DNA of 52,337 bases from positions 1 to 52,337 of IMG/VR virus record IMGVR_UViG_3300035698_016849. One strand, written 5' to 3'. Source of the DNA: a virus. Shown piece after piece: positions 1 to 52,337 of this stretch. The translations under genes and the position numbers were made by a program. Each line of letters begins with the position of its first letter. Within the stretch, counting starts at the first letter, position 1. The notes below the pieces were generated by a model that worked only from the letters and a program-made list of their open reading frames with translations, was not told the origin of the DNA and did no database searches.

Positions 1-154
1 CTTTATCATCATGCTTGTCATAATATTCACATATACTGCTATGTGAATCGGGATTGAGTTGTCTCTTATCTGTTTTTATTTCTTCTCGCTGTTCCCTGTT
101 AAAATATGCCACTGTTCCTTGTCCGTTAGATACTACACTAAAAAATTTACACAT
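1..154 (-). CDS. Partial phage protein of the MCKFFS-starting family (DUF7666-like)
   Basis: The gene starts at 154 on the minus strand and runs off the left edge, so only its first 51 codons are visible. The N-terminus reads MCKFFSVVSNGQGTVAYF and continues with a PDSHSSICEYY motif. From memory, this pairing (a CKFFS start and a later DSHSSI motif) is typical of a small protein found in many phages and prophages whose function is unknown to me. A GGAAGTGAAT sequence just upstream serves as ribosome site. It is the last visible gene of the leftward block. Confidence 0.6.
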   Translation of the reverse strand, partial: MCKFFSVVSNGQGTVAYFNREQREEIKTDKRQLNPDSHSSICEYYDKHDDK

Positions 155-194
155 TATTCACTTCCTTATTTTATCCTGTCTTTAATTTTATTGA

Positions 195-401
195 TTAATC
201 TGAATTTTTTAAAAATGCTTCGACTTCATCAAATTTCTCATTGTAAAAGGTTTTTGCCTTATCGTATTGCGCTTCTCGTTCTTCATCCTTAGTATCTGAA
301 AAATCATATATCAAATCAACGTGTGATTCTCCTTGCTCAAATGATGTCTGTGCAACTTTTCGTATTAATTCAATTAATTCTGCTTGTTGTTTTGCTTGCA
401 T
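195..401 (-). CDS. Hypothetical small acidic helical protein (68 aa)
   Basis: This 68-residue protein begins MQAKQQAELIELIRK and is rich in Glu, Lys and Asp with almost no hydrophobic core, so it is probably mostly helical. AAAAAGGAGA precedes the ATG. It follows the 415-678 gene in the same leftward operon. I do not recognise a family. Confidence 0.7.
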   Translation of the reverse strand: MQAKQQAELIELIRKVAQTSFEQGESHVDLIYDFSDTKDEEREAQYDKAKTFYNEKFDEVEAFLKNSD

Positions 402-414
402 AATAATCTCCTTT

Positions 415-678
415 TTATCCTATCTTTAATATTCTCACATTTATTAATTCTATTTTAAGATTACTGTAATTATTTTCTTGCACTTTAACTGTATCTATAC
501 ATTTATCCTCATAATCTTGATAAGTTTTTGATTTTAATATCTGAATAATATCAAGCAAAACTGGCGAGTTATTTTCTAATGCTGTATCTAAGTTGTAGGA
601 ATTTTTAATCGCCATATAGGCTCTATCGTCAATCTTAAAATTTAAATTGTTCATAGTTATTATTTGAGATTTTTCCAT
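415..678 (-). CDS. Hypothetical protein (87 aa)
   Basis: The protein begins MEKSQIITMNNLNF and has mixed alpha/beta character with no Cys motif and no membrane segment. An alternative start at the second Met (MNNLNF) would shorten it by eight residues; the first ATG has a GGAGTATC sequence close upstream and is preferred. It is part of the co-directional leftward block. Function is unknown. Confidence 0.65.
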   Translation of the reverse strand: MEKSQIITMNNLNFKIDDRAYMAIKNSYNLDTALENNSPVLLDIIQILKSKTYQDYEDKCIDTVKVQENNYSNLKIELINVRILKIG

Positions 679-717
679 TCCTGATACTCCTATTTAATAG
701 ACATTAATTTGTTGATT

Positions 718-903
718 TTATTTCCCTTCTGCCTCGTTTTTCATCCAGTCATACGCTTTAACTATATTATCAACATCGTGTATGAATGAACCTCTATCAT
801 CTGAATATCCCTCAATACTAACCTTATTAGGATATATAGTTATTGTTGCACTTAATTTTTTCCTGAGCCCATCAAATTCTACTAGCTTAATAGCTGACAT
901 CAT
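718..903 (-). CDS. Hypothetical small protein (61 aa)
   Basis: The protein starts MMSAIKLVEFDGL after a GGCGGGTGA ribosome site. It has alternating polar and hydrophobic residues (SATITIYPNKVSIEG) suggesting a beta hairpin, then a C-terminal helix. It lies 14 nt downstream of the zinc-ribbon gene at 920-1366 and is probably co-transcribed from the promoter at 1394-1422. No family is recognised. Confidence 0.65.
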   Translation of the reverse strand: MMSAIKLVEFDGLRKKLSATITIYPNKVSIEGYSDDRGSFIHDVDNIVKAYDWMKNEAEGK

Positions 904-919
904 TCACCCGCCTCTTTAT

Positions 920-1366
920 TTATATTAATTTATTCCAAATACAACCATTTGCATCCAAATGTACTTTTCTTACATGCTCATTGCTTCTACAAGCAGGGCA
1001 TTTCTTTAAATTCCAAATTACTTTCTTACATTCATGGCAGTAATTAACTTCGGGGTCTTCTTCATTATTCGCATCTTTTTCACTTAATAAGTCTGGGTCA
1101 GTTTCTTTTAATTTTTCATCTCTTGCTTGCACATAATCATCAAGAACTTTTTGTACATTCTGTTTAATTTCATTAAGGTAATTTATATTTTCTTCGTCAA
1201 TGTATAATCTGAAACCTGCACATTCGTCATCTTCTTCATTTACTTCATATGCTTCTTCTACTTCATTTATATATTTGATGTTATTCAAATCATCCCAAAT
1301 ATTCTTTAATTCACTTGTTTTTAATCTATCTGCCCCTATTCTAATACTTAATTCATTTACAAACAT
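920..1366 (-). CDS. Hypothetical protein with C-terminal zinc ribbon (148 aa)
   Basis: The N-terminal two thirds are acidic and helical (a run of EVEEAYEVNEEDDE near residue 40) and the C-terminus carries two Cys pairs, CHECKK and CPACRS, about ten residues apart, which fits a zinc ribbon or knuckle. AACGAGGAGAAT gives a strong ribosome site before the ATG. It is the first gene after the minus-strand promoter at 1394-1422, whose predicted transcript start is about 20 nt upstream of the ATG. A role in nucleic-acid or protein binding is plausible but only inferred from the metal site. Confidence 0.75.
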   Translation of the reverse strand: MFVNELSIRIGADRLKTSELKNIWDDLNNIKYINEVEEAYEVNEEDDECAGFRLYIDEENINYLNEIKQNVQKVLDDYVQARDEKLKETDPDLLSEKDANNEEDPEVNYCHECKKVIWNLKKCPACRSNEHVRKVHLDANGCIWNKLI

Positions 1367-1393
1367 TTTAATTCTCCTCGTTTAACCTATACA

Positions 1394-1422
1394 AGTATAA
1401 CATATCAAACTCGTTCTGTCAA
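1394..1422 (-). promoter_or_regulatory. Sigma-70-like promoter, leftward
   Basis: Read on the minus strand, TTGACA (1417-1422) is followed after 17 nt by TATACT (1394-1399). The stretch before the -10 ends in ATGT, as in the plus-strand promoters of this window. It lies inside the 3' end of the 1405-1950 gene and directs transcription into 920-1366. Confidence 0.75.
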
Positions 1423-1950
1423 CCCCTCATGGATTTTTCCCATATTTATTTTTAACTCTTCTATTGCCTTATTTTCTGTATTTAAGTAATCATTGATTTT
1501 AATGGGTGGCTCTTTAAAATTAACTGGATTAACATAGAATTTAAAGCCCTCTGCTTCGTCTATATAGTCTTTTAAGCTAGTGCCTTCACTTGCCCACGAA
1601 TAACCCAATATATGCGCTTGATTTTTACTGACATGAAATAAATGAGGCAATTGTTTATGAAATTGAGCAATTGTTAAATCAATAAAAATTTCATCATCCT
1701 TACCTTTATAACTAATCCAAAAATGCTCTGCGGAAATTATGTCTATATTCATTTTGCCATAATATAAATATAAATTATTTATTATATCTGTCTTATAGAA
1801 TAACATTCCCAAAAATAAACAAGCATATTCACACATAGAAGTTACCGCAAGAGGATATTCACAATCAATATCTTCATCTTCTAATTCAAGCCACTTCAAA
1901 AATTTCTTATCTATGCTTTTATGATTCAATATTTTATTTATATTATTCAT
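1405..1950 (-). CDS. Putative transglutaminase/papain-fold protein (181 aa)
   Basis: No family is certain. The protein has a Cys in a helical context (TSMCEYACLFLG, near residues 38-49), followed by AEHFWISYKG and then FIDLTIAQF. A Cys, then His-x-Trp, then Asp in an IDxT..QF context is the order of the Cys-His-Asp triad in transglutaminase-like and related cysteine-peptidase folds, and this arrangement recurs in short phage proteins. If correct it would be a cytosolic amidase, peptidase or crosslinking enzyme acting on host or phage proteins. The alternative is a catalytically unrelated phage protein. The start overlaps the upstream gene's stop by four bases (ATGA). Confidence 0.5.
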   Translation of the reverse strand: MNNINKILNHKSIDKKFLKWLELEDEDIDCEYPLAVTSMCEYACLFLGMLFYKTDIINNLYLYYGKMNIDIISAEHFWISYKGKDDEIFIDLTIAQFHKQLPHLFHVSKNQAHILGYSWASEGTSLKDYIDEAEGFKFYVNPVNFKEPPIKINDYLNTENKAIEELKINMGKIHEGLTERV

Positions 1951-2144
1951 TTTATATCTTTTTTTAGTTGTCGAACAACGTTTTTATATAGTTGTTTGTT
2001 TTCCTTCTTGCATTCTTTAACTTCTCTAGTATATCGTTCTTGGTCTGTAAGTGAAGACAGAGTGCAACCAACTAAATTTTCTTTAAGTTGTATACTTTCC
2101 AGATTTAAATAAATTATTTTAATAGTTGTTATTATATTTTTCAT
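1947..2144 (-). CDS. Hypothetical small basic protein (65 aa)
   Basis: The protein begins MKNIITTIKIIYLN and ends in a Lys-rich helix (ECKKENKQLYKNVVRQLKKD) of coiled-coil character. An AAGGAGAAAGC ribosome site precedes it and its stop overlaps the start of 1405-1950, so the two genes are translationally coupled. There is no clear signal peptide and no family match. Confidence 0.6.
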   Translation of the reverse strand: MKNIITTIKIIYLNLESIQLKENLVGCTLSSLTDQERYTREVKECKKENKQLYKNVVRQLKKDIK

Positions 2145-2161
2145 CTTCGCTTTCTCCTTTT

Positions 2162-2335
2162 TTAAATTTTCATTTTAAATTTTCGTAATTCAGTTTTAGA
2201 TACCCCTGTTAAGCGATTAGCGGTATCTACATTGGCTTCGGGTATGATTTTAAAGAGTTCACCTTTGCGACCTCTTTGCAACCATGCAAACTTTTTAATT
2301 TTATCATATAGTTGTTTTTGGTTTGATATCTCCAC
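2162..2335 (-). CDS. Hypothetical small basic protein (57 aa), possible DNA-binding fold
   Basis: I place the start at the GTG at 2335, which has GAGGT seven bases upstream and follows the preceding stop closely; a GTG at 2362 is also open. The product is rich in Lys and Arg (WLQRGRKGELFKIIPEA, then TANRLTGVSKTELRKFKM). The C-terminal half could be a helix-turn-helix. That reading is by eye only. Confidence 0.5.
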   Translation of the reverse strand: MEISNQKQLYDKIKKFAWLQRGRKGELFKIIPEANVDTANRLTGVSKTELRKFKMKI

Positions 2336-2337
2336 TG

Positions 2338-2499
2338 TTATACCTCGTTCCTTTTTACCCACTTTTTACAGTTCAAACAATAATATACATAACTTCCATT
2401 AAATATTGAATAAAACACATTGGCTTTATTACAATATGAACACTTAGCATTGCAATTTTTATTTCTTATAATTATATCATCTATTGTTGCGGAGAACAT
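2338..2499 (-). CDS. Small zinc-finger protein (53 aa)
   Basis: The translation begins MFSATIDDIIIRNKNC, then CNAKCSYCNK and, about 20 residues later, CLNCKKWVKR. The CxxC pairs (CSYC and CLNC) form a four-Cys zinc ribbon that covers most of the protein. GTGAGGTAAAT gives the ribosome site. The stop lies just before the GTG of 2162-2335. Confidence 0.6.
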   Translation of the reverse strand: MFSATIDDIIIRNKNCNAKCSYCNKANVFYSIFNGSYVYYCLNCKKWVKRNEV

Positions 2500-2533
2500 A
2501 TTTACCTCACTTTTTAGTTTATAATCTCAAAAT

Positions 2534-2722
2534 TTAACATCTTTCTATGTAGCCCTCTATTTTAAGTTCTTTTAAATACAAATTCCGTTTCTTTTTATTT
2601 TTAAAGATTCTAACACCAAAAAAATCGCTGCCATCTTTATGCTTATCAACTCCATTATGAGTATTGACTGTATATTTACATTTACCTATATTATCCATTA
2701 TATAAAATTGTTTAATACTCAT
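2534..2722 (-). CDS. Hypothetical small protein (62 aa)
   Basis: The protein begins MSIKQFYIMDNIGKCKY and carries a basic C-terminal half (RIFKNKKKRNLYLKELK). AAGGAGAATCA precedes the ATG. It sits in the tightly packed leftward operon between two zinc-ribbon genes. No family is recognised. Confidence 0.65.
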   Translation of the reverse strand: MSIKQFYIMDNIGKCKYTVNTHNGVDKHKDGSDFFGVRIFKNKKKRNLYLKELKIEGYIERC

Positions 2723-2734
2723 AATTGATTCTCC

Positions 2735-2905
2735 TTATTTTTCTTCTTTGCATTGTTTACATATATCCCACTGAAAATCTTTCTCAACGATAACACCACC
2801 TATCCATACCCCACAACACCCACAATTTGCCCCTATTTTTAATTGTGATATTTTATAATATCCACGATAATTTAAAAATTCTTTTATTCTTTCTTTAATT
2901 TTCAT
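2735..2905 (-). CDS. Small zinc-ribbon protein (56 aa)
   Basis: Residues near the middle read GANCGCCGVWIGG and the C-terminus reads ICKQCKEEK, so two Cys pairs bracket a short beta hairpin as in zinc ribbons. I choose the ATG at 2905 with GCGAGG upstream; an in-frame TTG at 2959 would add 18 residues but has a Shine-Dalgarno that is too close. Function unknown. Confidence 0.6.
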   Translation of the reverse strand: MKIKERIKEFLNYRGYYKISQLKIGANCGCCGVWIGGVIVEKDFQWDICKQCKEEK

Positions 2906-2962
2906 TTTGCCTCGCCTATTTATAGCCCAAATTTTTAAAATAGCTTCGTAAATGTTCAAGCC

Positions 2963-3247
2963 TTATATAGCATAATATTTGAAATCTTTTAGACTCATGT
3001 AATTGTTATCAACAATAAATGCTATATTTTTTGGTCTGATTACTCTGAGCCTTTCATCTGAAATTTCGCTTGTTATCACTGCAATCATAATATTATTGTA
3101 ATCATCATAACATACATATTGATATTTTGCTTGATTCCAACTTCTCGGAAAGGTTTTAATTTTCCTTATGCAGGTAATTTTAACGTGCGTTTTTATTGCT
3201 TTTATTTGACTAAGCAAATAGTTTTCATCTTGTTTTATTTGTAACAT
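2963..3247 (-). CDS. Hypothetical protein (94 aa)
   Basis: The start at 3247 (MLQIKQDENYLLSQ) has AAGAGGATAG upstream and follows the stop of the upstream gene. A start at 3274 would overlap that gene by 22 bases. The protein has an N-terminal helix and a beta-rich remainder with KYQYVCYDDYNNIMIAVITSE. No conserved motif is recognised. Confidence 0.6.
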   Translation of the reverse strand: MLQIKQDENYLLSQIKAIKTHVKITCIRKIKTFPRSWNQAKYQYVCYDDYNNIMIAVITSEISDERLRVIRPKNIAFIVDNNYMSLKDFKYYAI

Positions 3248-3252
3248 TTTTT

Positions 3253-3558
3253 CTATCCTCTTATTAATATGCAAGTGTTTCTGTCTGTTTTTAATGGTAG
3301 CTTACAAAATAAATTAATAAATCTTGTTGTTGTGTGATTCATAAAGATTATTTTTCTATGTCCATCATAACCCCATAACGGCATTAAATTTGATTCTCCA
3401 CCTGAAGTATAAACATATTCTTTTTTCCTTGGGTGCTTTAATGCTTGCTCACATAATATACAATCTTGTAGTTTTTGCTCTTCATCTAGCGTCATGCTTA
3501 TAGCTTGTCTATATACCGTTCCGCCTCTGTTTGTTCTTGTGTGATAAGATACTTTCAT
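3253..3558 (-). CDS. Hypothetical protein (101 aa)
   Basis: The product begins MKVSYHTRTNRGGTVYRQ and contains scattered Cys, a CILCEQ pair, and HPRKKEYVYTSGGESN. The single CxxC does not establish a zinc site. It follows the zinc-ribbon gene 3576-3974 by 17 nt and shares its direction. I do not recognise a family. Confidence 0.65.
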   Translation of the reverse strand: MKVSYHTRTNRGGTVYRQAISMTLDEEQKLQDCILCEQALKHPRKKEYVYTSGGESNLMPLWGYDGHRKIIFMNHTTTRFINLFCKLPLKTDRNTCILIRG

Positions 3559-3575
3559 TTTTTAAATTCCTCTGT

Positions 3576-3974
3576 TTAAATTTCTTCTGTTAAAAATATA
3601 TCTTCCGATTCAACACAATTTCTGATTCCACAATTCGTGCATGGCAATATAAAAGGAAAGCTATGTTCTTCTTCTATATTTGATACCTGTTCATCTTCAC
3701 ATTCGGGGCATTTGTAATGTAACACACTTTTCGACATTTTAATTTTAGTGTTGTCTGAATAATCTGATTCAACTTCTCGGACTCTGAACCAATAATCATC
3801 AAGATTCAATGACATATCATCATCACAATCATTCAGAAATTCTATAAAGTCATATAGGGTATATTCTGCCTTGTCATTAGCACTTCCTGTACCTTGTGCC
3901 ACTGTTACCCAATTTTCCAATCCTGTATCTTCTCTATCTACCTTACCAGCTAATCCCTTTTCTACAATAAACAT
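3576..3974 (-). CDS. Hypothetical protein with C-terminal zinc ribbon (132 aa)
   Basis: The start at 3974 (MFIVEKGLAGK) has AAGGAAGGT a few bases upstream and is favoured over an upstream in-frame start at 3995, which would overlap the preceding gene. The C-terminal region reads YKCPECEDEQ, then ILPCTNCGIRNC, so two Cys pairs form a zinc ribbon. The N-terminal part has AEYTLYDFIEFLND, probably helical. An adaptor or regulator is possible but unproven. Confidence 0.7.
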   Translation of the reverse strand: MFIVEKGLAGKVDREDTGLENWVTVAQGTGSANDKAEYTLYDFIEFLNDCDDDMSLNLDDYWFRVREVESDYSDNTKIKMSKSVLHYKCPECEDEQVSNIEEEHSFPFILPCTNCGIRNCVESEDIFLTEEI

Positions 3975-3988
3975 TTTGACCTTCCTTT

Positions 3989-4357
3989 TTAACAACTAAC
4001 ATATAAATTTTTATTTAATGTGAAATGATTATCATTTACACCATTTATATATATAGTTATTATTTGTTTGTTATCTCCAATTACTAAAATTATATCATAA
4101 ACAGAATTGTAATTTATTCTGTAACATATCTTTCGTAAATATTCACCTTCTATATAGTATTCAAAAATATCAGCCGAACTCAATTCTAAATCTTTTATAA
4201 ATAATAACAAATTTTTAATATCAATTATTCTATGCTTTAAATTTTCTAAGCAGTGTTGAGTATAATCCCAATCAAGCCCATTTAGTCTATCATTAAAATC
4301 ATTTAATAGTTTCTTATGTCCTGATTCAATGTAAATTTCTTTGTGATACCTTTGCAT
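3989..4357 (-). CDS. Hypothetical protein (122 aa)
   Basis: The protein begins MQRYHKEIYIESGHKK and has an N-terminal helical half and a beta-rich C-terminal half ending in NDNHFTLNKNLYVSC. No membrane segment, signal peptide or metal motif is evident. The gene starts 1 nt after the upstream stop. No family is recognised. Confidence 0.65.
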   Translation of the reverse strand: MQRYHKEIYIESGHKKLLNDFNDRLNGLDWDYTQHCLENLKHRIIDIKNLLLFIKDLELSSADIFEYYIEGEYLRKICYRINYNSVYDIILVIGDNKQIITIYINGVNDNHFTLNKNLYVSC

Positions 4358-4358
4358 G

Positions 4359-4493
4359 TTATACCTCTATATCCTTTTTGACTGCTTCAATCTCTCTTAA
4401 ACAATCTAAATTCTCATTGTTATTAGACAACTCAAATAGATGTTCATTTTTTATTATGTCTTTAATTATTGACTGTTTTATTTTTGCGTACAT
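4359..4493 (-). CDS. Hypothetical small protein (44 aa)
   Basis: The start at 4493 (MYAKIKQSIIKDI) has AAAGGAC at proper spacing and is preferred to a longer open frame reaching 4565, which would lie inside another gene. It overlaps the 3' end of the 4478-4636 gene by 16 nt. The protein is helical and charged, with no recognised family. Confidence 0.55.
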   Translation of the reverse strand: MYAKIKQSIIKDIIKNEHLFELSNNNENLDCLREIEAVKKDIEV

Positions 4494-4636
4494 AATTTGT
4501 CCTTTATTTCTTTTAAGCATAATTTGCAATTGTTGCGACAAATGGGGTAGGCAAGTATGCAACATGCCTTTTCAATGGTTTTAACTTCTCCATATCCTAA
4601 CTGATTCGCTTTATTTATTATTTCAAAATCCCTCAT
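4478..4636 (-). CDS. Small Cys-rich protein (52 aa)
   Basis: The translation is MRDFEIINKANQLGYGE followed by KACCILAYPICRNNCKLCLK and a Lys-rich end. Six Cys residues within about 25 positions suggest metal binding. Weak AAAATAA upstream makes the start less certain. It fills an otherwise empty gap between 4493 and 4649 in the same direction as its neighbours. Confidence 0.5.
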   Translation of the reverse strand: MRDFEIINKANQLGYGEVKTIEKACCILAYPICRNNCKLCLKEIKDKLCTQK

Positions 4637-4648
4637 TTATTTTCCTTT

Positions 4649-4795
4649 TTAATCGGTTCCACTTTCTGTTACTATCATTCTACACTTTTTAGCCTCTGCC
4701 TCTAATATAGGTAAGCAGGAGTTATAAAGTTCATCATCTTCAAAAGTTGCAACAATCTGAGCGTGAATTTTTGATTCAAAATATACTGTAATCAT
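4649..4795 (-). CDS. Hypothetical small protein (48 aa)
   Basis: The product reads MITVYFESKIHAQIVATFED and ends KKCRMIVTESGTD. It is a small alpha/beta protein with no motif. The ATG follows the stop of 4797-5039 almost directly, consistent with coupled translation. Function unknown. Confidence 0.55.
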   Translation of the reverse strand: MITVYFESKIHAQIVATFEDDELYNSCLPILEAEAKKCRMIVTESGTD

Positions 4796-4796
4796 T

Positions 4797-5039
4797 TTAT
4801 GCCACCTCTTTGAAATTATTAATCCAAGCCTTGCGCTCGTTTAGTTGTCTACCTATATTAATGACCAAACTTAACTCTATTTCATTTACCCGACAATCTT
4901 CTGCCATATGTTGAATTGTAATATAATCGTTGGTATATGATAAAAATAAATCAATTAGCATGTCTTCATAATCTTGCACTGTTAAACATGAATAGCTATC
5001 TAAAAATTCTTTTGCACTCAGTTTGACAATATCAATCAT
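4797..5039 (-). CDS. Hypothetical protein (80 aa), possible helix-turn-helix
   Basis: The protein begins MIDIVKLSAKEFLDSY and contains YITIQHMAEDCRVNEIELSL, which has the spacing of a helix-turn-helix with an Ala in the first helix and a turn before VNEIELS. This is suggestive only. It is the first gene downstream of the minus-strand promoter at 5093-5121 and of the palindromes at 5230-5280, so a regulatory role would fit the context. Confidence 0.6.
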   Translation of the reverse strand: MIDIVKLSAKEFLDSYSCLTVQDYEDMLIDLFLSYTNDYITIQHMAEDCRVNEIELSLVINIGRQLNERKAWINNFKEVA

Positions 5040-5092
5040 TTTTTCGTGGTCTGTTAAAATTTCTGTTTTTAATAATCAAATGTCAATATTCA

Positions 5093-5121
5093 AACATAGC
5101 ATATTTTTTTTTAAATGTCAA
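5093..5121 (-). promoter_or_regulatory. Candidate leftward promoter
   Basis: On the minus strand, GGGGTTGACA (TTGACA at 5116-5121) is followed after 17 nt by TATGTT (5093-5098). The GGGG before the -35 is shared with the promoter at 1394-1422. The next gene downstream starts at 5039. Confidence 0.55.
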
Positions 5122-5229
5122 CCCCAACCCATAAAATAGTTGCGGGAATTTTCAAACCTTTATATATAGGTAAATACTTTCGAGAATGTGAGTGCCCTAT
5201 ATAGAACGATTTTAAATCTAGCCTTGTAT

Positions 5230-5249
5230 CTTGTGAAATGTTTCACAAG
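5230..5249. promoter_or_regulatory. Palindrome CTTGTGAAA-TG-TTTCACAAG
   Basis: Nine-base arms are perfect inverted repeats around a two-base centre. The short spacing fits a dimeric repressor operator better than a terminator. The half-site contains GTGAA, shared with the neighbouring palindrome and with two palindromes near 11.1 kb. Confidence 0.6.
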
Positions 5250-5250
5250 T

Positions 5251-5280
5251 AGACTTTATGTGAATATATTCACAAAGTCT
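5251..5280. promoter_or_regulatory. Palindrome with TGTGAA/TTCACA core
   Basis: AGACTT at the left end pairs with AAGTCT at the right end, and inside it a 16-nt core (5259-5274) is TGTGAA-TATA-TTCACA. A two-base bulge separates outer and inner arms. It starts one base after the first palindrome and lacks a following T-tract, so an operator pair or a structured transcript is likelier than a terminator. Confidence 0.6.
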
Positions 5281-5420
5281 AGTATCCTGAAAAATCATTA
5301 ATTTTTAATCTGTAAATTATCAAAGAACATCATTTTTATTTTAAGCTCATTTTAAGAGCGTTTAAGCGTTTTTGTATCATAGCAAGGCTTGTCTATTGGT
5401 TACACTGTAAAGCCTTAAAT

Positions 5421-5792
5421 TTAGCACTCCATACACTCCAAAATATCAACAGTATCAAATAAGCATACGCACTCAAAACCAATATCATAAATAAAGCCCT
5501 TATAGCTTGCCTTTATAGCCTCTAAATATTTATCTATATCTAAACTATCATTATACATGCAACCGTGCTTTAAATTGTCCTTGTCACTATTCAGATTATA
5601 AATATTTTTATTATCTACATTTGCAACATGCAAAAATTTACCGCTTACAATTTTTTCTTTATTGATTTTATCAGTATAAAAAAATGAGCGACTTATTTTA
5701 TATTTTGTATCATTTTTAGTATATGAATTTTTACCAAAATTTGAAACTGTAATTTTATTTAATTTTGTATCTGAATAATGATATAATAACAT
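5421..5792 (-). CDS. Possible ADP-ribosyltransferase-like phage protein (123 aa)
   Basis: The N-terminus reads MLLYHYSDTKLNKITVSNFG, then KNSYTKNDTKYKISRSFFYTD; the C-terminus reads KASYKGFIYDIGFECVCLF. From memory, the order HYS, FGxNSYT, R-FFY and a late GFIYD-VCLF recurs in short phage and mobile-element proteins whose first strand resembles ADP-ribosyltransferase folds. I see no complete R-S-E triad, so activity is uncertain. It would act on a host protein or nucleic acid if catalytic. The alternative is an uncharacterised phage protein family. Confidence 0.45.
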   Translation of the reverse strand: MLLYHYSDTKLNKITVSNFGKNSYTKNDTKYKISRSFFYTDKINKEKIVSGKFLHVANVDNKNIYNLNSDKDNLKHGCMYNDSLDIDKYLEAIKASYKGFIYDIGFECVCLFDTVDILECMEC

Positions 5793-5811
5793 TTTTAAAT
5801 TTTTTCCTTTA

Positions 5812-5964
5812 TTAAACGTAAATATCTAAATGTTTAATTTTTCCTTGATTATCATACTCTATAAACTGCTTACGTTTTGTTTTATCCTGAATAATCTTTA
5901 TTCTTTTAATTGGATATATCAAGCGTATATTTCCACTTGTAACGTGTTCGATAATTGCGTACAT
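5812..5964 (-). CDS. Hypothetical small basic protein (50 aa)
   Basis: The product begins MYAIIEHVTSGNIRLIYPIK and is rich in Lys and Ile, with a small beta-sheet look. AAGGGTATGAC upstream is a good ribosome site. It overlaps the 3' end of the preceding TGA-interrupted gene in another frame and follows it directly. Function unknown. Confidence 0.6.
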   Translation of the reverse strand: MYAIIEHVTSGNIRLIYPIKRIKIIQDKTKRKQFIEYDNQGKIKHLDIYV

Positions 5965-6275
5965 GTCATACCCTTATATTTTTTTAATAACATTCTAAAA
6001 AATGATTTTGAAAACCAATTATCTAAAATAAATAATTCTAATTCTTTGGGTTCAATCGTTCCATCTTTCCATACAATAAAGCCCTCTTTATTTTTATTGT
6101 CAGTATAAAAAATAGAGGATTCACTATTAATAAATGCAATATCAATACACTTATTCAGCTCTGTTTTATTTTTACATTGTATCTTATTAATATTATCTTT
6201 AAATATTTTTCTTTTGTGATACCAGTATCCAGTACAATTTGTTTTATTCTTTCATACTTGAAAAAATGTATACAT
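5919..6275 (-). pseudogene. 118-codon gene interrupted by an in-frame TGA
   Basis: From an ATG at 6275 with AAAGGAT upstream, the frame reads MYTFFQV, meets TGA at 6252-6254, and then stays open for 110 codons to a TGA at 5919. The downstream part looks like real protein (NSESSIFYTDNKNKEGFIV, then KDGTIEPKELELFILDNW). No ATG, GTG or TTG lies soon after the stop in this frame. Standard TGA stops end many other genes here, so a global code change is not supported. A decayed gene, a sequencing error or programmed readthrough are the options. Confidence 0.55.
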
Positions 6276-6294
6276 AATTATTTTTATCCTTTGT

Positions 6295-6459
6295 TTAAGC
6301 TAAAAACTCTAATTTAGTCACCGCTTGCACATTGTCATTAAGTGTACCTAAATTAAACAATTTACCTATTTTATAATATTTTATTATCTCTTTGACTGTT
6401 CCATTTATCGGAGTTTCAATCGTATCATTATTTTTAAAAGTTACCTTCACATGCTTCAT
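6295..6459 (-). CDS. Hypothetical small protein (54 aa)
   Basis: The start at 6459 (MKHVKVTFKNNDTIE) has AAAGGCGG upstream; an in-frame ATG at 6483 would add eight residues (MKKAKAVI) but has no ribosome site. The N-terminal half looks like a beta hairpin, followed by a helix (TVKEIIKYYKIG). No family is recognised. Confidence 0.6.
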   Translation of the reverse strand: MKHVKVTFKNNDTIETPINGTVKEIIKYYKIGKLFNLGTLNDNVQAVTKLEFLA

Positions 6460-6489
6460 AATAACCGCCTTTGCTTTTTTCATATCTGT

Positions 6490-6636
6490 TTATAAATAAT
6501 ATGTTGTAATCTCGATATCATCTTTTAACACTGTGACCGTGTTTTTGCTCAATGTGTGCGTGAAGCCTTTATTATCTATAATAACTTTAGTACCTCTGCA
6601 AGTAAAATCATATTTTATAAATAGTTGTATTCCCAT
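6490..6636 (-). CDS. Hypothetical small protein (48 aa)
   Basis: The translation is MGIQLFIKYDFTCRGTKVII followed by DNKGFTHTLSKNTVTV, a compact beta-rich protein. GGTCTGATT precedes the ATG, a modest ribosome site, and the start lies just after the stop of the next gene upstream. Function unknown. Confidence 0.55.
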   Translation of the reverse strand: MGIQLFIKYDFTCRGTKVIIDNKGFTHTLSKNTVTVLKDDIEITTYYL

Positions 6637-6638
6637 AA

Positions 6639-6836
6639 TCAGACCACCTTTATTATTTTATAAGCGTTGATTTTTTCTATATACTCAAAAGTATAATTTT
6701 CTTCCATCGGTGTATTTTCTGTATTGCATATTTTATCGTTATGAATACCAATATTTATTATCTCTTGTTTTGTTAACTGAGAATTAAACCCTAATTCATA
6801 ATCATCATTTAGTTCTAATAAATAATATTTTGTCAT
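6639..6836 (-). CDS. Hypothetical small protein (65 aa)
   Basis: The protein begins MTKYYLLELNDDYELGFNSQ and ends EYIEKINAYKIIKVV. AAGAGGTAAACA gives a ribosome site. The sequence is acidic and shows no motif. It is immediately downstream of the radical SAM gene in the same operon. Confidence 0.65.
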   Translation of the reverse strand: MTKYYLLELNDDYELGFNSQLTKQEIINIGIHNDKICNTENTPMEENYTFEYIEKINAYKIIKVV

Positions 6837-6863
6837 TGTTTACCTCTTTTGCTTAATTCCAAT

Positions 6864-8063
6864 TTATAAAACTTGTAATCCTAAATTAAATATTTCATTA
6901 TAAAAATTTTGATTAGTTTTCATTTGATTTTTATTATAAAATGATTTTTCTTGTATCAACTCATTAAAATCATTGTCGCTCAAAGTGTCTATATCTTTTG
7001 ATAGTTCTGTATTTTGATAAATTGCTAGATTATAAACATTTAATATAAAAAAGTCCTTTATATGCTTTTTAATAAAATTTAATGTATTACTATACGTTGA
7101 TTCCGTTTCACCTATTAAGCCGATAATAAAATTAGGTATAATCTTAATATTAAGCTCTTTTAATATCTCAATAGAATTATCAATAGTTTTTAATGTCTGA
7201 GGTTTTTTCAATTCATGTAATAAATTATTATTATATGTTTCAATTCCTAATTCTACCGCTTGAACGTGGCTCTCTTTTAATACCTTAATAAATTCAGCAT
7301 TCAAAAATTGCGCCGTTGTTGTTTGAATTATAAAGCCCTGAAAGTTCTTGTTATATTTTTTAATATCATTATAGATGTTTTTCAACTCTTTATAATTCTC
7401 AGCTTGTCCAAGTGTTTTATCATTCAGATATACCAACTTAAATTTTAAATTTTTGTAACTTTCAATCTGCTTTTTTATTTGCTCTGTTGTATAACTTACT
7501 ATCTTTTTTTCTACCGTGCAAAATTTACATTTATTTGTGCAACCTGTTGAAAGTCTCAATCGTGGAATTGTTTTATAGTTTTTAAATAAAGTATAATCTA
7601 AATTATAAGTATATTCAATATTTAATTTTTCCGCCATATCCTTAATAGTAGAACATATTACAACATTATCAAACTTTTTAAAATCTTTAAAATCAACATA
7701 ACCGCCTAAAATAAATGTAGCAGTACCAGTATAATTTTTTATAATATCCATTACTAAATTTTTGTTAACTTCCAACACACTAAACAATATAAAATCGGTA
7801 TCGACTTTATTTAATTTTTTAATACTCTTTTTTACTTCCTTTATAATATACAATTCTTTTTTGTGATTCTGTAAAGTTCCACATACTTCCGCAATCCATA
7901 GTGGCAATTCCCAAAAATGTTTATTTTTATAATATCCAAAATAAGATTTTTTCTTATAAATATCAGAATAATATTTATCTGCTATATCTTTTGTACTTCC
8001 TTTATTAATAAGCAATGTTGAAAACTGACAAAATAAAAAAGTTTGGTCTGTTTTATGTTTCAT
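6864..8063 (-). CDS. Radical SAM protein (399 aa)
   Basis: The CxxxCxxC motif CTNKCKFC (Cys 175, 179, 182) is the ligand set for the [4Fe-4S] cluster that cleaves S-adenosylmethionine, followed by a TIM-barrel-like half with LVYLNDKTLGQ, QAVELGIETYNN and IIPNFIIGLIGET, matching the usual radical SAM barrel strands. Residues 85-170 (FILFSVLEVNK, FILGGYVDFKDF, NVVICSTIKDM) look like a degenerate Rossmann domain placed as in B12-binding radical SAM enzymes, but the DxHxxG cobalamin motif is absent. The substrate is unknown; methylthiolation, methylation or peptide modification are family possibilities. It is the largest gene of the leftward block. Confidence 0.85.
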   Translation of the reverse strand: MKHKTDQTFLFCQFSTLLINKGSTKDIADKYYSDIYKKKSYFGYYKNKHFWELPLWIAEVCGTLQNHKKELYIIKEVKKSIKKLNKVDTDFILFSVLEVNKNLVMDIIKNYTGTATFILGGYVDFKDFKKFDNVVICSTIKDMAEKLNIEYTYNLDYTLFKNYKTIPRLRLSTGCTNKCKFCTVEKKIVSYTTEQIKKQIESYKNLKFKLVYLNDKTLGQAENYKELKNIYNDIKKYNKNFQGFIIQTTTAQFLNAEFIKVLKESHVQAVELGIETYNNNLLHELKKPQTLKTIDNSIEILKELNIKIIPNFIIGLIGETESTYSNTLNFIKKHIKDFFILNVYNLAIYQNTELSKDIDTLSDNDFNELIQEKSFYNKNQMKTNQNFYNEIFNLGLQVL

Positions 8064-8065
8064 AA

Positions 8066-8257
8066 TTAAACCTCTTTATTATTATAAATTAATTCTAATT
8101 CAATTATCAAATTTTTTAGACCTCTAATATATAAACATAGACCATGATTTTTTATACCTGAATAATCTTTTTTAACATCTTTATATTTTTTTAAGTTTGT
8201 TGTTAAAAATTCTAGTTTTTCTATTATAACTTGTAACAATACCGCCTTAATTTTCAT
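8066..8257 (-). CDS. Hypothetical small protein (63 aa)
   Basis: The protein begins MKIKAVLLQVIIEKLEFL, is helical, and carries KDYSGIKNHGLCLYIRGLKN in the middle. It overlaps the stop of 8254-8604 and precedes the radical SAM gene by three bases, so the three are probably co-translated. A small partner of the radical SAM enzyme is conceivable from context only. Confidence 0.6.
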   Translation of the reverse strand: MKIKAVLLQVIIEKLEFLTTNLKKYKDVKKDYSGIKNHGLCLYIRGLKNLIIELELIYNNKEV

Positions 8258-8604
8258 AATTTTTTATATTCCTTTGCAAAATAATTTTGCTGTTCTTTTT
8301 GAGTTTCAAATAATGGCAAATCGTTGCTCCAGCCTTGTATCATGTCTTTAAAGGTTTTAGATAATTTTTCGGGTCTGTCATATACTATTTTACCTGTATG
8401 ACCGTATCTCAATAAACTTGCATTATAATAACAGTCACCTGCAAATAATCTACCCTCTTTTGATACTTCTAAATGATATTTACCTCTAATAATTTCAGGT
8501 GCAGTTGTTGATTTTATACGTTCCTTTAATATGCCCCTTCTATATTCTTTTGATGTCATATTTTCGACTACTTCTTTTATACATTCTTTAATTTCTTGAT
8601 TCAT
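8254..8604 (-). CDS. Hypothetical protein (116 aa)
   Basis: The protein begins MNQEIKECIKEVVENMTSKE, then RRGILKERIKSTTAPEI and RLFAGDCYYNASLLRYGHTG. The first half is helical and charged; the second has several aromatic residues. Starts overlap the upstream stop (ATGA). I do not recognise a family. Confidence 0.65.
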   Translation of the reverse strand: MNQEIKECIKEVVENMTSKEYRRGILKERIKSTTAPEIIRGKYHLEVSKEGRLFAGDCYYNASLLRYGHTGKIVYDRPEKLSKTFKDMIQGWSNDLPLFETQKEQQNYFAKEYKKL

Positions 8605-8762
8605 TTTAATACCGCCTTCTTTAAGTCTAGCATAGCATGATAAATAATTTTGGTTTCATTGTCTGATAATAAAGGTAAATATAAAAAGCCTCTAGTTAAA
8701 GGATTATGTTTTTTGCGTAAGTCCCTAAGTACATGTAATATAATTTTAGTTGATTCTTTCAT
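8601..8762 (-). CDS. Hypothetical small protein (53 aa)
   Basis: The product reads MKESTKIILHVLRDLRKKH then NPLTRGFLYLPLLSDNETKI. GAGGCCGTATGATT lies upstream and its stop overlaps the start of 8254-8604. It is helical and basic, with no recognised family. Confidence 0.6.
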   Translation of the reverse strand: MKESTKIILHVLRDLRKKHNPLTRGFLYLPLLSDNETKIIYHAMLDLKKAVLK

Positions 8763-8764
8763 AA

Positions 8765-9046
8765 TCATACGGCCTCATTAAAATACTCTTGCAAAAAATA
8801 CAAACTATCAAATGTATCATCATTTTCACATATTGAAATTTGATTTTCGTCTTCCTTATACTCACTTTCACATATACTTATTATCTCTTTTTTCTGCAAA
8901 TCTGATAAATAGCCTTTAAGTTGATTATTATTCATATCAATACATAAATCAGAGAAAAACGCAAATTCACAATTCTCTAAACTTTGAGCGATACTTTTTA
9001 ATACTTTCAATTCATTGTCATTTAAGTTTTTTATTTTGTTTTTCAT
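8765..9046 (-). CDS. Hypothetical acidic protein (93 aa), possible winged helix
   Basis: I choose the ATG at 9046 (MKNKIKNLNDNELKVLKS) because AAAGG sits seven bases upstream; an open start at 9073 lies inside the preceding gene. The N-terminal half (NDNELKVLKSIAQSL, then LKGYLSDLQKKEIISI) has the pattern of a winged-helix domain, as in small phage regulators. This is a weak resemblance. Confidence 0.6.
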   Translation of the reverse strand: MKNKIKNLNDNELKVLKSIAQSLENCEFAFFSDLCIDMNNNQLKGYLSDLQKKEIISICESEYKEDENQISICENDDTFDSLYFLQEYFNEAV

Positions 9047-9056
9047 AATCATACCT

Positions 9057-9218
9057 TTATAAATTGTATGCAATACATTCTTTTATTTCTTGCTCGTTTA
9101 ATAAATTACTATCTAATTTTGTTATGCCGTGATGTTCTTTTATATCCTCTATTGTGTCATTATCATAGCCTAAACAGTCAGTTAAATAATTGATTATCAT
9201 TTTTGATGTTAGTTTCAT
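9057..9218 (-). CDS. Hypothetical small protein (53 aa)
   Basis: The protein is MKLTSKMIINYLTDCLGYDN followed by an acidic helix (TIEDIKEHHG). Its start overlaps the stop of 9215-9415 by ATGA and its stop lies just before 8765-9046, so it fits the operon exactly. Function unknown. Confidence 0.6.
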   Translation of the reverse strand: MKLTSKMIINYLTDCLGYDNDTIEDIKEHHGITKLDSNLLNEQEIKECIAYNL

Positions 9219-9415
9219 TTTGCGCCTGACTTTTTTATTGTGATTACTGAATAATTGAGATTGATGTCAACAGTATCAAACATATCCGCTTGCACTTCCA
9301 TTAATGCAACTGTTTTTTCGGGCTCATTATAACACCGTGCAATATTGTCGATAGTTTCATTTCTTGTTAAATTAATTATCTCGTTTTCATCTTTATATCT
9401 TTTAGTATATTCCAT
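9215..9415 (-). CDS. Hypothetical small protein (66 aa)
   Basis: The protein begins MEYTKRYKDENEIINLTRNE and contains TIDNIARCYNEPEKTVALME, which could be a short helix-turn-helix. GAGGTATTT is the ribosome site. It is among the first genes of the leftward operon, where small regulators or host-takeover proteins are common. Confidence 0.65.
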   Translation of the reverse strand: MEYTKRYKDENEIINLTRNETIDNIARCYNEPEKTVALMEVQADMFDTVDINLNYSVITIKKSGAK

Positions 9416-9425
9416 AATAAATACC

Positions 9426-9512
9426 TCAGATAAACATAATAACAGTTACTAATAATAAGAACCCTATAAACGCAACAGATAAACATTTTTTTAAGTCTAC
9501 ATAATTATTCAT
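9426..9512 (-). CDS. 28-aa single-span membrane peptide
   Basis: The translation is MNNYVDLKKCLSVAFIG followed by FLLLVTVIMFI. A short charged N-terminus is followed by about 18 hydrophobic residues up to the stop, so the peptide should insert in the inner membrane. GAGGGG lies at good distance before the ATG. An in-frame ATG 18 codons upstream lacks a ribosome site. Being first in the early operon, it may be a host-modifying or superinfection peptide, but that is inference. Confidence 0.55.
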   Translation of the reverse strand: MNNYVDLKKCLSVAFIGFLLLVTVIMFI

Positions 9513-9572
9513 GATAACCCCTCTTGTTTGTGTTCTGTTTATGTGGTTTGTTTGTTCTTGCTTCATGAGTAG

Positions 9573-9601
9573 AGCATAACATAATTAAAGATAAATAACC
9601 A
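9573..9601 (-). promoter_or_regulatory. Candidate leftward promoter with weak -35
   Basis: The minus strand reads ATGTTATGCT, close to the ATGTTATACT shared by several promoters of this window (TATGCT at 9573-9578), but the -35 position has only TGGTTA. It would start transcripts just upstream of the 28-aa peptide gene. Confidence 0.35.
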
Positions 9602-9985
9602 CAATGCAAAGAAAATAATTCAATCTATAACCCATTGATAGATAATAACTTATGAATAGTTATTAATTTATTTTAAAATAGTTTCCGCAATATGCACCAA
9701 GTAATCTGTATTTTATCGCCTTTAAAGCTCCAATTGCGGCTGTTCCTTTACCTTAATACTATAAGAGCGCATATCCTGACCGCCTTGATTAGATTCTGAC
9801 CTGAGCAGATACCTTGCTTCAATCCTTTACATTTATAATACATTGTCGGCTCATTTAAGAGTGTTTAAGGTCTATTAAATAGTATTGTCGGGCTAAGTGT
9901 TAAGATACAAGAAAATCATTTGTTTTACTATGTTTATACATTAATAAATGCTAGATAATAGGAAGTAATCAAGAATAATTAAACA

Positions 9986-10000
9986 ATTCATAAGTCTATG
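9986..10000 (+). repeat. Direct repeat ATTCATAAGTCTATG, copy 1
   Basis: The 15-base sequence recurs exactly at 10069-10083. TTCATAAGT also appears at 24470-24478 and inverted at 9648-9656, always in non-coding DNA. Confidence 0.6.
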
Positions 10001-10068
10001 AGTAACAACGAGATAAATTCAATTCAATTATAATTAATTAAATACTTCATTATAAGAGATTAAAATTG

Positions 10069-10083
10069 ATTCATAAGTCTATG
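10069..10083 (+). repeat. Direct repeat ATTCATAAGTCTATG, copy 2
   Basis: Exact second copy 83 bases after the first. The following bases (ACATAAATTACA-like) also loosely match those after copy 1, so the repeat unit may be longer and degenerate. Confidence 0.6.
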
Positions 10084-10144
10084 GTAGACATGGACATAAA
10101 TTACATTTAATTAATAAAACGTGCCTGTTGATATTATTTTTAAT

Positions 10145-10176
10145 ATTATAAAGCACCCTAATCTACAGGGTGTCAA
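10145..10176 (-). promoter_or_regulatory. Leftward promoter with 20-nt spacer and internal dyad
   Basis: On the minus strand a perfect TTGACA (10171-10176) and a perfect TATAAT (10145-10150) are separated by 20 nt. The spacer carries the inverted repeat CACCCT-N7-AGGGTG. Overlong spacers with central dyads are the hallmark of MerR-family controlled promoters; no MerR gene is visible here, so a host or distant phage regulator would be needed. Confidence 0.45.
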
Positions 10177-10250
10177 TCACGATTAATTATGTATTTAGTA
10201 GTGATTGATTATGTTGATACTCAATGACTTACGGTATGTTATAGCACCGT

Positions 10251-10267
10251 GGGTCACATTTGGCGGA
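10251..10267 (+). repeat. 17-nt direct repeat GGGTC-ATTTGGCGGA, copy 1
   Basis: GGGTCACATTTGGCGGA here matches 15 of 17 bases at 10884-10900. The two copies bracket about 630 nt of non-coding DNA. A weak TTGATA/TATAGC promoter-like pair (20-nt spacing) ends just before copy 1. Confidence 0.5.
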
Positions 10268-10650
10268 TTCTATGAAAACGGTTACGTCAGCTACGACTGT
10301 TCCCAAAAATCAGTTAATAACGGGCGAATATATGGAAATAACGGTAATTATTGAATATTCACTTATATTCCAATATAATGGCAGGAATTCTAGCATTGTA
10401 TATAGGTATATCATAGGAGTAATTAACTACACATATTGTAATTAATTCCGGGTAGAATGTTGAACAAATACAACATATAAATTGTAATTCATCTGGCAAG
10501 GAATTCGGCACATGAGATATAAATGCTGGATAAATACTTCATGAAAGTGGGCTATTATATATTACCGGAAAATCTAATAACTTGTTCTTGAAATAATGTT
10601 TCCTAATTGATTCATATTCAATATCATATATAATCAAATTTGTGTTATTT

Positions 10651-10680
10651 TGTCACAGAAAAGTATACATATTTGTGACA
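10651..10680. repeat. Inverted repeat TGTCACA/TGTGACA
   Basis: Perfect seven-base arms are separated by 16 nt. A related TGTCA/TGACA pair occurs near 23951-23967. It may be an operator or a hairpin in a non-coding transcript. Confidence 0.5.
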
Positions 10681-10740
10681 GAATTATAATATTCCATAAA
10701 TTGGGATAATAGCCGCAGATTTGAAATATAACGAATTATA

Positions 10741-10769
10741 GTGATATTTGCCGCTGCAGCGGGAATCAC
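10741..10769. repeat. GC-rich nested hairpin
   Basis: GTGAT and ATCAC enclose the perfect palindrome CCGCTGCAGCGG (10751-10762). Such a GC-rich cruciform or RNA hairpin stands out in DNA of about 30% GC. Confidence 0.5.
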
Positions 10770-10883
10770 GATATATGAGGATTAATTCTGTACCTATATA
10801 GATGTAAGCTCTAAAGGTTTAGATTTGTTATACCTTCAGTTTAAATGATAACTCAGGTGAATAACGGCACAATTAAGGGCCGG

Positions 10884-10900
10884 GGGTCTTATTTGGCGGA
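10884..10900 (+). repeat. 17-nt direct repeat GGGTC-ATTTGGCGGA, copy 2
   Basis: Second copy of the repeat at 10251-10267, with two mismatches. It ends about 90 bases before the rightward promoter at 10988. Confidence 0.5.
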
Positions 10901-10987
10901 ATGGGCCTCTAAATAAGCTATGTACATATTCATACATATATATGTACAAATTCGTGTAGATATTTATTGGTCTATATTTCCCAGGAC

Positions 10988-11017
10988 TTGACAGTTGTCC
11001 TTCGGCTAAGGTATAAT
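10988..11017 (+). promoter_or_regulatory. Strong sigma-70-like rightward promoter
   Basis: TTGACA (10988-10993), 18 nt, then TATAAT (11012-11017). GGAC and GTCC flank the -35 as an inverted repeat, a possible operator. Transcription should start near 11024 and read the structured leader and the first rightward genes. Confidence 0.8.
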
Positions 11018-11023
11018 TGAACT

Positions 11024-11253
11024 ATCAATCGCACAAGTGGATATTAACTATTAAGTCAACTTGAGGTTGACCGAAGCGGCACATTGTGCGCGAAGTTAGA
11101 TTAACTGGCGAGAAGTGAATTATAAGATTCACAAGCGCAAGGCAATTCGGCCGCGAGGTGAATTTATTCACCGACACAGGACGCATCGACGAAAAGTCTG
11201 CGTAAGCAGCTTTGAGGACGGATTAACAGAGAAAAACTGAATAAGGAGATATC
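11024..11253 (+). ncRNA. Structured leader RNA, copy 1
   Basis: The 230-nt stretch between promoter and first gene is GC-richer than its surroundings and full of small hairpins: GTCAAC/GTTGAC (11055-11071 area), GTGAAT/ATTCAC (11116-11133), GGTGAAT/ATTCACC (11158-11173) and CTGC-GTAA-GCAG (11198-11209), the last with a GNRA tetraloop. The final part (11198-11233 and AACTGAATAAGGAGA) recurs at 11571-11606 and 11729-11743. A cis-acting regulatory leader or a processed small RNA is likely; no known riboswitch is recognised. Confidence 0.6.
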
Positions 11254-11433
11254 ATGAAAAAGGATATGTACACTTTATCGCACATAAAAGACGAAGATAT
11301 CAGAAAAATTTATAAAGCTCTTATGTTTAAAGCGCAGATAAATTGTGATTGTCCTAAATCAAAGACTATAAAAAAGGCCCTAATATTAGGTGACATTTTA
11401 AAGAAATTAGATGAATACAATGAGATTAAGTAA
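11254..11433 (+). CDS. Hypothetical small protein (59 aa)
   Basis: The protein begins MKKDMYTLSHIKDEDIRKIY and has NCDCPKSKTIKKALILGDIL. AATAAGGAGAT precedes the ATG. It is the first gene behind the strong promoter at 10988 and the structured leader, so it should be expressed early and highly. The CDC motif alone does not show metal binding. No family is recognised. Confidence 0.7.
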   Translation: MKKDMYTLSHIKDEDIRKIYKALMFKAQINCDCPKSKTIKKALILGDILKKLDEYNEIK

Positions 11434-11442
11434 GGAACTATT

Positions 11443-11556
11443 ATGAAAAATTGTAAAAAGTATGATTCAGTTGATAAATTTAATGAATATCTATTTGAAC
11501 GTTTCGCCGAGGAATTAACACATCAATTAATACTATTAGGTGTGAAATTTGAATAA
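11443..11556 (+). CDS. Hypothetical small protein (37 aa)
   Basis: The translation is MKNCKKYDSVDKFNEYLFER followed by FAEELTHQLILLGVKFE. TAAGGAACT lies upstream. It follows the 59-aa gene by nine bases and precedes the second leader copy. Function unknown. Confidence 0.55.
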   Translation: MKNCKKYDSVDKFNEYLFERFAEELTHQLILLGVKFE

Positions 11557-11564
11557 TATTAACC

Positions 11565-11743
11565 GAAAGGGCGTGTAAGCGGGCTTGAGGACGAATTAAC
11601 AGAGAACTTTGAAAATATGGAGAGGTGGCACAGTAGCCTGATATTCCTTGGCGGGAACATTGTAAGAGGTGTTAATAGTTCGATTCTATTAAATATTGTA
11701 AATACCAAATTGCCCTTTCCATTTATATAACTGAATAAGGAGA
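11565..11743 (+). ncRNA. Second leader copy carrying a tRNA-like insert
   Basis: The 36-nt motif at 11198-11233 recurs at 11571-11606 and the pre-gene AACTGAATAAGGAGA recurs at 11729-11743. Between them lie 122 extra bases (11607-11728). The insert contains AATAG-TTCGATT-CTATT, an ideal T-arm, and AGGT/GCCT as a D-arm-like stem, but no acceptable anticodon arm. The 3' GCCCTTTCC can pair either with GAAAGGGC (11565-11572) or with GGAGAGG (11619-11625), so two alternative folds exist. I treat it as a structured or tRNA-like RNA, not as a tRNA. Confidence 0.5.
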
Positions 11744-11747
11744 ACTA

Positions 11748-12131
11748 ATGTTTATAAGTAAAAAGAAATTGCAGCTTGAGATTGATAGTCTACGAAAAGA
11801 CTTGCAAAATATATGCACCCATGATGGAGGTATGAAATATACTAATAGGCCAAATATGCCCGGGAAAGATGTGATTTTAGTGAGCTGCATTAAATGTGGG
11901 AAAAGTCTTAAATATACAAGTCACTCAAAATATTGTCAAGAACAATTATCGAAAAAGCCCTATCTTAAAAAAGATAATCAGAAAATTAGCTACGATATAA
12001 TGGAAAAATGTTACTGTGGAGGTAAGTTAGTCGTCAATTATAAAAGCAAATATGGCAGATTGATAAAATGTTCGCGTGACGGTTGCGGATACATGAAATG
12101 GATAATAAACAAATTCGAGGAGATATTATGA
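11748..12131 (+). CDS. Double zinc-ribbon protein (127 aa)
   Basis: A helical N-terminus (KKLQLEIDSLRKDLQN) is followed by Cys and His groups: ICTHDGG, SCIKCGKS and HSKYC, then KCYCGGK and KCSRDGCGYMKW. The last two resemble the topoisomerase-type C4 zinc ribbon. AAGGAGAAC precedes the ATG. The organisation suggests a nucleic-acid-binding protein, though no enzyme domain is present. It ends overlapping the next gene's start. Confidence 0.7.
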   Translation: MFISKKKLQLEIDSLRKDLQNICTHDGGMKYTNRPNMPGKDVILVSCIKCGKSLKYTSHSKYCQEQLSKKPYLKKDNQKISYDIMEKCYCGGKLVVNYKSKYGRLIKCSRDGCGYMKWIINKFEEIL

Positions 12132-12487
12132 AAAAAGATGATTTAACTTATGAAATCGATAGCAAATTATTTCAGGATGGTAGGCTAGAAATGAATATAT
12201 GTGATAACCTAGCTAAAAAATTTACCAAGGAAATTTATGATTTAAAAGATAAAACATTACGAAAGGGATTAATTAACTTAGGTTGGTCTCCGCCAGAATC
12301 ATCTAATATTGTCGATGTACCTAAATACGATAGAATTGTTTTAAAATATGAAACCACAAATGAAAAATGTCATTGCGGTTGGAATTTAGAACGTAATGAG
12401 GGCCTTGGTAGAAACGGAACACCGATGATATTATTCATATGTAAAAATCCGACGTGCAAATTTTTCAAACGAAGAATAACAGATTAA
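12128..12487 (+). CDS. Zinc-ribbon protein (119 aa)
   Basis: The start at 12128 (MKKDDLTYEIDSK) has GAGGAGAT directly upstream; earlier in-frame starts lie inside the preceding gene. The C-terminus carries KCHCGWNLERNEG and ICKNPTCKFFKRR, two Cys pairs of a C4 zinc ribbon like that of the gene before it. The two may be diverged duplicates of the C-terminal ribbon. Confidence 0.7.
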   Translation: MKKDDLTYEIDSKLFQDGRLEMNICDNLAKKFTKEIYDLKDKTLRKGLINLGWSPPESSNIVDVPKYDRIVLKYETTNEKCHCGWNLERNEGLGRNGTPMILFICKNPTCKFFKRRITD

Positions 12488-12498
12488 AGGAAATCAAA

Positions 12499-12864
12499 AT
12501 GAATGAGAAAACATTGAAACAATTGAGAAGGTTCTTGCAAGCATGTCATAATAATAAACATGTGGGTTGCACAACTGACATACCGAATGAAGATTGTTGG
12601 ATTGTTGGGATAGATGGAGCCTCCTTATTGTATGTAGTAGATAGTGATAATATCTCATTATACACTAAAGATATGATAACGGCCAAATTACTTGGTCACT
12701 GTATGGAATTGTTAGATACTAACATTCATCATACCGCAAAACTCGATGAGTTGGCATATGAAATGACTAAGTTCTTTCGTGACGGAGAACATATTAGTTT
12801 ACCTCACGAAATGACAGAAAATGAAATAGAAGACTTAATTAATAAACTAAAAGGTGGAAAATAA
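12499..12864 (+). CDS. Hypothetical protein (121 aa)
   Basis: The start at 12499 (MNEKTLKQLRRFLQA) follows AAAGGAAATC. The protein is mixed alpha/beta with HVGCTTDIPNEDCWIVGIDG and ends in an acidic helix (MTENEIEDLINKLKG). No family is recognised. The stop overlaps the next start. Confidence 0.65.
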   Translation: MNEKTLKQLRRFLQACHNNKHVGCTTDIPNEDCWIVGIDGASLLYVVDSDNISLYTKDMITAKLLGHCMELLDTNIHHTAKLDELAYEMTKFFRDGEHISLPHEMTENEIEDLINKLKGGK

Positions 12865-13082
12865 TGAATATAGCAACTATAAAAAAAGAAATGAAAGCAC
12901 ATAAAGATTTCCATGGCGGAGATTTAATTAGCGTAGATGAAATTGACTATTGTACAACAAAAGAAGAATTAAAAGATTTATTAGATACTCATATGGGATT
13001 TATGGATTGTATGTTTAGAGATGCAACAATTTATCACGATAAATTCGTTAAAAAATTAGGATTAGAGTATATAAATATTTAA
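12864..13082 (+). CDS. Hypothetical small protein (72 aa)
   Basis: The protein begins MNIATIKKEMKAHKDFHGGD and contains EIDYCTTKEELKDLLDTHMG. It is helical and charged. The ATG overlaps the upstream TAA and a GGTGG ribosome site lies inside the upstream gene. Function unknown. Confidence 0.65.
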   Translation: MNIATIKKEMKAHKDFHGGDLISVDEIDYCTTKEELKDLLDTHMGFMDCMFRDATIYHDKFVKKLGLEYINI

Positions 13083-13091
13083 GGAGAAAAA

Positions 13092-13277
13092 ATGAATGTA
13101 GTATTTAGAAAAAACACAAAAGAAATCGTCTTTCCAGAAGCAGTAGGCATGAAGTACCTACCTAGAATAGGTGAAAGAGTGAAAATAGATTTATGGGAGG
13201 ATGGAATTCTTTGGGCGAGAGTTTTAGATATATTATACGATTATGATGGAGATAACATAATTATAGATATTAATTAA
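13092..13277 (+). CDS. Hypothetical small beta-rich protein (61 aa)
   Basis: The sequence MNVVFRKNTKEIVFPEAVG, then RIGERVKIDLWEDGILWARV, looks like a small beta barrel. AAGGAGAAAA precedes the ATG. Function unknown. Confidence 0.65.
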   Translation: MNVVFRKNTKEIVFPEAVGMKYLPRIGERVKIDLWEDGILWARVLDILYDYDGDNIIIDIN

Positions 13278-13295
13278 CATTACAAAAGGAACATT

Positions 13296-13601
13296 ATGAA
13301 AGAAATAACAGTACGAACAGCGCTTACGATAGACGAAGGTGAGATTCATACCGTCAATATACACACGGAAATTCGAGGGTTGTTAGGGGTATCTGAAGAA
13401 ATATTGGCCGCGGCCCTTAAAAATCAGATTGAGGTGACAAAAGAATTTATTGTAGAAGAACTAGCAAAAGAATACTGCAAAAATCACAGCGAAGACATAC
13501 TACCACTTATCAATGCAGAAAAAATTGCTGAAGCTGTTCAAAATCAGATTGCTTCAAATATGCTTGGCATGAATCAGGAAAATAAGGGAGAATCATGTTA
13601 G
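13296..13601 (+). CDS. Hypothetical protein (101 aa)
   Basis: The protein begins MKEITVRTALTIDEGEIHTV and becomes helical with EEILAAALKNQIEVTKEFIVEELA in pieces. There is no Cys motif. AAAGGAAC upstream. It overlaps the next gene by seven bases. No family is recognised. Confidence 0.65.
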   Translation: MKEITVRTALTIDEGEIHTVNIHTEIRGLLGVSEEILAAALKNQIEVTKEFIVEELAKEYCKNHSEDILPLINAEKIAEAVQNQIASNMLGMNQENKGESC

Positions 13602-13831
13602 AATTTAATAAAATAGTTAAAATAACAATTACAAGCAATAAGAATCATGTTAATATGGTTGATATAGACGGGAAAGAAATTTCCTATAGTAATATAAGGG
13701 AAATGTATCAAGGTGGAAATGGTAGCGGATTGCAAACTAATTTAGAAGATGATAAAGAAGTGCGAATAACGTGCGATGAAATAAGTAAATTAATTTATAA
13801 ATTATCAGACTTATTAAATAAGGAGAAATAA
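13595..13831 (+). CDS. Hypothetical small protein (78 aa)
   Basis: The protein begins MLEFNKIVKITITSNKNHV, beta-rich, then SNIREMYQGGNGSGLQTN and a helical end. AAGGGAGAATC lies upstream inside the previous gene, so translation is coupled. Function unknown. Confidence 0.65.
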   Translation: MLEFNKIVKITITSNKNHVNMVDIDGKEISYSNIREMYQGGNGSGLQTNLEDDKEVRITCDEISKLIYKLSDLLNKEK

Positions 13832-13977
13832 TGAAAGTCGATTTGAATGATATCATCAATGAAGAACATAGATGTCCAGACTGTAACAATGTAGTTGTAT
13901 ATGAAGATTATTTAGGGCAAACTTGTCCTAATTGTGGATGGAGTGAACTATATGATGGTAAAGGAATTCACGTATGA
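13831..13977 (+). CDS. Small zinc-ribbon protein (48 aa)
   Basis: The product is MKVDLNDIINEEHRCPDCNN, then QTCPNCGWSELYDG. Two CPxC pairs make a textbook zinc ribbon. AAGGAGAAATA precedes the ATG and the stop overlaps the nucleotidyltransferase start (ATGA), so it may be made together with that enzyme. Confidence 0.7.
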   Translation: MKVDLNDIINEEHRCPDCNNVVVYEDYLGQTCPNCGWSELYDGKGIHV

Positions 13978-14648
13978 AAATAATTCTTGAGGGTATAGTG
14001 GGAAGTCGGGCATATGGTTTAGACCATGAGGATAGTGATACTGATATCAAAGGTATCTTTGTTTATCCGACAGAAGAAATATTATCATTAGGTAAACGAG
14101 AATTAACTTATAATAAACATAATGACCTCACTATTACTGAGGATAAAGAATATCACGAAGTAGAAAAATTTATCGGTTTGGCGTTAAAGGCCAATCCAAC
14201 TATCTTAGAAATGTTATTTTTAGAAAATTATCTGAATTTAGGCGCGGAAGGAAAACTACTAATAGAAAATAGAAATTTGTTTTTATCAAAAAGAATTTAT
14301 AAATCTTATGGTGGATATGCGTTGGACCAAGCCAAACGGCTTTATAGAAAAGCTCAATCAGGAGACAAGCATACTAGACATGAAAAACATTCTATGCATA
14401 CTTTTAGACTTTTGCTGCAAGGTAAACAGTTATTAGAAAATGGAACATTAAGAGTGAAGGTATCTAATCCTGAAAGAGAGCAATTATTTGCTGTAAGTAA
14501 GATGCCCATAGATGAAATGATTACTTTATTTGAAAAAGAATTTAAAGAGTTTGATAAAGTAGAAACAAAATTACCAGATGAACCAGACACCGAAAAATTA
14601 AATGAAATTTTATTAAAAATTAGATTAGCCAATTTAAAGGATAAATAA
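13974..14648 (+). CDS. RlaP-like nucleotidyltransferase (224 aa)
   Basis: Residues 10-24 read GSRAYGLDHEDSDTD, the GS...DxD signature of the DNA polymerase beta nucleotidyltransferase superfamily; Asp22 and Asp24 should bind the metals. The following KGIFVYP and later LEMLFLEN fit the phage and bacterial RNA-repair-linked family (RlaP, PF10127). These proteins are thought to add nucleotides to RNA ends. The gene is coupled to a zinc-ribbon gene before it and to an HNH gene after it, and a CCA-adding-like enzyme follows. Exact substrate is not determinable. Confidence 0.8.
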   Translation: MKIILEGIVGSRAYGLDHEDSDTDIKGIFVYPTEEILSLGKRELTYNKHNDLTITEDKEYHEVEKFIGLALKANPTILEMLFLENYLNLGAEGKLLIENRNLFLSKRIYKSYGGYALDQAKRLYRKAQSGDKHTRHEKHSMHTFRLLLQGKQLLENGTLRVKVSNPEREQLFAVSKMPIDEMITLFEKEFKEFDKVETKLPDEPDTEKLNEILLKIRLANLKDK

Positions 14649-15184
14649 TGAAAGAGAGTTGGAAAGATATAGAAGGGTATGAGGGTCACTATCAAGTGAG
14701 CACTTTAGGAAAAATTAAATCTTTATCTAGATTGGTAAAGGGAAGAAATAATTCAATCAATAGATTAGTAGAAGAAAAATTATTAAAGTTTAAACAAGAT
14801 AAAGACGGGTACAGTCAATTAGCCTTATCTAAACATGGCAAGTATAAATGGTATAGGGTACATCGTTTGGTAGCATTGGCCTTTATACCTAATCCTCACA
14901 ATAAACCTGAAGTAAATCATAAAAATGGAAAAAAGAGCGTAAACGTAAAAAACAATTTAGAATGGGCTACCTCCAAAGAAAATTCAATGCACGCTTATTA
15001 TACTTTAAAAGTTAAGTCTCCAAAAGGAGAGCAACTTTCAAATTTAAAAGAATCTGATGTATTAGAAATAAGAAATCTTTATAAGAATAAAATTATGAAT
15101 CAAAGAAAACTTGCCAGAAAATATAATATTGGATATAGAGGAATTTGGCATATTGTTCATAGAAATACGTGGAGACATATATGA
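14648..15184 (+). CDS. Free-standing HNH homing endonuclease (178 aa)
   Basis: The N-terminus (ESWKDIEGYEGHYQVSTLG) is the NUMOD4 motif, followed by VHRLVALAFIPNP and EVNHKNGKKSVNVKNNLEW, the HNH core, and a C-terminal helix-turn-helix-like part (NQRKLARKYNIGYRGIW). Such genes nick or cut at neighbouring sites and spread by homing. It sits exactly between the nucleotidyltransferase and the CCA-enzyme genes, overlapping both, so it seems to have entered this gene pair without breaking either. Confidence 0.88.
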   Translation: MKESWKDIEGYEGHYQVSTLGKIKSLSRLVKGRNNSINRLVEEKLLKFKQDKDGYSQLALSKHGKYKWYRVHRLVALAFIPNPHNKPEVNHKNGKKSVNVKNNLEWATSKENSMHAYYTLKVKSPKGEQLSNLKESDVLEIRNLYKNKIMNQRKLARKYNIGYRGIWHIVHRNTWRHI

Positions 15185-16233
15185 GTTTATTTGAAGAAAT
15201 TTTTAATCAGGTCAATACTATCTTCCACCCTGCCCCTATCTATTCTGTAGGAGGCCAGGTAAGAGATATGCTTCTAAAGCGAGAACCAAAAGATTGGGAT
15301 TTCTGTACTCCTTTGCTTCCAGATGAAATAGAAGAGCGAATAATAAATTCTAAAAATAAATATGGACACAATAGAAAGGTTTATACTATAGGAAAAAGAT
15401 TTGGTACACTTGGATTTAAATTGGATTCTGGAGATTATATTGAAGTGACAACTTTTCGCACTGAGCAGTATCAACCTAAAAATAGAAAGCCTGAAGTGTC
15501 TTTTATTACTGATATTAAAGAGGACTTGTCTCGTAGAGACTTTGGCATCAATTCTATTGCTTGGGATGGAGAAGTATTAATTGACCCATTTGGAGGAAGA
15601 TTAGACATTTTAGAAAAGAAAATTAGAAGTGTTGGCAAACCTAAAGATAGAATCAAGGAGGACCCACTAAGAATGCTTCGGGCCGGAAGATTTATGGCGC
15701 AGCTAGGATTTGAAATTGATAATTTTCTTGAATGTGAAATTAAAAAGAGCGCATATAGAATTTTGCATATATCTAAAGAAAGATGGGTACAAGAAATAGA
15801 TAAAATTCTTATGTCAGATAATCCAATGATTGGATTAGATTTCTTAATGAGAAACGATTTATTTAATTATATGATACCGGAATTATCTTTGCAATATAAT
15901 TATGACCAACAAAGTCCTTGGCATATTAATGATTTATGGACTCATACTTTGAATGTAGTAAATAATGTACCTAGAGAAGAATTAGAATTAAGGTGGGCCG
16001 CTTTATTACACGATATAGGAAAACCTTTTGTGCAAAAATTTAAAAAAGGTAAGGGAAAATATGTTGATAGAATGCAATATATTCGTCATGATTATTTAGG
16101 TGCAGATATTGCAAGGTCGATTTGTCAAAAATTAAAATTTAGTAATGATAGAACTAATTTTATAGTTGAAACTATTAATGAACACATGCAAGAAAATAGT
16201 ATTTTAAGAAAATACGATAAACTTGCACAATAA
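15181..16233 (+). CDS. CCA-adding enzyme / poly(A) polymerase-like protein (350 aa)
   Basis: Class II polynucleotide adenylyltransferase features are in order: VGGQVRDMLL (from residue 23), KDWDF (38-41), SRRDFGINSIA, EDPLRMLRAGRF, and an HD domain with LLHDIGKP. These bind ATP/CTP and add or repair the 3' end of tRNA. The HD domain suggests added phosphohydrolase activity, as in bacterial enzymes. I start at the ATG at 15181, overlapping the HNH stop by ATGA, instead of a GTG four codons earlier. In a phage it may repair tRNAs cleaved by host defence; that is inference, supported by the neighbouring RlaP-like gene. Confidence 0.88.
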   Translation: MSLFEEIFNQVNTIFHPAPIYSVGGQVRDMLLKREPKDWDFCTPLLPDEIEERIINSKNKYGHNRKVYTIGKRFGTLGFKLDSGDYIEVTTFRTEQYQPKNRKPEVSFITDIKEDLSRRDFGINSIAWDGEVLIDPFGGRLDILEKKIRSVGKPKDRIKEDPLRMLRAGRFMAQLGFEIDNFLECEIKKSAYRILHISKERWVQEIDKILMSDNPMIGLDFLMRNDLFNYMIPELSLQYNYDQQSPWHINDLWTHTLNVVNNVPREELELRWAALLHDIGKPFVQKFKKGKGKYVDRMQYIRHDYLGADIARSICQKLKFSNDRTNFIVETINEHMQENSILRKYDKLAQ

Positions 16234-16248
16234 AGAAAGGTGGAAATC

Positions 16249-16608
16249 ATGGATGCAGACAAAGTTGAAGTCGTAGTTACTCTTAACAAGAAAAGATACA
16301 AAGAAGGAATGCACATCTTTGCTCGCACAACCTCAAGTGAACTGGCTGATGAATATTTAATCAAAAATATTACATCTAATCCCGTTGAAATGACCGCAAT
16401 CAGAAAATCTCAGATTTTAAATAGCGATGCAGTGGAATACATCGTAACTGAAATGGTAACTGAAAAGATTATGCTGCAAGACCGAAAAAAAGCAATAGAA
16501 GAAGAGTCTAAAGATGTAACAAATCAAAGTGCTTTTTATTCTAGTCTTATTAAAAAATATAAAATTGAACTTAAAGCTGTAAAACAAAGATTGAAGCAAA
16601 TAGCGTAA
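16249..16608 (+). CDS. Hypothetical protein (119 aa)
   Basis: The ATG at 16249 has AAAGGTGG upstream; a GTG three codons earlier is possible. The first half is alpha/beta (DKVEVVVTLNKKRYKEGMHI), the second a long charged helix (AFYSSLIKKYKIELKAVKQR). It is the last gene before the promoter at 16658. No family is recognised. Confidence 0.65.
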   Translation: MDADKVEVVVTLNKKRYKEGMHIFARTTSSELADEYLIKNITSNPVEMTAIRKSQILNSDAVEYIVTEMVTEKIMLQDRKKAIEEESKDVTNQSAFYSSLIKKYKIELKAVKQRLKQIA

Positions 16609-16657
16609 AAGTCAATAAAAACGGCATAAATTCACGATAATTCACTGTTAATGGCCC

Positions 16658-16687
16658 TTGACAGGTCATTATTAGGTAATGTATACT
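16658..16687 (+). promoter_or_regulatory. Rightward promoter, N18 type
   Basis: TTGACAG with -35 at 16658-16663, 18 nt, then TATACT at 16682-16687. It lies in a 107-nt gap and should start the unit that contains the helicase gene. Confidence 0.8.
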
Positions 16688-16715
16688 AAGATTAGAGCAA
16701 AAAAGGGAGAATAAA

Positions 16716-17060
16716 ATGACAAATGAAGCAATTTTACATGTAATTATACTAAGTGCAAGTGCATATGTGCTATTCGGTTCAATTATTATGTTGGTTCTTG
16801 GACAAGCAATTTACATGCATTCTAGAACTCAAAGGACATTTGGACCTCCAAGAAAGAGACCAACGCCCAAGTCAAGACCTATGGCACCTAGAGGTAAAGT
16901 ACTAAATGAAGGTCGAGGCACCAAACCTAATCACCCTCAAATAAAAAGACTTGAAGAAGGAACCGAAGGTAAATACTGTACATGTGGGTGCGATATCTAT
17001 GTAGATACAATTTGCGGTACAGTGTGTCCTACTTGTAATAAACAAAAAAATGACGGATAA
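16716..17060 (+). CDS. Membrane-anchored zinc-ribbon protein (114 aa)
   Basis: Residues about 4-30 are hydrophobic (HVIILSASAYVLFGSIIMLV), a single membrane span. A basic Pro/Arg-rich linker follows (FGPPRKRPTPKSRPM) and the C-terminus has YCTCGCDIYVD and VCPTCNKQ, a zinc ribbon. GGGAGAAT precedes the ATG. It would place a zinc domain at the cytoplasmic face of the membrane. Function unknown. Confidence 0.7.
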   Translation: MTNEAILHVIILSASAYVLFGSIIMLVLGQAIYMHSRTQRTFGPPRKRPTPKSRPMAPRGKVLNEGRGTKPNHPQIKRLEEGTEGKYCTCGCDIYVDTICGTVCPTCNKQKNDG

Positions 17061-17072
17061 AAGGAATCAATA

Positions 17073-17459
17073 ATGAAAAATAATGAAGAATTTAAAAGTC
17101 AATTTATACCGAATAGCCATCTAAAAATAATCACTCATACTGGAAAGAAGAAAACTGTTTCTTCTAATTGTGTTGAGTTGCATTACGAGCCAGCAAAGAA
17201 AGCAGATAAAGATTATATAGTATTTTTATTTAAGCAGCAATATTTTAACACTTATGCGGATAAAATTAAAATAAAGAAATCATCAAAGGCGAAAGACTTT
17301 GCAGAAAAACTGATGGACTTGTTGGGAAAAGAATTAACAGGAAATCAAATTGAAATAAAATTAGTAAACTTTCAAGGTATGACAATTAAATACGTTGAAA
17401 CAAGAAAACACAGAATGGACTTAAATTTTAGAAAAGGAGAAATAAAATGCCAAAGTTAA
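17073..17459 (+). CDS. Hypothetical basic protein (128 aa)
   Basis: The protein begins MKNNEEFKSQFIPNSHLKI and is Lys-rich and beta-containing (DYIVFLFKQQYFNTYADKIK). AAAGGAATC precedes the ATG. It overlaps the next gene by 13 bases. No family is recognised. Confidence 0.65.
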   Translation: MKNNEEFKSQFIPNSHLKIITHTGKKKTVSSNCVELHYEPAKKADKDYIVFLFKQQYFNTYADKIKIKKSSKAKDFAEKLMDLLGKELTGNQIEIKLVNFQGMTIKYVETRKHRMDLNFRKGEIKCQS

Positions 17460-17851
17460 CTGAAGGAAAAATAAAAACCAATACAAAAACATATACGGAA
17501 GAACAATTAAAAAAAGTCCCTGTTAGGCCACCTATGAGACCTAAAAAGGCACAGGTAGCAATTACGATGGCAATGTTAGTTGTCGGATTTTCGATTCCTA
17601 TTGGAATTGCGATACCAACTATTCAAGCTTTCAATTCAACTATAAGCATAACAGAAAATATACCGTATGCTGAAAATAATATAGTAATAGTTGAAAAAGC
17701 TGAAAATCAAGAGTGGCGCGGTGCAGTAATTAGAACGTTTAGTCAGATTATTAATACTAAACAATGGTATGTTGAGCCAAATATGGAATATATGTTTTCA
17801 GGTTGGCTGGTTGCTTATGATAAAATTAAAAAATATAACAATTCAAAATAA
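17447..17851 (+). CDS. Hypothetical membrane protein (134 aa)
   Basis: After a basic N-terminus (KKVPVRPPMRPKKAQ) comes one hydrophobic span at about residues 36-60 (VAITMAMLVVGFSIPIGIAI). The remainder, about 70 residues with EWRGAVIRTFSQI, should lie outside the cytoplasm. AAAAGGAGAAAT is the ribosome site. Function unknown. Confidence 0.7.
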   Translation: MPKLTEGKIKTNTKTYTEEQLKKVPVRPPMRPKKAQVAITMAMLVVGFSIPIGIAIPTIQAFNSTISITENIPYAENNIVIVEKAENQEWRGAVIRTFSQIINTKQWYVEPNMEYMFSGWLVAYDKIKKYNNSK

Positions 17852-17866
17852 AAGAGGAACCAAAAA

Positions 17867-17974
17867 ATGAAACACAGAGCAAAGGTAAGAAAATTGTTAG
17901 CTAGGCAGAGAGATTTTGATAAAAATTTGGTGGGAGTCAAAGGATTCGTCAAACCAGGAAGTGTAAATAAATAA
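17867..17974 (+). CDS. Very small basic protein (35 aa)
   Basis: The sequence is MKHRAKVRKLLARQRDFDK followed by NLVGVKGFVKPGSVNK. GAGGAACC precedes the ATG and the gene fits between neighbours. Small basic peptides of this kind occur in other phages, but I cannot give a role. Confidence 0.55.
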   Translation: MKHRAKVRKLLARQRDFDKNLVGVKGFVKPGSVNK

Positions 17975-17987
17975 GGAAGGATTAAAA

Positions 17988-18131
17988 ATGGATAAAGTAA
18001 ATGTCCGCGAAGATACACATGGAAATGACAGAATATGGGTTACGTTTGAAGCAGGTAAAATATGTTTAACCAAAGAAGATGCATTTGATTTGTATAAAAC
18101 ATTAAGAGATTATTTTGAAAAAGGAAAATAA
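17988..18131 (+). CDS. Hypothetical small protein (47 aa)
   Basis: The translation is MDKVNVREDTHGNDRIWVTF followed by EAGKICLTKEDAFDLYKTLR. A beta hairpin and a helix are likely. AAGGAAGGAT gives a strong ribosome site. Function unknown. Confidence 0.6.
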   Translation: MDKVNVREDTHGNDRIWVTFEAGKICLTKEDAFDLYKTLRDYFEKGK

Positions 18132-18143
18132 AGGAAATTTAAA

Positions 18144-18425
18144 ATGAGAAACTTAGACCAAGCATTTAAAACTGATGATGGAGACTATTATATACATCAT
18201 AACGGTATATTTTCATTTAAAAAAGGAGCAATTCAATTCAAAGGTGATGGTCATATTTTTATGTTGGGAGAAAACGGAGGTCTTCCATTAAATAATCATT
18301 ATTTTATAAAAGAATTTGATGAATCTGTAGACAATAAAATTATATATGAACAATGGGAAATATTAAAACAGAAAGCTGCTATCTCTAAAGAAGAAGTATT
18401 TAAATATTTTACCGAGAAACAATAA
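18144..18425 (+). CDS. Hypothetical protein (93 aa)
   Basis: The protein begins MRNLDQAFKTDDGDYYIHHN and contains glycine-rich turns (FKGDGHIFMLGENGGLP). AAAGGAAAT precedes the ATG. No motif or family is recognised. Confidence 0.65.
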   Translation: MRNLDQAFKTDDGDYYIHHNGIFSFKKGAIQFKGDGHIFMLGENGGLPLNNHYFIKEFDESVDNKIIYEQWEILKQKAAISKEEVFKYFTEKQ

Positions 18426-18436
18426 TAGGAGCTATT

Positions 18437-18610
18437 ATGCTTATACTAATAAATAGAAAATATTTTGCTGTTGACGTTATATTTAAACCTAAAATTTTAG
18501 GTTTAGGTGTCAATGTGGGAAGTAATGCGACTCGAAGAAATCAAATAGCCAATTATTTTATAGATATTACTTTATTATTTTGGACAATAGGATTTGAAGT
18601 CAAATGGTAA
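18437..18610 (+). CDS. Hypothetical small protein (57 aa)
   Basis: The sequence begins MLILINRKYFAVDVIFKPK and ends with the hydrophobic YFIDITLLFWTIGFEVKW, perhaps membrane-associated. TAGGAGCT precedes the ATG and the stop overlaps the helicase gene start. Function unknown. Confidence 0.55.
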   Translation: MLILINRKYFAVDVIFKPKILGLGVNVGSNATRRNQIANYFIDITLLFWTIGFEVKW

Positions 18611-21600
18611 AATTTAATCTAAGCCCTTCTTCTCTGAACGCTTATCTAGAATCTGAACTAGTTTTCTTTTATAATTATATAGAGAAAAGAAAACCTGATA
18701 CAAATGTACCGACTTGCTATAGTTTAGCCGGTAATCTAGTTCATCATATACTAGAAAAAAAATTATCAGCAAATAAAGTATTTTGGTATTTATGGGAACA
18801 GAAAGGTCTTAAGAAACTTAAAGGTTACAATTTTAAAACTCTAAATGGAGATGATTATTATCATGCCGCAGTTCGAGGTTCTAAATTAATGACCAGCAAA
18901 TATGATATTTTACGATGCGAAGAAAAAATCGTCTTTGGATATAATAAAAATATAAAAATTAAAGGTTTTATTGATGTTGTAGCAATCTTGCTGGAGACAG
19001 GAGAATTAGTAATTGAAGATTGGAAGACCAGTTCCAAAATTGATACTTCTGATAATTTTAAAAGACAAGCTTTATTTTATGTTACATTATTTTATAAAAA
19101 ATATAATGTGCTACCAACAAAAGTAATATTTGAATATTTAAAAATAGGACAAGAAAAGGAATATAGTTTTACATTAAAAGAAGTTGAAGATTTTTGGATT
19201 TATATTCATTCCGTAATAAAAGAAATTGAAAGTAAAGGTACAGATATAAATAATTATACTGTAGGTGACATTTCTTCTGGATTCAATGAATATAAACAAG
19301 CTTGTTATTTAGAAAAAGAAAGAAGGAATCCTAAACCAAAGAAAATTGATAATACAGTATATCCTGAAGTAATAGATTCGGGAGATGTAATCTTGAGGCC
19401 AAGTCAAAAAGAAACTGTGGCCAAAGGGGTTGAATTTTTTAAGAATAAGAAAAAGAAATACAATGGATTAATCATTGCCCCTACAGCCTACGGGAAATCA
19501 CATTGTATAGCAAAAATTGCTGAAATGTTAAATGATAACGTATTAGTTTTGCAACCTTCAAAAGAATTACTTGAACAAAATTATAAGAAATTTACAGACT
19601 ATGGAAATAAAGCATCAATTTATTCTGCATCTATGAATAGTAAAGAAATAGGTAAAGTCACATTCGCAACAATCGGCAGCATTGCTAATGATAGCAATTT
19701 CTTTAAACAATTCAAATACGTTCTGGCAGATGAAGCTCACAGGTTAAGCCCTAATGATGGAAAAAGAAGATATAATGTAGAACCGAAACCACAGAGCATG
19801 TATCTGAAATTCTTTAAAGATTTAAATGTTCAAATCCTCGGTCTCAGTATCGCCCCCCATTCTAATATTGAAATTGTAGATTTAAATGAGAAAAAAGGTC
19901 TTTTTCTCTCTATAGAACAAATGTGGAATCACTTCTCATCCAAAAATCTTATACAGTATGACAATGGACTCGAAATATTAAACCTAGAAAATGAACAGGT
20001 ATTTTCGCGTGGGTGGACAGAGAAAAAATTTCAATGGAAAAAATGTAGGAAGCTTATCCGACATCTTGGTTCAAACTCTCAAATGCTTAATATTGCAACT
20101 CAAACAGGTGACATCTCAGCTACTAGAAAACATTCGATATATACAGTTAAACCAAACGAAAGAATCAAAGTTTTACAAAATAAAAGCTGGAATTATAAAT
20201 TTTCATGTAATATTGAATGTGCTAACGCTGACGAATTAAATAATAAAGATATATTACTCGGCGATACTGGAAATAATTGGAATATGATAAAAGAAAAGAA
20301 AATTGACGTTATACAATTTATTAATAAAAATTTATCCAAGAAAAAGTTTTATGTTAAAGTGAAACTAAACAAACAACAGAAAAATGTCATACTTAAATAC
20401 ACACATGGAAATTCAAAAGAAGGTATGGCTTTAAGATGGATTCGAAATAATTATTTACCTTTAGATGTTTTTTTACAATTAGAATTCAAATTAAATTTAA
20501 AATTTCAATATCTTTATTGGGAAGGCTCAAAAAATAAGATGCCGAGAAATTTTTATTTAAGTGACTTAGCTTTTATAATAGGATTATTTTTAGGTGATGG
20601 AGTTATAGATAATAACCGTATGAATATTTATTTGGAAAAATCTCAAATCGATACAATATTGAAAAGAAAAGAAATTTATAAATACTTTCAAGTCTCTTCT
20701 CGAATTCGTCACTCTATCGCTATTTTAGATTTAAGTAATTACCTTATAATGGAAATTTTACGGTCCTTCGATTTATGTTATCATTCACATGAAAAAAGAA
20801 TACCAAATGATTTTTTATTTACATGGGACGATAATAAACGCAAATTACTATTAGAGGGATTAAATTATTCCGACGGGCATTTAGCGGCAACCGCTAGAGC
20901 AGCGAAGAGATATTATTACACTACAACAAGCAAATTGCTGGGACAGCAGATATTATGTCTATTAAGGAGTTTAAATATATCCGGAAATATTCATACGAGA
21001 AAAATGTCACCGTTTGGAGGGATGATAGGTCAAAGGTTGATAAAAAATCAACATCAAAGTTATACAATATCATGGTCTTATTACGCTCAAAATAAAAATA
21101 ATTCAGGTCATAAAGGAAAGCGCAGTAAATACATTCATGAAGATAAATCTTTTAATGAATCCCCAATCAGGAAAATTAATGATGATATTTCTTATGATTA
21201 CATTTATGATATTGAAATGGAAGGTCATCCATCTTTTGTGGCTAATGGTATACTAGTTCACAACACAGCTTCACCTATTCGTCTCAAGTCATCGACATTT
21301 CCTGAACCTCATTCAAAATTGTCTATGCTGACAAGAACTATACCTAGGATATTTAGTAAATTTGTTCATGTGGTCCAAATCAAAGACATGTATGACCAAG
21401 GTTATTTGACACCTTTAACCTATATTGACATAGAATTTGATAGAAATAAATTGCAAGCTAACTCTACAGGGGCTGATTATACCTCAAAATCCATTGAGAA
21501 GCAATTTAAAGCCCAAAAATTGAAGGAAAAGATACTTAAGGCGTGTCAGGAGCACTCTGACCGTAAACATGGCTTAATCTTTGTCTCTACGATTGCTGAG

Positions 21601-21987
21601 GCAGAAGAAATAGCAGAATCACTAGATGAATGTGAAGTATTACATAGTAAAATAAAAAGCAAAGATAGGGCTGATATAATTAAACGGTTTAAATTAGGTC
21701 AAATTAAATATTTAGTAAATATAGGTGTATTAACAACAGGATTTGATTATCCTGAAATTGATATGATAATTATGGCCAGAGCTACGGCTTCTTTAGCATT
21801 ATATATGCAGATTTTAGGTCGAGGCAACCGATTGTTCCCAGGTAAAGAAGATTGCTTGATAATTGACTTAGTGGGTAATCATAAAAAATTTGGAGATATT
21901 AAAGATTTAGAAATAAAAGATATAAATGGTTGGGGCATATATTCGAAAAATAGATTGTTAACTGGTGTCCCTATGATGGATGATTAA
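18604..21987 (+). CDS. RecB-type nuclease fused to SF2 helicase, with intein (1127 aa precursor)
   Basis: Residues 1-240 hold a PD-(D/E)XK nuclease: HH near 47, GFID with Asp124, EDWK with Asp139 and Lys141, and QALFY (155-159), the RecB/Cas4-like arrangement. An SF2 helicase follows: RPSQKE as Q motif, APTAYGKS (Lys298), DEAH (376-379), then motif III split by an intein after GL (414), resuming TASPIRL at 888, and QILGRGNRLFPG as motif VI. Splicing would give a 654-residue enzyme with intact GLTASP. It likely unwinds and trims DNA in phage recombination or replication. Its start overlaps the previous stop. Confidence 0.9.
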   Translation: MVKFNLSPSSLNAYLESELVFFYNYIEKRKPDTNVPTCYSLAGNLVHHILEKKLSANKVFWYLWEQKGLKKLKGYNFKTLNGDDYYHAAVRGSKLMTSKYDILRCEEKIVFGYNKNIKIKGFIDVVAILLETGELVIEDWKTSSKIDTSDNFKRQALFYVTLFYKKYNVLPTKVIFEYLKIGQEKEYSFTLKEVEDFWIYIHSVIKEIESKGTDINNYTVGDISSGFNEYKQACYLEKERRNPKPKKIDNTVYPEVIDSGDVILRPSQKETVAKGVEFFKNKKKKYNGLIIAPTAYGKSHCIAKIAEMLNDNVLVLQPSKELLEQNYKKFTDYGNKASIYSASMNSKEIGKVTFATIGSIANDSNFFKQFKYVLADEAHRLSPNDGKRRYNVEPKPQSMYLKFFKDLNVQILGLSIAPHSNIEIVDLNEKKGLFLSIEQMWNHFSSKNLIQYDNGLEILNLENEQVFSRGWTEKKFQWKKCRKLIRHLGSNSQMLNIATQTGDISATRKHSIYTVKPNERIKVLQNKSWNYKFSCNIECANADELNNKDILLGDTGNNWNMIKEKKIDVIQFINKNLSKKKFYVKVKLNKQQKNVILKYTHGNSKEGMALRWIRNNYLPLDVFLQLEFKLNLKFQYLYWEGSKNKMPRNFYLSDLAFIIGLFLGDGVIDNNRMNIYLEKSQIDTILKRKEIYKYFQVSSRIRHSIAILDLSNYLIMEILRSFDLCYHSHEKRIPNDFLFTWDDNKRKLLLEGLNYSDGHLAATARAAKRYYYTTTSKLLGQQILCLLRSLNISGNIHTRKMSPFGGMIGQRLIKNQHQSYTISWSYYAQNKNNSGHKGKRSKYIHEDKSFNESPIRKINDDISYDYIYDIEMEGHPSFVANGILVHNTASPIRLKSSTFPEPHSKLSMLTRTIPRIFSKFVHVVQIKDMYDQGYLTPLTYIDIEFDRNKLQANSTGADYTSKSIEKQFKAQKLKEKILKACQEHSDRKHGLIFVSTIAEAEEIAESLDECEVLHSKIKSKDRADIIKRFKLGQIKYLVNIGVLTTGFDYPEIDMIIMARATASLALYMQILGRGNRLFPGKEDCLIIDLVGNHKKFGDIKDLEIKDINGWGIYSKNRLLTGVPMMDD
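19846..21264 (+). other. Intein with LAGLIDADG homing endonuclease (473 aa)
   Basis: The intein occupies residues 415-887. It starts with Ser1 (SIAPHSNIEIVD) and ends VANGILVHN before Thr+1. Block B is seen as SATRKHSIYTV, block F as YDIEMEGHPSFV. Two endonuclease blocks are present, IIGLFLGDG and LLEGLNYSDG, so the homing nuclease looks intact. It sits in helicase motif III, a highly conserved spot, which favours homing and makes loss difficult. Confidence 0.9.
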
Positions 21988-22006
21988 ATAATAAAAGGAA
22001 TAAAAA

Positions 22007-22345
22007 ATGAGACAAATATTACCAGAGGAAGCAAAGAGATTTAAAGTAGGTAAAAAAGTATATGTTTTAATGATTTCTGACCATGAACATATATTACAAT
22101 GTACAAATACCAAAACTAAAAAAGAACAAACACTTTCACAGGTGGAAAAAAGATTTCGAATTGTTAGGGGTACTTTAATTAAGAGAACTAATGTTGAGAA
22201 TTACGTTGGACCTTTGAGTTTTAAAGTAGATTTAGATAAAGAGCAGATGTTTATCAACGCTTATGATAATATTAAAAATGAGACATTCGTAACTAAAAAA
22301 GAGGCAACTACTTATATGAACAAATTAAAAAGGGAGTTAAAATGA
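22007..22345 (+). CDS. Hypothetical basic protein (112 aa)
   Basis: The protein begins MRQILPEEAKRFKVGKKVYV and has a helical Lys-rich end (KKEATTYMNKLKREL). AAAGGAATA precedes the ATG. It follows the helicase directly and overlaps the next gene by four bases. No family is recognised. Confidence 0.7.
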   Translation: MRQILPEEAKRFKVGKKVYVLMISDHEHILQCTNTKTKKEQTLSQVEKRFRIVRGTLIKRTNVENYVGPLSFKVDLDKEQMFINAYDNIKNETFVTKKEATTYMNKLKRELK

Positions 22346-22878
22346 AAACAATTCAAATAACAGATGAACAATATGAGATTTTAAATAAAATGTCAGAGCT
22401 GATGAAAACTCAAAGCCCAAGGTGCACATCTTTGCCTATATTTTGTATTCAAACAAGAGAAAAAATACCATGTTGGCATCAAGATGAATATGATGATATT
22501 GATTTTGTTCAAGATTGTGAATCTATAGATATACCAGACAATGATTTAGAAAAATGGTTTAAAGAAAATAAAGAAGAAATTTTAGATAGTTATGGTATTA
22601 CAGAAGAAGCGTACGATAAAATTATAGGTGATGATTGCTTTATGGAAGACGATATTAAAGAAGTGCTTGAAATATCATCATATCCATATAAATGGTGTTG
22701 GAAATTTGTTTCAGGACAATATTATTTTACAGAAGAAGCATGTGAGCAACATATAAAAATGAATCATTATCATTATAATCAACCTCGTTCATATGTTGTA
22801 TCAGCTTGGAGAAATCTAGAAATGGAAACATTATTAGATGTAGTTGCTGGAATTACAGGCGGCACAGCGCATAGATAA
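22342..22878 (+). CDS. Hypothetical acidic protein (178 aa)
   Basis: The protein begins MKTIQITDEQYEILNKMSEL, a helical start often seen in small phage proteins, and continues with an acidic middle and CFMEDDIKEVLEIS. Later parts have aromatic and His-rich stretches (HIKMNHYHYNQPRSYVV). AAAGGGAGTT is the ribosome site. Function unknown. Confidence 0.7.
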   Translation: MKTIQITDEQYEILNKMSELMKTQSPRCTSLPIFCIQTREKIPCWHQDEYDDIDFVQDCESIDIPDNDLEKWFKENKEEILDSYGITEEAYDKIIGDDCFMEDDIKEVLEISSYPYKWCWKFVSGQYYFTEEACEQHIKMNHYHYNQPRSYVVSAWRNLEMETLLDVVAGITGGTAHR

Positions 22879-22892
22879 AATTGGAGATTAAT

Positions 22893-23066
22893 ATGAACAA
22901 CGAAGTTGAAAAATTAAATAAGGAGATGGGGAGACTTATTAGGGCTTATTGTAATACTATAGGATGTAAAGAATGCTCAATAAATAGAGACCCTGATAAA
23001 TGTGAAGTTTTAATATTACAAGATAAAATTATGGATTTAGAATATAACAAATTCAAGGAGAAATAA
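22893..23066 (+). CDS. Small Cys-containing protein (57 aa)
   Basis: The start at 22893 (MNNEVEKLNKEMG) has TTGGAGAT upstream. The middle reads CNTIGCKECSINRDPDKC, four Cys that could bind a metal, flanked by helices. The next gene has a similar size and helix-Cys layout. Confidence 0.6.
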   Translation: MNNEVEKLNKEMGRLIRAYCNTIGCKECSINRDPDKCEVLILQDKIMDLEYNKFKEK

Positions 23067-23068
23067 TA

Positions 23069-23224
23069 ATGGGAGAATTTAAAAAATTAAAACAAGAAAT
23101 AGAAGAAAAAAACTGCAGATTCTTAAGTAAAGATACCTTAGGAAATATTTATTGTAGAGCTATAGAATGTTATTATGAGGAAGCTTCTTGTATCGCTAAG
23201 GATAATAAAATAAATGAGAAATAA
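23069..23224 (+). CDS. Small Cys-containing protein (51 aa)
   Basis: The translation is MGEFKKLKQEIEEKNCRFLS followed by NIYCRAIECYYEEASC. Five Cys in 30 residues suggest a metal site. AAGGAGAAAT precedes the ATG. It ends the helicase unit and is followed by a short inverted repeat (23227-23244). Confidence 0.6.
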   Translation: MGEFKKLKQEIEEKNCRFLSKDTLGNIYCRAIECYYEEASCIAKDNKINEK

Positions 23225-23357
23225 TAATTCTAAAAATTTAGAATCTGGCACGCGTATAGCGCTGGCTAAATCTACGAAAAACTCTAAAAATAATTCTAAA
23301 CTTTATAAAATTTGGCTCAGAAATTATATAAAATTAATTTCCAAATCAAAATAATTT

Positions 23358-23397
23358 CTGTCAAGTCTTGACAGATACGAAACTCATATGTTATACT
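23358..23397 (+). promoter_or_regulatory. N18-type promoter with operator-like palindrome over the -35
   Basis: TTGACA (23368-23373), 18 nt, TATACT (23392-23397). CTGTCAAG-T-CTTGACAG (23358-23374) is a perfect eight-base inverted repeat that includes the -35, so a dimeric repressor bound there would block polymerase. Confidence 0.75.
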
Positions 23398-23529
23398 ATT
23401 ACTAAATAAAAGAATAAATTGCAAATGAATTATTGTTTTCAAATCATGCGGCCAGGAATGTGCTAATATATAGTATTATTAATTTATATTTTTTAAATTC
23501 AATTTGAATTGAATTTGAATTTAAATTAA

Positions 23530-23555
23530 GTCTTCTTCTACTAGAAGAAGAAGAC
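23530..23555 (+). terminator. Stable hairpin, possible terminator or attenuator
   Basis: GTCTTCTTCT pairs perfectly with AGAAGAAGAC across a six-base loop. What follows is AATTAAATAATT and not a clean T-run, so termination is uncertain. It lies in the leader between the 23368 promoter and the 23656 gene. Confidence 0.4.
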
Positions 23556-23655
23556 AATTAAATAATTATAAATTTTTATTAAAGTAATTAATATTCTTAG
23601 ATTTCAATATTTGATTAAGATGCTATAAAGTACAAATTAAACTATGAAGTAATTA

Positions 23656-23910
23656 ATGGCGCGCGCGCAGCGGGCCGAAGGGGCGATGGATGGAATGGCA
23701 AAATCAACGGAATATTTAAAAGTTCAAGACGTTCAAGAAAATGAAGATGGTACAGCAACAGTCATGTTTGAATCTCCGATATCCGATAAAGTTAAAGCAG
23801 CAGTTAAAGCTAAGTATGGTATGAAAAGGTTTTCAGTAGCCAAATTTAGACTCTTTGTAATAGAAGCCCTTAGAGAATATATTGCAAATGCAAATAAATT
23901 TCCAAGATAG
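23656..23910 (+). CDS. Hypothetical basic protein with GC-rich 5' end (84 aa)
   Basis: The first 13 codons (MARAQRAEGAMDG) are written in almost pure G and C, unlike the rest of the window, and lack a clear ribosome site. An internal ATG at 23695 (MAKSTEYLKVQDV) with GGATGG upstream may be the true start, giving 71 residues. The remainder has SDKVKAAVKAKYGMKRFSVA and a C-terminal helix, typical of a small nucleic-acid-binding protein, but no family is recognised. Confidence 0.6.
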   Translation: MARAQRAEGAMDGMAKSTEYLKVQDVQENEDGTATVMFESPISDKVKAAVKAKYGMKRFSVAKFRLFVIEALREYIANANKFPR

Positions 23911-24025
23911 CTTTTAAATTAAAATATCAATAGAATAGAAGGTTATTTAATGTCATATTTTGTGACATCCAAGAAAATTGGAATAGGCCTTGATTCTATT
24001 ACCTCAAAAAACTCCACCCATACAC

Positions 24026-24055
24026 TTGACAGTTCTCTATTTTGTATGTTATACT
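24026..24055 (+). promoter_or_regulatory. Rightward promoter, N18 type
   Basis: TTGACAG (-35 at 24026-24031), 18 nt, TATACT (24050-24055) followed by ATAAGTA. It reads into the orphan IS605 right end at 24099 and the 30-aa zinc-ribbon gene. Confidence 0.8.
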
Positions 24056-24098
24056 ATAAGTAGAGTTGAAAACAAAAACACTTACCAGATTATTCAAA

Positions 24099-24196
24099 AA
24101 TATATTAACAAAGGGCTTAGGCAAAGTCCTAAAATCTAGTGGAGACATTCGCATTAGCAAAGTCAGTGAAACTAGAATCTCTAACTAAGGAGAATG
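24099..24196 (+). ncRNA. Orphan IS605 right end, omega-RNA-like
   Basis: This stretch matches the last 90 bases of the tnpB gene and its right end (29743-29841) with no transposase attached. The first 20 bases are identical. Stem GGGCTT/AAGTCC is kept (24113-24118 with 24124-24129) while its five-base loop differs (AGGCA here, GGATG there), and stem CTAGT/ACTAG is also kept. TnpB guide RNAs overlap the 3' end of tnpB and continue into flanking DNA. A promoter lies 70 nt upstream, so it may be transcribed as a guide RNA usable in trans. The alternative is a decayed insertion. Confidence 0.7.
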
Positions 24197-24211
24197 TCGA
24201 AGGAGAATACC

Positions 24212-24304
24212 GTGAGCGCAGGTTATTGTGAAGAATGTGAAGCATTTGTTCAAATTGATAGTAATGGTCGATACACATGTATTAGATGTGGTCACACCAA
24301 TTAA
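24212..24304 (+). CDS. Very small zinc-ribbon protein (30 aa)
   Basis: From a GTG at 24212 with AAGGAGAATACC upstream the product is MSAGYCEECEAFVQIDSNG followed by RYTCIRCGHTN. Two Cys pairs 16 residues apart make a minimal zinc ribbon. It sits directly behind the orphan IS605 right end. Confidence 0.6.
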   Translation: MSAGYCEECEAFVQIDSNGRYTCIRCGHTN

Positions 24305-24625
24305 TATTGCTAAATCGTTGAATATCAAGCAATTATAGAAAAATTATAATTCAAATTAAAATTATTTTAATTGAAATTACATAAGAGATTCAATATCAAC
24401 AACTTACAAATAATTAAATAGTCATAATCGTAATTGAAATCGCCAATTAAAAAACTATTTTATAAAAAGTTCATAAGTCGTTGATATCATTAACATTAAA
24501 AAAGTGAAATACACTTGACAGACAGGTACTTTATATGGTATACTATAAGTATAGAATAAAAAGAACATAAGTATTTGTATCAATAGCACTTATGAAAACT
24601 AAAATTTCTAATTAAAGGAAGCATC
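24305..24625. other. Intergenic AT-rich stretch with promoter
   Basis: No gene is visible in these 320 bases. They are very AT-rich, carry TTCATAAGT near 24470 as in the divergent region, and hold the promoter at 24515-24544 that starts the packaging and head genes. Confidence 0.55.
24515..24544 (+). promoter_or_regulatory. Rightward promoter before terminase genes, N18 type
   Basis: TTGACAG (24515-24520), 18 nt, TATACT (24539-24544), then ATAAGTATAGAA. Spacer and downstream bases are almost identical to the promoter at 51753-51782. It precedes the putative small terminase gene by about 80 nt and is likely a main morphogenesis promoter. Confidence 0.85.
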
Positions 24626-25399
24626 GTGATAGACGAAAAATCCATCCAAAAAAAAATCAAACAACTTTCCAAATTGGCCCAAAATAAGAATTGTTCTCCA
24701 GAAGAATTGAGAGCATCTGCCATTCAAAGTTTAAATAAAAAATCAGAATATTCTCCAGAGTTCAAAGGACTTGAAGGGGACGAATTAAAAGCAGCTAAAA
24801 TTAGCTTCAATCTTTTCCAGAAAAATTATCATATTGATTCATTGAATGCAAAGATGTGGCTAGAAGAACGTTGTTGGTTAGTAGCTCAAAATGATACCTA
24901 CAAACAAAATATAGGCACGAAAAAGCAACTTGCCAGTGAAGCAACAACTGATACAGTTAAAGCACTTAAACAATTAAGTATTTTTGATAAAGATGAAGAA
25001 AAAGCTTACAACGATAGATTAAAAGCTATAGATGGCATTGATAAAAAACTTGGACTTGTTAAGGCTAAAAAAAATTCAGGTTTAAATGATTGGGAAAGTA
25101 TACTTGAAAAAGCACAAAAAGATGTTGAAGATTATCCTTTCGAGCATGAAGCTAAATGTCCTTATTGTTTGCAGATTTTCAAGCTGCTTTACAGAACAAC
25201 AAATTACGATGCTTACCCCGATGCAATGCTTCGAGACACTTTTCTGTATAATAAAAAACTTATGCAATGTATAGATGAAAAAATACTTACAATGGAGCAG
25301 GTTGCAGAAATTTGGGAGCAACCTAGAATTGATTATGTGAAGATGATGTTTGAGAAAGTTTATCTCAAAGACAAACGATTAAAAAAGAGAGCAAAGTGA
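24626..25399 (+). CDS. Putative small terminase subunit / packaging protein (257 aa)
   Basis: The GTG start at 24626 has AAAGGAAGC upstream. The protein is mostly helical and charged; the middle includes ERCWLVAQNDTYKQNIGTKK and DWESILEKAQKDVEDY, and a CPYCLQIF pair is present. Position directly before the large terminase suggests the small subunit, which binds the packaging site. No sequence motif proves it. Confidence 0.5.
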   Translation: MIDEKSIQKKIKQLSKLAQNKNCSPEELRASAIQSLNKKSEYSPEFKGLEGDELKAAKISFNLFQKNYHIDSLNAKMWLEERCWLVAQNDTYKQNIGTKKQLASEATTDTVKALKQLSIFDKDEEKAYNDRLKAIDGIDKKLGLVKAKKNSGLNDWESILEKAQKDVEDYPFEHEAKCPYCLQIFKLLYRTTNYDAYPDAMLRDTFLYNKKLMQCIDEKILTMEQVAEIWEQPRIDYVKMMFEKVYLKDKRLKKRAK

Positions 25400-25405
25400 T
25401 AAATT

Positions 25406-27070
25406 ATGTTGTTAGAAAAGCTGACAGACAGAGAAGAAAAGTTATTACACGTTTTTTGTGACCCAATTAAATTAAGTAGCGTATTATTTCAAGAAAAAAT
25501 TGACACTTTAGATAGTTTTCAGAATTTTGACACAGATTCAAAATTTAAACCTCGATATTATCAGATTCCTTTTTATAGCTTTGAATATTGCTTGGCAGAA
25601 GACCCAAGCTTATCTGATAAAGAAAATTTCCGACAAAAAAAGCAAGTTGCAGACTCATATAACTTCTCCGGAAGAGGGGTAGGAAAGAGCATGTATTTAT
25701 TGATTGATGCTTGTTTAAATGTAGCGTTTTATACAGGTGAAAGACTAACATTAGTCACCTCTTTTGATGACCCTCATGTCAAAAATTTAATGAGTCCCTT
25801 CATTAAAACACTTAACCATCACCCATTTTTTAAAATGTTCAATGCGAATCCAAATATGACAGAGTTGACAGTTGAAACTGGTAGAAACGGTGGACATAAA
25901 ACAGTCGGCGTTAATATGGCACTAACAGGGCAAGCACCTGGTTCAAAATTTGAAGCTCATCACGCTCATAAAATAATTGGTGATGAGATGCAATATGAAA
26001 CTGAAGAAGTTTTGAAGAGAAGGTCACAGTCAACTTCAACTCACGGATGTATAGACCGCTTTGGCGGAATTACAGCATTTCCTCGACATGGCCCAGCGGG
26101 AAACACATTTACAGACCCTCACAATCGAGGCAAAGTAGTAAACTTGCCAAAACAAATTGCATGTGATTGGGATGATGATAAAGAGCAAGAGGCAGTTCGC
26201 GACTACGGAGGAAAGCAAGAATGGGGTTTTTTAGTCCACATTAACGCTGAATTAGTAGAAGATGCAGAAAGTGCCTATGATATGGAAAAAATTCGAGAAT
26301 GTTATGAAATCGCAAGACAAAAAAAGCGACATATAAAACATTTTGAGATTAATAAAGACAACTACGATAGATTTAAAGAATTAATTATAGTGGATAGACC
26401 GAAAGGTTGTGAAAGAGTTTTCGTCGCCGAAGATTATGGCGAAAGAACAGCAGAAATTATAATTTGGTTCGAGATGCCGAAAGACCCTTCTATTTTTAGA
26501 TATGAATATAATATAACACTTCATGATTTATCGGCACCTGAAGAGCACACAGCAATTCACGAATATTTAATTGATGAATTACATCCGAATTTTATTGGAA
26601 TGGATGCAACTGAAGCTGGCGGTATGCAAGTTATAAGAGAACTTCAACAAGCTCATCCAGCTCAACAAAAATGCTTTATACCAATTAGATTAAATACCTC
26701 GATGGCAGTTGATTATAAAAGAGATGCCACAGGAGAAATAGAACACGATAAGAACGGTGAAATGATACCAATTAAAAAACCTTTGAGAGAATGGGCAAAC
26801 CATTGCATCAAAAAATTATGGTATCACGGTAGGGTTTTAGCCTTATATGATTTAAAACTCGATAAACAATTCGCGGCAATGAGAGAAAAGAAAAATGGCA
26901 ATAGAACTTCTTATTTTAGTACTATGGCCAAAAAGGAAGACCATTTACACGCAGCCAATGAAGTTATGGCTTTAGTTTGGTACTTAAATGAAGATAATTT
27001 TAATAATGAAATAGAAGAGCAAGAATGTGACGATTGCGATGATTTTTGCGCTGAAATAAACTTAGGATAA
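25406..27070 (+). CDS. terL: Terminase large subunit (554 aa)
   Basis: The ATPase part shows a Walker A-like GRGVGKS (residues 89-95) and a Walker B KIIGDEMQ (Asp193, Glu194). The C-terminal nuclease half has FIGMDATEAGG with its metal-binding Asp and a late DHLHAANEVMALVW. This is the motor that cuts concatemeric DNA and packs it into proheads at the portal. Length and gene order (TerS candidate, TerL, portal) are typical. Start at ATG 25406, seven nt after the previous stop. Confidence 0.92.
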   Translation: MLLEKLTDREEKLLHVFCDPIKLSSVLFQEKIDTLDSFQNFDTDSKFKPRYYQIPFYSFEYCLAEDPSLSDKENFRQKKQVADSYNFSGRGVGKSMYLLIDACLNVAFYTGERLTLVTSFDDPHVKNLMSPFIKTLNHHPFFKMFNANPNMTELTVETGRNGGHKTVGVNMALTGQAPGSKFEAHHAHKIIGDEMQYETEEVLKRRSQSTSTHGCIDRFGGITAFPRHGPAGNTFTDPHNRGKVVNLPKQIACDWDDDKEQEAVRDYGGKQEWGFLVHINAELVEDAESAYDMEKIRECYEIARQKKRHIKHFEINKDNYDRFKELIIVDRPKGCERVFVAEDYGERTAEIIIWFEMPKDPSIFRYEYNITLHDLSAPEEHTAIHEYLIDELHPNFIGMDATEAGGMQVIRELQQAHPAQQKCFIPIRLNTSMAVDYKRDATGEIEHDKNGEMIPIKKPLREWANHCIKKLWYHGRVLALYDLKLDKQFAAMREKKNGNRTSYFSTMAKKEDHLHAANEVMALVWYLNEDNFNNEIEEQECDDCDDFCAEINLG

Positions 27071-27075
27071 TTAAT

Positions 27076-28494
27076 ATGGTTCCAATGGGAATAACAACTG
27101 GTGGCATTGAATCCGCGTTATGGCAACTTTTTAATGGGAAGATTAAAGTTCCAACAGGTTTTCATGGACAATGCGCAGCAATTAATGCAATATATACTGG
27201 AGGCGATTCTACTGGCTTAGTAGATACTTTAACTGATTTCATGGTTGAAGCTGCGCTTGTAGATTTTTCTGCAGTTACTAAGAATATTAATTTACCCTAT
27301 GTAGAACTGTTAAATAAATGGTTAGAAACTATAAATGACTCTTATAGAGGTAAGCCTGGCGTTGAAGTTGGAATCCGAGGCTTCGCTAAACAGTATTTTA
27401 AGGAAAGATGGAAATATTCTTCTTTTCCTGTTGTACAAATTGGAACATTTAGAAAGCACATCAAGATAGGTAAAAAGAAAATTTTGGTTCCTGAAGGTCT
27501 TTTTATTATGGATGGTGGAAGTATAACAGCTAAAAAGAAAAAAGGCAGTGAAATTTCTGTATTTGGATATGACTATTATTTAGGAAAAAAGAGCAAGACT
27601 AATAGTTTAGACGGTAGAAATTATCTAATAACTAAACTCGGTGGCAGAATTTTTGATGAATACCCTAAACCTTACTTGAGCAGACGAGGAGTATTAAAAA
27701 ATTATCTGATTTTGGATGAGCTTAAAGGCAAACAGTCAGAATTAATTACAAATGTTATCCCGTATTTATTACTATTACAAAAAGGCCTTAAGCAGACTGG
27801 CAGCAGTAAGCAAAGCTTTAGTTCAGAGGCACTACAAAAGTCAGTAGAGATGCTTCAAGATACTTTATCAAAAGCATCAACTGAAGGTACTCTACCAGTC
27901 AGGGCAAGTAATGCTGGCGACACAATCACAGATTATATACCTTCAATAGAAAATTTCTTTAAACAAGGACTGTTCACTCAAGGTGAAAAAGCAATAATGT
28001 CCGGATTAGGTTTTATTGAAGCCGCGAATATGGGCGAAGCAGTTAGACAAGAAAGTGTAATTAATCCAAAATTAATGATTGAAGAAGTTTATGCAGGAAT
28101 AAGAGATTTTAAAATGATTATGGCTGATTTACTTGCATATATAGGTGAAGATAATAAAGAATTTAAAGATTCACAACCGTATATACATTCTTTACCTGTT
28201 TCGGCATTTGTTACAGAAAATTTTAAGAAAAAATTATCAGAAGCACATGCTAGAGGTAATATTTCCGAGCAGACTTACATGGAACTTGTACCTGAAGGTA
28301 ATTTTAGTCTTGAAATTCAAAGAAGAAAAGAAGAAGCAAAATTAGGACTCGAAGCTATACTTTATCCTCGGATAACTCAAAATCAAGAACAGAAAGGCAT
28401 TGATTTTCAATCTGAGTTTGATAAAAACGGCGACCCTATTCCTGAAGATAAAAAGAAAGGCCCAGATACCACAGAAAAATATACGGATGCATAA
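27076..28494 (+). CDS. Portal protein (472 aa)
   Basis: The gene follows terL by five bases. The protein has the length and mixed alpha/beta composition of tailed-phage portals, with FAKQYFKERWKYSSFPVVQI early and a long helical segment (YLLLLQKGLKQTGSS, then LQKSVEMLQDTLSKAS) in the region expected for stem and crown. It would form the dodecameric vertex through which DNA enters. The identification rests mainly on position and size. Confidence 0.75.
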   Translation: MVPMGITTGGIESALWQLFNGKIKVPTGFHGQCAAINAIYTGGDSTGLVDTLTDFMVEAALVDFSAVTKNINLPYVELLNKWLETINDSYRGKPGVEVGIRGFAKQYFKERWKYSSFPVVQIGTFRKHIKIGKKKILVPEGLFIMDGGSITAKKKKGSEISVFGYDYYLGKKSKTNSLDGRNYLITKLGGRIFDEYPKPYLSRRGVLKNYLILDELKGKQSELITNVIPYLLLLQKGLKQTGSSKQSFSSEALQKSVEMLQDTLSKASTEGTLPVRASNAGDTITDYIPSIENFFKQGLFTQGEKAIMSGLGFIEAANMGEAVRQESVINPKLMIEEVYAGIRDFKMIMADLLAYIGEDNKEFKDSQPYIHSLPVSAFVTENFKKKLSEAHARGNISEQTYMELVPEGNFSLEIQRRKEEAKLGLEAILYPRITQNQEQKGIDFQSEFDKNGDPIPEDKKKGPDTTEKYTDA

Positions 28495-28497
28495 GAA

Positions 28498-28659
28498 ATG
28501 CCATATTCAATTAACAATCCCCCTAGCCAGCTAAACGACTTATCTAAACCAGCTAAAAAAGTTTGGATTAAAGTTTTCAATGATATATATAAACGTTATA
28601 ATAATGAAACGCAAGCATTTAGAATTGCATGGCTTGCAGTTAGAAATTTCCAAAAATAA
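28498..28659 (+). CDS. ChaB-like small protein (53 aa)
   Basis: MPYSINNPPSQLNDLSKPAK then AFRIAWLAVRNF matches the ChaB-like pattern (MPY...lp..l...a...w...fn, ending a.r.AWaav). ChaB-domain proteins are common in phage head modules, often near portal or protease genes, without a firmly known role. It starts 3 nt after the portal stop and ends just before the IS605 element. Confidence 0.75.
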   Translation: MPYSINNPPSQLNDLSKPAKKVWIKVFNDIYKRYNNETQAFRIAWLAVRNFQK

Positions 28660-28692
28660 TAAGTATATTATAAGTTGATAAAAAAGAGTTCA

Positions 28693-29832
28693 ATGAGAAG
28701 TATAAAAGTAAGAATATATCCTAGCAATATACAGAAGAAACAACTAGAACAGTTTTTTGGTTGTGCCCGTTGGATATATAACAGAGCGTTAGCTTTGAAA
28801 AAGTCGCGCTATGAACAATATAAAGATAATTTATCTATTTATGAAATTTCCAAGATGATTACATTTTGGAAGAAAACAGAAGAGTTATCTTGGTTAAGTA
28901 TTGCACCTTTACAGAGTCTAACACAAGAACTATTTCATTTAGATAAGGCTTATCAGGCATTCTTTAAAAAGCAGACTAAATTTCCTAGGTTTAAAAGGAA
29001 ATCTAATAAGCAATCTATAACAGTAATGCAAAATGTATTGGTAAAAGATAATAAAATAAGATTTCCAAAATTAGGATTTATTAAATGTAAAGGACTTAGG
29101 AAATTTGAAGGTAAGATTAAATCTGCAACATTAACAAAGACTCCTAGTAATCAATATTTTATTTCATGGTGCGTAGATGATATCCCATGCGAACAGAAGC
29201 CTAACACAATAATAAATCCAATTGGAATTGACTTAGGAATTAAGGATTTTATGGCCACGTCAGATGGAAATAAAACCTCGAACCCGAAATACATAAAACC
29301 ATTGGAAAATAAGATTAAATATTATCAGAGGAAATTAGCTAAATGTCAGAAGGATAGTAATATTAGGAAGAAGAGAAGACTTAAGATTGCTAGAACCTGG
29401 AATAAGATTAACAATAAAGAGAAAGATTTTTTACATAAGTTATCACATAGTATAGTCAAAAATCACGATTGTATCTGTGTTGAGAACTTGAACGTAAAAG
29501 ATATGTTACAGAGTAAGCATTTGGCAAAAGAAATTAGTAGATGTAGCTGGGCAGAATTTGTGAGACAACTTGAGTACAAATCTGAATGGTACGGAACTCA
29601 CTTCATAAAAGTAAATCCTGCATATACATCTCAAGATTGTAACGTTTGTGGATTTCGGAAAGATGATTTAACATTGCAAGATAGAACTTGGATATGTACT
29701 AGTTGCGATGAGATGCATGATAGAGATATCAATGCAGCAAAGAATATATTAACAAAGGGCTTGGATGAAGTCCTAAAATCTAGTGGAGAGATTGACGTTA
29801 GTCAGCTCTGCGAAACTAGAATCTCTAAATAA
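28693..29832 (+). CDS. tnpB: TnpB RNA-guided nuclease (379 aa)
   Basis: An N-terminal helix-turn-helix/WED region (MRSIKVRIYPSNIQKKQLEQ) leads to a split RuvC domain: GIDLGIKDF, CVENLNVKDM and HDRDINAAKNI, so catalytic Asp, Glu and Asp are all present. A zinc ribbon lies between the last two (CNVCG and CTSC). TnpB cuts DNA next to a TAM using an omega RNA from its own right end, and so keeps the element in the population. The ATG at 28693 is preferred over a TTG six codons upstream. It looks intact and not like the nuclease-dead TldR type. Confidence 0.92.
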   Translation: MRSIKVRIYPSNIQKKQLEQFFGCARWIYNRALALKKSRYEQYKDNLSIYEISKMITFWKKTEELSWLSIAPLQSLTQELFHLDKAYQAFFKKQTKFPRFKRKSNKQSITVMQNVLVKDNKIRFPKLGFIKCKGLRKFEGKIKSATLTKTPSNQYFISWCVDDIPCEQKPNTIINPIGIDLGIKDFMATSDGNKTSNPKYIKPLENKIKYYQRKLAKCQKDSNIRKKRRLKIARTWNKINNKEKDFLHKLSHSIVKNHDCICVENLNVKDMLQSKHLAKEISRCSWAEFVRQLEYKSEWYGTHFIKVNPAYTSQDCNVCGFRKDDLTLQDRTWICTSCDEMHDRDINAAKNILTKGLDEVLKSSGEIDVSQLCETRISK

Positions 29833-29841
29833 GGAGAATAT
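29743..29841 (+). ncRNA. Probable omega RNA / IS605 right end of the tnpB copy
   Basis: The last coding bases of tnpB and its right end can fold into GGGCTT/AAGTCC, AGAGATT/AATCTCT and CTAGT/ACTAG stems. This is the position of omega RNA in known TnpB systems, whose guide is the flanking sequence to the right, here the start of the protease gene. The orphan copy at 24099 shares this layout. Confidence 0.65.
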
Positions 29842-29843
29842 CA

Positions 29844-31493
29844 GTGAAGTTTGATAAAGCATTGAATCAGAATGAAGTTCAAGATTTTGTAGATAATGTA
29901 CTCGAAAATTCCAAAGTAGAGTTAGTTACAGCAGAAAGTGAAAAAAATGAGTTATTCCGTATAGCTAAAAAGAAAGGTATCATAGCCAAAGGCTCTCAAG
30001 ATTTAGCCTTATTTAAAACTATATATGCTTTTACTGATAAAGTTAACGATAATAATATAGTTTTACCGGAAAAACCTTTTTTAAGAGCGTTCCCTACAAT
30101 CGTTATGAAGCCAGTGACAAGGGCTCATCACAGAAAACAAATAGTTGGAGTATACTTTGATTATGTATATCAAGCTAAAACAAAAACTGCAATAGTATAT
30201 GGAGTATTTTTTAAGAATATTTTTCCTAAATATTGGAAAGAAATGCAAAAATATATAAAACGAGGACAACTTAAATCCTCATATGAAATATGGTTTGATA
30301 AAGACAAAGCAGAAAAAATGTCTGACGGTTCAACTAAGTTTTGGTCAATGGAAATGGCAGGAGGAGCATTATTACTTGATGACCCTATAGCGTATCCAGA
30401 CCAAGAACCTGCATCATCTGATGCTAGAGTTTTAGCAATCGCAAAAAAACAAATCACTGATGCATCTAATGTTGGATTTATAACAGCATTTCAAAATCAA
30501 GTAATTTCAGAAGCTAAAGAGGAAGTATCTGCAGCTCCACAACCTGAAAATCCAGAAGATGGACCAGTAAATCCAAAGATTCTTCCTTTTAAATTAAATT
30601 GTTTAGAATGTAATAGTCCATTACAATATGGAACTATTGAAAATCTTTCCAAAGAATCAGCAACAGTAACATGTACATGTGGTACTAGGTATTTATTAAA
30701 ATTCGCCAAACCAAAGCCAAATCTTGTAAGGAAACTTCCGTTAATTATAGCAGCGAAAGTTGGATGCCCTCAATGTCTAGCTATAAATTATTATCATTAT
30801 TTCACTAAACATGAATCTGGTCCTAAACCAATGACATGCAAAAGATGTGGATTAAAATTTCCTGTTGTTAATCCAACAGATGTGGATAAATTAGCAGTAG
30901 CAGAGATAAAAGAAATAAAAAGTAAAATTAATAAAGTTAATTTAGCGAAAGCTAACATTAGGGAGGACGACATGAAAAAATTAAATTATGCAGCGTTAAG
31001 AAAAGCTGCAGTGATAATTAGAGATTTGAGACAAAATCTTGAGTTATCTAAGGAATCGAAACAGCAGGAGCTTTCTTTTGCATCAAAACAAAAGAATCGT
31101 CAGCAGAATTTGACGCGTAGAGCAATTCAAAAATTTCTGACGGCAACAGAAGCTCTAAAATCTTCAAAAATGAACATAGCAAAAGCTAAGAAAAACAAAG
31201 ACGGCGAAATGGAATTGCATAAGCTTAATGCTATTAAGTTAGTTGAAAGAAAAACTGAACTTGGTTATGATTATGTGAAAGAACAAGGTATTACAGATGA
31301 GCAATTAGTAAGTGATAAAGACTTTGCAATCGCAAAGCTTCAGAAAGATAATGACGAATTAACAGAAAATCAAGACTCAGCCACTATACCAAAAGATATG
31401 ATACTGGCTAGTAAAGACAGAGTTACAAAAGTGGGCGGATATTATACTGACCCAGAGAAAAAAGAAAAAGTTGACGGATTAACGTTTAAATAA
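29844..31493 (+). CDS. Capsid maturation protease fused to zinc ribbons and scaffold-like tail (549 aa)
   Basis: The first 200 residues look like a prohead serine protease: VTRAHHRKQIVGV (His95/96) and GQLKSSYEIWF (Ser145/146), then GGALLLDDPIAYPDQEPA. Two C4 zinc ribbons follow (Cys253, 256, 277, 279 and Cys308, 311, 332, 335), and the last 200 residues are helical and charged as in scaffolds. The protein would guide capsid assembly and then cleave. The zinc ribbons in the middle are unusual. GTG start with AAGGAG provided by the IS605 right end. Confidence 0.7.
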   Translation: MKFDKALNQNEVQDFVDNVLENSKVELVTAESEKNELFRIAKKKGIIAKGSQDLALFKTIYAFTDKVNDNNIVLPEKPFLRAFPTIVMKPVTRAHHRKQIVGVYFDYVYQAKTKTAIVYGVFFKNIFPKYWKEMQKYIKRGQLKSSYEIWFDKDKAEKMSDGSTKFWSMEMAGGALLLDDPIAYPDQEPASSDARVLAIAKKQITDASNVGFITAFQNQVISEAKEEVSAAPQPENPEDGPVNPKILPFKLNCLECNSPLQYGTIENLSKESATVTCTCGTRYLLKFAKPKPNLVRKLPLIIAAKVGCPQCLAINYYHYFTKHESGPKPMTCKRCGLKFPVVNPTDVDKLAVAEIKEIKSKINKVNLAKANIREDDMKKLNYAALRKAAVIIRDLRQNLELSKESKQQELSFASKQKNRQQNLTRRAIQKFLTATEALKSSKMNIAKAKKNKDGEMELHKLNAIKLVERKTELGYDYVKEQGITDEQLVSDKDFAIAKLQKDNDELTENQDSATIPKDMILASKDRVTKVGGYYTDPEKKEKVDGLTFK

Positions 31494-31623
31494 AGATAAC
31501 TTAAACGTGTCCGACGATTTTGGTTTGTTGAAATTAAAAGTAATTTAATACAAGATATAAATTATAATAGTGACAATGAACAAGTGAATGAAAGAATTGA
31601 ATTTAAATACAAGGAGAAATATA

Positions 31624-32646
31624 ATGAGTTTTAATATAGAAGCTACTAGAATTGGTATGGATGTTGCAATGCGTATAGGAGAACCTTTACAAGTTGCATT
31701 ACCAGTACCGTTTGAGCTTGCAAGCATTGTGAATTTTGAAACAGCAGAACCAGGAGAGCGCGTATGGGCTCCAACTAATATGGATGATGACTCAGATTGC
31801 GTTTACGATGTAGATGTAACTAATGCCATCATAACCACTTTACCAGTGGACCCTATTAACGGTACTCAGCTGTCGTTTAAGCAGTTGAACTCGCCTCTTT
31901 ATCGTGTAAATCTTCCAGATTTGCTAGAAACAGATGACGATAGAGTTTTGGTACGAAAAAAAGTATCAATAACTCAAGGTATGGATAAAACAGAGGTTTC
32001 TGTTTTATTGACAGCAATCTTAACACCTGGTACTACTCGTGCTAACGGTGGAGCTCCTGAAAATGAAGCTATCAGCGTTATAACACCTGCATCAGGCGAA
32101 GATTTGTTTGACGTTGCAAAAAGATTGATTGAAGCAGTCGAAGATTATTCTAAAGGTAGCCACGTAATACTTGCGGGTACTGCAGTTTATTCTAAGATGA
32201 AATCTTTTGATAAAGACCACGTTACTGGTAATAACTATAACGTTAGGTTCATGGAATATCTTCAAGATAACCAAGTTGAACTTGTTAAAGTTAGCGGTAA
32301 AGTTAAAAGAACTTCAGGTGGTTCTGAAGCAGCTCTTATGGATGCTAACAAGCTAATCATAGTTGCTGTTGATTCAACTATCAAAGCAGGCAAGCCTATA
32401 ACATTTGTTCGTAGAAAACTTTCTACTTCAAAGTTTCCAGGACTTGATGTTGAAGTTGAAATGCAGAGAGGTTTCCTTTATACTCAAATGCCAATGGTTG
32501 ATGCTGCTGCAGGCGCAAGTGCTGTAGGAAAAGTTGCTAATCTTTGGTCGTTCGGTCTTGGTGGTTATGAATCAGTAATTTTTACGATTGATAATCCAAA
32601 GGCAATAGCCGTAACTGCAGATTTGTCTGCTGTTTACGCAGTCTAG
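31624..32646 (+). CDS. Major capsid protein (340 aa)
   Basis: The start at 31624 (MSFNIEATRIGMDVAM) has AAGGAGAAAT upstream; an earlier in-frame start lacks this. The protein has HK97-fold size and composition, including GEDLFDVAKRLIEAVEDYSKG and a spine-like helix, with many Ala, Val and Thr and no Cys-rich motif. Codon use is slightly GC-richer than in neighbours, as is common in highly expressed capsid genes. It lies after the protease and before a terminator. Identification is by position and size. Confidence 0.75.
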   Translation: MSFNIEATRIGMDVAMRIGEPLQVALPVPFELASIVNFETAEPGERVWAPTNMDDDSDCVYDVDVTNAIITTLPVDPINGTQLSFKQLNSPLYRVNLPDLLETDDDRVLVRKKVSITQGMDKTEVSVLLTAILTPGTTRANGGAPENEAISVITPASGEDLFDVAKRLIEAVEDYSKGSHVILAGTAVYSKMKSFDKDHVTGNNYNVRFMEYLQDNQVELVKVSGKVKRTSGGSEAALMDANKLIIVAVDSTIKAGKPITFVRRKLSTSKFPGLDVEVEMQRGFLYTQMPMVDAAAGASAVGKVANLWSFGLGGYESVIFTIDNPKAIAVTADLSAVYAV

Positions 32647-32658
32647 AGAAAATTCGAT

Positions 32659-32690
32659 GGGTAGGGGTTTCGGCCTCTACCTATCTTTCT
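32659..32690 (+). terminator. Rho-independent terminator after the capsid gene
   Basis: GGTAGGGG (32660-32667) pairs with CCTCTACC (32674-32681) over a six-base loop, with one G-T pair, followed by TATCTTTCT. The T-tract is broken, so read-through into head completion genes is expected, giving higher capsid transcript levels. Confidence 0.7.
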
Positions 32691-32724
32691 ATTCTAAAAA
32701 TAGATAATAATAGGAATAGGTCAC

Positions 32725-33162
32725 ATGATTATCCAATGCCCAAGTACGCTATCAAAGAAAAGTAAACAGCAGGTTCGTTTTTTATTAGCGACTTTAGCTG
32801 ATGACTATAGAGATTATTATATGACCAAAAATAATTTAAGATTATTTATAAAAGAAAATGTGGATATAATGTTTAAGGATTTGATAAAGGGCGACAAGAT
32901 TGCCTTTGGCGAAAAAAGCATTATAAATGTAGTAGGATTTGCAGATAAATCACAGCGTAAATATATTAAAGTATTAGCAGAAGATTTAAATGAGATTCCA
33001 AAACTAATGTTTGCAATTGCTTCAACGACTAATGAAGATTTATATTGCAAATTAAAAAAAGACAACCCGATTAAAGATTTGATGATGCAATTAGGATTTG
33101 AATTTTTTGGAGACAGAGGACAGGAAGTACTTTTAAAACGCGAGAAGAGAAATAATGATTGA
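32725..33162 (+). CDS. Hypothetical protein, possible GNAT-like fold (145 aa)
   Basis: Sequence such as EDLNEIPKLMFAIAST and a C-terminal LGFEFFGDRGQEVLLKR recall the last strands of GNAT acetyltransferases, and such proteins do occur between capsid and neck genes in phages. The acetyl-CoA-binding QxxGxG/A loop is not visible, so any enzyme activity is doubtful. It overlaps the next gene. Confidence 0.5.
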   Translation: MIIQCPSTLSKKSKQQVRFLLATLADDYRDYYMTKNNLRLFIKENVDIMFKDLIKGDKIAFGEKSIINVVGFADKSQRKYIKVLAEDLNEIPKLMFAIASTTNEDLYCKLKKDNPIKDLMMQLGFEFFGDRGQEVLLKREKRNND

Positions 33163-33706
33163 AAAATTAATTACTAAATTGAGAGCATGGATTGAAGATG
33201 AAGGAGACCCCTCATCTCAAGGATTTAAGTATACAACATCACCTACATTTACATTGGCCTTATCGGCAACATCGGTAACTCAAGTTTTAGTCAATGGAGT
33301 TGTGACCACTAATTATACTTTTGATAGCGACGATAATACAGTTGAAATTACTCAAAATATGATAGCAAATGATATAATTACGGTTAAATATATTTATACA
33401 AATTATTCTGATACGGAGCTGACTAGAAAATTAAAGTTAGCTGTAGGTGATTTATCACTACACAGAAGCATGGGAAAAAACTTTGAAATTGAAAAAAGTA
33501 CTACTATTTATCCTATACCTTCATTAAAAGAACAAAATTTAATTTGCAAGATAGCATTTATAAGAATCGAACCAAATTATCAAGAATATGTAACTCCCAA
33601 TTTGAAAATTAAATACGCAAAGATGATGGATATGGATGAAAAAATCTCAGCACTTATAAATGGATTTTATAGCGGTGCAGAGTATGGCGAAACTATGGAG
33701 ATATAA
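33155..33706 (+). CDS. Putative head-tail connector (183 aa)
   Basis: The N-terminal helix (MIEKLITKLRAWIEDEG) is followed by a beta-rich domain (TFTLALSATSVTQVLVNGVV) and a helical C-terminal region. Head-completion proteins of the gp6 type are helical, so the inserted beta domain would be an addition. The role is inferred from its place after the capsid gene. Confidence 0.5.
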   Translation: MIEKLITKLRAWIEDEGDPSSQGFKYTTSPTFTLALSATSVTQVLVNGVVTTNYTFDSDDNTVEITQNMIANDIITVKYIYTNYSDTELTRKLKLAVGDLSLHRSMGKNFEIEKSTTIYPIPSLKEQNLICKIAFIRIEPNYQEYVTPNLKIKYAKMMDMDEKISALINGFYSGAEYGETMEI

Positions 33707-33709
33707 GAA

Positions 33710-34084
33710 ATGTATGATGCAGAATTAATAAATAGACATAAGCTTTACTTTTCAGGTGACGATGTACCTTTACGGTTCATCGTGCGAGATGAGAATGGTA
33801 CCCTTGTCACCGATTTGGATGAAATGGGAATAAAATGTGAGGTAACTAATTATGGAAGTGAAACCAAATTGTCCAATACTATGGCATCGGGAAGCGATGA
33901 TGAGATTTCAGTATCAGATAGTGAAATTACAGTGCATGTGCCCAATGCAGATACTATTGATTATGCTGTTGGGTATTTTATTGTAGAATTGGAATTAGAA
34001 GATTTATCTGAATCTGACAATACAAAATATTATACAATATTTTCCGATAAGATTTATTTTGAAGATGAAACATTGGACTGGTAA
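33710..34084 (+). CDS. Putative Ig-like neck or decoration protein (124 aa)
   Basis: The sequence (GDDVPLRFIVRDENGTLVTD, later YFIVELELEDLSES) has the alternating pattern of a beta sandwich with a DVPLRF start like that of phage baseplate and decoration proteins such as the protein at 51025. It sits among neck genes. Function is inferred. Confidence 0.5.
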   Translation: MYDAELINRHKLYFSGDDVPLRFIVRDENGTLVTDLDEMGIKCEVTNYGSETKLSNTMASGSDDEISVSDSEITVHVPNADTIDYAVGYFIVELELEDLSESDNTKYYTIFSDKIYFEDETLDW

Positions 34085-34465
34085 ATGAAAAATACACACC
34101 CACTAAAGAAAGAATTCATGGAACGAGGCACAGTGGTTGAAATTTATTTAGGTAAAGAAACATTACTTGACCCCGATGAAAAAAATGTTGAAATAGATTT
34201 AATACCTCCTATATGTGTTAAGGGCCTTTTAGTTAATAATTTGTCCCCTTCACAGCTTCAATGGAAGATGGGCGGAGAATATACTCATGGTGGAGAAGTA
34301 ATAATTTTTGAAGCTTACCATCGAAGTACATTAGAATTATCTCAGAAATTAACTATTAACGAAGTTGATTATTATGGATATTTAAATGGAGTAGGAACAA
34401 ATTTTGCAATAAGACGAATTGGACCTGATTATATTCAAGTTTACGCGGTGACAAAAGATGCTTAG
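34085..34465 (+). CDS. Putative head-closure/neck protein (126 aa)
   Basis: The protein begins MKNTHPLKKEFMERGTVVEI and is rich in beta strands (GGEYTHGGEVIIFEAYHRST). Size and position before an HK97 gp10-like gene fit a head-closure or stopper protein. It starts right after the previous stop and overlaps the next gene. Confidence 0.5.
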   Translation: MKNTHPLKKEFMERGTVVEIYLGKETLLDPDEKNVEIDLIPPICVKGLLVNNLSPSQLQWKMGGEYTHGGEVIIFEAYHRSTLELSQKLTINEVDYYGYLNGVGTNFAIRRIGPDYIQVYAVTKDA

Positions 34466-34988
34466 AATTACTGTTAAAATGACGGCCGTAGGCAACAAGA
34501 CTTTTTATAATGCCCGAAAAGCCACAAAGACTTATATCGAAAAATTAAGAGCAGCTTTAATGTCTCTCGATGCTCAAACTTTAGAGTATATGAGAAACTA
34601 TATTAATGAGCATAAAAAGCGTGACGACAAATCAATGGCACATGCGAATACAGGAAAATTAGAAGATGAACTTCAAGTTGATTTATCAATAGATACTGCA
34701 GCACAATTTGGTTGGGCAATTGGTGAAATAGCTAAATTAAAGAAGACAGCGGCCCATTGGGCAGCGTTAAATTACGGTTCTGACCATATAATTGGTATGG
34801 AAGTTCCTGGAGAATTTGCAGATGGTCCTGCGAGTTCAGGAGGAGGCAATGCAGCCTTTAATTATAGCAAGAATCATCCGAAACAAATGACCCCCAAAGT
34901 AGGAATAGTAGGAATTAATTATATAGAATCAACAAACGATGTATTGACGGAATGGATAAAATTAGAATTAAATAAGTTGAGCATATAA
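34458..34988 (+). CDS. HK97 gp10-like neck protein (176 aa)
   Basis: A long N-terminal helix (ATKTYIEKLRAALMSLDAQT) is followed by HANTGKLEDELQVDL and WAIGEIAKLKKTAAHWAALNYG, an order typical of the HK97 gp10 family of neck proteins that complete the head-tail junction. AANTG-type sequences before a beta part support it. It overlaps genes on both sides. Confidence 0.65.
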   Translation: MLRITVKMTAVGNKTFYNARKATKTYIEKLRAALMSLDAQTLEYMRNYINEHKKRDDKSMAHANTGKLEDELQVDLSIDTAAQFGWAIGEIAKLKKTAAHWAALNYGSDHIIGMEVPGEFADGPASSGGGNAAFNYSKNHPKQMTPKVGIVGINYIESTNDVLTEWIKLELNKLSI

Positions 34989-35482
34989 TGAGTGATAACG
35001 TTAGTCAATATGGAATGGCCCGCAACATAAAAAAAAGTACATTGGAATTTATTGAAGATGTATTCAAAATTGCAGATAGGTCTGATGTGAGTGTTATGTA
35101 CGAAAGTGCTCGCGACAGTGAAGCAGAGTTACCTAATGTGACTATTCAATTATCTAATCAAACTCCTCATTCAATAGAATGCGGCTCATTTTCTTCCATT
35201 CGAGATGTATTATTAATTATAGATATCAGAGCTGCAAGTGAAGGAGATAAATTAGACTTAGTAGATTTATTGCAGCCCAAAATGAAACGAGGTTGGTTTT
35301 ATAATCAATATGAGACAACCAATGGCAAGATAACTAGTTCTCACCGTAAAGGTAGAATAGAAGTGAAATCAAATAGCAACGTGCCTGTTGATTTAGGTGT
35401 AATAAAAAGTAGATTGACACTTAGCGATAGATTTAGACAGCGATTTACTTTTAATATAACAACTAATATAATAGAGGAGTAA
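34988..35482 (+). CDS. Putative tail terminator protein (164 aa)
   Basis: The alpha/beta sequence (LEFIEDVFKIADRSDVSVMY, IRDVLLIIDIRAASEGD, then LTLSDRFRQRFTFNIT) resembles tail terminators that cap the tail tube. Its location after the gp10-like gene and before the tail tube gene agrees. Assignment is positional. Confidence 0.55.
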   Translation: MSDNVSQYGMARNIKKSTLEFIEDVFKIADRSDVSVMYESARDSEAELPNVTIQLSNQTPHSIECGSFSSIRDVLLIIDIRAASEGDKLDLVDLLQPKMKRGWFYNQYETTNGKITSSHRKGRIEVKSNSNVPVDLGVIKSRLTLSDRFRQRFTFNITTNIIEE

Positions 35483-35489
35483 GAATATA

Positions 35490-35693
35490 ATGGATGTAAT
35501 GACTTTAAATTTAGCATTTCAAGTAATTGGATGGGCAGTAGGGATAGTAGGTTTTTGTATCATAAAATTTAATGATTTTTCTCATTTAGAAAAATCACAA
35601 AACGAGTTTAAGGTTACTCTAGATAAAAACACAGAAGTAATAGCCGACCTTGCTACTAAAATTGCAAAAATTGAAGGTAAGTTAGACCTTTAA
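35490..35693 (+). CDS. Small membrane/coiled-coil protein (67 aa)
   Basis: Residues 8-26 (LAFQVIGWAVGIVGFCIIKF) form one hydrophobic span, followed by a heptad-like coil (TEVIADLATKIAKIEGKLDL). This layout resembles XhlA-type haemolysin or small holin-like proteins, but the position among neck and tail genes is unusual for lysis. GAGGAGTAAG is upstream. Confidence 0.55.
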   Translation: MDVMTLNLAFQVIGWAVGIVGFCIIKFNDFSHLEKSQNEFKVTLDKNTEVIADLATKIAKIEGKLDL

Positions 35694-35758
35694 AGTATAA
35701 ATATAGATAAGATTTTTAAAGACAAAATTTAATTAAAAAGGATTATAGGAGGATTACG

Positions 35759-37003
35759 ATGGCTGAAAAATTGATTCAATCGGAAAGTGGCTTCATGCCA
35801 AAAATATTTCCATACGGAAGTACAGTGTTAGAGGCTAACATTAACCGTGCCCAGGATTTAGACCCGGATGGCACCCTAAATTATCATGAAGATAAAGAGT
35901 TAGGAAATCCAGATAAAGTGGCAAACACATTTTTATCTGCGGAAGTAGGGGCAAGATTAACACAGAGAGAATACGGCGAATTGGATTTTTTCCAAAAAGT
36001 TGCAAATGTCGAAGATGCAGTTCACGATATAACTTTACCAGATTTTGCAAGTTCAGCTTTTGATTTGGTAGCATATTACAAAGACACTGATGGAGACGCA
36101 TTTGGAACTGCATGGTATGAAAAGCAGAGACTTGCAGGATTTTCAGTAGCTATTTCAGACCCTGAAGCAGTTACTGATAGGTCATTTGATTTTATTGGAG
36201 AAAATGCTAAGACTTTTGTTGATACTATGAAATATTTGATTCCGGTTAAATATACATGTTTAGTGGGAGACATCGGTTCAGCGGTAATTTCTCTTGGCGT
36301 AAGTGGAGATGGATTTGAAAATTATCCTACACCAATTGAAGACCCTAGAAATTCAGACCAATATATTGTACGCGGAGTAAGAGTAAGAGGTCTTGTAACT
36401 TCAGATTTAACTATTGGAACAGATATTTCGTTTGATGGTGTAGATGAGGTTACTGTTACAGGTTGTTTAGAAGGTGACATAATTAAATTTTATTATGGTG
36501 CAGGAACTTATATTGTAGGTGCAGTGCCTTGGACCCCAAATGCTGTTGCTTTACCAAGTATTTCAGCTCACTCAGCTTCAATATATTTAGGAACAGCTAA
36601 TTATCTTTATAGACTACAAGATGTAAATATAGATGTAAGGCTGACTCGCGAAGATAAAAAAGAAATAGGTAACAGTGAAGTTGTTCAGAGAGCAGTTACA
36701 AAAAATGAAGTAACAATTACCATGGGTAGATTACTCGACAGAGTTGCTATTGAGGATATTTTAGCCGGTGGAGATATGGACCTAATAGATATCAATGAAT
36801 TAGGCGATGACTTCACGTTAATCGTGGCATTATATGATGGCAAGAAAAAGACCAATTTTAAAATGGGTTACAAAGCAACTGGATTATATCCATCAGGATG
36901 GAAACCAGGTTCTGCAGCAATCGAAACTCACGTTAGTGCAGGAAATACATTAACTGGAGACGCATTGACAATAACAGATTTATTGGCGACTTTGGGACTA
37001 TAA
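35759..37003 (+). CDS. Major tail tube protein (414 aa)
   Basis: An abundant-type gene with strong AGGAGGATT ribosome site. The sequence starts MAEKLIQSESGFMPKIFPYG and has beta-rich segments ending with EVTITMGRLLDRVAIEDILA and FKMGYKATGLYPSGWKPG, the kind seen in long phage tail tube proteins with an added Ig-like domain (around residues 180-270). It precedes a terminator and tail assembly genes and is followed by the tape measure. No sheath gene is adjacent. Confidence 0.7.
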   Translation: MAEKLIQSESGFMPKIFPYGSTVLEANINRAQDLDPDGTLNYHEDKELGNPDKVANTFLSAEVGARLTQREYGELDFFQKVANVEDAVHDITLPDFASSAFDLVAYYKDTDGDAFGTAWYEKQRLAGFSVAISDPEAVTDRSFDFIGENAKTFVDTMKYLIPVKYTCLVGDIGSAVISLGVSGDGFENYPTPIEDPRNSDQYIVRGVRVRGLVTSDLTIGTDISFDGVDEVTVTGCLEGDIIKFYYGAGTYIVGAVPWTPNAVALPSISAHSASIYLGTANYLYRLQDVNIDVRLTREDKKEIGNSEVVQRAVTKNEVTITMGRLLDRVAIEDILAGGDMDLIDINELGDDFTLIVALYDGKKKTNFKMGYKATGLYPSGWKPGSAAIETHVSAGNTLTGDALTITDLLATLGL

Positions 37004-37046
37004 GAATCCCTTTAAATTAAGTAGAAAAGTATAGTAAGTAGAATAT

Positions 37047-37090
37047 TCAAGGAGGGTGAGTTTAAATTCTCATCTTCCTTGATTATTTAA
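37047..37090 (+). terminator. Rho-independent terminator after the tail tube gene
   Basis: TCAAGGA-GGGTGAG pairs with CTCATCT-TCCTTGA (14 pairs, including G-T) around an eight-base AT loop at 37047-37082, followed by TTATTTAA. This is one of the strongest hairpins in the window and would limit the abundant tail tube transcript. Confidence 0.8.
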
Positions 37091-37104
37091 AGTAAGGTGT
37101 AAAA

Positions 37105-37338
37105 ATGGATAGTAACGAGCTACAACAAATATATGATTTTGTAATTGAGTTAATGATTTCAAGAGATAAAGCCATTATAGGCAAAATGTCAGAAAATATT
37201 GAAATACTTGATAAAGAAAAAAATTTCAATCCAGAAGTTTATAAAGAATTAGCCAAGACCATTGTATGGGGAGAAAACCGTAATTTTAAAAAATTATTAA
37301 GAGCACATTTTATGCCAAGCATTACTTTTATTAAGTAG
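37105..37338 (+). CDS. Hypothetical protein, possible tail assembly (77 aa)
   Basis: The helical protein MDSNELQQIYDFVIELMISR, later KELAKTIVWGENRNFKKLLR, lies right after the tail tube terminator. GTAAGGTGT is upstream. Position suggests a tail assembly helper, but no motif supports it. Confidence 0.55.
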   Translation: MDSNELQQIYDFVIELMISRDKAIIGKMSENIEILDKEKNFNPEVYKELAKTIVWGENRNFKKLLRAHFMPSITFIK

Positions 37339-37375
37339 TACTTGGATTTTTTACATTAAAACAGGAGAGATAAAA

Positions 37376-37996
37376 ATGAATGATTTAGACGCGTTACAAC
37401 AAAAGTTGGATGTATTGGATGAATTGAACACGATTGAGTCTATGGTAGCTGACAACAAAATTATCTTTATACACGCAAAAGAAAATTTTAGAGTTAGAAG
37501 ATTAACGGTGGCTGACAGACAAGAACTCAGAGTTCAGCAAAATAAGAGATTAAACGAACTTAGGTCTGATTCTAATTTCAAGTTTGCAAATCAAATTGTA
37601 GAGGAATTGCAAGCAAAAGGAATTGATGTAACAGAAATTGATAGGGATATCAAATTAGCTATCAGACAATTAGGAGAATTACAAAAAAAATGTATAGATG
37701 CAGATGAATTCTTTCAAAATAAAATTAGAGAAGAACTTATGGCATTAAAGAATCAAATCATAGAATTATCACAAGAAAAAAGTGACCATCTTCAATATTC
37801 AATAGAATCTGAACTTGGCACTTATTTTGCCGAATATTTAACATATTTAGTATTAGAGAAAGAAACACCAGAAGGATATAAAAAGTACTTCAATACATAT
37901 GAGGAATATACACTTAGCGATGAAGAAGACTTAACGCATAAGGCCGCAGTATACTCATCACATATTGTAATGAGACCATACGATACCGAGGAATAA
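37376..37996 (+). CDS. Putative tail assembly chaperone (206 aa)
   Basis: The protein is acidic and helical, with RVRRLTVADRQELRVQQNKR and a long coil (KIREELMALKNQIIELSQEK). Genes placed between tail tube and tape measure usually encode tail assembly chaperones made with a frameshifted longer form. I see no obvious slippery heptamer at its end; the next gene starts one base after its stop. Confidence 0.55.
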   Translation: MNDLDALQQKLDVLDELNTIESMVADNKIIFIHAKENFRVRRLTVADRQELRVQQNKRLNELRSDSNFKFANQIVEELQAKGIDVTEIDRDIKLAIRQLGELQKKCIDADEFFQNKIREELMALKNQIIELSQEKSDHLQYSIESELGTYFAEYLTYLVLEKETPEGYKKYFNTYEEYTLSDEEDLTHKAAVYSSHIVMRPYDTEE

Positions 37997-37997
37997 A

Positions 37998-38372
37998 ATG
38001 TGGAAACCTGACCCATTAAGAAAATTGGCAAGAAATGCAAGATGGATGACACTGTATTCTAGAGCTAAAGATATGAATATTAATTTATTTGAAAATCGAA
38101 GTGATTTTTCAGATATTCAAATTATATTTTTACAATGGTTAGAAACATATCATTATTTATATACAGAACTTGCATCACAAGATAATAAATCAAAACTTTC
38201 AAGAAGAATTATTGAAGATGAAATTTTCTGTGACGCGTATTTAGTTTATGATAGGGATATTATTAGAAAGAAAGATGGAGAAAACAATTTAAACAAAATC
38301 GATAAGGTTGAGGCAATGAAAAATATAAACCCTGATTTGCCTCCAAGAATATCATTTAAGCCTGGAATTTAA
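37998..38372 (+). CDS. Putative second tail assembly protein (124 aa)
   Basis: The protein begins MWKPDPLRKLARNARWMTLY and contains LFENRSDFSDIQIIFLQWLE, as in short C-terminal chaperone genes before tape measure genes. It is separated from 37376-37996 by one base and ends two bases before the tape measure start, supporting coupled translation. Confidence 0.55.
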   Translation: MWKPDPLRKLARNARWMTLYSRAKDMNINLFENRSDFSDIQIIFLQWLETYHYLYTELASQDNKSKLSRRIIEDEIFCDAYLVYDRDIIRKKDGENNLNKIDKVEAMKNINPDLPPRISFKPGI

Positions 38373-38374
38373 TT

Positions 38375-41197
38375 ATGAGTAGTAATATAGGACATTTAGT
38401 TTCATTATATACAGATGTATCAGCAGCTACAGAGTATGACGCTGCGTTAAAAAGAATGGAAAGAGCGACCAAACATGCCGGAATTCAAATGGCAAAAAGT
38501 ACACAGTATTTAGGTAGAACTACAACTAATACACATACTAAAAATGGCGCGTCTATGAAACAAATGACTGAAACTTGGCAATCAGGTGGCAAGAAAATCG
38601 CCGTAACTTCGAAAATAGTAGGAAAAAATGTGCAAGCTGTAGGAACTAGAGTTACAGAAGCAGCATCAGCAGCAGCTCGCGGTGCAGGTCCTATGGGTGA
38701 TTTTACAAGGGCATTAAGAAGAGTTGCAATAGTAGTTCCTTTATGGTGGGCATTTAGAACAGCAGCTAGAGCTGTATTTACCACAATTCGTGAAGGTGTT
38801 ACAAGAACGGTCGATTTAGAGAAAGCAATGGCTAGAGCTGAATTAATGTCAAGTGGAATTACAGATACAATGGGACATATGGGCAAAGTTAGTGCACAAA
38901 CTCAGAAACTTATGAGAGAAACTGGAAGAGGAGCTGAAGAAGTAGGAGAAGCTTACAGTTTAGTAGCAACAGCAGGTATTGACGCTAATTTAGCATTACA
39001 ATCGCAGGAGATTATATTAAAATCTTCCATAGGTTTAATGGGGGATGTAGCAAAAACTACCAAATCTACTGCATTAATTTATAATACATTAGGAGACAGC
39101 GTTGACGGTGCAACTACATATCAAGAAAAAATGGTAGTTATATTGGGCAGCATGTCAAAAGCTTATAAGCAAAATCAATTTGAATTAGATGATATGACCG
39201 CAGCTTTTTCAAAAGTTGCAGGTGTAGCAAAAGTTGCGAATTTGTCATTTCAGGATACATTAGCATTACTGTCTACATTGAGTACCGTAGGACAAGTTGG
39301 AGCTAAAGGTGGTACAGTTTTAACCAGATTAATAGCTAATATCACAAAACGTAGAGATGTAGTTGCGGATATTCTAGGAAAAGGTGTTGATACTTCAAGT
39401 ATGAAATCTATTGAGATTATTATTGCATTATTTTCTAAGTTACAGGAACAACTTGAATCAGGATTTAGGGGACCAGCATTAGAACAAATTATAGATTTAC
39501 TAGGTTTAAAAGGTATCAAAGCGGCTCCACTGGCAACAGCTAGAGGCGTAGAGCTTCTTGTAAATAATTTAAAATTACTAAGTGACAGTTCCAATGCAGT
39601 AGTATCTTCACAAAAAGAAATTGATGATAATTTCAAAAGAATGAATGATACTATGGGCGAACAAATAAATATAATAAAACAAGTTCGAGCAGAACTTGGA
39701 AGTGTATTTGTAAAGGCAGTTTTAGATATTGATAAAGGTAAAGAAGCAACAGCAGATTTTATTGCTAATCTAGAAGACATGAAGCCAGCAATTAAACTTT
39801 TAGGTCAGACAATCAATTTTTTATTAAAACCTTTTCAAGCTATAAGCTTAGAATTGAGTATTATTAATAAAGAACTTAAGACTTTAGCTACATTAAATTT
39901 TGAAAAAACTTTCCGTCCATTTTTATTTGGTTACGAATCAGTTGAAGCCATAGAAGAAAAAATTAAAGAGTTAACTTCAACTACTCTGCAATTTTACAAC
40001 AACGAAGCACTCACCCGCGATATGTTTACACAACAAAATACAAGCTTAGAGCGCATGGTATTAAACTTGAGAGCAGCAAAAGCCGAATATTCAGGAAAAA
40101 AGTTATCTCCATTTCAAGATTTAAAAGAATTATTAGAAATAAAACAACGACTACCTTCTTTTGAAATTCCAGTAGAATTTATTAATAAGGTAAGCCCAAA
40201 AGGAATTGAAGTACTTAAAAAATTATTTCCCGAAGAACTTTCAATAGCAATCCCAGTTAGATTACTACCAACTAAAAATATAGGACTAAGACATACCGAA
40301 TTACATAAACTTTTAGTTCAAAAATTACAATCACCAGAATTAGTGATTCCAGTTAAAATAATTGAAGAAACAGATTTACAACAATTAAAACGATTGAATG
40401 AATTGTTTCCAAAACAAATGGCAGACAATGCAGCTTTAGTTGAAGAGAGACTAAAAGGAATGGCAGAAAGCACTGGCCTTGCAGCAGAAAACGCCAGTGG
40501 ATTACACGAAGGCATAGAATTAACCGCAGATGCTATGAAAGCCCTCATTTCAAATAGTGATAAATTAATATCTCATCAGCTAGAGCTTTTAAAATTAAGA
40601 GGTGCCACAACAGTTCAACTAGCAGATGCAGAGGCATTACTTGAAAAGTCTTATTTTGGGGCAATAAGAGAAAACACTTTATTGGATAGACAACTAGAAA
40701 TAGAAAAAGCTATAACTAAAGAGAAATTAGGTCAAATTGAAGTTTCAGAAGATGCAGTTAAACTTTACAAGATAGCACAAAAACATGGCCCCGATGTAGC
40801 TAAAGATATCGGAGAAATTGTAACAGGTCAAAAGAGTTTAAAAGGTTCATTTGGAGATATAAATTTAAAAGACGATTCAATGGCTGCATTTAAAGAGCAC
40901 TATGGTGATAGAGTAGAAGCATTTAATGTGCGAAAGTTTTTTACTGACCCTTTTAGCAAAGGTAAAGATATTCCAATTCCAGAACGTACAGCCATGTCAA
41001 ATCTTTCTACTATGAAGCCATTAAGTTTAACTTCATCTGGTCAACCTATTATACAAGCTCCAGTTCACATGCCGATAAATGTTAATGTAAATTTAGCAGA
41101 TTTAAGTAAAAGACTGATAGATAAAATAATAAGCGAGCTAAAAAATAATCAATCGGCATTATCAAAAGAACTTGATAGCAAAATTGGTAAATATTAA
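38375..41197 (+). CDS. Tail tape measure protein (940 aa)
   Basis: The central part matches the phage tape measure family: LMRETGRGAEEVGEAYSLV, then LIYNTLGDSVDGATTYQEKM, DDMTAAFSKVAGVAK and LLSTLSTVGQVGAKGGTVLT. A hydrophobic stretch near residues 110-135 (RRVAIVVPLWWAFRTAARAV) may be the membrane-inserting segment. Long helical stretches follow. It sets tail length and may assist DNA passage. At 0.15 nm per residue it implies a tail of about 140 nm, assuming full helical extension. Confidence 0.93.
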   Translation: MSSNIGHLVSLYTDVSAATEYDAALKRMERATKHAGIQMAKSTQYLGRTTTNTHTKNGASMKQMTETWQSGGKKIAVTSKIVGKNVQAVGTRVTEAASAAARGAGPMGDFTRALRRVAIVVPLWWAFRTAARAVFTTIREGVTRTVDLEKAMARAELMSSGITDTMGHMGKVSAQTQKLMRETGRGAEEVGEAYSLVATAGIDANLALQSQEIILKSSIGLMGDVAKTTKSTALIYNTLGDSVDGATTYQEKMVVILGSMSKAYKQNQFELDDMTAAFSKVAGVAKVANLSFQDTLALLSTLSTVGQVGAKGGTVLTRLIANITKRRDVVADILGKGVDTSSMKSIEIIIALFSKLQEQLESGFRGPALEQIIDLLGLKGIKAAPLATARGVELLVNNLKLLSDSSNAVVSSQKEIDDNFKRMNDTMGEQINIIKQVRAELGSVFVKAVLDIDKGKEATADFIANLEDMKPAIKLLGQTINFLLKPFQAISLELSIINKELKTLATLNFEKTFRPFLFGYESVEAIEEKIKELTSTTLQFYNNEALTRDMFTQQNTSLERMVLNLRAAKAEYSGKKLSPFQDLKELLEIKQRLPSFEIPVEFINKVSPKGIEVLKKLFPEELSIAIPVRLLPTKNIGLRHTELHKLLVQKLQSPELVIPVKIIEETDLQQLKRLNELFPKQMADNAALVEERLKGMAESTGLAAENASGLHEGIELTADAMKALISNSDKLISHQLELLKLRGATTVQLADAEALLEKSYFGAIRENTLLDRQLEIEKAITKEKLGQIEVSEDAVKLYKIAQKHGPDVAKDIGEIVTGQKSLKGSFGDINLKDDSMAAFKEHYGDRVEAFNVRKFFTDPFSKGKDIPIPERTAMSNLSTMKPLSLTSSGQPIIQAPVHMPINVNVNLADLSKRLIDKIISELKNNQSALSKELDSKIGKY

Positions 41198-41205
41198 GGA
41201 GTAAT

Positions 41206-41616
41206 ATGAACGCTGAAATAAAACTATATGATTCAACTGGTCTTAATGTTGTTTATACTTTTCCATTAGTACAGACTACAAATATACATGAAGGCGCAGG
41301 CCGCAAATCTATTAGCCACGGAGGCCCCAGAGGCAAAGGCTCAATAGTTATAGATGGAGGAGAAGAAGCCTACGAGGCAACTGTGCAAGGTATTATATTT
41401 GAAGATGATTATGATTCAGTTATAGATGCAATTGAAACTATGAAAACCGCAATACAACCAAATACAGCTTATGTTTTAAAGATGAGAAAAACAGCAGTAA
41501 CTACATACGAGGAAAATGTTAAAAGGATAAAAGCAATTACTTTTCCTGTTGATAACAATACTAAAATGACGAAAATGCAAAACTATACTGTTACTTTTTT
41601 AGCTAACAGTTGGTAA
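41206..41616 (+). CDS. Putative distal tail protein (136 aa)
   Basis: The beta-rich sequence (NVVYTFPLVQTTNIHEGAGR, then GSIVIDGGEEAYEATVQGII) resembles the N-terminal ring-forming domain of distal tail proteins, found right after the tape measure gene. It would form the tail tip hexamer. AAGGAGTAAT is upstream. Confidence 0.6.
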   Translation: MNAEIKLYDSTGLNVVYTFPLVQTTNIHEGAGRKSISHGGPRGKGSIVIDGGEEAYEATVQGIIFEDDYDSVIDAIETMKTAIQPNTAYVLKMRKTAVTTYEENVKRIKAITFPVDNNTKMTKMQNYTVTFLANSW

Positions 41617-41629
41617 ATAGGAGATTATT

Positions 41630-42268
41630 ATGAGTACCGAGATTACTATTTTTGTTAACGTGTCTACAGATGACGATTCATATGTGACAACACCGGCTAA
41701 TTTTGTCGAAATGGACATCGACAACGATTATTTAATTTTCACGGCAGGTAGTGCAACTGTGGCAGATGGAGAATCAATTCCATCAGAAACAGACTTAAAC
41801 AGTGCAGGAACAATGGTTTCTGACTCAGCTGATGTTGAGGTAGCTAAATGTTTTCTAGCTGACATGAGTGCTGTAATTATTAGAGAAATTCCAAACTATG
41901 CAGATAATAAACAACATAGTTATTGTGTTTCAGTTGATGGAGCGACAGTTTCTGAACCAGTTTTAGAGTTGTGGGATGATTCAGATATGGATAGTACTGA
42001 TTTAATTAGCCTTGGCGAAGGTGTACCTTCAGCTAGTTGGTGGAAAGGTATAGTCACAACTGATGATGCTCCTGGAGAATCATGGTCTGGATATAATTTA
42101 GCGGGTTCAAGCGTTAATCATTTTTTATGGTTAAACAATGGAGGAGGCGGAATTCCTCTAACTGTAGCTAAAGATTTATATTTTAATTTAAAAATAACAA
42201 TACCGTCAGGTACAGAATCTAGTGGACTAGAACAACCTGTAACGGTAATTAAATATGCGAGAGCATAA
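41630..42268 (+). CDS. Hypothetical virion beta-rich protein (212 aa)
   Basis: The protein is rich in Ser, Thr, Asp and Gly with beta-strand patterns (TEITIFVNVSTDDDSYVTTP) and a conserved-looking end LKITIPSGTESSGLEQPVTV. This composition is common in tail-tip and fibre-associated proteins. No family is recognised. Confidence 0.6.
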   Translation: MSTEITIFVNVSTDDDSYVTTPANFVEMDIDNDYLIFTAGSATVADGESIPSETDLNSAGTMVSDSADVEVAKCFLADMSAVIIREIPNYADNKQHSYCVSVDGATVSEPVLELWDDSDMDSTDLISLGEGVPSASWWKGIVTTDDAPGESWSGYNLAGSSVNHFLWLNNGGGGIPLTVAKDLYFNLKITIPSGTESSGLEQPVTVIKYARA

Positions 42269-42285
42269 AAAGGAAGGTGATGATA

Positions 42286-42384
42286 ATGGCAAGAGGAAAA
42301 GGAAAATGCGGAAAAAAGAGAAAGTTTGACGGTTCAGGTGAAGGTGAAGGAAATCAAGTAGCAAAGAAAAAGAAACGCAAATAA
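42286..42384 (+). CDS. Very small Lys-rich protein (32 aa)
   Basis: The product is MARGKGKCGKKRKFDGSGEG followed by EGNQVAKKKKRK. It is strongly basic at both ends with a Gly/Glu linker. AAGGAAGGTGAT precedes the ATG, a stronger site than most genes here, and a near copy of that site (AAGGAAGGTGATTTAA) precedes the next gene. A nucleic-acid or virion packing role is conceivable. Confidence 0.6.
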   Translation: MARGKGKCGKKRKFDGSGEGEGNQVAKKKKRK

Positions 42385-42400
42385 AAGGAAGGTGATTTAA

Positions 42401-42895
42401 ATGGCAGCAACATTCGTATTTAGTGAAAGCAATACAGCAGGTGAAACAATCACAGATGATATTGCAAATTGGAATTTTGGCGTTGTAGATGATGCAGATT
42501 TAGCATCTCCGGATAATAGAATTGTCGCAGGAAACAATTCATTCGAAAAATTTCTCCGAGCTAAATTTACAGGAGTATTTACTGAGATTTCAAATATGAA
42601 ATTTTGGAAGAGCGCAGGAGCTTATGTAGCAGGTGAAGATATTAAAGCTAAAGTTAACGCAACTTTTGCTACGCCCGTAACAACAACTTCAGCTCTCGCT
42701 TTAGTTACAATACCAATAACAGAAGGTGCAGCTTTAGCAGTGCAGTCTTTTGAAGGTGAGACAACAATTGAATATGGAGGCTCAGGGGTAAGTGGATATA
42801 CTGGATATGTTTGTTTGCAAATGCAAACAACAATTGCAACACCAGCAGGAGCTCTCAACCAAAAAACATGCAGCTTTTTATATGATGAGATATAA
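42401..42895 (+). CDS. Hypothetical virion protein (164 aa)
   Basis: The protein MAATFVFSESNTAGETITDD onward is beta-rich and Ala/Thr-rich, with FEGETTIEYGGSGVSGYTGY near the end. It resembles tail-associated Ig or carbohydrate-binding modules in composition. No family is recognised. Confidence 0.6.
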   Translation: MAATFVFSESNTAGETITDDIANWNFGVVDDADLASPDNRIVAGNNSFEKFLRAKFTGVFTEISNMKFWKSAGAYVAGEDIKAKVNATFATPVTTTSALALVTIPITEGAALAVQSFEGETTIEYGGSGVSGYTGYVCLQMQTTIATPAGALNQKTCSFLYDEI

Positions 42896-42982
42896 ACCTT
42901 TGAGAGACAATAGGTTAGAAAACTTACAAATAAAATTGAAGTGAACATTATCAATCAAAAAAGAAACAAGGAGTACAATACA

Positions 42983-43402
42983 ATGTATTCTATACAGTGG
43001 ATAGCACATTTAAACGACGGAACAATCATAAAGCAGCGTGATGCTAATGGAGAACATTTATTCAGTGAAGTTCAATTTCATATGAATATTTTAGATAAGT
43101 TTGAATTGGTTCATGATAAAGGAATCAGTTATAGCGTTGATTTGAAAAAAGGAAGCGTTTCAGGACCTTACTGTTCAACAGATGAACAAAATTTTATTGA
43201 TACTGACGAAGCAAAAGAAAATATACGTTTAATATATTTTATTCGTAATTTAGTTACAATGAATGCACATACCCAGAAAACAGTATCACATACAAAAATT
43301 TGGCATCTAGGTTTTCAATATAATGACCAGAACAATAAAAATCATAAAGTATTTTTAAAAATTAATTCTGATGGTGATTTTATAATAGAAGGTAGCAAAT
43401 AA
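42983..43402 (+). CDS. Hypothetical protein (139 aa)
   Basis: The ATG at 42983 (MYSIQWIAHLNDGTII) has AACAAGGAG upstream; an earlier GTG at 42941 would precede that site. The protein is alpha/beta with SYSVDLKKGSVSGPY. It overlaps the next gene by one base. Function unknown. Confidence 0.6.
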   Translation: MYSIQWIAHLNDGTIIKQRDANGEHLFSEVQFHMNILDKFELVHDKGISYSVDLKKGSVSGPYCSTDEQNFIDTDEAKENIRLIYFIRNLVTMNAHTQKTVSHTKIWHLGFQYNDQNNKNHKVFLKINSDGDFIIEGSK

Positions 43403-44472
43403 TGGGCAATTTAATTGATACAGATGCAAAAGATTTAGCAGAAGATGCTACAGGATTTGGAAAAAATCATATTGTTGAGAACGCATCAGGAAGACTTTAT
43501 GCTGGCCATATTAACGAGTCAGATGAATTAGAAATTCATTATTCCGATAATAGTGGTGTAGCTTGGACATTAGATAATACGATAAATGATGCAGATTTGC
43601 AGCAAGATTTTACAATGGCACTCGCTAGTAATGGCGATTTGTTTGTATGTGTAAGATTAACAGATGTACATCCAGTATCTGCAAAAATTTATAAGAGAGT
43701 AGATTCTACAACTACCTGGAGCGCAATTTTAACTGAGACAATATCAACAACCACAACTAGAGATGATGCTATTAGATGTATTATAGGTTATAATCAGAAT
43801 AACGATTATTTATATTTAATTTGGTTAGATGTAAGTCAGAGTGGCGGTAGCCCATTAAAGATTAAATATACAGATGATAAAGGTTCGACTTGGAGTTCAA
43901 CCGTTGAATACGCACCAGTGTCATCTTTAAATTGGGCAATTGACGTTGCATTTTATGGAGTTGATTTCGATACAAATGACGATATGTATGTTGCATATCA
44001 TTGGAATTATTTTCGTTTTAATGCCCGAAGAGCACTCAGAATTGATAGTTTTAATAGTGATGCCACGCACGATACTAAACTTGTAGATACAGAAACTACA
44101 GGAGCAACATATTATTATGGTGGAGGATTTGCTTTAGATTCTAATGATAATTATTGGATAGCGTATTATTATGATGATTTAGGTACTTATAAATTCAACG
44201 TTGACCAGAACGGTTCAAATGAATTAAGTGTTTCATACAGTGCAGTTGATGCCCTTAAAAAAGGAATGATAGAATTAGGTATAGATAATTCTAATGATGT
44301 TTATGCAACTTATGTTAAAGAATCAGATGATACGGCTTACCTACGAAAATATGATTTAAGTGAGGACACTTGGGCCAGCGAATTGGACTTAACGCAAGGA
44401 GATGGTTTTAGATGTTCATTCCAGCAGCATTCATCTTCTGATAATTTAGAATATGTTTTTTATACTGATTAA
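43402..44472 (+). CDS. BNR/sialidase-type beta-propeller virion protein (356 aa)
   Basis: Two Asp-box motifs are clear, YSDNSGVAWT and YTDDKGSTWSS (S/T-x-D-x-G-x-x-W), with regularly spaced repeats such as YLIWLDVSQ and MYVAYHWN, consistent with a sialidase-like propeller. Catalytic sialidase residues cannot be judged. It probably binds or trims surface glycans as a tail component. Confidence 0.7.
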   Translation: MGNLIDTDAKDLAEDATGFGKNHIVENASGRLYAGHINESDELEIHYSDNSGVAWTLDNTINDADLQQDFTMALASNGDLFVCVRLTDVHPVSAKIYKRVDSTTTWSAILTETISTTTTRDDAIRCIIGYNQNNDYLYLIWLDVSQSGGSPLKIKYTDDKGSTWSSTVEYAPVSSLNWAIDVAFYGVDFDTNDDMYVAYHWNYFRFNARRALRIDSFNSDATHDTKLVDTETTGATYYYGGGFALDSNDNYWIAYYYDDLGTYKFNVDQNGSNELSVSYSAVDALKKGMIELGIDNSNDVYATYVKESDDTAYLRKYDLSEDTWASELDLTQGDGFRCSFQQHSSSDNLEYVFYTD

Positions 44473-44481
44473 GGATTAAGA

Positions 44482-46914
44482 ATGGCTCAAAATTTTTATC
44501 ATGCTAATACTGGACTTGCTACCGTAACTGAAACCTTAAATTCAGATTCATATATAATATTGAATAGGTCAACTGAGACTATTGATAGTGATTCTACTGT
44601 TACAGAACAAACTCAAGAAGTACTTAATTCAGATACCGATATTATTGTAACGTCTACTGAAAATATTAATTCTGATACGGTTATATTAACTGATAGACCG
44701 ACAGAGGAAATAAATTCGGATTCGACCATTCAAGTAATTGATATTTTAGAAGAGATAGATTCAGATTCAACTATAGTAACCATAAATACAGAGACTATAG
44801 ATTCAAATTCGGCGGTCACAGTTCAAACATTAGAAACTCTAGATTCTGATTCATCAATATCAGGAACCTATGAACAAACTATTGATTCTGATGTTGATAT
44901 AGTAGTCCCCAGCACTGAAATTCTAGATTCTGATTCATTAATAATTCTAGGTAGAGAAACCGAAACTCTAGATTCTGATTCATCAATATCAGGAACCTAT
45001 GAACAAACTATTGATTCTGATACGCAGATTTATCTTACAGATGCCAAACTTTTAAATTCTGATTCGACCATTACCGAACAGACATTAAGAACACTGGCAT
45101 CCAATGTGACTATAGATGTTTCAGGAATAACAGATATAGCAATATCAGGAAATACAATGTATCTGGTTGAGCATAGCGACCCTGCAGTTTTGTGGGTAGC
45201 AGATATTGATAATTCAGATGGACCTCAATTTACAAAGCACACCTTAGATGAAAGTGGAGAAGGCTATAAGTATCCAAATGCATTAGCCTTAAACGAAACA
45301 TTTAATATAGGTTATATCGCTACTGATGAAGGAAAAGTATGTTCATTTGATTTGGATGCAGTAGGTCTAAGAGATGAAATAGATTTAGAAGATACTGATA
45401 GCTTAACATCTATTGATTGTTTAGAGGATTTCGATAAAGTGTTTATCGGTACAGAAAACACAGAATCTGAATTTTATACCATAGACAACGCACCTTCTAA
45501 CTTAGTTAATAATAAATTGACTTGGGCATCTACAACATTTGAATTATTTAACAATATATGCTCATGGATTCATGGAAAAATAATAAATTCTGATTTCAGA
45601 TTTGTTCAGAATATTTCAAATAGCATAAACACCCATTTTGCCTTTTTGAAATATAATTACACAGGCATGGCCCCTTTAGGACTAGAAAACTTAGTAGTTA
45701 AACTTGACGGGGTATCAATACCAGATGTACTTTTGAACACTGTTAAAGTTACAAGAACAGCAGATTCTACTATGAGAGCAGATTTTGTTTTGCCTAGATA
45801 TTTCGACAAACCAGATTATGATGTTGATGGTAATTATTATCAGATATCTAATAATAATGTAGTAGAAGTATTGTTTAATGACAAGCAACTATTTATAGGT
45901 AGCATTGAGACATATGTCAATTCTGCGGATTCAGAATCAATTGCAATATCTTGCAAAACATCTAGGACATTAGCTTCTGAATATGCTAAACACACAGTAA
46001 ATTTACCCATACCATCGCTTAATGAACAAATAAATCCTTATCATATTCAAAATATATCAGGAATAGAAGTTCGTAATCCTGTAACAAATGATGACGATGA
46101 AGATAATCCAGATTTTTATAGGGGAATTGAAGTAGACTTAGGAAACAGAACAATTGAGAGAGGCGCTCGGCATTATGTCATGAAGTCTTTAACTGAAAAG
46201 CAACTAGAAACATTTAACCCTGAACAAAATGTGACTTATTTTTGGCATTTACGTTATGGGTATGATGTACTGAAGCGAGTTGGCTACACTAGATATTATC
46301 TTGGCTCATCTTTAAGCGGTTTAGGTTCTGTAGTTTTAAGCCGCGTTAAAGTTGGCTATTTTACTCAGAGAATATGGGAAAGTAGCACCTCAAGTATAGG
46401 AACATATAGAAAAGGCAGTGCCCCTTATAAAGCCGTAAGCGCGCGCAGCGGAGAGTATCACTCAATGCCAAGATGGGTAGACAAGGAAGACGGACTCTAT
46501 ACAGTGCAAAATAATTCACATGATTATACTGTATGGGCTAGGAAAGTAGGTTACGTTGAATATGAAAAAATGTTAAATATAAATGGAGACATAGCACCAA
46601 TTACAACTGCAAGTATCGCATTGACGATAGATGCATTATTATATTATAATTTACATTTATTAACAAGATTAAATGTAACAAATACAACTCAAGCGAATAT
46701 TTATAAGAATTCAAAAGGATTCCCTGTAGCAGTAAAAGAAATGGTAATTGATTTCAGCACTATGTTAGTTAATTTAACTTGCGATAATCAACAATCGCAA
46801 GATGAGCTCGATGAATTAGATGATAGAATCTCAACTGAACCAAACGAAGTTGAATATAGAGATATTAGAGCTTGGCATAAATGGGATTTGGCAACAGGTA
46901 AACTCGTATATTAA
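44482..46914 (+). CDS. Tail hub-like protein with N-terminal SDS repeats (810 aa)
   Basis: Residues about 10-205 contain 13-14 units of 14-15 aa with the core E-T-L/I-D/N-SDS-x-I. A propeller-like part follows (TDIAISGNTMYLVEHSDPAV, then GYIATDEGKVCSFDLD). From about residue 400, LVVKLDGVSIPDVLLNTVKV and VEVLFNDKQLFIGSIETYV resemble the start of siphovirus tail hub proteins, and VKEMVIDFSTMLVNLTCDN matches their end. The fusion of repeats, propeller and hub is unusual. Role: tail tip assembly and host contact. Confidence 0.65.
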   Translation: MAQNFYHANTGLATVTETLNSDSYIILNRSTETIDSDSTVTEQTQEVLNSDTDIIVTSTENINSDTVILTDRPTEEINSDSTIQVIDILEEIDSDSTIVTINTETIDSNSAVTVQTLETLDSDSSISGTYEQTIDSDVDIVVPSTEILDSDSLIILGRETETLDSDSSISGTYEQTIDSDTQIYLTDAKLLNSDSTITEQTLRTLASNVTIDVSGITDIAISGNTMYLVEHSDPAVLWVADIDNSDGPQFTKHTLDESGEGYKYPNALALNETFNIGYIATDEGKVCSFDLDAVGLRDEIDLEDTDSLTSIDCLEDFDKVFIGTENTESEFYTIDNAPSNLVNNKLTWASTTFELFNNICSWIHGKIINSDFRFVQNISNSINTHFAFLKYNYTGMAPLGLENLVVKLDGVSIPDVLLNTVKVTRTADSTMRADFVLPRYFDKPDYDVDGNYYQISNNNVVEVLFNDKQLFIGSIETYVNSADSESIAISCKTSRTLASEYAKHTVNLPIPSLNEQINPYHIQNISGIEVRNPVTNDDDEDNPDFYRGIEVDLGNRTIERGARHYVMKSLTEKQLETFNPEQNVTYFWHLRYGYDVLKRVGYTRYYLGSSLSGLGSVVLSRVKVGYFTQRIWESSTSSIGTYRKGSAPYKAVSARSGEYHSMPRWVDKEDGLYTVQNNSHDYTVWARKVGYVEYEKMLNINGDIAPITTASIALTIDALLYYNLHLLTRLNVTNTTQANIYKNSKGFPVAVKEMVIDFSTMLVNLTCDNQQSQDELDELDDRISTEPNEVEYRDIRAWHKWDLATGKLVY
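44521..45100 (+). repeat. Tandem SDS-repeat coding region
   Basis: Repeats of roughly 42-45 nt encode the ETxDSDSxI units. Two stretches of 60 identical bases (44833-44892 and 44962-45021) lie 129 nt apart and in frame, so part of the array was duplicated recently and can change length by recombination. Confidence 0.75.
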
Positions 46915-46923
46915 AAGGACAAA

Positions 46924-47565
46924 ATGAATATTCAAAGATTTACAATTCCAGATACTTATGAAATCACAGCAATGAAAATTGACGCGACGGATTACTCTGT
47001 TTGGATTGCATGTAAAACTCAAACAGCTAGATTATGCAAGCTATTTAAAAAAGATGCTCTAGGTCCAGACCAAACATTTTTTGAAATTGATGTAGTTGCA
47101 GATGAAATAACTGGAATTGATATTTATGATGGTAGTGTTTATATTGCAGTAGAAGATGATACATATTTAGCCTATGCATATGATACAACTAATCCATTAG
47201 GCGTAAATTATAGTGTTACTAAATCTGCAGCTGGAGTCACAGAAGGTGCAGTATCTATAACAGTTGGACCTACAAGTGTGTCCGACGAGGATGATTTCGT
47301 ATATATACTTACTCCCGGAACAGAAGCAGGAGAATATGCAACAGTTATTAAAATGACCGCCGCTCCCGATTTTACTCTTGATGCTTATGTGATTATGGAT
47401 GGCCCGTCAGACAATGAACCAATTAACAATGCAAGCGTTATTAAAGTTGATTCAGCAGAAGATGTTTGGGTCGCAACGAATACATCTCCTTCTTATTTAG
47501 TCAAAATAGATAAAGATGAATTTGATGGTGACGGAGATTATGAAACTTTTACGATAGAAGAATAG
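46924..47565 (+). CDS. Propeller-like virion protein (213 aa)
   Basis: The protein has repeated strand blocks (DYSVWIACKTQTARLCKLFK, VYIAVEDDTYLAYAYDTT, DVWVATNTSPSYLVKIDKDE) that look like propeller blades and recall the middle part of the 44482 product. AAAAGGACAAA precedes the ATG. It may be an accessory adhesion protein. Confidence 0.55.
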   Translation: MNIQRFTIPDTYEITAMKIDATDYSVWIACKTQTARLCKLFKKDALGPDQTFFEIDVVADEITGIDIYDGSVYIAVEDDTYLAYAYDTTNPLGVNYSVTKSAAGVTEGAVSITVGPTSVSDEDDFVYILTPGTEAGEYATVIKMTAAPDFTLDAYVIMDGPSDNEPINNASVIKVDSAEDVWVATNTSPSYLVKIDKDEFDGDGDYETFTIEE

Positions 47566-47577
47566 AGGATAATAATT

Positions 47578-47778
47578 ATGAGTCTATATAGTTACGAAAG
47601 TACTGAAAATAAAATAAGAAAAATGTATGAAGAAAATAAAAAGTATGAAACTTGGTTAGAGAGTTTGCAAGGGCCTCAATACAAAGAATACTCAATAAAT
47701 TTTCTTAGCAAAAATTGGTCATATGAAACTGACTGGGAATTTATAAATTCATTGGATATAGGACCGTTTTCGAGGTAG
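47578..47778 (+). CDS. Hypothetical small protein (66 aa)
   Basis: The sequence MSLYSYESTENKIRKMYEEN, later LSKNWSYETDWEFINSLDIG, is helical and aromatic. GAGGATAAT precedes the ATG. It sits among tail genes; no family is recognised. Confidence 0.6.
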   Translation: MSLYSYESTENKIRKMYEENKKYETWLESLQGPQYKEYSINFLSKNWSYETDWEFINSLDIGPFSR

Positions 47779-47785
47779 ATATTAA

Positions 47786-48346
47786 ATGACTACAGTTATC
47801 CATTTACAAAATTTAAACGCTAATCAAATACCTTATTTGAGAATAGTTCCAATATTTCGAGCCGCTGATTCTACACTACCTAAAATTGTAAATTGGCAAT
47901 CTGGAGCAATTGTTTCGGACTTAAAAGAAAAAGATGTAATTTTTGATTTTGATTTTTATTATGTTATTGAAAAGAGAGGCTGGGGCGACGATGCTCAATT
48001 TTATGCTCATGTAACGTATAAGGGCAGTTTAATGGAATATCCACAAGCCTTATATTCGTCTGTTATTGAACCTATAGGTGCAACTTCACACACTGTAGTT
48101 TTAAATAAAAATGACAATACAACAGCAGTGGGAATGTATATAAGAATAAATAATGAAATTAGAAAAATAACTGAATGGGATAGCGAAACAAAAGTAGCCA
48201 CGATTGGCACTGCATGGGAAGTTATACCTTCTTGTAGTCTGTACTATCAAATTTTGGAACCAATTCCAGTTACTTTATATACTAAATTATTAATTCAGCT
48301 TGAAAATTTAATTCCAAGAGATGAATTAAAACTGAATAAATCTTAA
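47786..48346 (+). CDS. Hypothetical virion protein (186 aa)
   Basis: The protein begins MTTVIHLQNLNANQIPYLRI and is beta-rich, with IEPIGATSHTVVLNKNDNTT and a helical end (LLIQLENLIPRDELKLN). Likely a tail-tip or baseplate-like component from context. Function unknown. Confidence 0.55.
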   Translation: MTTVIHLQNLNANQIPYLRIVPIFRAADSTLPKIVNWQSGAIVSDLKEKDVIFDFDFYYVIEKRGWGDDAQFYAHVTYKGSLMEYPQALYSSVIEPIGATSHTVVLNKNDNTTAVGMYIRINNEIRKITEWDSETKVATIGTAWEVIPSCSLYYQILEPIPVTLYTKLLIQLENLIPRDELKLNKS

Positions 48347-48355
48347 GGTCATTAA

Positions 48356-50182
48356 ATGAGTTACACATCAAATAATCGAAAAATCGACAATATAGCTTTT
48401 GCAAATAACGAGAACGTTATCAGTTTGAGTAGAGTTAATAATCCTATTAAGTCTATCGTAGGCTTACATTCTTTTAAAAGAATTATACAACTTCTAGATG
48501 TTAAATTTTCTTTGAATTTTAATAGTAGATATTATAATCAAGTAATATCTAAATTTAATCCAGATTTAAGAGTAAAAAATCCCAAAGAAGAAGATGTACT
48601 TACTCCATCGGCAGAGCTTCCTGATAGATTTTTGGAAAATACTGATGACATTTATTATACATTTGAGAATATAAGTATCACTGAAAATTATCTTCCCCAT
48701 ATTCATTCTGCTTTTTTATTTGACGCAGACTTCGAACTCGATTGGGATGTTTCAGAAGAATCGAACGATAAATTTTATTTTTCTCCTAATGTGGACAATT
48801 CTGTGGACGGATTTTCTATGAATTGGGAAACGCGAGAATGGTCAGAAGCATCAACTACATTATTAGATACTTTACAATACTGGAATGCTGCAGATGAATT
48901 GTTATTATCAAGTCCTCCAACCACGGGAAACCAAATATGCGATTTTAGTAAGTACCCTCATTACAATGGGGGTGTTGGTCGAACTCCTCCTGGAAATGTT
49001 ACGGAACAAAGGCTTTTTCACATTGGGGGATACTATGCCCTTATTACTGACCCTTATTTATTAATGTCAAATTGGATACCTGCATTTGGAAATGTATATG
49101 ACTTAAGTCAAGAAGATACTTTTGTGAAATACCCTTCACCAATTCCTATTCCAATAATTAAAAGCTTTAATTATGTGGACCACACCGGTTTTCCTTCTGG
49201 TGGATGGGGAGGCCCTTTCTACGTTGTAGGCGTATGCACCTCTGACGTTAACTATCCTAGTTATTTTGATTTGCCTACAGGTTACGTTGGCAATAATCCA
49301 TATCCCATTACAACAAATTTTAAAACAACTGCACATCCACATGTAATATTAGATTTTGAATGGGATTCTCATTGTACTTTTAATGCTCTAGATATAACTA
49401 GAGTTTTTCCAAATTTTAATTTTTACATCCTTGGTGTCTTAAGACAAATGCAAACCACTTCGGTAGTTGATTCTGGTCAATACACAGCCCCTTGGAGTGA
49501 TATTAAGGCAATTAGACTTAAGACCGTTCACTATTTTAAGGGACAGTTTGTTGTTTATGATTTTTGGTTTGAAATTGCAGGCATGTCTGATGTGAAATTT
49601 TGTGAAAATGAGACCATTTATACCGCATATGAAGACAGTAACTACTCAAAAGCGTTAGGATATACAGGTCCTTACGAAGCTTTAAATCCTTCACCTTCTG
49701 AGTTTTTTTCATTTGGCAATTTTTCAGTATCTGCTATAAATGATAATCTGCAAAATTACCCAAAAGATTATGATAATTTTTATGATTATAGCAATTCGTC
49801 AAAGGATGATTTAACTCTTGGAGTACCAGTAGATAACTTAGGTGGTAATTATCAAATTTCATTAGAGAATCCAGACCCCGATGTTCACCCATTTGAATAT
49901 ATCGGCTCTAAAGTATGTTTTTTTAGGACATCTAAAGAAGCAAAAGAAGACGAACAATATACAATGCACTTAGCCAAGAGCTCAATATGGAAAGATGCCA
50001 GTACTGAAGAAACACAGGAAGTAGATATCCTTAATTATTGGGCACAAGATAATCATGATGTAACAATTGAAGAAGTACCTGAAGGCTTTGCAACTAAAGG
50101 CCTTATAGCCAACGGAGAATTTCTAGTTTCATTTATTAATCCCACGCACAATTTGGAAAATAAAAATTATGTCATCAAATAA
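48356..50182 (+). CDS. Large hypothetical tail protein (608 aa)
   Basis: The product is rich in aromatic residues, Pro, Asn and Gly (for example GVGRTPPGNVTEQRLF and YVDHTGFPSGGWGGPFYVVG), as in receptor-binding or baseplate proteins. No enzymatic motif is recognised. It overlaps the start of the next gene by 14 bases. It may carry host-recognition regions. Confidence 0.6.
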   Translation: MSYTSNNRKIDNIAFANNENVISLSRVNNPIKSIVGLHSFKRIIQLLDVKFSLNFNSRYYNQVISKFNPDLRVKNPKEEDVLTPSAELPDRFLENTDDIYYTFENISITENYLPHIHSAFLFDADFELDWDVSEESNDKFYFSPNVDNSVDGFSMNWETREWSEASTTLLDTLQYWNAADELLLSSPPTTGNQICDFSKYPHYNGGVGRTPPGNVTEQRLFHIGGYYALITDPYLLMSNWIPAFGNVYDLSQEDTFVKYPSPIPIPIIKSFNYVDHTGFPSGGWGGPFYVVGVCTSDVNYPSYFDLPTGYVGNNPYPITTNFKTTAHPHVILDFEWDSHCTFNALDITRVFPNFNFYILGVLRQMQTTSVVDSGQYTAPWSDIKAIRLKTVHYFKGQFVVYDFWFEIAGMSDVKFCENETIYTAYEDSNYSKALGYTGPYEALNPSPSEFFSFGNFSVSAINDNLQNYPKDYDNFYDYSNSSKDDLTLGVPVDNLGGNYQISLENPDPDVHPFEYIGSKVCFFRTSKEAKEDEQYTMHLAKSSIWKDASTEETQEVDILNYWAQDNHDVTIEEVPEGFATKGLIANGEFLVSFINPTHNLENKNYVIK

Positions 50183-50615
50183 TAGAAGTAAACTCAGGGA
50201 AGCATTCGAAAAAATTAAAGCAACAGCTTATGGAGTTGAAGCAGAGCAAACAATTAAAGAAAACGCAGCCAAATTTAACAGACAAAAAATTAGACCATTA
50301 ACGAGATGGACTAAGGTTCACGACTTCTCACAGTTGAATTGGGTACCAGTTAAAGATTATTATGTTTGGATAATAGAATTCGCAAGATTTTCAAAGAAGT
50401 TGATTCCTTTCATATATGCCGAACCATTTTTTAAATTTGGAGGAACATATGTCGAAGGAAGTTTGAGAACTGATAAAGTATTTCAAATACGGCACGTTGA
50501 CGGTGACACAGTAAATGTTCGAATGATAATAGGTGCATGGCAACAAAGTGATATTATACAGTCAGTTAGTGCACAATTAATTTGTAAAGTTTTAAATCCA
50601 GAAGTTTATACTTAG
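50169..50615 (+). CDS. Hypothetical tail-associated protein (148 aa)
   Basis: The protein begins MSSNNRSKLREAFEKIKATA, basic and helical, and continues as a beta-rich domain (FQIRHVDGDTVNVRMIIGAW). It is translated from inside the 3' end of the upstream gene. Function unknown. Confidence 0.6.
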   Translation: MSSNNRSKLREAFEKIKATAYGVEAEQTIKENAAKFNRQKIRPLTRWTKVHDFSQLNWVPVKDYYVWIIEFARFSKKLIPFIYAEPFFKFGGTYVEGSLRTDKVFQIRHVDGDTVNVRMIIGAWQQSDIIQSVSAQLICKVLNPEVYT

Positions 50616-50622
50616 GAGAATC

Positions 50623-51012
50623 ATGCAATATATATTAGAACTAGAAAACGGAGAAACATTTAAAGGTGGAAATTTAAAAGATTCCAAATGGTTAAATATT
50701 CCTGAGATTAATATAAATAAATTAACTTATACATTTAGAGGAAAGACAATTAAGTTAGAAGGCTATGATTCATATGCACATCTTATAGAAGAAGCTACGA
50801 TAATAGTTGGCCCTCAAGCAAAATCCGCTAAAATTACTCAAGTTATGATAATGGCAAAAAAAGATGAGAAAGTATTAAAATTTATATTTGATTTGATTAA
50901 AAATAAATTCAAAATAGAATCTGCGATATTTGGAAAAGAATATAATAATAATCCAATTTCATCGTGGAAGTCTGGAAATAAATCACAAAAACCAAAATGC
51001 GAAATTAAATAA
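50623..51012 (+). CDS. Hypothetical protein (129 aa)
   Basis: The protein begins MQYILELENGETFKGGNLKD and ends with a Lys-rich helix and tail (SWKSGNKSQKPKCEIK). TAGGAGAATC precedes the ATG. No family is recognised; context suggests a tail accessory protein. Confidence 0.6.
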   Translation: MQYILELENGETFKGGNLKDSKWLNIPEININKLTYTFRGKTIKLEGYDSYAHLIEEATIIVGPQAKSAKITQVMIMAKKDEKVLKFIFDLIKNKFKIESAIFGKEYNNNPISSWKSGNKSQKPKCEIK

Positions 51013-51024
51013 TAGGAGATTAAA

Positions 51025-51375
51025 ATGGCACTAGCAAGAGATTTAAAAGGTGTACAAGGCGACGATATCCCTTTTACACTTACAATGAAATCAGATAACG
51101 TGGCAATTGATATTACTGATTATAAGTTTTATCTAACTATTAAAAATGATAGGAGCGATGCAGATGTAGACGCGTTAGCTCAGGTGGAAGTAGAAAATCC
51201 ACATACTAATCCTACTGGAGGAGTCACATCGTGGTATTTACCTAAAGAAGATACCAAAGATTTAGATGATGAATATTATTATGATATTCAAATGATAGAT
51301 GCATCGGGTCTTGTGACAACCTTATTTTATGGCAATTTTGATTTTGCTATTGAAGTTACAAAGAGTGAGGGATAA
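51025..51375 (+). CDS. Putative BppU-like beta-sandwich protein (116 aa)
   Basis: LKGVQGDDIPFTLTMKSDNV and TDYKFYLTIKNDRSD followed by DEYYYDIQMIDASG match the N-terminal beta-sandwich pattern of baseplate upper proteins (RGDD-IPF...). These anchor receptor-binding proteins to the tail tip. TAGGAGAT precedes the ATG. Confidence 0.6.
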   Translation: MALARDLKGVQGDDIPFTLTMKSDNVAIDITDYKFYLTIKNDRSDADVDALAQVEVENPHTNPTGGVTSWYLPKEDTKDLDDEYYYDIQMIDASGLVTTLFYGNFDFAIEVTKSEG

Positions 51376-51377
51376 TT

Positions 51378-51737
51378 ATGTCGGACGATTTATCAGTCAA
51401 CTTACAATCAGGATATAATATTGAAGTAAATCTTCAAACCGGATTTGATTTGCAAATTGATTTAGCCAAAGTTGCAATATCATTAGATAGAAATGACTAT
51501 GTTAAACCAGTAAGAGGTCAATTTACAGTAGCAGATTTAGACGGGAATAATATGCTATCTATAACTCATAATTTAAACATTGTGGCTAAAACAGTTATGG
51601 CCTCAGTTTTCGATGCCAATGGCGAATTTATTTTAACTCAACTAGTCACAGTTTCTTCAAATATTACAGTAATAAATATTGGCAACTTTGCTGATATGAT
51701 GGGTTTAGAGACCTGGAAATATTTAATAATAGGCTAA
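51378..51737 (+). CDS. Hypothetical tail-fibre-associated protein (119 aa)
   Basis: The N-terminus has a short internal repeat (SVNLQSGYNIEVNLQTGFD), and the rest is a beta-rich domain (SITHNLNIVAKTVMASVFDA). It starts 2 nt after the previous stop and ends the unit before the promoter at 51753. Composition suggests a fibre or adhesion module. Confidence 0.55.
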   Translation: MSDDLSVNLQSGYNIEVNLQTGFDLQIDLAKVAISLDRNDYVKPVRGQFTVADLDGNNMLSITHNLNIVAKTVMASVFDANGEFILTQLVTVSSNITVINIGNFADMMGLETWKYLIIG

Positions 51738-51752
51738 AAATTTATGAAAAAC

Positions 51753-51782
51753 TTGACAGATAGGTACTTTATATGGTATATT
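51753..51782 (+). promoter_or_regulatory. Rightward promoter before the fibre gene, N18 type
   Basis: TTGACAG (51753-51758), 18 nt, TATATT (51777-51782). It matches the promoter at 24515-24544 at nearly every position from -35 to +15, so the same factor should use both. Confidence 0.85.
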
Positions 51783-51825
51783 ATAAGTATAGAATCTAAA
51801 AGAACAATAATAAAAGGTTATAAAT

Positions 51826-52337
51826 ATGTATAAAAAATTATTAAGATTATTTTTGGCTTTTTCATTGATTTCAGGCTACGCTTATGCAGGACCTTTAAAG
51901 TCAAGTGAGAACCAAATTGGTGAACTCACCATTGGTTTAGCTGACGCTACCAAATATAAATTTCCAAAGACAGACGGAGAAGCTGGAGAAATTCTTTTGT
52001 CAGGCGGAGATGGTATACTGTCATGGCAAGGTGTACCTATACCGGAAGGCTATTATAATGCCCAATGGGATGACGCATACGCTAAAAGAGTAGATACATG
52101 GATAGCTCCACTTACATTTTCTTCAAATATTGTTAGTATAGCACGTTCAAGCCGAACTACAAGTGGCTATTTATCATCCAGCGATTTTAACAATTTCGCC
52201 AATGCATTTAGCTGGGGCGACCACTCTCTTGCAGGTTATTTAATCTCAGTTGCATATTTAGACCTAACAGGAAATCCTTCAGACACTATAACTGCTGGGG
52301 ATAATATATCTTGGACAGGTGACACTTTAAATGTATC
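51826..52337 (+). CDS. Fibre-like protein with N-terminal signal peptide, partial
   Basis: The gene starts at 51826 (AAAAGGTTATAAAT upstream) and runs off the right edge after 170 codons. Residues 1-22, MYKKLLRLFLAFSLISGYAY ending A-G, are a textbook Sec signal peptide with an Ala-x-Ala-like cleavage site. The body has SGYLSSSDFNNFANAFSWGD then HSLAGYL, the WGDH..AGYL motif common in phage tail fibre proteins. A signal peptide on a fibre-like protein is unusual: the product may be secreted to the periplasm or surface. It has its own promoter. Confidence 0.75.
   Translation, partial: MYKKLLRLFLAFSLISGYAYAGPLKSSENQIGELTIGLADATKYKFPKTDGEAGEILLSGGDGILSWQGVPIPEGYYNAQWDDAYAKRVDTWIAPLTFSSNIVSIARSSRTTSGYLSSSDFNNFANAFSWGDHSLAGYLISVAYLDLTGNPSDTITAGDNISWTGDTLNV

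Follow-up and report, generated by a model that had tools for sequence, protein, structure and literature searches.

Based on comparisons of its sequence, we identified positions 24096 to 24199 of a 52,337-base IMG/VR record (the whole of this stretch is referred to as the window) as a predicted standalone omegaRNA, that is, a guide-RNA scaffold left from a TnpB element of the IS200/IS605 type after the loss of its tnpB gene. On balance we favour, by a modest degree, the reading that the resident TnpB could use this orphan RNA in trans, directed at alleles without the insertion. Only two omegaRNA copies were found in the window, the orphan and the resident copy; the resident copy covers the 3' end of an intact tnpB gene (28693-29832) together with the right end. 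In a comparison within the window, 24096-24198 matched 29740-29842 with 83% identity over 103 nt (E about 1e-26), in agreement with the original prediction that 24099-24196 repeats the tnpB 3' end and right end. The accompanying statement that no tnpB is attached to the orphan was also borne out. The similarity of the orphan begins 16 nt before hairpin 1, within what would be the last codons of tnpB. The orphan scored 110.7 and 80.7 bits with two covariance models (R1 and R2, respectively), both of which had the orphan sequence included. No Rfam family was matched by the omegaRNA. As the right ends of relatives close with the pseudoknot strand (GTTCA, TGTCA, TATCA and others), the elements were extended to 24199 and 29843. 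These right ends also shift the predicted orphan guide, which had been read from directly after 24196 (GTCGAAGG...), to a start at 24200 or 24201 (AAGGAGAATACCGTGAGCGC). The features are collected in Table 1.

Table 1. Predicted features of the orphan and resident loci in the window, and omegaRNAs lacking tnpB in other virus records
Location	Strand	Feature	Basis or remark
24026-24055	+	Phage promoter TTGACA-18-TATACT with extended -10 TATGTTATACTATAAGTA; predicted transcription start near 24062	One of five near-identical promoters
24096-24199	+	Orphan omegaRNA scaffold (predicted TnpB guide-RNA scaffold without tnpB)	83% identity to 29740-29842
24112-24130	+	Hairpin 1 (7 bp), whose loop AGGCA at 24119-24123 forms one pseudoknot strand
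24135-24176	+	Hairpin 2 (TCTAGT/ACTAGA) with inner hairpin 24144-24164; invariant GTGGAG...GAA.C..GAA motif; one inner pair broken (C.A)
24178-24193	+	Terminal hairpin of the right end (TCTCT/GGAGA)	Fold; position from comparison with relatives
24195-24199	+	Right-end pseudoknot strand TGTCG, pairing with 24119-24123	Homologous to the pseudoknot of ISDra2 omegaRNA (PMC10097598)
24200-24219	+	Predicted orphan guide AAGGAGAATACCGTGAGCGC, boundary +/-1 nt	Right-end boundary from relatives
24212-24304	+	Possible 30-aa zinc-ribbon ORF (CxxC...CxxC), GTG start, AAGGAG at 24200	Sequence
28675-28679	+	TTGAT directly 5' of tnpB, candidate TAM/left boundary	Inferred; identical to the ISDra2 TAM (PMC8612924) and to TTGAT at the G022-type empty site
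28693-29832	+	Intact TnpB, 379 aa; RuvC D/E/D and zinc-finger cysteines kept	Alignments; ISDra2 TnpB 8bf8, E 2e-67
29740-29843	+	Scaffold of the resident omegaRNA, which overlaps the 3' end of tnpB; hairpin 1 at 29756-29774, pseudoknot formed by 29763-29767 and 29839-29843
29844-29863	+	Predicted resident guide GTGAAGTTTGATAAAGCATT (+/-1 nt at the boundary), coinciding with the start codon of the gene that follows	Sequence
G023:52157		tnpB-free omegaRNA	Left-end-like hairpin; 90% to a resident omegaRNA
G046:103326		tnpB-free omegaRNA	99% to a resident omegaRNA; tnpB stub upstream
G049:100792		tnpB-free omegaRNA
G022:58454		tnpB-free omegaRNA	The only such site compared with relatives lacking the omegaRNA
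G022:32227		tnpB-free omegaRNA	Hairpin 1 lost; decaying, 5'-truncated
G020:62690		tnpB-free omegaRNA
G045:18912		tnpB-free omegaRNA	Weak hairpin-1 stem; match between loop and right end retained

The RuvC D/E/D and zinc-finger residues are invariant columns in both protein alignments (A1 and A2), and the resident TnpB has all of them. Its nearest relative was found in L011, with 53% amino acid identity, and the phage carrying L011 has nothing but TnpB in common with the window. At 29830-29846 the right end of the tnpB element gives the next gene an AAGGAG ribosome-binding site, and the GTG start of that gene falls on the first predicted guide bases. In L011 the omegaRNA right end GGAAGCAAGAACCCCCTGCCTTTAGGCATGGGGAGATGTCA is tandemly duplicated downstream of tnpB (2620-2700).

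The orphan and resident copies fold alike. In the orphan, 20 of the 21 model pairs form, as do all five pairs of the terminal hairpin. In the structure of ISDra2 the right end pairs with the loop of hairpin 1 (PMC10097598), and corresponding pairs were found here as GGATG/TATCA in the resident copy, AGGCA/TGTCG in the orphan (4/4 pairs formed) and GGACA/TGTCA in L011. The orphan combination covaries with that of the resident copy and with those of relatives, for example GGAAC/GTTCA, GGAGT/ACTCA and GGCTA/TAGCA. All four pairs form in each of the 22 sequences compared, which hold 12 distinct combinations of loop and right end, and none of 100,000 shuffles was as good; in a few of these sequences the right-end 5-mer was picked partly through its complementarity, and sequences with no clear hairpin 1 were excluded. 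The changed hairpin-1 loop is thereby predicted to be the pseudoknot partner of the right end, where two changes match it. The original prediction had described conserved stems with a changed loop between them. The stems indeed hold (GGGCTT/AAGTCC and CTAGT/ACTAG are unchanged, with the intervening sequence changed), but the loop is not free, as it covaries with the right end. Judged by these predicted pairings, the orphan has lost none of the structural elements that a working omegaRNA has, and the pseudoknot of hairpin 1 with the right end is among those retained. The fold energy of the orphan was -20.5 kcal/mol, no better than that of random mutants, and partly different pairings were preferred when the whole 249-nt leader was folded.

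Viral TnpB loci were gathered using an alignment of nine phage proteins. The covariance-model search with both copies that had been proposed was run with L011 added, and it located the RNA at about 28 further places in other virus loci, nearly all of them 3' ends of tnpB genes. In the three-sequence alignment 98.4% of the cells were paired, with eight double-change cells, which none of 500 shuffles equalled. In an alignment of 32 sequences 90.7% of the cells were paired and 182 double-change cells were counted, against 49 in shuffles and at most 46 with the partners slid; this alignment was fitted to the model and its numbers lean towards it. A free alignment gave the motif C..GTGGAG ... GAA.C..GAA in all 12 sequences, and the orphan retains every invariant base. 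Strong covariation among the relatives thus marks the predicted omegaRNA structure as real.

Between the orphan and the resident copy, 29 of the 30 pairs of the structure including the pseudoknot are kept, and three double changes are seen. When the 18 changes were placed at random, P was 0.005 for the pairs kept and 0.004 for the double changes (joint P about 2e-4), and with the coding similarity held at the observed level the joint P was 5e-5. Two-copy covariation on the nested stems of the resident copy alone was weak (P about 0.04) and relatives were therefore brought in; the structural case is strong only when the relatives and the pseudoknot are included. Coding constraint on the divergence of the two copies was not detected (P 0.24) and was rejected as an explanation for what is conserved. 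Since the tail of TnpB generally shows weak conservation, this negative result gives no date for the loss of tnpB. The suggestion of selection on RNA structure is supported for the time during which the two copies diverged. Such selection may predate the loss of tnpB, which two-copy covariation cannot date, and it is therefore no proof of selection on the orphan as such. Several queries found no close relatives of the phage.

A phage promoter precedes the orphan, and a small zinc-ribbon ORF, for which no Pfam or PHROG match was found, follows it. Five near-identical promoters are present in the window (at 16658, 23368, 24026, 24515 and 51753) against 0.08 expected (shuffle P 0.004). One of them is the TTGACA-N18-TATACT at 24026-24055, correctly predicted to end 44 nt upstream of 24099. 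The promoter is credible; earlier assigned to the orphan as its own, it may equally be that of the zinc-ribbon ORF. If 24070-24199 were removed, the leader of this promoter would be about 20 nt, similar to the 22-nt leader of the promoter at 16658, and the promoter may thus be older than the insertion. Upstream of the orphan no left end was recognisable (best match P 0.58), and a candidate left-end remnant (TTGAAAACAAAAAC compared with TTGATAAAAAAGAG) was no better than chance. The 52-kb record, possibly a fragment, contained no TnpA (Y1_Tnp). The promoter-rich intergenic region also holds an inverted repeat with a 10-bp stem at 23530-23555 (GTCTTCTTCTACTAGAAGAAGAAGAC), which is terminator-like on the minus strand.

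Elsewhere in the window, the region 9073-11748 has no ORF of at least 80 aa and no Rfam match, and possibly encodes a structured phage RNA. It is rich in hairpins near 11000-11240 and contains the unit GAGGACGRATTAACAGAGAA, repeated at 11193-11233 and 11566-11606. A tRNA-like sequence (GGAGAGG ... GTTCGATTC ... CCTTTCC) is seen at 11618-11722, where ARAGORN calls no tRNA. A helicase with a PD-(D/E)XK nuclease domain (18604-21987) is interrupted by an intein with a LAGLIDADG-like domain, and seven degenerate repeat copies with a period of about 42 nt lie at 44617-45063, inside an 810-aa ORF with no family match.

No target of the orphan guide was found in the window. The flank of the orphan had been proposed as a query for host or rival phage genomes, and the exact 18-mer AAGGAGAATACCGTGAGC of the guide was absent from IMG/VR as scanned. 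Likewise, no empty site for the orphan was found among the records compared.

Additionally, we searched for omegaRNAs away from tnpB by running a broader covariance model over 85 virus records, which gave 75 matches at E <= 0.01, most of them at tnpB 3' ends. Ten TnpB proteins were compared with the 1.6 kb upstream of the non-adjacent matches; in the case of G023:52157 we instead inspected the sequence and ORFs upstream of it in L038/L115. Seven further omegaRNAs without tnpB were found in these records, of which five retain both hairpin 1 and a complete pseudoknot. A weak and apparently false match in L105 was dropped, G073:94851 was rejected as it has its own TnpB, and G049:4-92, at a contig end, was not counted.

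At G022:58454 a perfect sigma-70 promoter (TTGACA-17-TATAAT) precedes the omegaRNA, and the end of its -10 box is 7 nt upstream of hairpin 1. The relatives L118 and L119, which are 92% and 88% identical to G022 in the downstream DUF2828/vWA gene, have the same promoter and no omegaRNA. The sequence GTGTCA-A-GCGGATAGGACTATGC of G022 aligns with TTGAT-GCGGACAGGACTATGC in L119 (15/16) and with TTGAT-GCAGGTAGGACTATGC in L118. TTGAT is the TAM of ISDra2 (PMC8612924) and is followed here by the guide match, so the standalone guide of G022 is predicted to match TAM-flanked alleles without the insertion. Since the flank is orthologous, the guide match itself is expected, and it is TTGAT, occurring about once in 1000 by chance, that adds evidence. 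The sequence to the left of TTGAT also differs; the site is therefore not a clean empty site, and deletion or recombination has brought promoter and omegaRNA together. Upstream of the DUF2828/vWA gene in L117, L118 and L119, beside tRNAs, the promoter of the G022 omegaRNA precedes a different short sequence.

In the mechanism that we propose, the orphan would be transcribed from the phage promoter, and the resident TnpB, whose gene lies 4.5 kb downstream, would load the orphan omegaRNA in trans. The bases that follow the right end (AGGAGAATACCGTGAGC...) would aim TnpB at insertion-lacking alleles of the orphan site in related phages, with AGGAGAATACCGTGAG beside a TTGAT-like TAM as the predicted target. 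Cleavage of the empty allele and recombinational copying would then keep and spread the guide-only element in a way that is like homing, with a possible benefit to the phage or to the element. It is conceivable, though we stop short of leaning that way, that free-standing omegaRNA genes with promoters of their own are maintained by phages as trans guides, and that one TnpB would thereby serve several sites as part of a guide-only homing-like element or as a multi-guide weapon against relatives lacking the insert.

The main rival to the trans-guide reading is that the orphan is a recent fossil: a second IS605/TnpB element, diverged from the resident one, would have been cut down to its right end and left as a functionless stub next to a promoter that belongs to the zinc-ribbon ORF. 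The structure would then have been kept while tnpB was still attached, which the two-copy covariation, blind to the date of the loss, would allow, and the broken pair in the orphan fits with such a history. Fossils of this kind are exemplified by the fresh copy in G046 with its tnpB stub and by the decaying, 5'-truncated omegaRNA at G022:32227. However, the piece retained here is close to the minimal omegaRNA unit and has all defining features intact, and a real phage promoter precedes it. Useless DNA also tends to be shed from phage genomes, which again speaks against a stub. Taken together, we judge a fossil to be unlikely, though a serious competitor.

It is improbable that the orphan is a non-autonomous IS605 element (PATE or MITE), whose ends would be moved by TnpA in trans and whose guide function would be incidental. 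The orphan does have a right end with no ORF within it, a left-end-like hairpin is seen in the G023 copy, and PATE-like elements with a left end, the last 58 nt of tnpB and a full right end are known (PMC7290912); yet the window is without TnpA, the orphan is without a recognisable left end, and TnpA has no known need of the covarying hairpin 1 and pseudoknot. We give very little credence to the explanation that the orphan serves as a 5' leader or ribosome-binding-site donor for the zinc-ribbon ORF, with the AAGGAG arm of the right end co-opted for translation control. Although AAGGAGAAT is part of the right end and, in the tnpB copy, stands in position to serve the following gene as its ribosome-binding site, a separate AAGGAG for the zinc-ribbon ORF is present at 24200, beyond the scaffold, and a leader would not need the pseudoknot covariation that is common to TnpB omegaRNAs.

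Altae-Tran and co-workers reportedly described, in 2021, trans-acting standalone omegaRNAs for IscB, with scaffold copies away from the nuclease gene. These are similar to the orphan in having the scaffold apart from the nuclease gene and differ in belonging to IscB rather than TnpB; to our knowledge they were not in phages. No description of standalone TnpB omegaRNAs in phages was found in the literature searched, the coverage of which was incomplete. The closest structural model is the IS200/IS605 TnpB-omegaRNA (reRNA) of ISDra2, whose scaffold (about 116 nt, as compared to 104 nt here) likewise spans the 3' end of tnpB and the right end and comes with hairpin 1, hairpin 2 with an inner stem, a terminal hairpin, a pseudoknot of loop and right end, and a guide taken from the 3' flank (PMC8612924, PMC10097598). 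Unlike ISDra2, the orphan scaffold stands alone behind a phage promoter with no tnpB attached. The PATE-like IS605 elements of Halanaerobium hydrogeniformans also consist of the last part of tnpB and a complete right end with no ORF, but they keep a left-end hairpin, which was not recognised at the orphan; portions of the paper describing them do not mention a guide-RNA function (PMC7290912). In the TldR-gRNA loci of phages and prophages a TnpB-type guide RNA is likewise used by a phage, and one tldR locus with a broken gene may still supply gRNAs in trans (PMC13418256). In contrast to the nuclease-dead TldR, the resident TnpB keeps its RuvC residues, and the orphan RNA is 4.5 kb away from it. 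The IS605 omegaRNA and the PATE-like right-end element (PMC7290912) are the known forms, of which the orphan is a stand-alone, phage-promoted variant beside an intact TnpB.

With seven other tnpB-free copies in 85 records, one of them with matching TAM-flanked alleles that are without it, a single odd repeat becomes a class. The ancestor of Cas12 is a relative of TnpB, and the separation of guides from the nuclease gene is the step from which CRISPR-like multi-guide systems arose. Phages with one TnpB and extra stand-alone guides would be natural intermediates, and they would make the action of omegaRNA in trans between phages directly testable.
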